Assembly: GCA_947167565.1 (NCBI GenBank)
Contig: CAMVIN010000007.1
Span: 1 to 40,858, forward strand
DNA length: 40,858 nt
Direction of reading: 5' to 3'
Origin: an uncultured Clostridia bacterium
Lineage (GTDB): Bacteria; Bacillota; Clostridia; Lachnospirales; Lachnospiraceae
Below are positions 1-40,858 of the stretch, piece by piece (within the stretch, counting starts at the first letter, position 1; every line of letters begins with the position of its first letter). Both the position numbers and the translations under genes were made by a program. The notes under the pieces are model-generated. The model had not been told where the DNA came from, did no database searches, and worked only from the letters and a program-made list of their open reading frames with translations.

Positions 1-198
1 ATTAAAATTCTCAGTCACAAAATCCTTTGCGGTTATTTCTACGTCAAACTCTTCTCCCAGCTCAGCTACCAAAGTTACCAGATCAAATGAATCCAGAACC
101 TTGTCATCTACCAGAGCCTCTTCCTTCTCAAACTCCACATCCTCGTGAAGTTCCTGCAAAATATCCAGTATTGTCTCTCTTACTTCTTCTCTATCCAT
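1..198 (-). CDS. Acyl/peptidyl carrier protein, C-terminus cut by window edge
   Basis: This 66-codon partial frame is missing from the ORF track because it runs off the window. It starts with ATG at 198 behind a GGAG-type ribosome site and is acidic and helical. It carries a DSFDL motif at about residue 38, the usual phosphopantetheine-attachment serine context of carrier proteins (D-S-[FL]). Carrier proteins hold an activated amino or acyl group as a thioester in the cytoplasm. The adenylation enzyme gene lies 29 nt upstream on the same strand, so the pair probably works together: adenylation, then loading. DltC of the D-alanyl-teichoic acid pathway is the closest familiar arrangement. Whether the cargo is D-alanine or another amino acid cannot be told. 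Genes further downstream (such as an MBOAT acyltransferase) would lie outside the window. Confidence 0.8.
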   Translation of the reverse strand, partial: MDREEVRETILDILQELHEDVEFEKEEALVDDKVLDSFDLVTLVAELGEEFDVEITAKDFVTENFN

Positions 199-227
199 CT
201 CTTCTTTCTCCTCTCTTCTTTTAGAAA

Positions 228-1760
228 CTATTCGGATTTTCTCCGTCGTTTCTTTTCTTCATATATTTTTTGTAACTGCACGCGGTCAGTTTTCCCGTTC
301 AGCGTCAGCGGCATACTCTCCAACTGTCGGATTGCGTTTGGAAGCATGTACCGCGGAAGCCGTTCTTTAAGTTCTTTGGTCAATTCCCCTTTGGAAATAT
401 CCCCGACATAGAACAGTACAATTTTGTTTTTCTCTCTGGCGTAAATGCAGCAGCAATTCTTCACACCTTCCACACTATTTACATCCGCCTCAATCTCTCC
501 AAGTTCAATCCGGTGTCCCATATGCTTAATCTGGTGGTCTTTTCTGGCGGCAAATACAAGATTTCCCTCCGAATCCCTCCTTGCCAAATCTCCTGTGCGG
601 TAAATGCGGTCATAAAACTGTGAGTTGCACGGATTCTGCACAAAGACCTCATCTGTCTTTTCCGGCATTCTGTAATATCCCAGTGTCACACCACTTCCCC
701 GGATGCAAATCTCTCCTTCCCCGCCATCCGGGACTTTGTTTCCATTTGTGTCCAGCAGAAGAATTTGTGTATTGGCAAAAGGTTTCCCGATAGGAATCAC
801 CTCATTTTCTTCAAACAGCCGTTCCGCATGATAATAGGTACTGACTCCTGTTGCCTCGGTCGGACCATATAGATTATAGAATTCCACCTCCGGCAGTGCC
901 GACTTCCAAATATTGAACTGCTTAACCGGAAATACCTCACCACAAAAAGTAACGGTTCGAAGATATTCCGGCTTTGCTGTATCAAACGCACCAAACGCAG
1001 ATATCATAGAGAGAGCAGATACCACCCAGTTGATTGTATTGATCTTGTGCTCATTCAGATATTCTACAATCTGAAGCGGAAACATAAACTTCTCTTTCGG
1101 CACAAGCCACGTAGTCGCCCCACATTTCAGAGTGGCATAAATCTCTTTCATGCTCGCATCCCAGTACAACGGTGTCTGATTCGCAAACACACTCTCTTCA
1201 TCAAATCCGAGCACTTCACACAACTGCTCGATGTAATCAATAATTCCCCTGTGACAGACAACAACTCCCTTGGGAACTCCGGTCGAGCCTGATGTGTAAA
1301 AGATGCACACCGGATCAAGCTCTACACTCGCCGTACGAATTCTCCGGAGCAGTTCTTCGTCATACTCTGTCTCACAGCAGGCTCTGTAGTCAAGAATATC
1401 TCCGGCAAAATCAAAGGTCTCTGCCGCCTCTCTGGTGCTGTCATCACAGATCATAAGTTTTGCGTCTGTATTTTTCAATATGAGTTCAATGCGCCGTCTC
1501 GGCATCTCCTCGTCAATCGGCACATAAAAACATCCGCTGTACACAACGCCAAAAAAGGCAGCCAGAAAGTCCGGTGACTTTTTCATGTACACCAAGACCG
1601 GCGCCCGAAAAACTTCTCTTAGCGCCAGTGCTGTACCAAGTCTCATCGCCCGGCCGCGGAATTCAGAGAACGATAAACTCGTCTCCTCATCCGCAAAAGC
1701 GATTTTGTCCGGAAAACATTCCGCTGTCTTTTCTATATAATCTAATACATTTGTCTGCAT
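228..1760 (-). CDS. Amino-acid adenylation enzyme (DltA-like AMP-binding protein)
   Basis: A 510-aa stand-alone member of the ANL (acyl-CoA synthetase/NRPS adenylation) superfamily. It activates an amino or carboxylic acid as the AMP ester and transfers it to a carrier protein. Visible core motifs in order are YTSGSTGVPKGV (A3, P-loop), NLYGPTEAT (A5), YRTGDLARR (A7), GHRIELGEIE (A8) and LTLNGKTDR (A10, with the catalytic Lys). Length matches DltA, about 500 aa. The ORF track starts eight codons earlier, but an AAAGGA ribosome site sits about nine bases before the MQTNVL methionine, so 1760 is preferred. The carrier protein gene follows 29 nt downstream. The specificity code was not derived, so D-alanine activation is inference from the dltA/dltC-like arrangement; an NRPS-like small pathway is the alternative. 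Confidence 0.85.
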   Translation of the reverse strand: MQTNVLDYIEKTAECFPDKIAFADEETSLSFSEFRGRAMRLGTALALREVFRAPVLVYMKKSPDFLAAFFGVVYSGCFYVPIDEEMPRRRIELILKNTDAKLMICDDSTREAAETFDFAGDILDYRACCETEYDEELLRRIRTASVELDPVCIFYTSGSTGVPKGVVVCHRGIIDYIEQLCEVLGFDEESVFANQTPLYWDASMKEIYATLKCGATTWLVPKEKFMFPLQIVEYLNEHKINTINWVVSALSMISAFGAFDTAKPEYLRTVTFCGEVFPVKQFNIWKSALPEVEFYNLYGPTEATGVSTYYHAERLFEENEVIPIGKPFANTQILLLDTNGNKVPDGGEGEICIRGSGVTLGYYRMPEKTDEVFVQNPCNSQFYDRIYRTGDLARRDSEGNLVFAARKDHQIKHMGHRIELGEIEADVNSVEGVKNCCCIYAREKNKIVLFYVGDISKGELTKELKERLPRYMLPNAIRQLESMPLTLNGKTDRVQLQKIYEEKKRRRKSE

Positions 1761-1880
1761 GTTTCTCAATCCTTTGTACTTCAATTAATACTCACAAATA
1801 CTATGATAGCACAAAGTTGAGAAAAGTTCCATGAAAATTTATACCATGTTTTACATTCCTTCGGGTGTAATTATTCATCT

Positions 1881-3512
1881 TCATGAACCATTTCCATAAT
1901 CTTTTTCTCCCTCTGGTTTTGCCGGCGGTGTTCCGCTCGGTTTTCCATTATGATGACCTTTTCCATCCGTATGATTTCTATTACCTCGATTTCCACTACC
2001 GGACTTGTCACCGGAATTACCACTCTGACTCCCTGGTCTGCTCCCTGGTTTCCCACTTGGACGCCCGTTGCCCGCCTTTCTTTCACCAGTTTTTTTGTCA
2101 GATGAGTTGCTGTCTGTTTTGCTTCCTGTTTTACTGTCCGCCTTTCCACTGGAGCCGGACTTTGCCTCTACCGCCTTGCCACTGGATTTTGTTCCGGCTT
2201 TATATTTTTTGCCATTGACATAGAGTGTGTGACCGTTTAAATTGATAGATTTTTTTGCACAAGTAAGACTCGTTATATAAGAATCTGCCGTCAGCGTCCA
2301 TGTAGAATTTCCCTTTAACTCCACATACACACTTCCCGCCTTGCCATCGGAGTTCACAGCCCCCTTGAACTTGGAGCTGTCTGCGAGATACAAATTCAGT
2401 GTCGATACATCATCCACCACGATATCTCCCTTGATGGTCTGCTTTGACGCCTTTACCGTCACGTTCCCGCCATTGGAGCCCTCGCTTCCCCAGCCGGCCG
2501 CTGCCGCTCTGAGAAAAATCCCTTTTGAGTCTTTGTTCGTTATTTGCGCATTTTTTAACGTAATCGTAGCAACTGTATTATTGACAAAAAAGATGTCTCC
2601 GTTTTTGTTGATCAGTGTCCCACCTTCCATTCCAAAAGTGGCTGCCCCCTGTGCCGCATCTCCCGACATAGACTGATAAATCATAACCGCCTGATAATAC
2701 TTTGACTTGTCACTGTTCTTTTTATTGTTATCCGCAGTAAGAGTCACATCCTTTAGTTGAACTGAATTTTTCCCCTCCACGACAACGCCTTGAGATGCCG
2801 TAGAAGTCAGTGTTGCATTGCTGACAGTAATATCCGCTGTCGAATAGATAACCGGTGAGCCTGTTCCGTCTGTCGTATAACTCCCCTTTGTGACCTTTAC
2901 CGTTCCACCGCCCCTGTCTGAACGAATTGCCGCAGAAGAATTCCCCTTGGTATAAATGACAAGATTATCCGCATTCATTGTTCCACCCCCTGTCGTCATC
3001 AGTCCGCCGGAACAATTATTACTCGTATTGATTTGTGAATTCGAGATATTCACTGTGGTCTTTTTTCCATAGGAAAATACCGCATTCGCATGAGCGCCGT
3101 CGCTATCAACTTGAATATTGGTCAAGTTAAGCACAGCACCATTCGTCGCAAAAACTGCAGAGTTCTCTCCATAAAAGTCCGCATCATCTCCCTCCGAATT
3201 GCCGGTCTTCACAACCTTGACATCCTCGTAACTTTCTGTTTTCCCATCAACTTCAATCGCATGGCCACCGTCCGTGCTATTTTTTATTGTCTCCCCCGAA
3301 ACTGCCTGTCCGGACGCTGTCTTACCAAATGCGGAGTCTCCCGAAGAAACCGCAGAATCGGATACCGATCCCCTTTCTAATTCTTGGTTTTCTGAATTTT
3401 TCTCCTGAGACACTACACTACCGTTCTTTCCGTCGGAACTTCCCGCTGAGCCACAAGCCGATAGTCCCACGGCAGCTCCAAGCACAATTGTCAACCATAA
3501 TTTCTTTTTCAT
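1881..3512 (-). CDS. Beta-helix surface lipoprotein with basic Gly/Ser-rich tail
   Basis: A 543-aa exported protein. The start at 3512 follows GGAGG by a proper distance; the track's extra 51 N-terminal residues are upstream leader. A type II signal peptide ends in LSAC with lipidated Cys20. The middle, about residues 90-440, has repeating short beta-strand turns rich in N, G, T and V (for example NISNSQINTSNN, LTNIQVDSDG), the look of a right-handed parallel beta-helix. The last ~95 residues are low-complexity, basic, G/S/K/P-rich, probably disordered and wall-spanning or wall-binding. Beta-helix proteins of this kind act as adhesins or polysaccharide-binding or -cleaving proteins; no catalytic residues could be assigned. 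The gene stands alone: the ATPase gene upstream has its own promoter, and the adenylation gene starts 120 nt downstream. Confidence 0.75.
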   Translation of the reverse strand: MKKKLWLTIVLGAAVGLSACGSAGSSDGKNGSVVSQEKNSENQELERGSVSDSAVSSGDSAFGKTASGQAVSGETIKNSTDGGHAIEVDGKTESYEDVKVVKTGNSEGDDADFYGENSAVFATNGAVLNLTNIQVDSDGAHANAVFSYGKKTTVNISNSQINTSNNCSGGLMTTGGGTMNADNLVIYTKGNSSAAIRSDRGGGTVKVTKGSYTTDGTGSPVIYSTADITVSNATLTSTASQGVVVEGKNSVQLKDVTLTADNNKKNSDKSKYYQAVMIYQSMSGDAAQGAATFGMEGGTLINKNGDIFFVNNTVATITLKNAQITNKDSKGIFLRAAAAGWGSEGSNGGNVTVKASKQTIKGDIVVDDVSTLNLYLADSSKFKGAVNSDGKAGSVYVELKGNSTWTLTADSYITSLTCAKKSINLNGHTLYVNGKKYKAGTKSSGKAVEAKSGSSGKADSKTGSKTDSNSSDKKTGERKAGNGRPSGKPGSRPGSQSGNSGDKSGSGNRGNRNHTDGKGHHNGKPSGTPPAKPEGEKDYGNGS

Positions 3513-3581
3513 AGTTACCTCCATAAATAAGTTCAGCCTTTCCCATTCAATACTAAAATTTATTAACTGTTGATTACACTT

Positions 3582-3610
3582 ATTATAGAGCAGCAACCTT
3601 AAAACAGACT
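3582..3610 (-). promoter_or_regulatory. Possible promoter of the beta-helix lipoprotein gene
   Basis: A perfect TATAAT -10 (3582-3587, minus strand) lies 70 bases upstream of the lipoprotein start. No good -35 is seen at 16-18 bp spacing, which suggests activator dependence. The proximal ~50-bp direct repeat copy begins at 3601, so it covers the -35 region. The repeat may therefore be regulatory as well as a recombination scar. Confidence 0.4.
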
Positions 3611-3652
3611 GAAAAAAGTTAACTACATCAGGCAATGTTCCAAAATTCTTTA
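3601..3652. repeat. Flanking direct repeat, copy A (3' side of the ATPase gene)
   Basis: This 52-bp stretch matches 5195-5243 in the same orientation with a few mismatches and small indels. The longest perfect blocks are aaaaaagttaactacatcag (20 bp) and ttccaaaattcttta (15 bp). Copy A contains the stop codon of the ATPase gene (3650-3652), and its far side covers the -35 region of the beta-helix lipoprotein gene. Together with copy B it brackets exactly one gene plus its control region. Confidence 0.85.
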
Positions 3653-4957
3653 ATCTCTTAAACATCCAATCGGAACTATTTTAACTCCATTGTCAGTGGT
3701 ATATCCCATTGATGCATTTGCGCAAATTACAATTAATGCCGATGGTTCTCTATATACAGCTTTAGGATGTGCAGGGTTTTTAGTTGCAGCCTCATTATGT
3801 TTTATTATTAAATCTCTAAACTTTAGAAGTGATTGCTCTGCTTCAGGGATTTTATTTGCTCCTGTTTTTATTTCAATTAGAGCATATCTACCATCTTCCA
3901 TTTGATATATGGCATCTGCTTCCAGTCCTGTATCATCTGTATAATGAAGTATTCTTGCATTGTGAGCCTCTGCAAACACGAGCAAATCACGTAGTACTAA
4001 ATTTTCAAAAATATGTCCAAACAAATCTAAATCATTTATAAAATATTCTGGTCCTAGTCCTAATGCAGCTATTCCAATCGAAGGATCTACAAATATATGC
4101 TTCTTTCCACTTCTTATTGCTGTCTTAGATCTTATTTGAGGAGTCCATGCATCAATATCTTTTATTACAAATAGTTCCTCAAGTTTTTCAACATAATTAT
4201 CCAATGTAACATCCGTAACATTTTGTGTTGCTTTCACATCTGCAAATATCTTTGTCTTTTTTGCTTTTGTTGCCATATTTCGTGCATATGACCATAACAA
4301 CGTTCTTGCCCATTCCGGATTTCTTTTCACTTTATCTATTGCACTTATATCCGTCTGATATATCTGCCTGTAGTAGTCTTTTGCAATTTCTAGTTTTGCT
4401 GATTTTCTTTTCAATGCCAAGCATCTTGGCCATCCACCTCTGCAAACTATAAAGAACAATTCTTCTAATGTAAGATCAGACATACTACCATCAAAATTAT
4501 ATGTTTCATCTTCAACAATCCTTGATAATGAAATCAGCCCATTAGATTCACCTGTTTCCCATAATGTCATCGGAAACATAGTTACTTCAGTAATTCTTCC
4601 TGTACCCGTGTGTGGTGTATTGATTTTTTTACTTGATGAGCCAGTTAAATAATATTCTCCTACGTTTTCAGGATTGTCATCACAATCCTTTCTTATTGTC
4701 CCCCATATTTTAGTTGCATCTTGCCATTCATCAAACAATATTGGTTTTTTATTTTTTAAAAAAAGTTTAGGCGATGTTTCGGCAACAGCTAAATATCCAT
4801 CTCTCTTTTCTTCATCCTGAAATTCAATAATTGTATTGCAGCGTTCTTTAGCAGTTCTAGTTTTACCGCACCCCTTTGGTCCGATAATATTAATTGCATT
4901 AAACGCCTCTTTTCGCTTATTTAATTCTTCATCTACAATTCTTCTAATATATTTCAT
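3650..4957 (-). CDS. AAA-type ATPase with C-terminal DUF4143 (PD-(D/E)XK-like) domain
   Basis: A 435-aa cytoplasmic protein of the widespread but uncharacterised AAA_14/DUF4143 family. Walker A is GPKGCGKT (about residues 26-33), Walker B is ILFDEWQD (about 73-80), and a sensor-like YLTGSSSKK follows. The C-terminal part, about 200-435, fits DUF4143 and carries a nuclease-like D...ALIEIKTG (ExK) signature. The start at 4957 follows AGGTG; the track's longer N-terminus overlaps the promoter. The gene is clearly more AT-rich than its neighbours. It has its own promoter with three tandem 23-bp repeats immediately upstream, and is bracketed by ~50-bp direct repeats whose proximal copy holds its stop codon. 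This pattern suggests recent acquisition as a single-gene unit. The family has been discussed in connection with mobile or selfish genes and stress, but no function is established. Confidence 0.85.
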   Translation of the reverse strand: MKYIRRIVDEELNKRKEAFNAINIIGPKGCGKTRTAKERCNTIIEFQDEEKRDGYLAVAETSPKLFLKNKKPILFDEWQDATKIWGTIRKDCDDNPENVGEYYLTGSSSKKINTPHTGTGRITEVTMFPMTLWETGESNGLISLSRIVEDETYNFDGSMSDLTLEELFFIVCRGGWPRCLALKRKSAKLEIAKDYYRQIYQTDISAIDKVKRNPEWARTLLWSYARNMATKAKKTKIFADVKATQNVTDVTLDNYVEKLEELFVIKDIDAWTPQIRSKTAIRSGKKHIFVDPSIGIAALGLGPEYFINDLDLFGHIFENLVLRDLLVFAEAHNARILHYTDDTGLEADAIYQMEDGRYALIEIKTGANKIPEAEQSLLKFRDLIIKHNEAATKNPAHPKAVYREPSALIVICANASMGYTTDNGVKIVPIGCLRD

Positions 4958-4982
4958 ATTATTGTTCACCTCGCATAGATAC

Positions 4983-5011
4983 ATTATACATCCATATGTA
5001 ATCACCAGCAA
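4983..5011 (-). promoter_or_regulatory. Promoter of the ATPase/DUF4143 gene
   Basis: On the minus strand TTGCTG (5006-5011) and a perfect TATAAT (4983-4988) are separated by 17 bp, a near-consensus sigma-A promoter. The start codon at 4957 is only about 25 bases from the -10, so the 5' leader is very short. The 23-bp tandem repeats end 5 bp upstream of the -35. Confidence 0.75.
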
Positions 5012-5015
5012 GACT

Positions 5016-5083
5016 ATTTTGTGTTTTTCGGCAAATTTATTTTGTGTTTTTCGGCAAATTTATTTTGTGTTTTTCGATATCTT
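5016..5083. repeat. Three tandem 23-bp iteron-like repeats upstream of the ATPase promoter
   Basis: Units at 5016-5038 and 5039-5061 are identical. The third, 5062-5083, matches for the first 15 bases (attttgtgtttttcg) and then diverges. The core is ttttgtgtttttcggcaaat. The array abuts the -35 box of the ATPase gene, and 23 bp is roughly two helical turns, so repeated protein binding on one DNA face is plausible (autoregulation or activator sites). A recombination or slippage origin is the alternative. Confidence 0.85.
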
Positions 5084-5194
5084 CATTTATTCAGCAAACT
5101 CATCAGCAATTATATTGTTCAAAAATATTATGAGCCTATTTTCTAAATGCTATACTCCTTGTTAATATACATTAGTATCGTGTACCTTTAAGCT
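5084..5194. other. AT-rich spacer between iterons and repeat copy B, no gene assigned
   Basis: Very AT-rich DNA. On the minus strand there is an AAGGAG-like ribosome site near 5155 and a 20-codon open stretch ending ...NNIIADEFAE before a stop, followed by an eight-codon ATG frame that runs into the first iteron. Neither has a convincing start signal, so neither is called as a gene. It may be the remains of a gene or leader carried with the ATPase unit. Confidence 0.4.
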
Positions 5195-5243
5195 AAAACA
5201 GGCTAAAAAAGTTAACTACATCAGCCGTTTCCAAAATTCTTTA
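5195..5243. repeat. Flanking direct repeat, copy B (5' side of the ATPase unit)
   Basis: This is the 49-bp partner of 3601-3652 in the same orientation; it differs by several substitutions and three net deleted bases. It separates the ATPase unit from the end of the ABC operon. Between it and the lipoprotein stop at 5312 lies a 17-mer, aaaccggccaatctcat (about 5272-5288), that also forms one arm of the terminator at 40437-40472. No matching second arm is seen here. Confidence 0.85.
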
Positions 5244-5311
5244 CAGCATAGCGATTTTTTCATGAACCTAATAAACCGGCCAATCTCATTCATCTATTTT
5301 TGTCAAATCTA

Positions 5312-6373
5312 CTACTCCGACTCTTCCTCTAACACCAGATACTCATATCCATACTTTTTCTCCAGTGTCCAACGGCATTTTCCGACCGTTCCCTCTTTTT
5401 CCTTTCCTACCACAAAATCGGAAACAAATGCCGCAGCCGATGTCTCATCCCCACAAATCTCTGCCACAAGATTTGTCATCGTCTCTTTTTCATTTTGGGT
5501 AAAAAGTGGGGTAGAGGCCGTATCGACTCTGCTGTTTGGATTCTTTTCCATTTTTATCTCAAGTTCAAGCGGCTTTCCATCCTTATAGTAAAAATCAATA
5601 CACTTGTTGTATGGGTTGTCACACTCATTCCAACTGCTGATGAAATTCAACCGGTCCATGTAGCCTCCGGCATTGATGGCTCCCACATAAAAGCCGTCTT
5701 TTACTCTCGTCCGGAAAAATTCCTCATATTTTCCCGGCACACGGAGCAGTGCCTTGGGAATTTGAATCTGCAATCCGTATTCATCAGCTCCCGCTATTAT
5801 AATAATTTCAACGCCCTGACGGACAAGGCTCAGATACTCTGTCTCTTGTTTGCGTTTCTCTTCATATTCAGCAGCAAATGTCTGAAAAGGAGCAACAAGG
5901 TTCGCAGCGCCTAAACGTTCTAATTTATTTAGAACCTCTTCTATTTTCCCTGTATAAATGATATCATCAAACATATAATAGCCGGATATATTTCCGAACT
6001 TTGAATCTTCCTCATCCATTTCATCCGAAGAATAAGCATCTTCAGAACTCAAAGAAAAAGCCCGTTCCTGCACAGAATTCCAATCCCTCCAATCCGGAAC
6101 AAGTAATTCTTTCGTCTTCTCATCACGTTCAAAAATGTTATCCCCATAAACATCCATTTCAATTAACATATCCTGCAGCCGGTTAAGGAACTCACCGCTC
6201 TCCTTTCTCGTCACAATAGGAACCGGCTCCTTTTCCTCATCCCACGTTACTTCATACACACTGTCAACAAATGGTTTCTTTTCTGCCTTCGCCTGTTTTA
6301 GGACAGCATCCTCTCCGCATCCCGTCAACAAAAATCCAACGCATAGCACCAAAATAATTCCTTTTTTGTTCAT
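5312..6373 (-). CDS. Lipoprotein of the YtrA-type ABC operon (paralogue 1)
   Basis: A 353-aa predicted lipoprotein. The start at 6373 is set by GGAGG seven bases upstream; the track's longer frame overlaps the permease gene. The signal peptide ends LLTGC with Cys19. It is a paralogue of the protein encoded at 8912-10003. Both share FVDSxY near the N-terminus, VKDGF followed by (V/I)GA(I/L)N and GGY, the block KDGKPLEL, and a C-terminal GTVGK motif. The last gene of the operon, it starts 17 nt after its partner permease. Pairing of each permease with one lipoprotein implies an extracytoplasmic subunit of the transporter. No known domain was recognised, and the ligand is unknown. Confidence 0.75.
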   Translation of the reverse strand: MNKKGIILVLCVGFLLTGCGEDAVLKQAKAEKKPFVDSVYEVTWDEEKEPVPIVTRKESGEFLNRLQDMLIEMDVYGDNIFERDEKTKELLVPDWRDWNSVQERAFSLSSEDAYSSDEMDEEDSKFGNISGYYMFDDIIYTGKIEEVLNKLERLGAANLVAPFQTFAAEYEEKRKQETEYLSLVRQGVEIIIIAGADEYGLQIQIPKALLRVPGKYEEFFRTRVKDGFYVGAINAGGYMDRLNFISSWNECDNPYNKCIDFYYKDGKPLELEIKMEKNPNSRVDTASTPLFTQNEKETMTNLVAEICGDETSAAAFVSDFVVGKEKEGTVGKCRWTLEKKYGYEYLVLEEESE

Positions 6374-6390
6374 AACAACCTCCATTCTGC

Positions 6391-7584
6391 CTAAACTCTC
6401 TTCCAGATTTTTGTCAAATGGAAAAGCAAATAAAAACTTCCGGATATCAGTAGCCACAAAACGAGGCATCTGGTCCACGACACATGAGAAGTGGCATTAG
6501 ATATAAGATAATCATTTAAAAAATAAGTTGCAAACGCTCCTAAAGAAGTGCTGATGCCAATGTTGATACCTACGCGGCCGATTGCTGTCGGAATCCGGCT
6601 GTTAATCCGTGCCAGATCCTGTTTTTGATTAATCCACCACGCAAGCCAGGTACATCCAACCAATATAGCAGCCGCAAGCCCAAAGGAAATCCATATATTC
6701 CCATACGACAAAACTGCAGTCCGATTCGGTAGATATTCTGCGCCTTTTGGACTATAATCGCTATTTGAAAAATATCCCATCACCGAAAAATATCCGTACC
6801 GATATCCCAGCGTCCGCCCCTCAAACATTCCGAAATAACGCTTCAAGCAGTTTAAAATCACATCAGCCTTTCCCGATTGGAGAAACGGACTCATGGACAC
6901 AGAAATATGCCAACCCACAGTCACAAGACCGAGAGGCCAAAACAGAGCTCCAGCCCCCACAATCGCGCTAAAAATTGAATTTCTTATCAGGTAGGCAACC
7001 AACATATAGACCGAGTACATTGCCAGCAGCGTAAGCCAGAACAAAAGCAGTGAACGAATGGTATGAAAAAGAGTGTCAGCACCCGCAAACTGATGAAAAA
7101 ACGGGGATAGCACATTGTTTTTGATAATAATTGGCTCAAAATAAAATTTTTGAACCAGAACGCCAACTCCAATCACAAGACACCATACTGTAATCATACT
7201 GTAACTTACAAGCACCTTTGCAAAAAATTTCTCTTTCTGAGTAAACGGAAGGGAATTCAAGTATTCTCTTTGATTCCTCTTCTGCAAATCCGCAAACTGC
7301 ACCATAGCCATGACAGCAAACGCCACCACACACAGACAGACTGTATTTCGAAGCACTTCAATCAGAATATATCCAAAGATACTCCCACTAACAAGGTTAC
7401 CGGCTGCACTGTAACTGTTAACGCCTACTCCTCTCACAGGAGACAAGAGGTAATGCAAAGAACCGAAAACCTCTCCCACAACCACCAGCGATGCAATCAT
7501 CCCCAGCACAAAGAAAATCAGCATATGTTTCATTTCATATCGAAACAAGACACGAGATCTGTTCGCCCTTTTTTTCTTATTCAT
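6391..7584 (-). CDS. ABC-2-like permease 1 of the YtrA-type operon
   Basis: A 397-aa integral membrane protein with a first hydrophobic segment around residues 18-40, several further membrane helices, and a final pair near the C-terminus. The start at 7584 follows AAGGTGG and overlaps the end of the ATPase gene by eight bases, which implies translational coupling. It is clearly paralogous to the permease at 10014-11237: both begin with a basic stretch then V-L-F-x-Y-E-M, both contain a NSLPFTQ or SSLPFTQ loop, an LLLFWLTL(L/I)AMY helix, and a cytoplasmic QDL(A/T)RINxxIPT segment. These loops resemble ABC-2 membrane subunits. It probably forms a transporter with the single ATPase of the operon and the second permease or a homodimer. 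The transported compound is not evident. Confidence 0.8.
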   Translation of the reverse strand: MNKKKRANRSRVLFRYEMKHMLIFFVLGMIASLVVVGEVFGSLHYLLSPVRGVGVNSYSAAGNLVSGSIFGYILIEVLRNTVCLCVVAFAVMAMVQFADLQKRNQREYLNSLPFTQKEKFFAKVLVSYSMITVWCLVIGVGVLVQKFYFEPIIIKNNVLSPFFHQFAGADTLFHTIRSLLLFWLTLLAMYSVYMLVAYLIRNSIFSAIVGAGALFWPLGLVTVGWHISVSMSPFLQSGKADVILNCLKRYFGMFEGRTLGYRYGYFSVMGYFSNSDYSPKGAEYLPNRTAVLSYGNIWISFGLAAAILVGCTWLAWWINQKQDLARINSRIPTAIGRVGINIGISTSLGAFATYFLNDYLISNATSHVSWTRCLVLWLLISGSFYLLFHLTKIWKRV

Positions 7585-8494
7585 CGGCAGTTCCACCTTT
7601 TCCCTTGTTATCTTTTTCCGCAAGCTTATTCATATAAATAAAACTTTCTTCCAGTCCCACCGGCATCTGTTCTACCAAAACAGCCCCGGCATTTTTCATA
7701 TCTTCTTCAAAGTCCACTGTCGTATTAGGCAGGACAACCGTATACACGCTTCCCACATTGGACATGTGCACTACATCATCTCTCTGATACAGAGCCTCCG
7801 GTGCCCCCTCCGGAAATACAACCTGATATTTGCTGATCTGTTGTTTCACTTCATCTATTTCATCATCAACCTGCACTCTTCCGTGACTGATCACAGTAAT
7901 CGAATCGCAAATTTTCTCTAATTCGCCCAAGTGATGCGAAGAAATGAGAACCGTCATATTATTATTCTCCACAGCAGATACTAAAGTGTCCAAAAGGTCT
8001 TTCTTTGCCATTGCATCCAGCCCCGAAGTCGGCTCATCAAGAATCATGACCTCCGGATTTCTCGCCATATTCAGCATAAAAGAAACCCTCATCTGCTGGC
8101 CTTTAGAAAGCTGCGTCACTTTTTTGTCCAAATTGATTTGAAAAAGGTTATTTAACAAGTGAAAATCCTCCATTGAGAAATCAGGGAACATACCCTCATA
8201 CATTTTGGCCAGCTTGGAAATTTTATAGCCGCGAAACATTTGATTGCTGTCCGCCACATAACCAATTTTCAATTTGCTGTTCACGTTGTCGTAAACCTCT
8301 TTTCCATCCACCAACACCTCACCGGCATCCGGCTTAAAAATCCCGGTGAGGCACTTGATAATTGTCGTTTTTCCCGAGCCATTGTGACCAATCAGACCAT
8401 GAATTGTACCTTTTTCCACGTGGAATGAAATCCCCTGCACAGCATTTATTCCATTGTCATCATATGATTTTGTCAATCCTCTCACGTCTATCAT
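7577..8494 (-). CDS. ABC transporter ATP-binding protein (YtrB-like)
   Basis: A 305-aa nucleotide-binding subunit. Walker A is GHNGSGKT (about residues 36-43), the signature is LSKGQQMRV, Walker B is VMILDEPTSGLD, and the switch histidine is in LISSHHLGEL. The final ~80 residues form a C-terminal extension typical of ATPases partnered with ABC-2 permeases in drug-resistance or cell-envelope systems. The start at 8494 sits in an ATGA overlap with the repressor gene and follows AAGGAGG, so regulator and ATPase are coupled. It is the only ATPase gene in an operon with two permeases, so both should share it. Confidence 0.92.
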   Translation of the reverse strand: MIDVRGLTKSYDDNGINAVQGISFHVEKGTIHGLIGHNGSGKTTIIKCLTGIFKPDAGEVLVDGKEVYDNVNSKLKIGYVADSNQMFRGYKISKLAKMYEGMFPDFSMEDFHLLNNLFQINLDKKVTQLSKGQQMRVSFMLNMARNPEVMILDEPTSGLDAMAKKDLLDTLVSAVENNNMTVLISSHHLGELEKICDSITVISHGRVQVDDEIDEVKQQISKYQVVFPEGAPEALYQRDDVVHMSNVGSVYTVVLPNTTVDFEEDMKNAGAVLVEQMPVGLEESFIYMNKLAEKDNKGKGGTADE

Positions 8495-8886
8495 GACTGT
8501 TTTCCTCCTTGCAATCCCTCTAATATTTCACTGATTAAACGGATAATCTCATCTTTATTCATCCCCTGATATACCAGTTCCATGCACTGTTCTCTGAGCT
8601 GCTCTTTCACTTTCTCAATCACTCCCTCGTTTCTTATGCTGTCTGCCTCCGGTATTCCTGCAATATAAGTTCCCTTGCCCCGTATCGTCTCAATCAACTG
8701 CTGCTGCTCCAGACTGCGATACGCCTTTGCTACTGTACCCGGCGTAATGTCAAGCTGCATCGCCAATTTGCGGACGGATGGAATCGCATCGCCCTTTTTC
8801 AAAAAACCCTGAAGCATCATATATTTGTACTGCGATATAATCTGTTCATAAATGGGCTGTGAACTTCGAAAATCCAGTTGAATCAC
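8491..8886 (-). CDS. GntR-family repressor, YtrA subfamily
   Basis: A 131-aa transcription factor with an N-terminal winged helix (PIYEQIISQYKYMML, then PSVRKLAMQLDITPGTVAKAYRSLE) and only a short helical tail, the size and layout of the YtrA subfamily. Translation must start at GTG (8886), because the nearby ATG runs straight into TGA; GGAGGTGAT is well placed for the GTG. YtrA-type regulators repress their own ABC transporter operons and respond to cell-envelope-active compounds in Bacillus; that is family knowledge. Here the gene lies inside the operon, after the first permease-lipoprotein pair. The GATACA array at the operon promoter is its likely operator. Confidence 0.88.
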   Translation of the reverse strand: MIQLDFRSSQPIYEQIISQYKYMMLQGFLKKGDAIPSVRKLAMQLDITPGTVAKAYRSLEQQQLIETIRGKGTYIAGIPEADSIRNEGVIEKVKEQLREQCMELVYQGMNKDEIIRLISEILEGLQGGKQS

Positions 8887-8911
8887 ATAATCACCTCCGA
8901 TTTATCTAATA

Positions 8912-10003
8912 CTACTCCTGCCCCCGCTCGATTACCAGCATAGTATGCTCCGAATCCACTTTTTTCAGTTTCCATTTTGCCTTGCCAACTGTACCAGACG
9001 TTCCTGTGTCGAGCGTAAATGAATTCACAAACTCTGCCGCAGCCGACTCATCACCGGCAAACTCATTTACCAGACAAATCACAGTCTCTCTCTCTTTTTC
9101 AGCGAACACCTCACTGCTCTTCTCCACACTTGGAAAATTATTATTTTTTCCCAATTCGATATCCAGTTCCAGCGGTTTTCCATCTTTGAAATATAAATCC
9201 ACATTTTTCTGATACAAATTGCACGGTTTATACCAGTCACTCAACAAATTCAACCTTTCCAGATATCCACCTACATTCAGTGCACCAATACAGAACCCGT
9301 CTTTTACCTTTGCCCGAATAAATTCACTATACTTTGTCGGTATCGCAACCTGAACAGCAGGCACCCTGGCAGAAACCGTATATCGCGAACTTATCATACG
9401 TCCATTCATTCCCTCTGCCTGACAGTCAAGCTGAAACTGGATTCCCTGAGAAGCAACAATAACAAAATTAGAATAAGTAGAAGGATCTTCCCCCTCATAC
9501 GTTTCAATGGTCTGCTCCATTTCTTTAACCATTCCGTCCATTGCCTCTGACAGCCCGGAGACTCCCAATTGTTCTAACTTTTCACAGTATTCTCTCATCT
9601 TTTTCTCATCCGATAATATATACGAGCCTATACCGAAGGATTTCACCCGTTCAGCCTTCTTTTTGATGGATTCCGCACTTGTCCAATCCACCTCATCTTT
9701 TCCCAGATTATCCTCTGTCTCCTCATAATCATCGGAATAGTCATCTCCAACATACTTTCCTGCCAGAATCTCTTTAATTTTCTGAATCAGAGCAGCCTTC
9801 TCCTCCCACACCGTCACATCACCGAGAATTCTATTTTTTTCTTTTTCTTCTTCGACGGAATGATTCACCGTGTAAATACTATCTACAAATTGAATATGCT
9901 CAGATTCAATCTGCCGCTCCACGGCATCGCTTCCACAGCCGGTCAGTATAGTTCCCGCCACAGCAAAAATGGCTGCTATCAACATTTTTTTTGTTCTCAT
10001 CAT
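8912..10003 (-). CDS. Lipoprotein of the YtrA-type ABC operon (paralogue 2)
   Basis: A 363-aa predicted lipoprotein with signal peptide and LTGC lipobox (Cys at about 23). Two adjacent ATG codons (10003 and 10000) follow AGGAGG; the first has the better spacing. After an acidic region it shares with the 5312-6373 protein the FVDSIY segment, VKDGF-x-(V/I)GA(I/L)N-x-GGY, FKDGKPLEL, and the C-terminal GTVGK block. The gene begins 10 nt after the stop of permease 2 and 25 nt before the repressor gene, so it is in the same transcript. It is probably the external accessory subunit of its adjacent permease. The family was not recognised. Confidence 0.75.
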   Translation of the reverse strand: MMRTKKMLIAAIFAVAGTILTGCGSDAVERQIESEHIQFVDSIYTVNHSVEEEKEKNRILGDVTVWEEKAALIQKIKEILAGKYVGDDYSDDYEETEDNLGKDEVDWTSAESIKKKAERVKSFGIGSYILSDEKKMREYCEKLEQLGVSGLSEAMDGMVKEMEQTIETYEGEDPSTYSNFVIVASQGIQFQLDCQAEGMNGRMISSRYTVSARVPAVQVAIPTKYSEFIRAKVKDGFCIGALNVGGYLERLNLLSDWYKPCNLYQKNVDLYFKDGKPLELDIELGKNNNFPSVEKSSEVFAEKERETVICLVNEFAGDESAAAEFVNSFTLDTGTSGTVGKAKWKLKKVDSEHTMLVIERGQE

Positions 10004-10013
10004 CCCACACCTC

Positions 10014-11237
10014 CTATCTTCTCTTTCTCGTTGTTATAAAGTGAAAAATTCCATAAATCAAGACTGCGCCAATCAGCCACAATGCAAGAAGCAGCAAAAT
10101 CGAAGGACTCCACGTCGTGTTATCCACCACAGCACAATTCAGAATTGCAAGAATTGTACCGCTCAGACCAACACTAATCGCAAGACCTATCCCAATCCGG
10201 CCAATCCTTGTCGGAATCTTACGATTGATCCGTGTAAGATCCTGCTTCTCACTGTCACGCCATGCAAGGAAGAAGCAAATCCCCAGGATTCCAATTAACA
10301 GAAGAAACAGAACCCCTGTGCGGCCATATGACATGGTAACGGTATTCTCCCCCAAAAGTTCTTCCCCATTGACGGTATATCCACTTGGAAATACTACCAT
10401 TCCCAAATCATCGAAATCCATGGAATCCCATGAAGCCCACCTGACATATCCCAGTGCCGACCCAAAGAAAATTTTTGTGTACCTCCCGGCAATTTCAACC
10501 CAGTGATATACTACCCGATATACGCTGTATTGTTCTCCGTATGTCCATGTACCCGGAGCAGTGACAATCGCACCCAGCAAAAAGTTGATAAACATAGGGT
10601 AGCACAGGGTTCCAACTCCTATCAGTGCACTGAACAGAGTAGACCGTATCAGATAGGCACACATCATATAGACGGTATACATAGCAATCAACGTGAGCCA
10701 GAACAAGAGCAGGACTCTCACCGTATGCCATGTGGTATCCGAACCTGCCAGTTGACGAAACACCGTTGGCGGAAAGAGCGCATTGTATCTCGCTATCATT
10801 CCCGCATATTTTGCCCGAAGCGCCAGTGCCGATATGGATACAATCAGGCAGCACAATGTAATCATCCCGTAACTGATACCCGTTTTCATCATAAACTTTT
10901 CATTCTGCGTAAAGGGAAGAGAACTCAAGTACTCGGTACTTGTCTTTCCATGCAAGTCCTTAAACTGAACCAGCGACATAACGAAAAATCCCGGTACACA
11001 CATCGTCACAATCCAAACCAGCATGCCACGAATCATATAGGTAATCACCGCCCCGCCGGGATATGCCGACACATCCTCAAGATAGAGACTCCCGTATCCC
11101 TCACGTATTTGCCAAAATGTCTCGTCAAATTGCTGTGTCAAAATGACCGAAGCTCCTGCCGCCGCAATCAATCCCAAAATCAAGAAAGGAATCATCTTCC
11201 TCATCTCATAACTAAACAGCACTTTTCTCCTGCTCAC
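10014..11237 (-). CDS. ABC-2-like permease 2 of the YtrA-type operon
   Basis: The first gene of the six-gene operon encodes a 407-aa membrane protein, paralogous to the permease at 6391-7584. Shared features are the N-terminal VLFSYEMRKM, SSLPFTQNEKF, LLLFWLTLIAMYTVYM and QDLTRINRKIPTRIGRIGI. About six hydrophobic stretches are visible. There is no ATG at the 5' end: TTG (11240) and GTG (11237) are adjacent in frame behind AAGGAGG; GTG has the better spacing and is used here. Non-ATG starts on both this gene and the repressor hint at deliberately low translation. The substrate is unknown. Confidence 0.8.
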   Translation of the reverse strand: MSRRKVLFSYEMRKMIPFLILGLIAAAGASVILTQQFDETFWQIREGYGSLYLEDVSAYPGGAVITYMIRGMLVWIVTMCVPGFFVMSLVQFKDLHGKTSTEYLSSLPFTQNEKFMMKTGISYGMITLCCLIVSISALALRAKYAGMIARYNALFPPTVFRQLAGSDTTWHTVRVLLLFWLTLIAMYTVYMMCAYLIRSTLFSALIGVGTLCYPMFINFLLGAIVTAPGTWTYGEQYSVYRVVYHWVEIAGRYTKIFFGSALGYVRWASWDSMDFDDLGMVVFPSGYTVNGEELLGENTVTMSYGRTGVLFLLLIGILGICFFLAWRDSEKQDLTRINRKIPTRIGRIGIGLAISVGLSGTILAILNCAVVDNTTWSPSILLLLALWLIGAVLIYGIFHFITTRKRR

Positions 11238-11254
11238 CAAAATCCCTCCTTATC

Positions 11255-11304
11255 TGTATCGTGTGTACCACTTCAAGCGATACACTTGATACAGTCATGA
11301 TACA
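11255..11304. promoter_or_regulatory. GATACA operator array at the ABC operon promoter
   Basis: Three GATACA copies (11279-11284, 11288-11293, 11299-11304) lie in one direction and an inverted TGTATC at 11255-11260. TGTATCG (11255-11261) and CGATACA (11278-11284) form a perfect 7-bp inverted repeat. The rightmost copy overlaps the -10 box of the minus-strand promoter, the rest cover the start of transcription and leader. This is the layout expected for repression by the GntR protein encoded within the operon. Assignment to that protein is inference. Confidence 0.6.
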
Positions 11305-11325
11305 CTTATATTTTACTTCTGTCAA
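11297..11325 (-). promoter_or_regulatory. Promoter of the six-gene ABC operon
   Basis: On the minus strand a perfect TTGACA (11320-11325) and TATCAT (11297-11302) are 17 bp apart. The predicted transcript starts near 11290, leaving about 50 bases of leader. The -35 lies 19 bp from the -35 of the divergent plus-strand promoter. Confidence 0.8.
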
Positions 11326-11344
11326 GGGCTTTTTGAAAAATATT

Positions 11345-11373
11345 TTGACATCTGATTTGATTTCGATTATAGT
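11345..11373 (+). promoter_or_regulatory. Promoter of the small membrane exporter-like gene
   Basis: TTGACA (11345-11350) and TATAGT (11368-11373) are separated by 17 bp, about 35 bases upstream of the ATG at 11409. It is back to back with the ABC operon promoter, so a bound repressor or supercoiling could couple the two. Confidence 0.75.
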
Positions 11374-11408
11374 AATGACTGTAGTACAGATATGTAAAGG
11401 AGATTCTT

Positions 11409-11900
11409 ATGCTGACGAAGTATTTATTTTTATTTGTTGTTTCTATGATTCCGATTGTTGAACTGAGAGGAGCACTGATTATTGCCGGAGGCTATGCCGC
11501 CGCTGATCCTCATTTTTCCATGCTCCTTGCCTATGTGATTTGTGTCATCGGAAATATGCTTCCTGTTCCGATTATCTATCTCTTTGCCAGAAAAGTTCTG
11601 GTGTGGGGTGCTGACAAGAAATTTATCGGTAAATTCTTCCGCTTCTGTCTGGAAAAGGGTGAAAAGGGCGGAAAAAAATTAGAAGAAAAAGCAGGACGAG
11701 GTCTCTTTCTCGCACTGCTTCTGTTTGTGGGAATCCCGCTGCCCGGTACCGGTGCGTGGACCGGTACTCTTGCCGCCAGTTTCCTCGATATGAAATTTAA
11801 GCCGACCGTTCTCGCCGCCATGGGCGGTGTACTTCTCGCCGGTATCATCATGGGCGTAAGCTCCTACCTCGTAGCGGGCGGCATTGTAGCATTGACCTGA
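11409..11900 (+). CDS. Small multi-drug export family membrane protein (COG2426-like)
   Basis: A 163-aa protein with three to four hydrophobic segments, preceded by AAAGGAG. The N-terminal MIPIVELRGA(L)I, GNMLPVPIIYLFA, and LFVGIPLPGTGAWTG blocks are typical of the 'putative small multi-drug export protein' family, which is related to DedA-like reentrant-loop membrane proteins. The family name rests on weak evidence; function and substrate are not established. It is divergent from the ABC operon and convergent with the phosphodiesterase gene, with only four bases between stop codons. Confidence 0.8.
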   Translation: MLTKYLFLFVVSMIPIVELRGALIIAGGYAAADPHFSMLLAYVICVIGNMLPVPIIYLFARKVLVWGADKKFIGKFFRFCLEKGEKGGKKLEEKAGRGLFLALLLFVGIPLPGTGAWTGTLAASFLDMKFKPTVLAAMGGVLLAGIIMGVSSYLVAGGIVALT

Positions 11901-11904
11901 ACAA

Positions 11905-12399
11905 TTACATTTTTTTCTTGTATAAGCACATTTCAAAATGAACAGTACCGTCATCCTCAACTTCCATAACGGTGTAGGTAGGAATATGCCCTTCCTGTCT
12001 CGGGCGCGAAATACTTCCCGGATTCAACAGAGTGATGTCTTCTCTCTCATCAAGATAGGGAATATGGGTATGACCGAACATGACAATATCGACGCCCTGC
12101 ATGAGAGCCCAGTTCTCCAATGCGTCGATGCCTCCATAATTCAGATAGCGGTGTCCATGAGTCAGCGCTATTTTTTTACCCGCAAATTCAATCTCAAGTT
12201 CCAGCGGGATGTCCCCGCCATAATCGCAGTTCCCCCTCACCATATAGACCGGATACGGCGTGGATCGGCGCAGACAGTCGGCACCCCCTTCCACATCACC
12301 GAGGAAAAACACGGCTTCCATCTTCGGATACTGTCTCATTACATCAAAAAGATTCGTCAGATTCCCGTGAGAATCACTAAAAACTAATGCCTGTTTCAT
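11905..12399 (-). CDS. YfcE/MJ0936-family metallophosphodiesterase
   Basis: A 164-aa calcineurin-like phosphoesterase. The metal-binding motifs are FSDSHGN, FLGDVEGG, VRGNCD, THGH and FGHTHIP, in the expected order. Members are Mn-dependent phosphodiesterases with in vitro activity on model substrates and unclear physiological targets. The start at 12399 is in an ATGA overlap with the upstream RdgB gene and follows GAGGG; the track's longer frame lies inside rdgB. It is the last gene of the methyltransferase-rdgB-phosphodiesterase operon, an order that is common in Clostridia. Confidence 0.9.
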   Translation of the reverse strand: MKQALVFSDSHGNLTNLFDVMRQYPKMEAVFFLGDVEGGADCLRRSTPYPVYMVRGNCDYGGDIPLELEIEFAGKKIALTHGHRYLNYGGIDALENWALMQGVDIVMFGHTHIPYLDEREDITLLNPGSISRPRQEGHIPTYTVMEVEDDGTVHFEMCLYKKKM

Positions 12400-12998
12400 G
12401 CTTTTCCCTCTTTTTTCAAAATCTCTACCATCCTTCGAATAGCAATCCCCCTGTGACTGATGGCATTTTTCTCCTCCGGCTCCAGTTCTCCAGTCGTACA
12501 ACCACGCTCCGGCAGATAAAAAATCGGATCATAGCCAAATCCATTCTCCCCTTTCGGCTCATGTGCCAATTTGCCCTCAATCACACCCTTTGCCGTCTCC
12601 ACTCTGCCATCCGGAAATGCGCAGGCAATCACGCAGACAAATCGCGCGTCTCTCTTTTCATCCGGCACGCCTTCACAGCGACGGAGCAATTCTGCATTTT
12701 TAATGTCATAGGAAGTATCCTCTCCCATAAATCGTGCGGAATAAATTCCCGGCTCACCGTTCAGATAGTCAACCTCAAAACCGGAGTCATCGGCAAGAAC
12801 CATCTTCCCGGTCGCCTCCATAACCGTCTTCGCCTTGATAATAGCATTCTCCTCAAAGGTCTTACCATCCTCGACAATATCTACATCGACATCCAAGTCC
12901 TTCATGGACAAAATCGTGTAGTCATCACCTAACATCTGTTTAAATTCATCTACTTTCCCCTGATTGCCCGTGGCAAACACTAAACATTTCTCACTCAT
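12396..12998 (-). CDS. rdgB: XTP/dITP diphosphatase (RdgB/HAM1 family)
   Basis: A 200-aa house-cleaning enzyme that hydrolyses non-canonical purine nucleotides (ITP, dITP, XTP) to monophosphates, keeping them out of DNA and RNA. Family motifs are FATGNQGKVDEF at the N-terminus, FEENAIIKAK, ADDSGFEVD with GEPGIYSARF, ENGFGYDPIFY, and KNAISHRG near the C-terminus. Length is typical (~200 aa). The start at 12998 follows GGAGG and overlaps the methyltransferase gene by eight bases; its stop overlaps the phosphodiesterase start. Translation of all three is therefore coupled. Confidence 0.95.
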   Translation of the reverse strand: MSEKCLVFATGNQGKVDEFKQMLGDDYTILSMKDLDVDVDIVEDGKTFEENAIIKAKTVMEATGKMVLADDSGFEVDYLNGEPGIYSARFMGEDTSYDIKNAELLRRCEGVPDEKRDARFVCVIACAFPDGRVETAKGVIEGKLAHEPKGENGFGYDPIFYLPERGCTTGELEPEEKNAISHRGIAIRRMVEILKKEGKA

Positions 12999-14175
12999 TG
13001 TTATCCTCCATTGTTCTCGGTTTTTTGGGTGGCTTTTCACCCATATATTGATACAGATATGTCTTCATCATACCGTTATAAATCTTGCGGTTTTTCGTAG
13101 CTTTCTTCCGACTTCCCCCCGCGGCGATAGCCTTCTGCGCATCCTCGTACCCACTCAGCAGGAAAAAGGACCAGGTCTCATTTTCTGACATAATCCGTCC
13201 GACTGTCCTGTACAAATTATACATCTCTTCCTTGGTGGCGAGACGCTCACCATAAGGCGGGTTACTGATGACAAAACCATATTTCTTCGGGTTGTGAAAA
13301 TCTTTCACATCTCTCTGCTGAAAATGAATATCCTCTGCCACTCCGGCAAGTGCCGCATTCGAGCGCGCCATCTTCAATACCTCACCATCAAGATCATATC
13401 CCTGAATATTTAACTCCACATCACGGCGAATCATGTCATTCGCTTCTTCGACCGCCTCATACCAAGCCTTTTTCGGAACAAGGTTGTCCCAGTTCTCCGC
13501 AAGAAATTCCCGCTCCATTCCCGGTGCGATATTCCTCGCGATCATGGCTGCCTCAATCGGTATTGTCCCACTGCCACAGAACGGATCCGTGAGAACCCGG
13601 TCCGCGCGCCAGGGCGAGAGGAGAAGAATGGCGGCGGCAAGCGTCTCCGTCACCGGTGCAGGTGCCGTAAATTTTCTGTATCCTCTCTTGTGAAGTGACT
13701 CTCCGGTCGTATCCAGACCAATCGTCACCACATCTTTTACAATACTGATTCGCAGCGGATACGACGCCCCATTCTCCTCGAACCAATCTGTGTGATAGGT
13801 CTGCTTCAGCCTCTCTACCATCGCTTTTTTTACAATTCTCTGTATATCCGACGGGCTGAACAGTTTACTGCTGACGGAATTAGCCTTTGTCACCCAGAAC
13901 TTCCCGTTCTCCGGAATAAAATTCTCCCACGGAATCGCCTTTACCTGTTCAAATAATTCATCAAAGGTGACAGCTTTAAAACTGGCAATCTTGAGAAGAA
14001 TCCGCTCCGTTGTCCGCAGAAAAATATTCGCTCTCGCAATCCCTTCTGCATCAGCAGCAAAGGTTACCTTGCCATTGTCCACATTTGATATCTCATAGCC
14101 CAAATCATAAATTTCTCTTTTTAACACTGCCTCCATGCCAAAATGACAAGGGGCAATCAGTTCATATGTCTCCAT
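12991..14175 (-). CDS. THUMP-domain rRNA guanine-N2 methyltransferase (RlmL/YpsC-like)
   Basis: A 394-aa SAM-dependent RNA methyltransferase. The N-terminal ~150 residues fit a ferredoxin-like plus THUMP RNA-binding region. The catalytic domain has LTDPFCGSGT (SAM motif I region) at about residue 190, and SNPPYGERL (motif IV, the NPPY of N2-guanine methylases) at about 305. Length matches the N-terminal half of E. coli RlmL, as in Firmicute YpsC-type proteins, so methylation of a 23S rRNA guanine is the likely role. It is the first gene of the coupled operon with rdgB and the phosphodiesterase, and has a near-consensus promoter just upstream. Confidence 0.88.
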   Translation of the reverse strand: METYELIAPCHFGMEAVLKREIYDLGYEISNVDNGKVTFAADAEGIARANIFLRTTERILLKIASFKAVTFDELFEQVKAIPWENFIPENGKFWVTKANSVSSKLFSPSDIQRIVKKAMVERLKQTYHTDWFEENGASYPLRISIVKDVVTIGLDTTGESLHKRGYRKFTAPAPVTETLAAAILLLSPWRADRVLTDPFCGSGTIPIEAAMIARNIAPGMEREFLAENWDNLVPKKAWYEAVEEANDMIRRDVELNIQGYDLDGEVLKMARSNAALAGVAEDIHFQQRDVKDFHNPKKYGFVISNPPYGERLATKEEMYNLYRTVGRIMSENETWSFFLLSGYEDAQKAIAAGGSRKKATKNRKIYNGMMKTYLYQYMGEKPPKKPRTMEDNNE

Positions 14176-14211
14176 TTACCGCATCCTTCCCTGTAATTAA
14201 GCAACTCACTT

Positions 14212-14240
14212 ATTATACCGTTTTTTTAGCTGTCGGTCAA
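14212..14240 (-). promoter_or_regulatory. Promoter of the methyltransferase-rdgB-phosphodiesterase operon
   Basis: TTGACC (14235-14240, minus) and TATAAT (14212-14217) are separated by 17 bp, about 37 bases before the methyltransferase ATG. The -35 overlaps the stop codon of the upstream aldo/keto reductase gene, so the two units are packed with no room for a terminator. Confidence 0.8.
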
Positions 14241-15427
14241 CGCTTAGCCTTTCGAAACATAAATTTTCTTGCTGCACTAATTCCAATTTTATACGGAAGA
14301 GGACGCAGCGCTTTATCTGCCTCTTTTAGTTTTTCCCGAATTGGAATCTCCTGCGGACAGTGCTGCTCACATTTGCCGCACCCCACACACTGCGAAGCAA
14401 AAGCGGGCTCTTTCGTGAGCCCCACCGTCTGAGCATACTGAAAACGCCCCTGGCTTTTGGACTCAATATACATTGCGTTGTAACACCGGAAAATTCCCGG
14501 AATGTCCACACCCTTTGGACACGGCATGCAATACCGACAACCGGTGCACCCCACCTTTTCTCTCTCCATGATCTTCTCTGTCACCGCTTCAAGCGTCCTG
14601 TAATCAGCTTCCGTAAACTGCCCTGCAAGCGCCTCCGATGCTGTCCGGCAATTCTCCTGTACCATATCAACTGAGTTCATCCCCGACAGGACAACAGTAA
14701 CTTCCGGTTGATTATAAAGCCAGCGAAAACTCCACTCTGCAGGCGTCCACTCCCTGCCGCTGTCACGCATAACTTTTTTCGCCCCTTCCGGCAGCATATT
14801 GACAAGTTTACCACCCCTGAGCGGTTCCATAATAACAACCGGAATTCCTTTTGCGGCTGCCGCTTTTAGCCCCTCTACTCCTGCCTGGGAAACCTCATCC
14901 ATATAATTATACTGTATCTGACAGATATCCCAATCATAATCATTTAATATTTTCAAAAAATTGTCTGTATTTCCGTGGTAAGAAAACCCAATATTGCGAA
15001 TGGCACCTGACTGCTTTTTTTCTTTAATCCACTCTAAAATTCCAATTTTTTTCAATTTTTCCCACATGGCGATATCGGTCAAATGATGCATTAAATAGTA
15101 GTCCACATAAGAAGTTTTGAGTCTCTTAAGTTCTTCGTTAAAGTATTTGTCAACCGCCGCAGAATTTGCTATAAGATATTGTGGAAGTTTTGTCGCAATT
15201 TTAATGTTCTCACGAATGTGATTTCTTTCGAAAATCTCCCCGATTGTCACTTCACTCCCGCTGTAGACATATGCCGTGTCAAAATAATTGACACCTGCCT
15301 TGTACGCCTCCATAATTTCTTTTTCTGCTTTGTCAATATCAATACTCCCACCCTTTTTCGTAAATCTCATACACCCAACCCCCAACAAGGACAGATCCTC
15401 GCCATATTTGTCTTTTCTGTACTGCAT
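14237..15427 (-). CDS. Aldo/keto reductase with C-terminal 2x[4Fe-4S] ferredoxin region
   Basis: A 396-aa oxidoreductase. The aldo/keto reductase barrel has YFDTAYVYSGSE (catalytic Asp and Tyr), ATKLP (Lys) and YYLMHHLTD (His). A C-terminal region follows with two cysteine clusters, GCTGCRYCMPCPKGVDIPG and QCVGCGKCEQHCPQEIPI, like bacterial 2[4Fe-4S] ferredoxins. This fused architecture is common in anaerobic Clostridia; it may couple carbonyl reduction to low-potential electron carriers, but the substrate is unknown. The start at 15427 follows AAAGGAG; the track's 12 extra residues lie in the leader. Its own promoter lies 50 bases upstream. Confidence 0.9.
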   Translation of the reverse strand: MQYRKDKYGEDLSLLGVGCMRFTKKGGSIDIDKAEKEIMEAYKAGVNYFDTAYVYSGSEVTIGEIFERNHIRENIKIATKLPQYLIANSAAVDKYFNEELKRLKTSYVDYYLMHHLTDIAMWEKLKKIGILEWIKEKKQSGAIRNIGFSYHGNTDNFLKILNDYDWDICQIQYNYMDEVSQAGVEGLKAAAAKGIPVVIMEPLRGGKLVNMLPEGAKKVMRDSGREWTPAEWSFRWLYNQPEVTVVLSGMNSVDMVQENCRTASEALAGQFTEADYRTLEAVTEKIMEREKVGCTGCRYCMPCPKGVDIPGIFRCYNAMYIESKSQGRFQYAQTVGLTKEPAFASQCVGCGKCEQHCPQEIPIREKLKEADKALRPLPYKIGISAARKFMFRKAKR

Positions 15428-15476
15428 AGCTGCTCCTTTCCCATTCGCACATTGGATTACCACTTCATTCGTCCCT

Positions 15477-15506
15477 ATTATAAGGTATCCGGGGTATATT
15501 ATTCAA
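15477..15506 (-). promoter_or_regulatory. Promoter of the aldo/keto reductase gene
   Basis: On the minus strand TTGAAT (15501-15506) and TATAAT (15477-15482) are 18 bp apart, 50 bases before the start codon. The 15507-15550 stretch between this promoter and the rhodanese stop shows no hairpin terminator. Confidence 0.7.
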
Positions 15507-15550
15507 TATCAAATATTAGTAACTTTTCAGTAGCTGCTTCATGTGGGCGT

Positions 15551-15832
15551 TTATCGTTCTTCATATCCACCCAGCACACTATATGCCTTAACTCCCATGC
15601 GCGACAATCTCTTCGCCGCCATGAGACTGTGAGATCCAAAATCGCAATAAAAAACAATCGTCTCATACCGGACAAGTTCCGATATATGGCGTTCAAGCTG
15701 TTCATACGGAATGTTGACGGCCCCTTCATAATGCCCTCTCGCATAGCTCGCAGAATCTCTGACATCAACAATAAGAGTACCGTAGCCTTCCACTTCCCTG
15801 ATCCGTCTCCACGAAATCACTCCTGCCTTCAT
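15551..15832 (-). CDS. Stand-alone rhodanese-like sulfurtransferase domain
   Basis: A 93-aa single-domain protein. The N-terminal half has the rhodanese signature LIVDVRDSASYARGHYEGAVNIP, paraphrased as D-V-R-D then G-H then A-x-N-I-P. The active-site loop is FYCDFGSHS with Cys63 as the likely persulfide carrier. Such small rhodaneses carry sulfane sulfur in the cytoplasm; no partner is obvious. The start at 15832 follows AAAGGGGAG. It lies after the terminator of the small protein gene, so it is a separate unit, though no clear promoter was found. Confidence 0.88.
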   Translation of the reverse strand: MKAGVISWRRIREVEGYGTLIVDVRDSASYARGHYEGAVNIPYEQLERHISELVRYETIVFYCDFGSHSLMAAKRLSRMGVKAYSVLGGYEER

Positions 15833-15894
15833 GATAACTCCCCTTTTTCTTTTATCTTATGTCATGATTCAGCGCTCTGTGAGTTATTGTTACA

Positions 15895-15930
15895 TAGGAA
15901 AAAGAGCCGGCTCATAGACCGACTCTTTCA
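15895..15930 (-). terminator. Rho-independent terminator after the 57-aa protein gene
   Basis: On the minus strand AAAGAGTCGG and CCGGCTCTTT form a 10-bp stem (one G-T pair) around an 8-base loop, followed by a T-rich tract. It sits 28 bases after the stop of the small gene. Confidence 0.8.
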
Positions 15931-15957
15931 ATAATGTGCCTGACAGGAACACAAACT

Positions 15958-16131
15958 TTAGTCACAATCCGTACAATCTTCCAAGTCCTCATCCACATCG
16001 CGGAAAGAACTGTTAGAAGAATTTTTCGAAACATTCTTTGCTGAATTCTTGTGAGAATTCTTAGCACAGTTCTTGCTCTTGTTAGAAGTATTCTTTGTGC
16101 TGCTTGTGTCAGTTGACATTTTCTTTGCCAT
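15958..16131 (-). CDS. 57-aa Ser/Asn/Lys-rich small protein with acidic CxxC tail
   Basis: Start 16131 follows a strong AGGAGG, eight bases away; the track's extra 21 residues are leader. The protein begins MAKKMSTD, continues as a run of K-N-S/N-S units (KNTSNKSKN, HKNSAKN), and ends in an acidic stretch with DLEDCTDCD. There are three cysteines in all, two in the last five residues. No signal peptide or membrane segment is present. Its own ribosome site and a good terminator argue it is a real gene. No family was recognised. Possibilities are a small nucleic-acid- or metal-binding protein or a peptide precursor, none demonstrated. It lies between class II aldolase and the rhodanese gene. 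Confidence 0.65.
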   Translation of the reverse strand: MAKKMSTDTSSTKNTSNKSKNCAKNSHKNSAKNVSKNSSNSSFRDVDEDLEDCTDCD

Positions 16132-16225
16132 GGTACTACCTCCTATTGCCGTGGTATTATTTTCCCGATATGAGAATTGTCTCCACGTTTTCAAGGGTAG
16201 TATGGCTCTTTTCTTTCAAAAATAT

Positions 16226-17089
16226 TCAAGCTTTTCCAACAGAACCGAACAGTTCCATTTTTTCTTTCACGGTAGCTTTAATTGCCTCAGCACCCGGTGC
16301 AAGAAGTTTTCTCGGGTCAAATCCCTTGCCCTCAAGGTCTTTGCCGTCCTCAATGTATTTGCGGGTTGCCTTCTGGAATGCCCACTGACACTCTGTATTG
16401 ACATTAATCTTCGATACGCCAAGAGAAATCGCTTTCTTAATCATGTCATCCGGAATTCCTGTACCACCATGAAGTACCAGCGGCATCTCGCCGGTCTTCT
16501 GCTGTACCGCATCCAGTGTCTCAAAGCTGAGACCAGCCCAGTTCTCCGGATATGCACCGTGAATGTTACCAATACCTGCTGCGAGCATTGTAACACCGAG
16601 ATCAGCAATCATCTTGCACTCTTCCGGATCTGCGCACTCGCCGGCACCAATAACACCATCTTCCTCACCGCCGATCGAACCAACCTCTGCCTCAATAGAA
16701 ATTCCCTTCTCTTTGCAGATACCTACCAGTTCTCTTGTCTTCTCTACGTTCTCCTCAATCGGATAGTGAGAGCCGTCAAACATGATAGATGAGAAACCGG
16801 CCTCAATACATGCCTTTGCTCCCTCATAGCTTCCATGATCCAGATGAAGAGCAACCGGAACTGTAATATTTAACTCTTCCAACATACCATTCACCATGCC
16901 AACTACCGTCTTGTAACCGCACATATACTTGCCGGCACCTTCTGACACGCCGAGAATAACCGGTGAATTCAGTTCCTGAGCAGTGAGAAGAATTGACTTC
17001 GTCCACTCTAAGTTGTTGATATTAAACTGACCTACCGCATACTTTCCCTGTTTTGCTTTTGTGAGCATTTCTTCTGCTGAAACTAACAT
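16226..17089 (-). CDS. fba: Class II fructose-bisphosphate aldolase
   Basis: A 287-aa zinc-dependent aldolase that splits fructose-1,6-bisphosphate into dihydroxyacetone phosphate and glyceraldehyde-3-phosphate in glycolysis, and the reverse. The catalytic/metal motif ALHLDHGS gives His82, Asp84 and His85; GIGNIHGAYP and LHGGTGIP hold further metal and phosphate ligands; INVNTE lies in the barrel C-terminus. Length is typical. The start at 17089 is eight bases after GGAGG; the track's MEEIH extension overlaps the ribosome site. It has its own promoter, close behind the GH43 gene. Related tagatose-bisphosphate aldolases look similar, so exact sugar preference is inferred. Confidence 0.9.
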   Translation of the reverse strand: MLVSAEEMLTKAKQGKYAVGQFNINNLEWTKSILLTAQELNSPVILGVSEGAGKYMCGYKTVVGMVNGMLEELNITVPVALHLDHGSYEGAKACIEAGFSSIMFDGSHYPIEENVEKTRELVGICKEKGISIEAEVGSIGGEEDGVIGAGECADPEECKMIADLGVTMLAAGIGNIHGAYPENWAGLSFETLDAVQQKTGEMPLVLHGGTGIPDDMIKKAISLGVSKINVNTECQWAFQKATRKYIEDGKDLEGKGFDPRKLLAPGAEAIKATVKEKMELFGSVGKA

Positions 17090-17122
17090 ATGTATTTCCT
17101 CCATATCTGATTTATTATTGTA

Positions 17123-17151
17123 AGAATATCACAAAATCATAATTTTCGCAA
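17123..17151 (-). promoter_or_regulatory. Promoter of the class II aldolase gene
   Basis: TTGCGA (17146-17151, minus) and TATTCT (17123-17128) with 17-bp spacing, about 34 bases before the start codon. Both hexamers are imperfect, and read-through from the GH43 gene is possible since no terminator separates them. Confidence 0.55.
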
Positions 17152-17167
17152 CATTCTCCTATGTCCG

Positions 17168-18502
17168 CTACTCTACCTTCTTCGCCCAGAACGGAATCCC
17201 TTTCTTCGACATTCCGCACATGGCAATCGTCGGCTGATTTTTTTCGTGATCCCACACCGCCGTCACATGAGCGATGTCCTCATTCGGACCATAAGATATC
17301 GTAATCGTATTATTTTCATAGTGCCATGTCCCCTGTATGGAGCAGCACTCATAATAGTCATTTTCATGTTCTATTTTCATCGGAACCGCCGTCTGAATCC
17401 CCTGTGGCAAGGCAGAAATAAGATTGATTCTCTCATACCGCCCCTCTAAAACCTCCTTCGAAATTTCCTGTTCAACTTCACCACTATACGGCTCCGGACT
17501 GACAACCGGCCATCCCTCTCTCGTCCAATATATTCTTCGAATTTGCATTGTGGAAGGCTCCGGGGTTCCGGTAAAATTTTTCTCCCGGATATGACATACC
17601 AGATACCACCGATCATCGGTATCATGGAGAACCGAATTGTGCCCCGGTCCCATATAAGCAGTGCCGTCATTCCAGTTATATCCGCAAAACACCATCTGCC
17701 CTACACTGTTATCTTCATCGGTCATATCTGTCAACTCTCTTCCGTTAAAATCCACAAACGGTCCGAGAATTGATTTGCTTCTTCCCACACGTATATTATA
17801 GTCCGATTTCAACGAACCATACGAAACAAATAAATAATAGTATTCCGTGTCCGGATTATAAACCATATAAGGTCCCTCAATCGCTCCACTCGTCCATACC
17901 GGACGTCGTGCCAGACAAGTGCCAAGTCCCTCTTCTGCCGCAAGACCTGTCTCAGTATCTAACTTTATCGCGCGAACACCACCCCAAAAAGAACCATAGA
18001 TCATATACATTTCACCGGTTGCGACATCGGTAATAATGTTGGCATCAATGGCATTGGTCTCAGAAGAATTCTCTTTGTCCTCGGTCGTCTTCAAAACAAT
18101 TCCTCTCGGCTCAAACGGTCCCTCCGCACTGTCAGCAACTGCGAGAAAAATGCAGGACTGACGAACACCCCAGGATGAATTCGAGCAGTAAAGTCTGTAC
18201 TCATTTCCAACCTTCACAATATCCGGTGCCCAGACATCATCGCTTCCGGTCCAGTCCGTCGCTTCTTTTGGCGGCGTCACAATCTTTCCCATTCGTTCCC
18301 AGTGAATCATATCTTTCGAGCGATGGGCTGCCCCGCGCGTCCTGTAAATGTAATAGTTTCCTGATGTCTCATCGTGATAAATCGCCGGATCATGAATATT
18401 CCACAAACCGGGATCCTTTGGTCTTTTTTCAAACAATTCTTTTTTGGCAATCTCTTTCGGAGGTTCTTTTGGATATTGGATAGAATTGTTGTCTGCGCTC
18501 AT
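17168..18502 (-). CDS. Intracellular GH43 arabinanase/arabinosidase-like glycoside hydrolase
   Basis: A 444-aa glycoside hydrolase of clan GH-F, family 43. The three expected acids are visible: Asp38 in IHDPAIYHD (base), Asp153 in NAIDANI (pKa modulator) and Glu209 in SGAIEGPYM (acid). The N-terminal ~330 residues form the five-bladed propeller. The last ~100 residues are a beta-rich accessory region like that of GH43 arabinan-degrading enzymes. There is no signal peptide, so it acts in the cytoplasm on imported arabino-oligosaccharides. The start at 18502 follows GAGGAG; the track adds five residues. L-arabinose isomerase is encoded immediately upstream on the same strand, so released arabinose would be used directly. 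Other GH43 specificities (xylosidase) are possible. Confidence 0.87.
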   Translation of the reverse strand: MSADNNSIQYPKEPPKEIAKKELFEKRPKDPGLWNIHDPAIYHDETSGNYYIYRTRGAAHRSKDMIHWERMGKIVTPPKEATDWTGSDDVWAPDIVKVGNEYRLYCSNSSWGVRQSCIFLAVADSAEGPFEPRGIVLKTTEDKENSSETNAIDANIITDVATGEMYMIYGSFWGGVRAIKLDTETGLAAEEGLGTCLARRPVWTSGAIEGPYMVYNPDTEYYYLFVSYGSLKSDYNIRVGRSKSILGPFVDFNGRELTDMTDEDNSVGQMVFCGYNWNDGTAYMGPGHNSVLHDTDDRWYLVCHIREKNFTGTPEPSTMQIRRIYWTREGWPVVSPEPYSGEVEQEISKEVLEGRYERINLISALPQGIQTAVPMKIEHENDYYECCSIQGTWHYENNTITISYGPNEDIAHVTAVWDHEKNQPTIAMCGMSKKGIPFWAKKVE

Positions 18503-18533
18503 ACAATCTCCTCTCATTCTAAAACTATCCGCA

Positions 18534-18604
18534 ACTATTCAGGATGCTGAATAGCGGCAACTACTCTTGCATACAAAGCGTGTGCGACCCGAAAGCCGCA
18601 CACG
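18534..18604 (-). promoter_or_regulatory. Two strong hairpins between araA and the GH43 gene
   Basis: Reading the transcript, the first hairpin (18579-18604) has a perfect 8-bp stem CGTGTGCG/CGCACACG. The second (18535-18554) is CTATTCAG-CATC-CTGAATAG, a perfect 8-bp stem with a four-base loop, ending about 30 bases before the GH43 start. The first has only a weak T tract. They may attenuate transcription or stabilise the upstream araA message so that isomerase exceeds hydrolase. Confidence 0.6.
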
Positions 18605-18627
18605 ACAAAAATCATATCAATCCTTTC

Positions 18628-20142
18628 TTAGCGATAGAACGCCTCGCCAAGCATAAGGTCACGTTTGAATTCACGAATCTTGGTATCATTGTCAATGTAA
18701 ACAGCCTCGATTCCCATCGCTGCTGCCCAATCGCCCATCTGCTCTGCCGTAATATCATACGAGAACGCAGTGTGATGTGCTCCACCGGCAAGAATCCAAG
18801 CCTCTGCACCTGTGTACAGATCCGGCTGTGGTGTCCAGAAATTCGTAGCTACCGGAAGTTTCGGCATCGGCTTCTCAACCTTCTTACAATCAACTGTGTT
18901 GATGATAAGGCGGAAACGTGTTCCGAGGTCAATCAGTGATGTCGCAATACCGGTTCCCTCTTTTGAGGTAAATACCAGTCTCGCCGGTTCATGCGGATCT
19001 CTTACCCCCTTCTTGGAACCCATGGAAAGCGGCTGACACTTGATACTAATCGGACCATCTGCAATCGTCGGGCAAATCTCCAGCATATGAGCTTCCAAAA
19101 TACCCTCTTTACCTTTAACCAGGTTATAAGTGTAGTCCTCCAACATAGAAGTACCTTTGGCATCTTTCATGCCTGTTGTCATCACTTTCATCAAACGAAC
19201 CATAGCGGCAACCTTCCAGTCACCCTCTGCTCCGAAACCATAGCCCTTCTCCATCAAACGCTGAATCGCAAGGCCAGGCAACTGTCCCAAAGTACCCAAA
19301 TCACCGAAATGGGTAACAATAGCCTGATAGTTCTTCTCTTCCAGGAAACGCTCAAATCCCAACTCAATCTGTGCCTGAACGGCTACCAGTTTCTTAAACT
19401 CTTCCGGATCTCTTCCCTCGAGAAGAATCTCATACTTATCATAATACTCGTCCACTAATGCATTGACATCAGATTCAGAAACAGCCTTGACAGACGCCTC
19501 AATCTCATTGACAGGATAAGCATCTACTTCCCAGCCAAACTTGATCTGAGCTTCTACCTTGTCACCCTCGGTAACAGCAACGTTTCTCATGTTGTCTGCA
19601 ACACGCATAACGCGAATGTGACTGCTCTCTACAACACCTACTGCTGTGCGCTGCCAAGAACCAATTTTGCCCTGAACAACAGGATCCGTCCAGTGTCCGA
19701 CAACAACTTTTCTCTCAATGCCCATGCGGGATACAATATGGCCCCACTCGCGGTCACCGTGAGCCGCCTGGTTTTCGTTCATGAAGTCCATATCGATTGT
19801 GTCATATGGAAGTTCTTCATTATACTGGGTATGTAAGTGCAACAACGGCTTTCTCAGTTCTTTCAATCCGAGAATCCATGACTTAGCAGGTGAAAATGTA
19901 TGACACCAAACAATCACACCGGCACAATCGTCATCGTTGTTCGCCTCGTTGAATGTCTTACGAATCAGCTCATTCGTGAGCAGCGTTGGTTTCCAAATCA
20001 CTTCATAAGGCAGTGCCCCTGACGCGTTTAACTTCTCAACCATCTCCTTCGTATGTGCAGCAACATTGGCTAATACTTCATCCCCGTACAAATCCTGTGA
20101 CCCTGCACAGAACCAGAACTTATAGTTTCTTACTGATAACAT
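18628..20142 (-). CDS. araA: L-arabinose isomerase
   Basis: A 504-aa cytoplasmic enzyme that converts L-arabinose to L-ribulose, the first step of the AraA-AraB-AraD route to xylulose-5-phosphate. Family hallmarks are FWFCAGSQDLYG at the N-terminus, VIVWCHTFSPAK, HLHTQYNEELPY, GDLGTLGQLPG, GFGAEGDWK (metal-binding Glu) and GGAHHTAFS near the C-terminus (metal-binding His). Length is typical. The start at 20142 follows AAGGAGG; the 47 extra residues in the track run through the promoter. Neither araB nor araD is in the window. The GH43 gene follows after two hairpins. Confidence 0.96.
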   Translation of the reverse strand: MLSVRNYKFWFCAGSQDLYGDEVLANVAAHTKEMVEKLNASGALPYEVIWKPTLLTNELIRKTFNEANNDDDCAGVIVWCHTFSPAKSWILGLKELRKPLLHLHTQYNEELPYDTIDMDFMNENQAAHGDREWGHIVSRMGIERKVVVGHWTDPVVQGKIGSWQRTAVGVVESSHIRVMRVADNMRNVAVTEGDKVEAQIKFGWEVDAYPVNEIEASVKAVSESDVNALVDEYYDKYEILLEGRDPEEFKKLVAVQAQIELGFERFLEEKNYQAIVTHFGDLGTLGQLPGLAIQRLMEKGYGFGAEGDWKVAAMVRLMKVMTTGMKDAKGTSMLEDYTYNLVKGKEGILEAHMLEICPTIADGPISIKCQPLSMGSKKGVRDPHEPARLVFTSKEGTGIATSLIDLGTRFRLIINTVDCKKVEKPMPKLPVATNFWTPQPDLYTGAEAWILAGGAHHTAFSYDITAEQMGDWAAAMGIEAVYIDNDTKIREFKRDLMLGEAFYR

Positions 20143-20164
20143 AATATCCTCCTTTTGACTTTGT

Positions 20165-20187
20165 AGGGAAAAGGCTCGTATTTCCCT
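20165..20187 (-). promoter_or_regulatory. Leader hairpin before araA
   Basis: AGGGAAA (20165-20171) and TTTCCCT (20181-20187) are exact inverted repeats in the araA 5' leader, just upstream of the ribosome site. They could form a hairpin in the message or serve as a palindromic protein site; which cannot be decided. Confidence 0.45.
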
Positions 20188-20214
20188 CAAAACAAAAATA
20201 TTTAATTTGTCTCT

Positions 20215-20244
20215 ATTATACAACTTGTACCCATGTGTTGGCAA
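20215..20244 (-). promoter_or_regulatory. Promoter of araA
   Basis: TTGCCA (20239-20244, minus) and TATAAT (20215-20220) are 18 bp apart. The spacer contains acttgtac on the plus strand, reminiscent of an AraR half-site of Bacillus, but no full palindrome is present, so regulator identity stays open. Confidence 0.7.
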
Positions 20245-20263
20245 GGAAAATATATATTTTTTA

Positions 20264-20297
20264 CAAAAAAAGAAAACCGCCATAGGTCTATAGCGGT
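20264..20297 (-). terminator. Terminator of the giant surface protein gene
   Basis: On the minus strand ACCGCTATAG and CTATGGCGGT form a near-perfect stem (20276-20297) followed by TTTTCTTTTTTT. It begins 20 bases after the stop codon at 20317 and insulates araA from the giant gene. Confidence 0.88.
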
Positions 20298-20316
20298 CTC
20301 CTTAAACTATTTTCTG

Positions 20317-23300
20317 TCATTTTACCCTTACTGTAACCTTCTTTGTGTATCCATTTCTCGCATACACATAAATCTGACATATTCCGGAAGCAACAGCCTT
20401 GATTGTTCCATTTTTTGTGACTGTTGCCACATTAGTGTCTGTGCTCTCAAAGCGAAGTTTTCTGGCATGTGCATTGGAAAGATGTTTCTTTGTCTTATCC
20501 TTCAATACAACTTTCGCAGAAATCCGAAATTTTCTTCCGGCTGAAATCCGCAGGTTCTTTCTCGAAAGTTTGATTTGCTTCGGATTCGAGTATTTTGTAT
20601 TATTCTTCCCTACGATATGCGCCTCAATGGTCTTTCCTACTCTGACCTTCTTGCCGTTCTCGTTCTTGTAAGCACTCACATAAACCTTATAATTCTTCTT
20701 GAGGTTCAGCTTCTTTTTATTGATTTTTGTTATTTTAGCACTCGTCTTAGTATTTGACGAAATTGTCTTTGCTGCCTTCCCGTATTTCTTTCCGCAGTAC
20801 TGGACAAATACCTTATAACCATCCGCCCCGGATACCCGCCCCCAGGAAACTTTTATTTTCTTTCCGGTCTGGCTGACTTTCAATCTGCTGTTCATCGAAA
20901 GAGAATTTACTTTTTTCCGAACAGTCGTATCCTCTCCGGCTGGATTCTCTTCCGTCGTCTTCTCTCCGGCTGTTTTGTCTGAACTCTCTTTTTTATCTTC
21001 CTCCCTGGTGTCCGGAACATTCTCTTCCTCTTCCTTCTCGCGCTCAGCCTTAGCATTTTCCGAGTTCAACAGTTCGGCGCTGTCTTTTGTGTCAAAAATA
21101 ACAGAAATTGCATCCGAGGCTGTTTCGACAACTTTCTGCAAATTAGCTGCCACGGGTTCCGTCACAGAATCAACTTGCGCTTTTGCCTTCGCTGCGGCAT
21201 CATTGATTGTCTCTGTCGCCTTCTCCCGCTGCTCATCTGTCAGACTCTTCATCGCTTCAATATCTTCCTGAACGGCTTCTACCGCATCGTCAATTGATCT
21301 TTTCATCCTCCCCTTTAAATTGGCAAAGTTCTCATTTGCTGCCTCGGATAAAATATCACGAATCCGTTCTTTTTTCTCACCCTGAGCCTCTACTCTGCCA
21401 AGCGCCTCATCGGATACTTCCGTCTCACCGTTAATAGCCATATCCACTTCTGCAAAAATGGCCTTAATTACCGCTTTTGCCTCATCTCTCTTATCTTCTG
21501 ACAAATATTCAAACTCGTCGATTTCCGCTATTGCGTCCTCAACCAGCTCCGTGATTTCCTCCAACATGGCAATCTTCTCATTTTTTAAATTACTTACCTT
21601 AGCCTCTGTCACGACATCCTCAATCGCTTCTACTGCTTTATCCCGCAGCCCGTCTTTTGCTGTGATTGCCGCCACCAAGGTCGCCGCATAAACCCTGTCT
21701 TTGCCCTCTTTTTGCGCCTCTGTCACAGCACTCTTAAAGCCATCTTTTTCTTCATCGCTGAGACCTTCAAGTCCGTCAATCGTCTCATCTGCCGATGCCT
21801 TTGCCGCGGCAAGAAAAGCAACTGCCTGCTCTTTCGCCGCCGCCAGTTTTTCTTCATTTTTGACTTTTGCAGCGTCAATAACTCCCTGAATGTAACTCTT
21901 CGCCATAGCCAGTGGCCCATTCTCTTCCAAAATGGACTCCGCACTCGTCATGCCGTTAATCACTTTAATAACTTTTTCTTTATATTTCTCGATATCCTCT
22001 TCAAAACCGCTGCGTTCGGCACTGATATTTTTTAAATTATCTTCCCCAATTTCTTCCACTGCTGCCGTGGCTGCCGCCTCAATCTCTGCAATCGCAGCCT
22101 CTCTCACATCCGCCAGATTTGTCACATTCTTCTCCTTCGCCTGTGACACAACCTCCGCAATCGCTTCTAAGGCCTCGTTCTTCAAACCATCTGACGCAGT
22201 AATCGAATCAATGGTTGTCGCCCTGTTTACCTTCACAATTCCGGTTTCTGACCTGACATCAATCTCATTCGTGTAATACTCTTTTTCTTCTGTACTGAGA
22301 TTCAACAATGTCTCAATGGTCTGCTCTGCCAGAGTCTGCGCTTTCACAATGTCTGCATTTGCCGCCTTCTTTGCATTCTCCAGATTCAATGTATTTTTTG
22401 CTTTTGCAGCAGCAACATATCCTGAAATTTTGTCAAGGGCTTCGTTCATAGCCACAACAGCATCCCCCGGCGATACTTCTGACGCAAACTCTTTTTTCTC
22501 AGCCGCAATTTTCTCAAGTGCCTCCAACAATTCCGTCGTGCTGAGATTTGACAGATTATTAACCTCTGTCTGCGCTTTTTGAATCGCCCTGTTTATCGCC
22601 TCTGATGCCGCTGTTCTGGCAATATCCTGAATACTTTTCACTGTTTCTGTCGTATCTGCAATGTCATCTGCCTTTGTCACATCTGTCTCATCTGCAAATG
22701 TCCGCTTCGCCGCTATTCCCATGCTGTCAATATCATATATGTGTACAGCCTTTTCCTCTTCTGTATACATATCCATGAGTGCAACGGCAGCATTTGCATC
22801 AGCCGCCGCCTGTTCAATCGCCGCTGCCGCCTTTGCTTTGGCATTTGACAGATTGACCTCTTTCGCCGCATTCAACAACGTCGCCATCTTTTCAAGCGCC
22901 TCTGTCTTCTTCTCCGTCACATCTTCCACCGTAGTACTCTGCGCAATCCGTTCTTTCGCATCATCTTTCACTGCTGCAATATTGGATTTATAAGAACTCC
23001 TCTCATCGTCGGAGAGCTGCTTTAACGTATTTAGTGTTACGGAATATGTCGTAAGTGTTCTCTCGATTTCCCGGATTGCTTCATCCCTGTCCTCCTGCAG
23101 ATTGCCGACAGAAATCCGCACTATCTCCCCGGCATTAAAGTCCTCGGTGGAAGCATATCGCACACTCACTGTGCCGGCTTCCAATCCGGTAATTTCGGTC
23201 TTTCCCTCACCAACTGCCGTCCAGTTGACGCCATTGTCCGTCGAATATTCCATCTCATCTGTCACACCGAGAACAACACCATCTGCTGCAGTTTCACTTG

Positions 23301-26300
23301 TCGCCTTTTGGGCAGTCAGACCTGTCGGCGCCTCCTGACTCCCTTTCACACCGATAGTAACTGTCACAGAAGAACCGACTTTTACATTCATTGTCTCTTT
23401 GATGCGAACCAGCACCTCTCCTGCCTTGAGTCCGGTAATTGCCGTCTCTCCTTCACCTATCTCTCTCCATCTTGCACCTCCATTGACAGAGTACTCCATG
23501 GTGCTGTCCACCCCATCAATAGAACCATTTGAAGACATGTTACTTGTCGCCTTATGCGCAATCAGCCCCGTCGGCCCATCCGGGCCATCCGCCTGAACAA
23601 TCGTAAAGTTTACGGTAGGTATGTTTACCGCAGTAATCGCATAATTGGTATCCTTCGTGTTGTCGGAAACTACTGTCATGGCATAGTTTCCAACATCTGT
23701 CCCCTCTGCGCGGGTAACAGTAATCCCTGTCAGACGATCGCCATTTACCAGCGAGCCACTTGTGATTTCATAATTCAGTTCGGGATCTGCCTCTCCGTAC
23801 TTCTTGGTTCCCGCCACAGGCGCAACACTGATTTCACATTTTGTAATATCAGCACCGATATCATCCTTCTCCGGATAAGCAAAGGTATAGTTTTCTTTTC
23901 TTACACCCTCTTTCGGTATCACTGCGGCATGAGAAGAGTCTACGGTAACCGGAATCGTCTCCGCAACATCCTTGCCGGCAAACTCACCCGTCAGTCCCGA
24001 TATCGCGAAGGTATCTTCTCCCACACCAATCGCTGTACCGCTGACTGCCGCCTGTGTCGTGCCATCATACACTTTATTTTCTGTTTTGTAACTTACCGTC
24101 AATTCTTTTGGCATAATTCTGGCACTCGCCGTCACTTCATCCGTCTCCGGAAATGTCACGTCATAATTCCGAATTTCTGTTCCCTGCAGTGCCTCCACAC
24201 TTGCCTCTGACTGATCAATCGCAACGGTTTTTGCCACTGCCTCACCATTTTCGTCAAGTTTCACATCCTTGCCTGCCAGAAGAATATTTCCCCCGTCATC
24301 TTTCTCATCCACGAAAGTCCCTTTTACATTCCGTACAACAATCCCTTCATTCACAGTTCCTTTTTCTTCATTCTCCACAATACCGGTGTCAATGTTCCCC
24401 ACCAGTTCGATTTCATCCGAGCCATCATAAACCTTTTCCGCCACGTCATTGTAAGTGACTGCAACCTCCCGTCTGCGGATAGTAGCTGTAAGTACTGCCG
24501 AGGCATCCAGCGTGTCCGGAGCAGTTGAAAACTTGTAGTTATCCAGTTTTGTACCCGCCCCCGCTATAATTACTACGGTATCTTTTGATGCCGTCACACT
24601 CTGCGGTGCAGGATTGCCCTGTGTGTCAAACCGGACATCTTTCCCCTCAAATGTGCCATGAAAACCGTTGACGATAATCTTCTCATCGCCAACCAGACCT
24701 TCCTCAAATGCAACTTCTACCTCTGCCTCGTCAGTTCCGTCATACTGTTTGTCTTTTGCCGCAAGGACAGGGGTAATTGTATACGGAACAATAGTGGCTG
24801 TGATGTTATCCGTTTTATAGGCAATCTCATAGTTGGCACGATTGGTATTTGTCCCGGGAGTCACTACCAGTTTGCCCTCCGGTTCTTCCGGATTTTGCGC
24901 CTCCTGCGTTGTATTCACGCTGACACGCTTCGAAACAGGCTCCCCGCTTTCATTCAGTTTGACATCTTTCGCTGCCAGTGTGGTATCCGTTCCCTCTGTC
25001 TCATCTTGAAACACACCGGACAGATTTCCTATTGTAAAGGTCTCTCCGGCAACACCGGTGACAGCGTCCGAAACGATAACATCCTCAAATTCTGCCGTCT
25101 CCTCACCATCATAAGTCTTATCTTTGGCGGCCGATGACAAATCAATCGTAATTGCTTTTTTCAAAATCGTATATTCATGGCAGGCTGTCGCCTCCGTAAA
25201 ATCGGATGACTCCGCCTTGACCAGTTTAATCATGTATCTGCCGGCATCTTTGGGAGTTCCTGCTGTATATTCTTCCGTGCCGGCAGGGAATTCGTCAGTC
25301 ATCTCACAATAGGATACACTGACCTCCCCAGTCGTTCCTTCCAGTGTATAGGCATCCCCCTCCGATAGTTCAACAGGGGAACCGTCATAGGTCTTGCTGT
25401 AGGAAAAATCATCTTTAAAAGAAATCTTTCCCTCGTTTTTCTTTGTGCTCACGGTAAGGATAAATACAAAATCCTCATAATTCTTTGAACTGACAGTCAC
25501 AGGGATGGTTGCTTCTTTCTCTGCACTTGCCCCGTCTTTTAACTGATAGCTGATGATACCGTTTGCATCTACCTGCGGAGCAGACGCAAAAATATCATCG
25601 CCGGCAACTTCCCCTATCTCATAACTTATATTTTTAAAATCTAAATTTTCTTCTTCTCTCGATGTCGCAGTCGAAGTTTCCAAAATATTGATTACTTTAT
25701 CCTGAATATCATATGTTTTAGCAGCATGATCCTGGCTCAACAGTTCGACTGTATCGGACTGCGCCTGCTGCACTGCCTTTTTTATCGTCAGACTACCATC
25801 AAGATAACCAACAATCTTATAATTCTTATTGACAGCAGACAACTGACTAAAATTCTCCGGCACTTCTAACACCTGAATCGCATAAATTCCGACATCTTCA
25901 CCATCTGAATTGCCGACATCCTCTGACTTTGTACGGACGAGTTGTACACCTGTCAGTTTATCGCCGCTACCAAGAGCAGACGGAGCAGTCTGAGCCTCCT
26001 CCTCACTTGTAATTTCTTTTTCAACCACTTTATATTCCAATACCGGATCCGAAGCCCCATAGGTCTTCTGCTTATTTACCGCTGCCAGTTTGACCTCTTT
26101 TGGCGTAATCGTAAACGTACATTTATAATTGTATACACTGCCACCATACAATTCTTCCGACTGTGTCACCTGCGCATATACATAGTATGTACCCACTTTC
26201 GTAAATGACGGTGCTCTATCCAGTGTATATTGCAGATTTTTTATATCCTCTGTGGCAACATCATCTGTCGTAGGAGAATATTTCACCGTTGCTCCTTCTG

Positions 26301-28176
26301 ACAGTGTTACCTTAGGACTCTGCGGTTCACCGGAGTAAGGAACTTCCTCGTTTTGTATGGCAGCAATCTCCCAGTTGCCATACAGGGTACCGGTATAATT
26401 TCTCTTCCCTCTAATGGTTATCTTATGAAGTCCTAATTCTGCCGCTTTCACAGCTCCTGTCAACTGGTAATCTGCCTCATCAATCATGACGCCAAGCCCC
26501 GTATCCAGCAGAGACGGATTCGGATTAATCAAATTCTGAGAATACGGAAAAACGGAATCCTCCAACCCGTTGTAAAGGATTTTTATCTCGCCGGCATATT
26601 TTTGCAAATCCCTCGCCACAACTGTCAGTGTCCCCTCAACGGGAGTAATCGCGTAATTCGGATTACTGTCCTCATTTACCGATATGCGAATGGTATATTT
26701 TCCCACATTCTGTTCCTTCATCTGCTCTTCTGTCATCGGCACAGAATCAGCATCCAGACACTCATAGGTCACACCGCGGATATTTCCGGAACTAATCACG
26801 CTGTCACCGGCTCCATCTGTCACTTCAATGCCATATGTACTCGCGTCAAATTCCAGTCCATACTCTTTGGAAATATCTTTTGCCTTTACTGTCACCGGTC
26901 GCTTTGTCACCGTAAGCGTTGCTGTACCGCTCACAGTAATTTTGTAATTTTTGTTTGCCTTATTAAAATCATTCGCCTGAATATCCGATACTGAAATTTC
27001 ATATTCTTTTACTGCTGCCGATTTATCTGCGCCGTCACAGGTAACTTTCCAGCCACTCAGCGTATCTTCTCCGCAAAGAGGAGTTGCGTCCGACACTTTA
27101 TAGCCAAACGAACTCAAATCTTTTGTATCACCATATACTTTTGTCTCATCCTTCGGCGACACCGTAATCGCTTTTCGGTTAATGGTAATCGTTCCCAGAT
27201 GTACCTCATCTGCCATATAGGTCGGATCTGTCACAACACGATAGTATACCTCATGCTCTCCGACATCCGTATATTCCGGCACTGTTGTATTCTCTTTGGA
27301 AATGTTGTCAGCCAGTTCCTCCTCAGATTCTCCAAAATAAACTTTTGCCCCATCCGGAAGTTCCTCAAATGTCATGGCATGACCGTTCCCATCATATGTC
27401 CCCTCATAATTGTGTGCCTTATAATTGAGTTTTCTCGGAACAATTCGCCAATAACGAATAATAACCCCCGTGTAATTCGGAGATGTTGTCCTGATTTCAA
27501 TTTTGTACAACTGACTTTTGTCTGTAATTTCACCATTTATCTCGTCTTCACTCGTTATTTCTGCATAATAGTCACCATTCTCTTCGTCAAGAGTGATGTC
27601 ACCATGTTTTACGGACACTTTGGGCGTTATACCGGAACCGGTATATACATAATTTGAGACAACCATCGTCTTACCGTCCAGTGTGAGCTCACTCTCTGAA
27701 TTTCCATCAAGTGTCACGGAAATATCGGAACCGTCCGTCTCTGTTGAATAATTGCCAAGACTCTTTCTTGCAATCTGAACTTCAGCGATTTCTACCGGCT
27801 CAACATCCTCGTATCCGGAAGAAGTGCCCGTCACCTTATAATAGACATGATAGGTACCCGCATCTGTCCCGGTAGGAATCGATGTACTCCACATTGCGCT
27901 GTTTTCCAGTTCTGACGCATCCGGTTCACTCGTCCACGCCGCATAGCGCATCGTTCCGCTTGCAACGCTTCCCGATGAAATAAGTTTTTGCTCCGAACCG
28001 GTATAGACCAGACCACTTTTCGCCGTTGGCACCTTTGTCACTGCGCTTGTCGCCGCCTCTGCCGTCGGCGCACTCCAAAACGGAACAACTGAAAACATCA
28101 TGATAATCGCCAAGAACCATGCAGTCAGTCGTACCGTCACTCCTCTCCCTCTCCATATATGTATCATTTTTTCCAA
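20317..28176 (-). CDS. Giant secreted MBG/YDG-repeat surface protein with helical repeats and Big_2-like end
   Basis: About 2,619 aa. AAGGAGG is eight bases from an in-frame TTG (28176) but 17 from the next ATG, so TTG is the likely start; the track's ATG at 28197 lacks a good site. A signal peptide ends near SAPTAEAA. Residues ~50-1535 are MBG/YDG-type beta modules, with KVYGD, KEYGL, KTYDG, KQYDG and KVYDG repeating at module starts and ANKNYKI at ends. Residues ~1540-1700 hold two similar modules (PTGLxAxKAT, MEYS). Residues ~1700-2370 are Ala-rich helical repeats like DUF1542/FIVAR. After a charged linker come a Fn3-like and a Big_2-like domain. No LPXTG or terminal membrane helix is seen. 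It is probably a surface adhesin or fibre, attached in an unknown way. Confidence 0.85.
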   Translation of the reverse strand: MEKMIHIWRGRGVTVRLTAWFLAIIMMFSVVPFWSAPTAEAATSAVTKVPTAKSGLVYTGSEQKLISSGSVASGTMRYAAWTSEPDASELENSAMWSTSIPTGTDAGTYHVYYKVTGTSSGYEDVEPVEIAEVQIARKSLGNYSTETDGSDISVTLDGNSESELTLDGKTMVVSNYVYTGSGITPKVSVKHGDITLDEENGDYYAEITSEDEINGEITDKSQLYKIEIRTTSPNYTGVIIRYWRIVPRKLNYKAHNYEGTYDGNGHAMTFEELPDGAKVYFGESEEELADNISKENTTVPEYTDVGEHEVYYRVVTDPTYMADEVHLGTITINRKAITVSPKDETKVYGDTKDLSSFGYKVSDATPLCGEDTLSGWKVTCDGADKSAAVKEYEISVSDIQANDFNKANKNYKITVSGTATLTVTKRPVTVKAKDISKEYGLEFDASTYGIEVTDGAGDSVISSGNIRGVTYECLDADSVPMTEEQMKEQNVGKYTIRISVNEDSNPNYAITPVEGTLTVVARDLQKYAGEIKILYNGLEDSVFPYSQNLINPNPSLLDTGLGVMIDEADYQLTGAVKAAELGLHKITIRGKRNYTGTLYGNWEIAAIQNEEVPYSGEPQSPKVTLSEGATVKYSPTTDDVATEDIKNLQYTLDRAPSFTKVGTYYVYAQVTQSEELYGGSVYNYKCTFTITPKEVKLAAVNKQKTYGASDPVLEYKVVEKEITSEEEAQTAPSALGSGDKLTGVQLVRTKSEDVGNSDGEDVGIYAIQVLEVPENFSQLSAVNKNYKIVGYLDGSLTIKKAVQQAQSDTVELLSQDHAAKTYDIQDKVINILETSTATSREEENLDFKNISYEIGEVAGDDIFASAPQVDANGIISYQLKDGASAEKEATIPVTVSSKNYEDFVFILTVSTKKNEGKISFKDDFSYSKTYDGSPVELSEGDAYTLEGTTGEVSVSYCEMTDEFPAGTEEYTAGTPKDAGRYMIKLVKAESSDFTEATACHEYTILKKAITIDLSSAAKDKTYDGEETAEFEDVIVSDAVTGVAGETFTIGNLSGVFQDETEGTDTTLAAKDVKLNESGEPVSKRVSVNTTQEAQNPEEPEGKLVVTPGTNTNRANYEIAYKTDNITATIVPYTITPVLAAKDKQYDGTDEAEVEVAFEEGLVGDEKIIVNGFHGTFEGKDVRFDTQGNPAPQSVTASKDTVVIIAGAGTKLDNYKFSTAPDTLDASAVLTATIRRREVAVTYNDVAEKVYDGSDEIELVGNIDTGIVENEEKGTVNEGIVVRNVKGTFVDEKDDGGNILLAGKDVKLDENGEAVAKTVAIDQSEASVEALQGTEIRNYDVTFPETDEVTASARIMPKELTVSYKTENKVYDGTTQAAVSGTAIGVGEDTFAISGLTGEFAGKDVAETIPVTVDSSHAAVIPKEGVRKENYTFAYPEKDDIGADITKCEISVAPVAGTKKYGEADPELNYEITSGSLVNGDRLTGITVTRAEGTDVGNYAMTVVSDNTKDTNYAITAVNIPTVNFTIVQADGPDGPTGLIAHKATSNMSSNGSIDGVDSTMEYSVNGGARWREIGEGETAITGLKAGEVLVRIKETMNVKVGSSVTVTIGVKGSQEAPTGLTAQKATSETAADGVVLGVTDEMEYSTDNGVNWTAVGEGKTEITGLEAGTVSVRYASTEDFNAGEIVRISVGNLQEDRDEAIREIERTLTTYSVTLNTLKQLSDDERSSYKSNIAAVKDDAKERIAQSTTVEDVTEKKTEALEKMATLLNAAKEVNLSNAKAKAAAAIEQAAADANAAVALMDMYTEEEKAVHIYDIDSMGIAAKRTFADETDVTKADDIADTTETVKSIQDIARTAASEAINRAIQKAQTEVNNLSNLSTTELLEALEKIAAEKKEFASEVSPGDAVVAMNEALDKISGYVAAAKAKNTLNLENAKKAANADIVKAQTLAEQTIETLLNLSTEEKEYYTNEIDVRSETGIVKVNRATTIDSITASDGLKNEALEAIAEVVSQAKEKNVTNLADVREAAIAEIEAAATAAVEEIGEDNLKNISAERSGFEEDIEKYKEKVIKVINGMTSAESILEENGPLAMAKSYIQGVIDAAKVKNEEKLAAAKEQAVAFLAAAKASADETIDGLEGLSDEEKDGFKSAVTEAQKEGKDRVYAATLVAAITAKDGLRDKAVEAIEDVVTEAKVSNLKNEKIAMLEEITELVEDAIAEIDEFEYLSEDKRDEAKAVIKAIFAEVDMAINGETEVSDEALGRVEAQGEKKERIRDILSEAANENFANLKGRMKRSIDDAVEAVQEDIEAMKSLTDEQREKATETINDAAAKAKAQVDSVTEPVAANLQKVVETASDAISVIFDTKDSAELLNSENAKAEREKEEEENVPDTREEDKKESSDKTAGEKTTEENPAGEDTTVRKKVNSLSMNSRLKVSQTGKKIKVSWGRVSGADGYKVFVQYCGKKYGKAAKTISSNTKTSAKITKINKKKLNLKKNYKVYVSAYKNENGKKVRVGKTIEAHIVGKNNTKYSNPKQIKLSRKNLRISAGRKFRISAKVVLKDKTKKHLSNAHARKLRFESTDTNVATVTKNGTIKAVASGICQIYVYARNGYTKKVTVRVK

Positions 28177-28223
28177 ACTCTTTTCCTCCTTAACCATATC
28201 GCTTTGCTTACTACTCTCTTTTT

Positions 28224-28251
28224 ATTATAGCAAAATGCATAATAAAGTCAA
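28224..28251 (-). promoter_or_regulatory. Promoter of the giant surface protein gene
   Basis: TTGACT (28246-28251, minus) and TATAAT (28224-28229), 16-bp spacing, about 48 bases before the TTG start. It is divergent from the degV promoter 45 bp away. Confidence 0.75.
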
Positions 28252-28296
28252 TTTTTTTCGCTTTCCCTGTACGTTTTGCACAACTTTTTATTTTCA

Positions 28297-28325
28297 TTGA
28301 CAAAGCCTTAGTTTTGCACGATAAT
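28297..28325 (+). promoter_or_regulatory. Promoter of the degV gene
   Basis: TTGACA (28297-28302) and GATAAT (28320-28325) are separated by 17 bp, about 36 bases before the ATG. The ribosome site AAGGAGG is at 28348-28354. Confidence 0.75.
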
Positions 28326-28361
28326 GATAAAAAAGACACCTAATTGCAAGGAGGATAACTG

Positions 28362-29198
28362 ATGATACGTATTATTACTGACAGCCTTTGTGATTTGACA
28401 ATGGCTGACGCCCAAAAGATGAACATTGACATTATGCCACTTCTCGTGCGCTTTGGAGAAGATGAATATAAATGTGGAGTGGATTTGTCAAACGAAGAGT
28501 TTTACACGAAACTTGAGCAGAGTAGCGAAATACCTACCACTGCTGCTGTCAATCCTTACGAATTTCAAGAAATTTTCAGAAAATACATAGATGCCGGAGA
28601 TGATGTGGTGGCAATTCTTTTTTCTAAGCACATGAGTGCCACTTATCAGTCAGCGACTATCGCCGCAGACGAGATTGAATCCGACAAGCTTCACCTCATT
28701 GACTGCGAGAACGGAGCCATGGGGCAGGCACTTCTCATCGCCACCGCTGTTGACATCCGGGATTCCGGTGTGACTGCCGAAGAACTTTGCGAGCAGATAC
28801 GAAGTCTTCTCCCGAAGACTCTCACTTACATGATTGTGGACAACATGGATTATCTGCATCAGGGCGGCCGTATCTCGGCCAGTGCAGAAGAAGTCAATGA
28901 GACAGTCCGTATTCATCCGGTATTGCGACTCCTCGCTGACGGGGTAAAGCCGGTAGACAAGGTACGCGGGAGAAAATCCGCCAATGCATGGCTGGTAAAT
29001 ATATTAAAAGAGCAACCGGCAGACACAAATTACAAATTAGTCATCGGTCACTCTAATGCGATTGAACGCGCAGAGACGCTGAAAGAACAATTCCGTGAAG
29101 CCGGAATTGAAAATGAAATTCTCATCACTTGTATTGCTCCGATTGTAGGAACCCACATCGGACCAAACAGCATCGGAATCGGGTATATAAAGGGATAA
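28362..29198 (+). CDS. DegV family fatty-acid-binding protein
   Basis: A 278-aa cytoplasmic protein of the DegV (FakB-like) family. The N-terminal MIRIITDSLCDL, the TTAAVNPYEF segment, the SATYQSA loop, and a C-terminal IGPNSIGIGYIKG are family hallmarks. DegV proteins bind a single fatty acid; FakB members present it to the FakA kinase for phosphorylation into phospholipid synthesis. No fakA is in the window, so a role in exogenous fatty-acid use is family-level inference. Start ATG follows AAGGAGG. The gene ends two bases from the convergent C39-like peptidase gene. Confidence 0.9.
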   Translation: MIRIITDSLCDLTMADAQKMNIDIMPLLVRFGEDEYKCGVDLSNEEFYTKLEQSSEIPTTAAVNPYEFQEIFRKYIDAGDDVVAILFSKHMSATYQSATIAADEIESDKLHLIDCENGAMGQALLIATAVDIRDSGVTAEELCEQIRSLLPKTLTYMIVDNMDYLHQGGRISASAEEVNETVRIHPVLRLLADGVKPVDKVRGRKSANAWLVNILKEQPADTNYKLVIGHSNAIERAETLKEQFREAGIENEILITCIAPIVGTHIGPNSIGIGYIKG

Positions 29199-29200
29199 GA

Positions 29201-30037
29201 TTATTTTTCCCATCCCGCCGGCAGAACACAAGTGCCGCCGATTTTATTATGTTTCCACTGGTTATTCTGCTCAGTATATGCCGTCACTGTCATGTACTGA
29301 CGATAGTTCGCAGTCTTCAAGGAACGGTAGATTTTCTTGAGCGGAACCCAGTGGCGATTGTGATTCGGATCTCCCGAATCCGTCAAAAAAATCTCATCGG
29401 TCTGCTCATTATAGAGAAACAGCACTACATAGTGACCGGGCGTACTTTTCCAATAACAGGTACTATCCTCGCTGCTCACTACAACAAGACACGCCTTGGA
29501 ATTTTTTACAATTTGTTGAAAATCTTTATATTTCTTCGGTTTTTTCCCTACTTCACAGGTGAATCCGGCATACTGCAGGGTATCCCGCATATAAGGCCAG
29601 TCAATCGCTCCACCACCGCCGTATTCCGTCATTTTTTTTGCATATTTGTACATATCAATCGGCGAACAGCGATAATCCGTCAGCGAACAGTAAATGTTCG
29701 CCATGCAACAGAGTCCGCAGCCGAAGCCCCCAAATGAGCCGCCATCATACAGTGTATTTCCCCATTTGCCCGACCAGTCAAGTCTCGCTTTCCACGACCT
29801 CGGTCCCTGGAGAAAAGAAGCAATTTTCTCCGTCGGGTCGCCGTTCTCCTGCACCGGCTCTTCTGTCGGCGCTGTCTCAACGACTGCATCAGAAGGCGCA
29901 ATTGTAGCCTCCGCACCGGTTGATGTCTCGGTTTCCTTTTCCTTAAATCGGCCCGGATAAACAATGACAGCAAAAAAGAAGAGCACAACCAACGCTACTA
30001 TCCCATGAAAAAGTCGCTTTCTTCGTTTTTTGGTCAT
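29201..30037 (-). CDS. Membrane-anchored C39-like cysteine peptidase (paralogue 1)
   Basis: A 278-aa protein with a basic N-terminus, one hydrophobic anchor at about residues 11-28, a T/E/A-rich linker to ~70, then a C39-like papain-fold domain outside the cell. The catalytic Cys is probably C107 in GGFGCGLCCMAN; the His is in PGHYVVLF; the Asp may be in LTDSGDP. It is closely related to the protein encoded upstream (30078-31091): both share GCGLC, YRCSPIDM-like, GHYV and a C-terminal (L)P-x-(G/N)W. No ABC transporter or bacteriocin precursor is nearby, so leader-peptide removal is unlikely; cell-wall peptide or surface-protein cleavage is more plausible. ATG follows GAGGGGGG. Confidence 0.82.
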   Translation of the reverse strand: MTKKRRKRLFHGIVALVVLFFFAVIVYPGRFKEKETETSTGAEATIAPSDAVVETAPTEEPVQENGDPTEKIASFLQGPRSWKARLDWSGKWGNTLYDGGSFGGFGCGLCCMANIYCSLTDYRCSPIDMYKYAKKMTEYGGGGAIDWPYMRDTLQYAGFTCEVGKKPKKYKDFQQIVKNSKACLVVVSSEDSTCYWKSTPGHYVVLFLYNEQTDEIFLTDSGDPNHNRHWVPLKKIYRSLKTANYRQYMTVTAYTEQNNQWKHNKIGGTCVLPAGWEK

Positions 30038-30077
30038 ACTCTTCCCCCCTCACATAATAGATATCACCAGGAGAGAC

Positions 30078-31091
30078 TCACTTCCCCGCTTTCCAGTTTG
30101 TAGGAAGGATACACTCACCGGTAAATACAGTATTTCTCCAGGTATCTGCCTGTTTGCTATAACCGGTAATATAAATGTACTGTCTCTCGCTGCTTGTCTT
30201 GAGTGAATTATATACATCTTCCAGAGCAACCCACTGTCTGTTAAGTCCATGTCCGCCTGAATCAGCAAGAAACACCTGATCCGTCTTCTTATCATAAAGG
30301 AACAGCGTTACATAGTGCCCCGACGTATGCTTCCATATACTTTTCTTATTACTATTGTTCACCAACACAATCATCGCCTTCGAATTCGCCATAAGTTCTT
30401 GAAATGCCTTGTACTCTTTCGGTTTCACACCGGAGAATGCTGTAAATCCGGTCTGATCAAGAACTGACATCATCTGTGACCACGCAATCGCACCGGCTCC
30501 CCGATACGAGGTCTTCTCTTCGGCGTAAGCCCGCATATCTAACGGCGAGCAACGATATTTTGACAGCGAACTGTATACATTGGCGAGCGAACAGAGCCCG
30601 CAGCCAAAAGAACCAAATGTACGCTTTTTAAAGACCTTATCCCCCCAGTCGCCCGACCATGTATAGCCGGACTCATACGAGAGCGAGCCCTGATAATAGC
30701 TCACAATCTTGTCCGTCTTATTCGATATATTGGCCGGTACCGGAAGCGAAACTCTTTTCGGTGTAGCCGTCGGTGTCGGCTTTGGTGTTGCCGTCGGTTT
30801 TGGTGTCGGCTTCGGTGTCGGCTTTGGTGTCGGTGTTGGCGATGGCGTAGGTGTAATCTGCTTTTTAAAATACTTTTTCTTTACCTGCACATGTGTCCCT
30901 GACAAATCCGGAACAACGGCAGCCACAGAAACCGTTCCCTTTGGCGGTCCGTCATATTTCAGCGCATTTGCCCTCGCCCGGTCCATATGTATCCCCGCTG
31001 CATAGATCAGCAGGATTGCCAGAACCAGAACACCCAAAACAACTATCTGAATCAATAATTTGTACTTTGATTTTCTCACCTTAACGCTCAT
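30078..31091 (-). CDS. Membrane-anchored C39-like cysteine peptidase with Thr-Pro linker (paralogue 2)
   Basis: A 337-aa protein: cytoplasmic basic start, one membrane helix at about residues 12-32, then a short region, a proline-rich linker at ~81-111 made of TP/KP repeats that likely spans the wall, and a C39-like domain from ~125. Putative catalytic residues are Cys164 in GSFGCGLCSLAN, His in SGHYVTLF, and Asp in LADSGGH. It begins 24 bases after glyS and ends 40 bases before its paralogue, so the two peptidase genes probably share the glyS transcript. The ATG has no ideally spaced ribosome site (AAAGGA is ~12 bases away; AGGGG touches the ATG), so the start is less certain. Confidence 0.82.
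   Translation of the reverse strand: MSVKVRKSKYKLLIQIVVLGVLVLAILLIYAAGIHMDRARANALKYDGPPKGTVSVAAVVPDLSGTHVQVKKKYFKKQITPTPSPTPTPKPTPKPTPKPTATPKPTPTATPKRVSLPVPANISNKTDKIVSYYQGSLSYESGYTWSGDWGDKVFKKRTFGSFGCGLCSLANVYSSLSKYRCSPLDMRAYAEEKTSYRGAGAIAWSQMMSVLDQTGFTAFSGVKPKEYKAFQELMANSKAMIVLVNNSNKKSIWKHTSGHYVTLFLYDKKTDQVFLADSGGHGLNRQWVALEDVYNSLKTSSERQYIYITGYSKQADTWRNTVFTGECILPTNWKAGK
30759..30851 (-). repeat. Thr-Pro/Lys-Pro coding repeats in C39 paralogue 2
   Basis: Tandem 6- and 12-bp variants of ggtgtcggctttggtgt on the plus strand encode the PTPKPTPK linker. Such repeats change length easily by slippage, so linker length may vary between strains. Confidence 0.8.
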
Positions 31092-31115
31092 CCCCTAGTT
31101 TTATCCTTTTATCTT

Positions 31116-32504
31116 TTAAAACGCAAACTTATCTGCAAAATATGACTTCAGTTCGGAAATCTTTACGCGCTCCTGCTCCATCGTATCGCGGTCACGTACC
31201 GTTACCATTCCGTCTTCTTCTGAATCAAAGTCATAAGTCACACAGAACGGTGTACCAATCTCGTCCTGACGACGATAACGCTTTCCAATATTTCCTCTGT
31301 CATCATATTCACAGTTGTATTCTTTACTAAGTTCCTCAAATACTTTTTCGGCATTTTCGTTTAATTTTTTAGAGAGTGGAAGCACTCCAATTTTTACCGG
31401 TGCGAGAGCCGGATGAAAATGAAGAACTGTTCTGACATCTCCCTCACCAATTTCCTCCTCGTCATATGCACTGCAGAGGAATGCAAGCGTCACACGGTCT
31501 GCCCCCAGTGACGGCTCAATCACATATGGAATATATTTTTCTTTTCTCTCATCATCAAAATATGTCATATCCTCGCCCGATGTGTTCTGGTGCTGTGTCA
31601 AATCATAATCCGTACGATCGGCAATTCCCCACAGTTCACCCCAGCCAAACGGGAAGAGGAACTCAATATCACTTGTCGCCTTGCTATAGAAAGAAAGTTC
31701 TTCCTGATCATGGTCTCTTACGCGCATCTCGTCTTCTTTAATGCCCAATGTCTGAAGCCAGTTGATACAGAACTCTTTCCAATATTTGAACCACTCGAGG
31801 TCAGTATCCGGCACACAGAAAAATTCCAGTTCCATCTGCTCAAATTCGCGGGTACGGAAAGTAAAGTTACCCGGTGTAATCTCATTTCGGAACGACTTAC
31901 CAATCTGCCCAATACCAAATGGCACCTTCTTACGGGATGTTCTCTGAACATTCTTAAAATTCACGAAAATCCCCTGTGCGGTCTCCGGGCGAAGGTACAC
32001 CGTATTCTTCGCATCCTCGGTAACACCCTGGAATGTCTTAAACATCAAGTTGAACTGACGGATATCTGTAAAATTGTGCTTGCCACAACTCGGACATGCC
32101 ACTTTATGCTCCTCGATGAATCCCTCCATCTTTTCTTTGTCCCAGCCATCAATCGAGCCATCAAGTTCAATACTATTCTTGCCCGCAAAATCTTCAATCA
32201 ACTGGTCAGCACGAAAACGCTCATGACACTCCTTGCAGTCCATCAAAGGATCCGAAAAGCCTCCTAAATGTCCGGAAGCAACCCATGTCTGCGGATTCAT
32301 CAAAATCGCACAGTCCACACCGACATTGTATTTATTCTCCTGAATAAACTTCTGCCACCATGCTTTCTTTACATTATTTTTTAATTCAACTCCGAGATTA
32401 CCATAATCCCATGTATTCGCCAACCCACCATATATTTCAGAACCCGGATAAATAAATCCTCTGCTCTTCGCCAGAGCCACAATCTTGTCCATTGTCTTTT
32501 CCAT
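31116..32504 (-). CDS. glyS: Glycine--tRNA ligase, single-chain class II type
   Basis: A 462-aa alpha-2 type GlyRS that charges tRNA-Gly with glycine. Class II motif 2 is visible as [25 protein letters not shown], quoted in part as RNEITPG and FRTREFEQ; motif 3 is [12 protein letters not shown] zinc-knuckle-like CxxC pair (CPSCGKH) and CKECHE lie in the insertion region. The anticodon-binding domain occupies the C-terminal ~100 residues. The start at 32504 follows GGAGG by nine bases. The leader from the promoter is only about 55 bases, too short for a T-box, so no tRNA-sensing riboswitch controls it here. Confidence 0.95.
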
Positions 32505-32567
32505 TGAAAAAATCCTCCATGTCCTTACATTAATAATCATTTCCGTTTAAAGAGACGGTTAAACTTT

Positions 32568-32596
32568 ATTATACAAGGTTATGTGGGATTTTTCAA
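32568..32596 (-). promoter_or_regulatory. Promoter of glyS
   Basis: TTGAAA (32591-32596, minus) and TATAAT (32568-32573) with 17-bp spacing. The -35 overlaps the last codons of the hsdR remnant. GTTTAA and TTAAAC form a short inverted repeat in the leader. Confidence 0.8.
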
Positions 32597-33912
32597 GCAC
32601 TAATCCTGCTTTGTCCGAAATCCTCCATTCCGGCATATTTTTGTGCTAATTTATTCTCGTTTGCCAGTTCGCCGTCCTTAAAGTTAAAGACCTCATACTT
32701 TACATCATCGAAGCCAACAAACCACTTAACCGCAAACTTTTCTATTTCTTTATCAATCGCATTGTATCTCATTTCGTTGATGAGAACAGACATATCCTGT
32801 CCTGCAAACCTTATCTTATCATTTTCGAGTTCATCCAAAACCTGCATAAGTATATCACTGAGTCCCGGATTATCTTCTGCGTATTCACTCACAATTTTCC
32901 GAAGTTCTATCAGTTTATGTTCAAATTCAGCTTTGTCAAATGTATCGCTCTCATGTAAGAAATCAACAAATCCCTGCAACAGTTCTACAATGTATTCAAA
33001 ATCAATTTTAAATTTGCTGTATGCCACCAGGTCATAATCATCTACGATAACTGTTTCATCCGGATTCTCCGTTTTTTCTTTTTTAATATTTCTAAAATAT
33101 TCTTGTACGCTGCTGCATAATTCTCATAATCATCCTGCGAAAAATCAAGATTCTCTATTATCTTCGGACTGTAGGTAGAAAATGACTTTAAGTGCGCAAA
33201 ATCATGATCTAAGTCTCTAAACAAATGCACAAAGGATTGCATCTGCTTTTTGGAAAGATTCAGAGCATCTTCCAAACCCACCCTTGGAATAAAGAACCAG
33301 GGCATCATTTATCTTTTGCTTATATTCCTTCGGCGAGCGAAATGTGACAATCTGGCCATATTCTTTATTCGTATCAAATAAACGATTGGTCCTGGAAAAC
33401 GCCTGTATAAGACCTTGAGGGCTCATTGACGGCCTGTCAATGTAAAGCGTCGAAAGGCACGGTGCATCAAAGCCAGTAAGCAGACGGTCAACAACGATTA
33501 CCAGGTCAATCTGCTGTTCTCTGTCACAATATCGCTTTTCTTTTCTCGCCAAGCGGTCATTAAGGTTATTGTTATAAGCAGCAAGTCCCTCAAGCTGATA
33601 GGACGTTCCAAAAATGCCATTGTAATATGCTAAATATCGACTCATAGCTTTTTGATTATCCATAGAAGATTCCTCGTTTTCAGAAACAGAAAATGTAATC
33701 GCAACTTTCGGAAAGTCCGGCAATGCACGCTTTATTTCTTCATTAATTTTCAGTTCATCTTCTCCTGCTTTTATTTTAAGAAGAAGATCATAGTATTTCT
33801 GAGCTACAGCAATCGATTCAACAGTAAGCATAGCCTCATAAGATTTTCCTCTGCCATTTCTTCTTCCTCCAATTCCAATCTTCACTCTGCCAAAATCACG
33901 AAATTGTTCCAC
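32593..33912 (-). pseudogene. Truncated, frameshifted 3' remnant of type I restriction gene hsdR
   Basis: Three reading frames join into one HsdR-like C-terminal part. The first (to 33217) carries helicase-motif segments LLTGFDAPCLSTLYIDRP and IQAFSRTNR. A one-base frame change near 33285, at a GGG/TTT run, leads to LEDALNLSKKQMQSF. A second near 33070, in a run of A, leads to TENPDETVIVDDYDL and AYSKFKIDF. The N-terminal two thirds of hsdR (nuclease and first motor domain), and hsdM and hsdS, are absent. The homology begins around 33860 and overlaps the end of the lipoprotein gene by about 30 bases. HsdR cleaves DNA only with HsdM/HsdS, so this is non-functional. Homopolymer sequencing errors could explain the shifts, but not the truncation. 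Confidence 0.8.
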
Positions 33913-34802
33913 GATTTTTTCATCGACATAAGAATGTCTTCATCTGAAAATTGTTTGTACTTCCCTGTATTCTCATCAATTGTCTGCTCACAGGACATAA
34001 ACCAGTGGGCGTTCATCTTGCATTTGGTCATCCCTTTATAATATTTCTTTTCTTCCCGGATATTTTTCACTCTGATTTTGCCATCTTTCAATGAGAAATC
34101 CTGCATGCGCTCTGTTGTGTCCTTCGCTGAAGTATGTGTGCGGTCCGTCACCGTGTAATGCCATGTCTCTGTATTTTTGTCATAGTAAACCGGTGCATCG
34201 ACAGAAGCCGTCAGGGCATCTCCCCACACATACCACAAATCCGGCATTCTCACCTCGCCGTCACTGTCCTTCGACACTATCTTGCAGAGATTGAGCTGTT
34301 GTCTGTCTTCATCCACTTCCAGATATTGATTGCTAAAAATATAGCCATTTCCATTTGTCTCACTGGAGATAACTTCAAGTCGCCCATTCCGATCCAAATC
34401 GGTAATCATGTATTTGGTATACGGCTCAAAATTAAAATAAACTCCCACTTGATCTGTCTGTGCAGTAATATCTTCTCTCGCCATCCACATATCACGGTTT
34501 TCCCAAATCAGCAAAAGCTGATCGTCATAATAATCCAATTTAGAATCTGTCTCTTCCGATGAGGCGTTACTCTCTACAATGCGGACGGTCACATTACCGC
34601 CGGACACCACCTCATCACCCTCTCCGGAATTGTTAATTCCGGAATTATTTACCGCAGAGCCGCTCGCCGCCACACTGCTCCCCGTTGCACTGTCCTGCAT
34701 TTTCTCCTGCCCGGAAGAACCACAGCCGCCAAGCACCATAACAAAGGCGGTGCATGAAAGCAGACACCCTAACGTCACTATTCTATGTACGTAATCTCTC
34801 AT
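33882..34802 (-). CDS. Lipoprotein of unknown function, coupled to SRPBCC gene
   Basis: A 306-aa predicted lipoprotein. The signal peptide ends VLGGC with Cys27, followed by a Ser/Gly/Asn-rich spacer to about residue 65 and a globular region. That region contains DLDRNGRLEVI, a calcium-loop-like D-x-D-x-N-G pattern seen in many Firmicute lipoproteins of VCBS/EF-hand-like type. The start at 34802 is in an ATGA overlap with the SRPBCC gene and uses GGAG upstream, so translation is coupled. Its 3' end overlaps the decayed hsdR fragment, so the original C-terminus or downstream sequence may have been altered by that deletion. Function unknown. Confidence 0.7.
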   Translation of the reverse strand: MRDYVHRIVTLGCLLSCTAFVMVLGGCGSSGQEKMQDSATGSSVAASGSAVNNSGINNSGEGDEVVSGGNVTVRIVESNASSEETDSKLDYYDDQLLLIWENRDMWMAREDITAQTDQVGVYFNFEPYTKYMITDLDRNGRLEVISSETNGNGYIFSNQYLEVDEDRQQLNLCKIVSKDSDGEVRMPDLWYVWGDALTASVDAPVYYDKNTETWHYTVTDRTHTSAKDTTERMQDFSLKDGKIRVKNIREEKKYYKGMTKCKMNAHWFMSCEQTIDENTGKYKQFSDEDILMSMKKSWNNFVILAE

Positions 34803-35197
34803 TTTTTATTCTCCAATGCTTTTTGCAAATCCTCCAAATATTCGGCATGTCGAATTCTCATAGCCGCCTTGACAAACGGCTTCATAAACGCTTTACTTAC
34901 CATGCCCTCCAGAGAATAATCCGCCGTCGTAACCCCGTCTTCTTCTGTCAGAATCATGGTCGTGAAACCATGTATATTTTCATTTTGAAACTCAAGTGTA
35001 ATACTCTTTAATTCCTCCAGTTCCGTAATTTTATACGATGTGCGATATCCTTCTTTATTTATCTCTGTAAAGCATCTCTCTGATGTCATCTCGATTTCTC
35101 TGACATCTCTTCGCCATGAAAAATCCGAAATATTACTCACTACTTCCCAAACCTTTTCCGCCTCACATGAGAAAGTCGCCTTGTTTGTCAACTGCAT
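34799..35197 (-). CDS. SRPBCC (START/polyketide-cyclase-like) family protein
   Basis: A 132-aa soluble protein with the helix-grip pattern of the SRPBCC superfamily: N-terminal strand with A-E-K-V-W-E-V-V-S-N, several beta-strands, and a long C-terminal helix (AFMKPFVKAAMRIRHAEYL). These proteins bind hydrophobic ligands in a deep pocket; the ligand here is unknown. Start ATG follows AGGAGGTGAT. It leads a two-gene unit with the lipoprotein, and has its own near-consensus promoter. Confidence 0.75.
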   Translation of the reverse strand: MQLTNKATFSCEAEKVWEVVSNISDFSWRRDVREIEMTSERCFTEINKEGYRTSYKITELEELKSITLEFQNENIHGFTTMILTEEDGVTTADYSLEGMVSKAFMKPFVKAAMRIRHAEYLEDLQKALENKK

Positions 35198-35234
35198 ACC
35201 ACATCACCTCCTGCAAAATAAACTTAATACCATC

Positions 35235-35263
35235 ATTTTACCCTAAACATAATTATTTTTCAA
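35235..35263 (-). promoter_or_regulatory. Promoter of the SRPBCC-lipoprotein unit
   Basis: TTGAAA (35258-35263, minus) and TAAAAT (35235-35240) are 17 bp apart, about 38 bases before the SRPBCC start codon. Confidence 0.7.
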
Positions 35264-35306
35264 CAATAACAAACAGGCTGCTATCCGAAATGGAACAGCA
35301 GCCCTT
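35264..35306 (-). terminator. Terminator of the AIM24 gene
   Basis: On the minus strand GGCTGCT and AGCAGCC (35276-35303) pair around a 14-base loop, followed by a broken T tract TGTTTGTTATTGTT. It begins about 30 bases after the stop codon. Confidence 0.65.
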
Positions 35307-35335
35307 TCTTTTGAATATACCAACATTTTATGTCA

Positions 35336-36010
35336 TCAGTTTGACTTGCCCGGAATATAAGTACCAATCACCTGAGCCGTCTTAGAAATCGGCATTGTCT
35401 GAAGGACAATTTTACCCGGACCGGTTACAACGGTATTGAACAGGCCCTCTCCGCCGAGGAACATGTTCTTAACGCCCTTAACCATCACAACATCCAAAGA
35501 GCATGTAGCGTCCATCGCTACCAGATAACCGGTATCCACTATCATCTTCTCTCCGGCTGCCAATTCATATTCTTTTGCAGAGCCGTCAATCTCAATCAGC
35601 ACAGTTCCATTACCGGTAAACTTCTGCATGATAAACCCTTCACCGCCAAAGAAACCACCGGCAATCTTTTTCTGGAAGAAAACAGACATTTCCACTCCTT
35701 CATCGGATGCAAGGAAACTTCCCTTCTGAGCAATGATGCTGTTACCATTCAACTCATATGCGCGAATATCTCCCGGGAACGAAGAAGCAAATGCGATTTC
35801 TCCGCTCTGCTTTGCCACATAATGATTGCGGAACAGACTCTCGCCGGAAAGTGCTCTGCCAAACATCTTGCCGAGTCCGCCGCCCTCTGTCTTCATTTCA
35901 ATTCCCTGAGTCATCCACGACATAGCGCCTCCCTCGCAGTAAACGCCCTGTCCACTCTCCATTTTTACAATCGCCGCCGGCAGATTGCCTCCAATAATTT
36001 CGTAGTTCAT
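35336..36010 (-). CDS. AIM24 / TIGR00266 family protein
   Basis: A 224-aa beta-rich protein of the TIGR00266/AIM24 family, named after a yeast mitochondrial biogenesis protein; bacterial function is unknown. Typical stretches are YEIIGGNLPAAIVKM, GGAMSWM, GGFFGGEGFIMQKFTG and GEGLFNTVVTGPG. The start at 36010 follows AGAGGT; the track's extra residues cover the leader. It lies 62 bases after the hybrid kinase stop and may be read from the same transcript. The family often occurs next to stress and membrane genes. Confidence 0.88.
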   Translation of the reverse strand: MNYEIIGGNLPAAIVKMESGQGVYCEGGAMSWMTQGIEMKTEGGGLGKMFGRALSGESLFRNHYVAKQSGEIAFASSFPGDIRAYELNGNSIIAQKGSFLASDEGVEMSVFFQKKIAGGFFGGEGFIMQKFTGNGTVLIEIDGSAKEYELAAGEKMIVDTGYLVAMDATCSLDVVMVKGVKNMFLGGEGLFNTVVTGPGKIVLQTMPISKTAQVIGTYIPGKSN

Positions 36011-36072
36011 GTTAGTACCTCTCTTTCTGTTATTTATGATATCACGCAACGGTTCAGCAAGGTGCTGAATCG

Positions 36073-39000
36073 TTACAATATCTTCTCAATAAGTTCAACA
36101 CATGCATCTATATCCATACTCTCTATGGTTTGATACAATTCTTTCATGTGTTCCTGCTGCTCTTCCGGATACGAGAAAGATTTGAGTTTACCTTCGATTT
36201 CTTCCATGGTATCCATGTCCAGATCTTCACACGCCTGCGACAGGTTACGGAGAAGTTCCGTCAGTTCCTCACCGGAAATCTCCGGCTTGTCGGTGTCATC
36301 CTCATCTTCCTCAAAATAAGGAGCAAGTTTATCCAGCAACTCTCTGTATGCCCCCAGCAGTTCTTCCGTCTTCTCATGAATCAGTTCAACATTCTGTTCA
36401 TTGCCGGCATGTTCCAGCCGCTCAGCCATATCGCCGAGCTCATAGCCGCCAATCTGCCTTGAACCGCTCTTTAAGGCGTGAACCTTAATCGTGTAGGTCG
36501 GCCAGTCCTCTTCTTCATAAGCCCTGCGTATGTTATTGTATTCAGAATCTCCGACCTTATAATATTCATTTACAATCTTGCGGTAAACGGCAGGAGAACC
36601 AATCGCCTCTAATGCACTTTCACTATCGAGACCATCAAAGGAAACGGCTGCTGCTTCTTCACCATTTGCCTCCGACAAATCAACGGCCGCACCTTCCTGA
36701 ATCTTAGACTCCGGCAGCCACTGTTTCACCTTCGCAACAATTTCCCGGACATCAATCGGCTTCGCAACAAAATCGTTCATGCCCTCTTTCAGGAACATTT
36801 CCTTTGCGCCCTCCATCGCATTGGCGGTGACAGCAAGAATCGGAACATCCTTTGCGGAAGGTATTGTTTCACGAATCACACGTGTTGTCTCGATACCATC
36901 CATCTCCGGCATCATGTGATCCATCAAAACAAGATCATACGGTTCACTCTGCAATTTACTGATTGCCTCTTTACCGCTTGTGGCTGAATCCAACTGTGCC
37001 TGCAGCGGATGTAACAGCCCCTCGGCAATCGTGATGTTGACTGCATTGTCATCTACAATAAGAATCTTTGCGTCCGGTGTAATAAAATCAATCATAAATG
37101 AGCCGCCGGCATCCGCTGTTATTTGACGCACTTCTTTGTCATTTAACATCATAACCATTGCAAGAATCGTCTCCGGACGTCTCATAATGCGCAGATTCGG
37201 CTGGTCTGTCGTAAATTCAGAATCAAAATTAACCAGCACAATACCGGTACAATCTTTATATTTATCCAAAAATGCGAGCACCTTTTCTCCATAATCCTCC
37301 TCTTTAAAGAAGAGAAAATCTCTCTCTCCTGTCGGCCGATATTCGTCCAGAGAACGAATCATTCTTCCATCAACATGGAGTTTGCGCATATCTTCAATAA
37401 ACCCATCCGACATCAGATTGGCCTCATCCAGACAGAAGGTGTGCTTTGTCTGTGCGTCCTCTACAACAAGGTCTGACGATGCATCCAAAACTTTCTGAGG
37501 TATTGTAAAATAGAAATCAGAGCCCTTGCCGTACTCACTTGTCACTCCAATACTTCCGCCCATTGCCTGGCAAAGACTCTTTGAAATCGCAAGGCCGAGG
37601 CCGGTTCCTTCCACGGAACGGTTTCTCTTAGAATCAACCTGCTGAAAACTTTCAAAAAGTTTTGTCAAATCTTCTTTCTTGATTCCGGCACCAGTATCAA
37701 TGACATGATAGGTCATGTTCACTTCTTCGTCCGAAATCTTTTCACAGGATACCCGGACACAAACAATCCCCTGCTTGGTAAACTTAATCGCATTATTCGC
37801 TAAATTAATAATAATCTGACGAATACGCATGGCATCTCCCTCCAGCGCATGAGGAATATCCGTATCTGCCGTCACAAACAGTTCCAGTTCCTTGTCTCCG
37901 ATTCGCGTCACCAGTACATTGGCAATATCATTGAGCTCAGAAAGCGGTTCATAGTACTCAGGAATGATTTCCATTTTCCCGGCCTCTATCTTGGAAAAAT
38001 CAAGAATATCATTAATAATATTCAAAAGATTGCGTCCGGAATTCTTTATCTGTGACAGATAATCCATAACCTGGGGAGTCAGTTCCTCGCGCATAGCAAT
38101 CTCAGCCATACCGATAACCGCATTCATCGGTGTGCGGATTTCATGGGACATATTGGCAAGAAAGTCAGATTTCATCTTTGCCGCCCGCTCAAGTTCTTCA
38201 TTCGCCATTTTCATTGCTCTCATCTGAAGAATTGACTTCGTTGTATCGTGAAGCGTATAGATTGTCCCCACATGCGAATGCTGCCCGTCAATCTGTGTTT
38301 TCCTCGTCTTAAAATAAATCGTTCCCCCATCGCTCTCAAAGGAAATCACTTCCAGATTGTCTACCATAATCGTGTCAGAAATCCACGCATCCAGTTTTTC
38401 CTTATCCTGAAAACTAATAAGCAAATCTTCCGGAAGTGTATTTTTCAGCAAAGCATTCATATGAATCAAATCATCATATTCATCATACACAAGAAAACCA
38501 TCACTCATCTCATTGGCAAAACTCATAATTGACCAGTCACGGAACTTTCTCACAGAATAAAAATGAGCGAGATACAGCGTAACTACACAGACGATATTCA
38601 TGGCCAGACTGAAAACCCATACCGGCCGGGAATGCACAAATGAATCGAGTTCCATCCCCGCCAGGATTGCCTGAAGAACAATCAGGACAATATATTTCAG
38701 CCGGAACATAGAGGCAGAACGGATGCAATACAGAATCAGAGCCGCAAAAATAATCACGGTACTCACGATCGCCAGTATTCGATATGCCTTAAAACTATAA
38801 AACACATAATCCGCCCGCGCATCACCCGCAACCCACCAGGTTCTTCCGAGAAAAATGTGCTTAGAAAAAAACATAATCCGGTTGCCAAAATAGGTTCCCG
38901 CCATCATAACCGTCTGATATGCACTAATCAAAAATAGCGGAATTGCCAAAAACTTGTTGAATTTATTGTGTCCCATTTTTGTAATAGTCCAAAACACGCC

Positions 39001-39219
39001 AAAAAATAACCAGGCATAACAGAAATAATATGCCGTCAAATAGTTTTTGACATCCAATACTTTTTTTGATTGAAAAAGAAGAACACAGATCACATCGCAG
39101 ACAGCGACTATCACCGCCATAATAATAAATCCGATATTGCGCCTTTTATTCAACGCCGCTATAACTGCACAGGCCGATGACACCAGTGCTAACCCCAATA
39201 AAAAAAACTGAAAAAACAT
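36073..39219 (-). CDS. 7TM hybrid histidine kinase with receiver and Hpt domains
   Basis: A 1,048-aa membrane signalling protein. Seven hydrophobic helices span residues ~1-225, like the 7TM sensor of some histidine kinases. A PAS-like segment follows (~235-340), then HisKA with MSHEIRTPMN (His at ~358), an ATPase domain with NNAIKFT, DTGAGI and GTGLGLAI, a degenerate receiver-like stretch (~570-690), a true receiver with VDDN and MDHMMPEMDG (Asp at ~765), and an Hpt domain with VHALKSGS (His at ~914). An extra ~70-residue helical tail closes the protein. Phosphate can thus pass His-Asp-His. No output regulator is nearby. The start at 39219 follows GGAGGGGG. The DctP-like binding protein gene lies upstream, a probable ligand receptor. 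Confidence 0.92.
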   Translation of the reverse strand: MFFQFFLLGLALVSSACAVIAALNKRRNIGFIIMAVIVAVCDVICVLLFQSKKVLDVKNYLTAYYFCYAWLFFGVFWTITKMGHNKFNKFLAIPLFLISAYQTVMMAGTYFGNRIMFFSKHIFLGRTWWVAGDARADYVFYSFKAYRILAIVSTVIIFAALILYCIRSASMFRLKYIVLIVLQAILAGMELDSFVHSRPVWVFSLAMNIVCVVTLYLAHFYSVRKFRDWSIMSFANEMSDGFLVYDEYDDLIHMNALLKNTLPEDLLISFQDKEKLDAWISDTIMVDNLEVISFESDGGTIYFKTRKTQIDGQHSHVGTIYTLHDTTKSILQMRAMKMANEELERAAKMKSDFLANMSHEIRTPMNAVIGMAEIAMREELTPQVMDYLSQIKNSGRNLLNIINDILDFSKIEAGKMEIIPEYYEPLSELNDIANVLVTRIGDKELELFVTADTDIPHALEGDAMRIRQIIINLANNAIKFTKQGIVCVRVSCEKISDEEVNMTYHVIDTGAGIKKEDLTKLFESFQQVDSKRNRSVEGTGLGLAISKSLCQAMGGSIGVTSEYGKGSDFYFTIPQKVLDASSDLVVEDAQTKHTFCLDEANLMSDGFIEDMRKLHVDGRMIRSLDEYRPTGERDFLFFKEEDYGEKVLAFLDKYKDCTGIVLVNFDSEFTTDQPNLRIMRRPETILAMVMMLNDKEVRQITADAGGSFMIDFITPDAKILIVDDNAVNITIAEGLLHPLQAQLDSATSGKEAISKLQSEPYDLVLMDHMMPEMDGIETTRVIRETIPSAKDVPILAVTANAMEGAKEMFLKEGMNDFVAKPIDVREIVAKVKQWLPESKIQEGAAVDLSEANGEEAAAVSFDGLDSESALEAIGSPAVYRKIVNEYYKVGDSEYNNIRRAYEEEDWPTYTIKVHALKSGSRQIGGYELGDMAERLEHAGNEQNVELIHEKTEELLGAYRELLDKLAPYFEEDEDDTDKPEISGEELTELLRNLSQACEDLDMDTMEEIEGKLKSFSYPEEQQEHMKELYQTIESMDIDACVELIEKIL

Positions 39220-39245
39220 AAACCCCCTCCAAACCTGATTTTTAC

Positions 39246-39297
39246 ACAAAAAGCCCATCCCCACATTACGCCCCAACATGCAGGGATAAGGCCTTTA
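39246..39297 (-). terminator. Attenuator-like hairpin between dctP-like and kinase genes
   Basis: On the minus strand AAAGGCC-ATCCC pairs with GGGAT-GGGCTTT, followed by TTTTTG. The stem is imperfect with a long loop. It ends 27 bases before the kinase start, so partial termination would give more binding protein than kinase. Confidence 0.5.
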
Positions 39298-39303
39298 TAA
39301 AAA

Positions 39304-40293
39304 TCATTTTATCTTATTCAACAGTTCAGTATCATATGTATCTGCAAATACATCTACGGCAGAAGACGTCGCTTTTTTGAACTCCTCAAGATCCGGATTT
39401 GTTACTTTCATTCCCTCATCCTGAAGTTTCTGAATAAATTCTTCGGTCTGGGATTTAATCAGCTCCCGATCCTTGTCCTGTGCTTTCTTTGCGGCATCAG
39501 CCAGAATCTGCTGATCCTCCTCTGACAGTTCATCCCATGTACTCTGCGCAATCGCAAACAGCATGACATCATAACTGTGATTGGTAATCGCAAGATTGGA
39601 CTGAACCTCATATAGTTTGTTGTTGTAAATAACCGGAACCGGATTCTCCTGTGCGTCAAACTCGCCGTTCTTCAAGGCATCATATAACTTGGTAAACTCC
39701 AGAACCTTTGGCTCTGCCCCCAACAACTGCATCGTTGTCATAACAATCTGGTTCTCCGGTGTACGAATCACGAGGCCGGACATATCGGAAACGGAATTGA
39801 TTTCTTTTTTAGAAGTTGTCACGCATCGGAACCCATTGTCATAGTGTGCAAGAACTTTGACGTTGCAGTCCGCCAACTCTTCCTCTGCCTGCTTCTCTAC
39901 ATCTCCATCCACAAATGCCCATGCCTGATCAAAATCATCAAAGAGGAACGGAAACGCTGATATTCCCACATTCGGAGCGTAGTTGGCAAAATTACCGGCA
40001 CTGGAAGCCGTAATGTCCACTTCGCCGTTGACAACGCCCTCGATCAACTCTGAGTCAGAACCCAGTTCTCCGTCCGCGTGAATCTCCACCTTAATACGCC
40101 CATCTGTCGCTTTCTCAACCTCTTCCTTGAACAGTTGCGTGGCAACTACTCTCGGATCGGACTCCGCCGTAGAAAACCCGGCTTTCAGAGTGACGGACTT
40201 GCTCTCACCGCCCGATGACGATCCGCAACCGCACAGGGACAAACCCGTCATTGCGATAAGAAATGTTGCTATTAGTTTTTTTGATTTAACCAT
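39304..40293 (-). CDS. TRAP-type (DctP family) solute-binding lipoprotein
   Basis: A 329-aa extracytoplasmic solute receptor of the DctP family. The signal peptide ends LSLCGCG (Cys21 or Cys23 lipidated). Family features are KVEIHADGELGSDSELIEGV, the carboxylate-binding Arg in GLVIRTPEN, KLYDALKNGEFDAQENPV, and WDELSEEDQQIL. The start at 40293 follows GAGGAGG; the track's longer N-terminus overlaps the promoter. TRAP transporters also need DctQ and DctM, and neither gene is present here. Instead, a hybrid kinase follows on the same strand, so this protein probably senses an organic or sugar acid for the kinase. The permease genes could lie elsewhere. Confidence 0.9.
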   Translation of the reverse strand: MVKSKKLIATFLIAMTGLSLCGCGSSSGGESKSVTLKAGFSTAESDPRVVATQLFKEEVEKATDGRIKVEIHADGELGSDSELIEGVVNGEVDITASSAGNFANYAPNVGISAFPFLFDDFDQAWAFVDGDVEKQAEEELADCNVKVLAHYDNGFRCVTTSKKEINSVSDMSGLVIRTPENQIVMTTMQLLGAEPKVLEFTKLYDALKNGEFDAQENPVPVIYNNKLYEVQSNLAITNHSYDVMLFAIAQSTWDELSEEDQQILADAAKKAQDKDRELIKSQTEEFIQKLQDEGMKVTNPDLEEFKKATSSAVDVFADTYDTELLNKIK

Positions 40294-40333
40294 ACGCTCA
40301 TCCTCCTCTATAATGTACAAATCTATTTCTTTT

Positions 40334-40362
40334 ATTATACCCGATATGAGAAGATGTTTCAA
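40334..40362 (-). promoter_or_regulatory. Promoter of the dctP-like/kinase unit
   Basis: TTGAAA (40357-40362, minus) and TATAAT (40334-40339) are 17 bp apart, 40 bases before the start codon. No other gene lies between this and the Rpn-like gene; 40363-40435 holds nothing recognisable. Confidence 0.8.
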
Positions 40363-40429
40363 TGATTATTTTGTAGCTGGATATACCTGCTGTTCAGACG
40401 GGGCCACATACAGCCAGACTGGTTTCTCA

Positions 40430-40473
40430 TTTATAAAACCGGCCAATCTCATATCAATGAAATCAGCCGGTTC
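40430..40473 (-). terminator. Terminator downstream of the Rpn-like gene
   Basis: On the minus strand AACCGGCTGATTTCAT and ATGAGATTGGCCGGTT form a 16-bp stem (with G-T pairs) around a four-base loop at 40437-40472, followed by TTAT. It lies about 70 bases after the Rpn-like stop. One arm is repeated at 5272-5288. Confidence 0.75.
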
Positions 40474-40539
40474 CTTTCCATGCTCTGTATGTGTTTGTTA
40501 TTTAATTATATGGCGCCTAATAGTGCGCAGGCTGCAAGC

Positions 40540-40858
40540 TTATCTGTTTTGCAAAAGGTTTAACTGTTCCCTTAATTCTGCTATTTGTGCATCTCTTTCC
40601 GCTATCTGCTCTTTCGCTTCCGCTACCTGCTCTTTCGCTTCTGCTACCTGCTCTTTCGCCTCTGCTTTCGTCTCTGCAATCGCTTTTGCCGCCTCTTCCT
40701 TCACTTGTGCTATCTCTTCCTGCCAGTCCATCTCGTAGTCATATGAAGTGTAATTACTTATTAACATAGAAATCACCCTGTCCCTGTTTTTCTTTAAAAA
40801 CCTTACAAGTACTCTGTTATCTATGCAATAGTTTACTGCTTTTCTGACCGCCTTGTCA
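40540..40858 (-). CDS. C-terminal part of an Rpn/PD-(D/E)XK nuclease-transposase family protein, cut by window edge
   Basis: The track gives a 78-aa ORF from an internal ATG, but the frame stays open to the window end, adding ...VNYCIDNRVLVRFLKKNRD upstream. That helical block (A-V-x-x-C-I-x-x-x-V-L-x-x-F-L-x-x-N-R) is typical just after the nuclease domain of Rpn-type recombination-promoting nucleases, common and multi-copy in Lachnospiraceae. The last ~60 residues form a coiled coil of AEAKEQV heptads from 21-bp DNA repeats. The catalytic domain lies outside the window. Family assignment is moderate. Confidence 0.65.
   Translation of the reverse strand, partial: DKAVRKAVNYCIDNRVLVRFLKKNRDRVISMLISNYTSYDYEMDWQEEIAQVKEEAAKAIAETKAEAKEQVAEAKEQVAEAKEQIAERDAQIAELREQLNLLQNR
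40606..40668 (-). repeat. Three 21-bp tandem repeats in the coiled-coil tail
   Basis: Units ctgctctttcgcttcngctac at 40606, 40627 and 40648 encode the heptad KEQVAEA three times. Repeat number could vary by slippage and change coiled-coil length in exact heptad steps. Confidence 0.85.

What the first reader, a model, noticed from the sequence alone, without database searches (positions are those of the whole stretch)
3601..5243. Single-gene ATPase/DUF4143 cassette bracketed by ~50-bp direct repeats
Seen directly: 3601-3652 and 5195-5243 are same-orientation imperfect copies (20-bp and 15-bp perfect blocks) enclosing one AT-rich gene plus its promoter. Copy A contains the gene's stop codon. 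Known: AAA_14/DUF4143 proteins are abundant, patchily distributed and uncharacterised, with a PD-(D/E)XK-like fold. Inference: the gene is a mobile or selfish unit inserted upstream of the beta-helix lipoprotein gene, with the repeats as duplicated target or recombination arms. That would be an undescribed single-gene mobile element carrying its own nuclease-like ATPase.
Basis: partly seen in the sequence, partly recalled or inferred. Interest (0 to 1): 0.65.

Follow-up and report, generated by a model that had tools for sequence, protein, structure and literature searches.

The report
Mobile ATPase gene with 23-bp repeat array
The gene belongs to a very common but untested family of candidate anti-phage proteins, and it travels between bacteria as a compact unit with its own promoter and a strictly spaced 23-letter DNA repeat array that its protein probably binds; the bracketing repeats first noticed are a local duplication, not the ends of the unit.

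Summary
The ~50-bp direct repeats are real. They extend to an 84/85-bp pair, 77% identical, at window 3568-3652 and 5159-5242. Copy A starts exactly at the stop codon of the AAA_14/DUF4143 gene. They are peculiar to this locus: no further copy in the genome, in 145 relatives, or at about 50 orthologous genes. They fit a local duplication and are not the ends of an element.

The more important feature was missed. Directly upstream of the gene lie three identical 23-bp direct repeats (5015-5076). Most relatives have such an array: spacing is exactly 23 bp in 113 of 122 intervals, with 2-8 copies, next to the -35 box. The sequence drifts with the protein (Mantel rho 0.68) while the period stays fixed. 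A sister DUF4143 clade has 32-33 bp instead. DNA shared between relatives at unrelated sites runs from the array to the stop codon, and the gene has crossed phyla. It is therefore a discrete, horizontally moving single-gene unit.

The protein matches PADLOC candidate PDC-S01, abundant but unvalidated. Best reading: an autoregulated ATPase-wHTH-PD-(D/E)XK protein that binds its own iterons, probably for defence. Binding, nuclease activity, defence and self-driven transposition are not shown.

The parts
3650..4957 (-). AAA_14-DUF4143 gene (435 aa, PDC-S01 type): Walker A GPKGCGKT, Walker B LFDE, TGS sensor, wHTH, PD-(D/E)XK-like domain (E319, D349, E363, K365)
   Evidence: Pfam PF13173 1.6e-14 and PF13635 5.5e-30; PADLOC PDC-S01 5e-52; invariant residues in 38 sequences; AF2 model pLDDT 91
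5015..5076 (-). Iteron array: three identical copies of CGAAAAACACAAAAT-core repeats, period 23 bp (CGAAA starting at 5076, 5053, 5030)
4983..5011 (-). Promoter of the gene: -35 TTGCTG (5011-5006), 17 bp, -10 TATAAT (4988-4983), directly next to the array
   Evidence: -35 lies 19-20 bp after the last CGAAA in 38 of 43 relatives; sequence
3650..5076 (-). The conserved, horizontally moving unit: array + promoter + ORF, ending at the stop codon
   Evidence: homology borders
3568..3652 (+). Copy A of the local direct repeat; starts at the stop codon of the gene and overlaps the promoter region of the lipoprotein gene
5159..5242 (+). Copy B of the local direct repeat, upstream of the unit; includes a 24-bp match to the terminal inverted repeat of a genomic MITE (5169-5192)
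5077..5158 (.). About 80-bp spacer between copy B and the array; no counterpart found at other loci
   Evidence: homology of relatives to the window stops about 115-130 bp upstream of the start
1881..3512 (-). Lipoprotein gene downstream; its promoter carries copy A
   Evidence: homologue in G035 next to sigF without a DUF4143 unit

Best explanation
The finding is a horizontally mobile single-gene unit of the PDC-S01 (AAA_14-DUF4143) family. Its DNA consists of a 23-bp iteron array, a sigma-70-type promoter set against the array, and one ORF. The protein is an AAA+ ATPase with a winged helix and a PD-(D/E)XK-like domain. Most likely an oligomer of this protein binds the phased iterons through the winged helix and represses or otherwise sets its own promoter, so that the gene works wherever it lands. 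The protein's job is most likely defence against foreign DNA, with the nuclease-like domain as effector. SHOWN: array geometry, near-exclusive association with this gene, co-divergence with the protein, promoter position, intact catalytic motifs, discrete unit borders, cross-phylum transfer. INFERRED: self-binding, autoregulation, nuclease activity, defence. The bracketing 85-bp repeats are a local duplication of the lipoprotein promoter region made when, or after, the unit arrived here (inferred).
For: Array: 113 of 122 CGAAA intervals exactly 23 bp in 55 relatives. Period test z>=10 upstream of 44/54 relatives against 8/231 neighbouring genes. Mean period score 34.7 at 23 bp, shuffle maximum 5.2; a second set with unrelated repeat sequences also peaks at 23; sister clade at 32-33 bp. 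Iteron columns carry 1.2-1.3 bits against 0.23 in the leader. Iteron and protein identity correlate, Mantel rho 0.68, permuted maximum 0.21, while the period stays constant. In 195 genomes a two-iteron pattern occurs only at the window. -35 box at a fixed 19-20 bp from the last iteron in 38/43. Unit borders: Collinsella chromosome-sized replicon and plasmid share 89.5% over 1391 bp, from the first iteron to 14 bp past the stop, and nothing else; similar borders in 24 of 34 pairs for the right end and 27 of 34 for the left. Treponema rows nested among Lachnospiraceae 99/97. Fold matches: archaeal ATPases 2fna/2qen, Orc1/Cdc6 on origin DNA, DnaA. PDC-S01 match.
Against: No binding, expression or phage data exist. 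Co-divergence is expected for any linked DNA, although the leader next to it does not stay conserved. Immediate neighbours are mostly metabolic genes with only some defence genes, so the defence role rests on the PADLOC candidate label. Solo two-iteron arrays near unrelated genes in one genome could mean trans targets rather than pure autoregulation. No clean empty site was obtained.
Confidence: 0.62

Rival explanations
1. One reading: the gene is an element whose ends are the 50-bp direct repeats (target duplication or recombination arms), excising between them.
For: Copy A starts exactly at the unit's end. The lipoprotein-promoter part of copy A is recognisable at an unoccupied homologue in G035 (score 49 against a shuffle maximum of 40), as expected if B is a duplicate. 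A 179-bp direct repeat (gdhA end + array) also flanks a 2-kb insert at a unit border in L089.
Against: No other unit carries these repeats, and bracketing repeats are absent at nearly all other units. About 80 bp separates copy B from the array. Copies differ by 13-23%.
Confidence: 0.2
2. Autonomous selfish element: the ATPase-nuclease recognises the iterons as its own end and drives its own movement, as an initiator or transposase does.
For: Recurrent homology borders at array and stop codon. Near-identical units (97%) in unrelated left contexts, L078/L107. Internally deleted copy and solo arrays in one genome, JAUNMH010000013.1. Fold resembles Orc1/Cdc6 and DnaA.
Against: No iteron or inverted repeat at the right end, no consensus target or short target duplication seen after the stop codons, usually one copy of this type per genome, no empty site. 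The Collinsella plasmid site holds other DUF4143 units in sister plasmids, so replacement by recombination is possible there.
Confidence: 0.13
3. The array is a binding site for a host regulator (a regulon element), and the gene is an ordinary cargo gene.
For: Fixed distance to the -35 box is also what a host activator would need. Two solo arrays upstream of other genes in one genome.
Against: In 195 genomes the pattern occurs nowhere but at this gene. Repeat sequence tracks the protein lineage across phyla, and the period depends on the protein subfamily (23 against 32-33 bp). DUF4143 paralogues inside one genome have different arrays.
Confidence: 0.1
4. Copies A and B are two relics of a dispersed repeat (MITE-like) and have nothing to do with the gene.
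For: 5169-5192, within copy B, matches the terminal repeat of a 74-bp element present about 7 times in the genome, 22 of 24 bases.
Against: Beyond these 24 bp neither B nor A matches the element better than shuffles, and the A/B sequence has no third copy in the genome or in 145 genomes.
Confidence: 0.15

Closest known systems
PADLOC PDC-S01 (phage defence candidate, single gene; AAA_14-DUF4143)
   Same: The window protein matches several PDC-S01 models, best PDLC04790 at 5e-52; ATPase fused to a PD-(D/E)XK member, single gene, frequent transfer (PMC12988326); the most frequent individual locus in a rumen survey (PMC13356809)
   Different: The papers read describe the protein and its prevalence. 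No mention of an upstream iteron array, of subfamily-specific spacing, or of unit borders was found in them. Defence activity is not validated (PMC12988326).
arCOG03166, AAA+ ATPase fused to HTH and RecB nuclease domains (archaeal dark matter islands, PMC4158269)
   Same: Same ATPase-HTH-nuclease order; annotated there as likely defence or a plasmid gene
   Different: Archaeal cluster; identity with the window family not tested here; no repeat array described in the passages read
Iteron-controlled replication initiators (plasmid Rep proteins with iterons of about 17-22 bp; from general knowledge)
   Same: Tandem direct repeats at constant spacing next to the promoter of the gene whose product probably binds them; AAA+/winged-helix fold similar to Orc1/Cdc6 and DnaA
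   Different: Chromosomal single gene with no origin features tested, a nuclease-like C-terminal domain, and no evidence of replication
Archaeal ATPases 2fna (SSO1545) and 2qen (PABY2304)
   Same: Best Foldseek matches over about 370 columns (E 1e-6, 2e-5)
   Different: TM-scores only 0.37-0.50, 13-14% identity; no significant sequence relative in the PDB

Membership tests
AAA_14-DUF4143 / PDC-S01 | AAA_14 and DUF4143 domains above curated cut-offs, in this order | tested here: met
   PF13173 54.5 bits (cut-off 27), PF13635 104.7 bits (cut-off 28.1); PDC-S01 5e-52
AAA_14-DUF4143 / PDC-S01 | Intact Walker A/B and PD-(D/E)XK residues | tested here: met
   G27, P28, K29, G32, K33, D77, E78, E319, D349, E363 invariant, K365 nearly invariant in 38 sequences
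AAA_14-DUF4143 / PDC-S01 | Anti-phage activity | not testable with these tools
   experimental validation pending for most PDCs according to PMC12988326
Iteron-controlled, self-regulated gene | Tandem direct repeats at constant spacing at the gene's own promoter | tested here: met
Iteron-controlled, self-regulated gene | Encoded protein binds the repeats | not testable with these tools
   only indirect: co-divergence, private association, winged helix in the model
Classical transposon / insertion sequence | Defined ends (terminal inverted repeats) with short target-site duplication | tested here: not met
   no inverted repeats in the locus; no common sequence after the stop codon; bracketing repeats not general
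Classical transposon / insertion sequence | Empty sites in close relatives | tested here: inconclusive
   no orthologous empty site; G035 gives only a partial promoter match
Horizontally transferred unit | Gene tree conflicts with taxonomy; shared unit in unrelated contexts | tested here: met
   Treponema nested in Lachnospiraceae 99/97, Thermoguttaceae with Bacillota 100/100

The most novel reading that the evidence does not exclude
The unit is an autonomous one-gene mobile element of a new kind: the ATPase-nuclease binds its iteron array as an element end and moves array plus gene, with borders at the first iteron and the stop codon, and without terminal inverted repeats or a recombinase.
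Probability: 0.13. Interest if true: 0.92.

Novelty: new variant of a known kind. Interest (0 to 1): 0.66.

Why it matters
PDC-S01 is described as the fourth most common candidate defence type in prokaryotes (PMC12988326) and the most frequent individual locus in a rumen survey (PMC13356809), yet no mechanism was found in the literature searched. A conserved, private, strictly spaced DNA array at its promoter gives a direct biochemical handle: a predicted ligand sequence for each protein, with a spacing that depends on the subfamily (23 bp against 32-33 bp, about one helical turn more). It makes regulation, DNA recognition and triggering testable at once. It also offers a way to recognise true units and their borders in genomes, and to ask how so small a unit spreads across phyla.

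Tried and rejected
(1) The 50-bp repeats as a dispersed family or regulon element: no third copy in the genome or in 145 relatives; the one outside hit (L032) lies inside a coding sequence and looks like chance. (2) Copies A/B as full MITE relics: similarity ends after the 24-bp terminal repeat. (3) Bracketing repeats as a general feature: self against mismatched comparison over 49 loci; the other strong cases are an array duplication (L072), a repeat that recurs again 1.3 kb downstream (L088) and 23 bp in L085. (4) Empty site through neighbour X: too poorly conserved in the genus; through whole flanks and joined flanks of other units: no adjacent pair of flanks without a unit; through plasmids and phages: related Collinsella plasmids carry another DUF4143 unit at the same site. 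(5) viral-contig search with the family profile: no relative confirmed. (6) PHROGs and NCBIfam: no match; Rfam: no match in the window. (7) A clade of DUF4143 genes without arrays (GPRQVGKTT type, 6 loci) shows that arrays are not universal in DUF4143. (8) L067/L068 as mutual empty sites: the unit sits beside the same FucO-like gene in both, so inheritance is vertical there. (9) First idea that the -35 box lies in exact iteron register: offset is 19-20, not 23.

Full report
OBSERVATION. With gaps allowed they extend from 52/49 bp to 89 alignment columns at 77.5% identity, window 3568-3652 (copy A) and 5159-5242 (copy B), E 2e-10 in a local comparison. Copy A begins exactly at the stop codon of the minus-strand AAA_14/DUF4143 gene (3650-4957). 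No third copy exists in the 3.08-Mb draft genome or, at E<=1e-3, in 145 related genomes; the single 31-bp hit (L032) lies within a coding sequence. So the repeat is real and beyond chance, but private to this locus.

WHAT THE GENE IS. Pfam gives AAA_14 (1.6e-14) and DUF4143 (5.5e-30). PADLOC gives PDC-S01, best model PDLC04790 at 5e-52. Alignment of 38 sequences shows an invariant Walker A (GPK.CGK, positions 27-33 but for one), Walker B (DE), TGS and nuclease-type residues E319, D349, E363, with K365 nearly invariant. An AlphaFold2 model from these sequences has mean pLDDT 91; its helix-strand order fits ATPase, winged helix (about 215-290), then PD-(D/E)XK fold (about 311-392), which is my reading of the secondary structure. 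Best fold matches are the archaeal ATPases 2fna and 2qen, followed by Orc1/Cdc6 on origin DNA, MalT, Card1 and, further down, DnaA; TM-scores are low, so this supports the fold class and not a function.

THE ITERON ARRAY. Between the gene's promoter and copy B lie three identical repeats with CGAAA starting at 5076, 5053 and 5030. I compared 55 relatives found in public genomes (46-90% identity). In their upstream regions 113 of 122 intervals between CGAAA motifs are exactly 23 bp, with 2 to 8 copies. A sequence-independent period test gives z>=10 in 44 of 54 relatives and in 8 of 231 neighbouring genes. Averaged over loci, the period score is 34.7 at 23 bp and 22.5 at 46 bp, against a shuffle maximum of 5.2; more distant members of the clade, with unrelated repeat sequences and including Bacteroides and Collinsella plasmids, also peak sharply at 23 bp. 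A sister DUF4143 clade, represented several times in the window's own genome, peaks at 32-33 bp (29 loci). A third clade hints at 39-40 bp (8 loci) and a fourth shows none. The -35 hexamer follows the last CGAAA by 19-20 bp in 38 of 43 loci. Iteron columns carry 1.2-1.3 bits, the leader 0.23 bits. Iteron identity falls with protein identity, from 0.88 above 90% to 0.54, the level of shuffled 23-mers, at 35-45% (Mantel rho 0.68, permuted maximum 0.21), while the period does not change. A two-iteron pattern with up to 3 mismatches was found in 195 genomes only at the window. The simplest reading is a binding site for the gene's own product: geometry fixed, sequence co-evolving. Linked inheritance alone would produce the correlation, but not the conserved period nor the contrast with the leader.

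A DISCRETE MOVING UNIT. Pairwise DNA comparison of relatives at unrelated sites shows homology from about 115-160 bp upstream of the start, that is the array, to the stop codon (+0 to +14). The clearest case is Collinsella aerofaciens: a chromosome-sized replicon and plasmid pCaero1 share one block, 1391 bp at 89.5%, from the first iteron to 14 bp past the stop, and nothing else. On pCaero1 the backbone shared with sister plasmids resumes at the very next base. However, those sister plasmids hold another DUF4143 unit there, so replacement is possible. L078 and L107 are 97% identical in the unit but differ to the left of the array. The protein tree nests Treponema within Lachnospiraceae (99/97) and a Thermoguttaceae row with Bacillota (100/100). 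In the genus of the window, orthologues of 64% identity or more were seen in 3 of 38 other genomes. One contig carries a full unit, an internally deleted unit and two solo arrays. This supports horizontal movement of a unit bounded by array and stop codon. It does not show how it moves: there are no terminal inverted repeats, no shared target sequence and no clean empty site.

THE BRACKETING REPEATS. In G035 a homologue of the downstream lipoprotein gene sits beside sigF without a DUF4143 unit, and its promoter region still aligns with the lipoprotein-side part of copy A (score 49; 200 shuffles: mean 27.4, maximum 40). So that part of copy A looks resident and B looks like the duplicate. A longer direct repeat (179 bp, 96.6%) flanks a 2-kb insert at the border of the unit in L089. 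I therefore read A/B as a local duplication linked to the arrival of the unit or to a later rearrangement, at moderate confidence. A 24-bp match of copy B to the terminal repeat of a 74-bp MITE-like family in the same genome is unexplained; beyond it there is no similarity.

FUNCTION. PDC-S01 is a candidate defence type by genome context. PMC12988326 calls it the fourth most common across prokaryotes, with ATPase fused to a PD-(D/E)XK member, and says validation is pending for most such candidates. PMC13356809 finds it the most frequent individual locus in rumen genomes. PMC4158269 lists an archaeal ATPase-HTH-RecB family as likely defence or plasmid gene. Among the immediate neighbours of the relatives some are defence genes (Wadjet JetA twice, a type II restriction enzyme, a TOTE-type primase, SoFic), but most are metabolic or unannotated. 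My best mechanism: the protein holds its own promoter through phased iteron binding; foreign DNA or a changed nucleotide state releases it and activates the nuclease-like domain. Only the anatomy is shown; the rest is inference.

NOVELTY. The protein family is known as a candidate. I found no report of the arrays in the held literature, which lacks most subscription papers and preprints. I therefore call it a new variant of a known kind.

Noticed in passing
L016, L017, L018, L019, L020, L021, L015 (own genome contigs C8, C212, C171, C26, C86): A 74-bp MITE-like palindromic element with terminal repeats ACATTGGTACCGTGTA, seven near-identical copies, several next to or inside open reading frames of RHS/YD-repeat-like proteins; no autonomous partner sought.
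   Followed up: partly
L122 6329-11303, L089 6269-11304, L090 6309-11305, L087: Four related Lachnospiraceae carry the unit downstream of gdhA; different Wadjet-type operons (JetA-like gene first) follow in three of them, starting within tens of bp of the unit's stop codon.
   Followed up: partly
L069 (1-6400) and L123 (4906-5757, 7960-7998), contig JAUNMH010000013.1: Full unit, internally deleted unit and two solo two-iteron arrays in one contig; identity to the full copy drops stepwise from 100% to 85% along the deleted copy.
   Followed up: partly
window 5312-6478 and 8912-10003: Two paralogous genes of unknown family (38% identical) in the run of minus-strand genes upstream of the unit; rare in the genus.
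   Followed up: partly
window 20317-28197: 2626-aa protein with MBG, YDG, GA-module and DUF1542 repeats, probably a surface adhesin-like protein.
   Followed up: no
own genome contig C211 1-2154 (L002, L208): Two DUF4143 genes of the 33-bp clade in tandem, each with its own A-tract repeat array of different sequence.
   Followed up: no
L149, L151 upstream regions: DUF4143 genes of the GIRRCGKS type have arrays of about 39-40 bp whose units contain inverted repeats (e.g. TTTTTGCATTACAATGCAAAAA), perhaps a dimer-binding version.
   Followed up: partly
L088 around 4694-4754, 6432-6492 and about 1.3 kb past the stop codon: A roughly 61-bp repeat, 97% identical between two copies that bracket the unit, with a third, more diverged copy further downstream.
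   Followed up: partly
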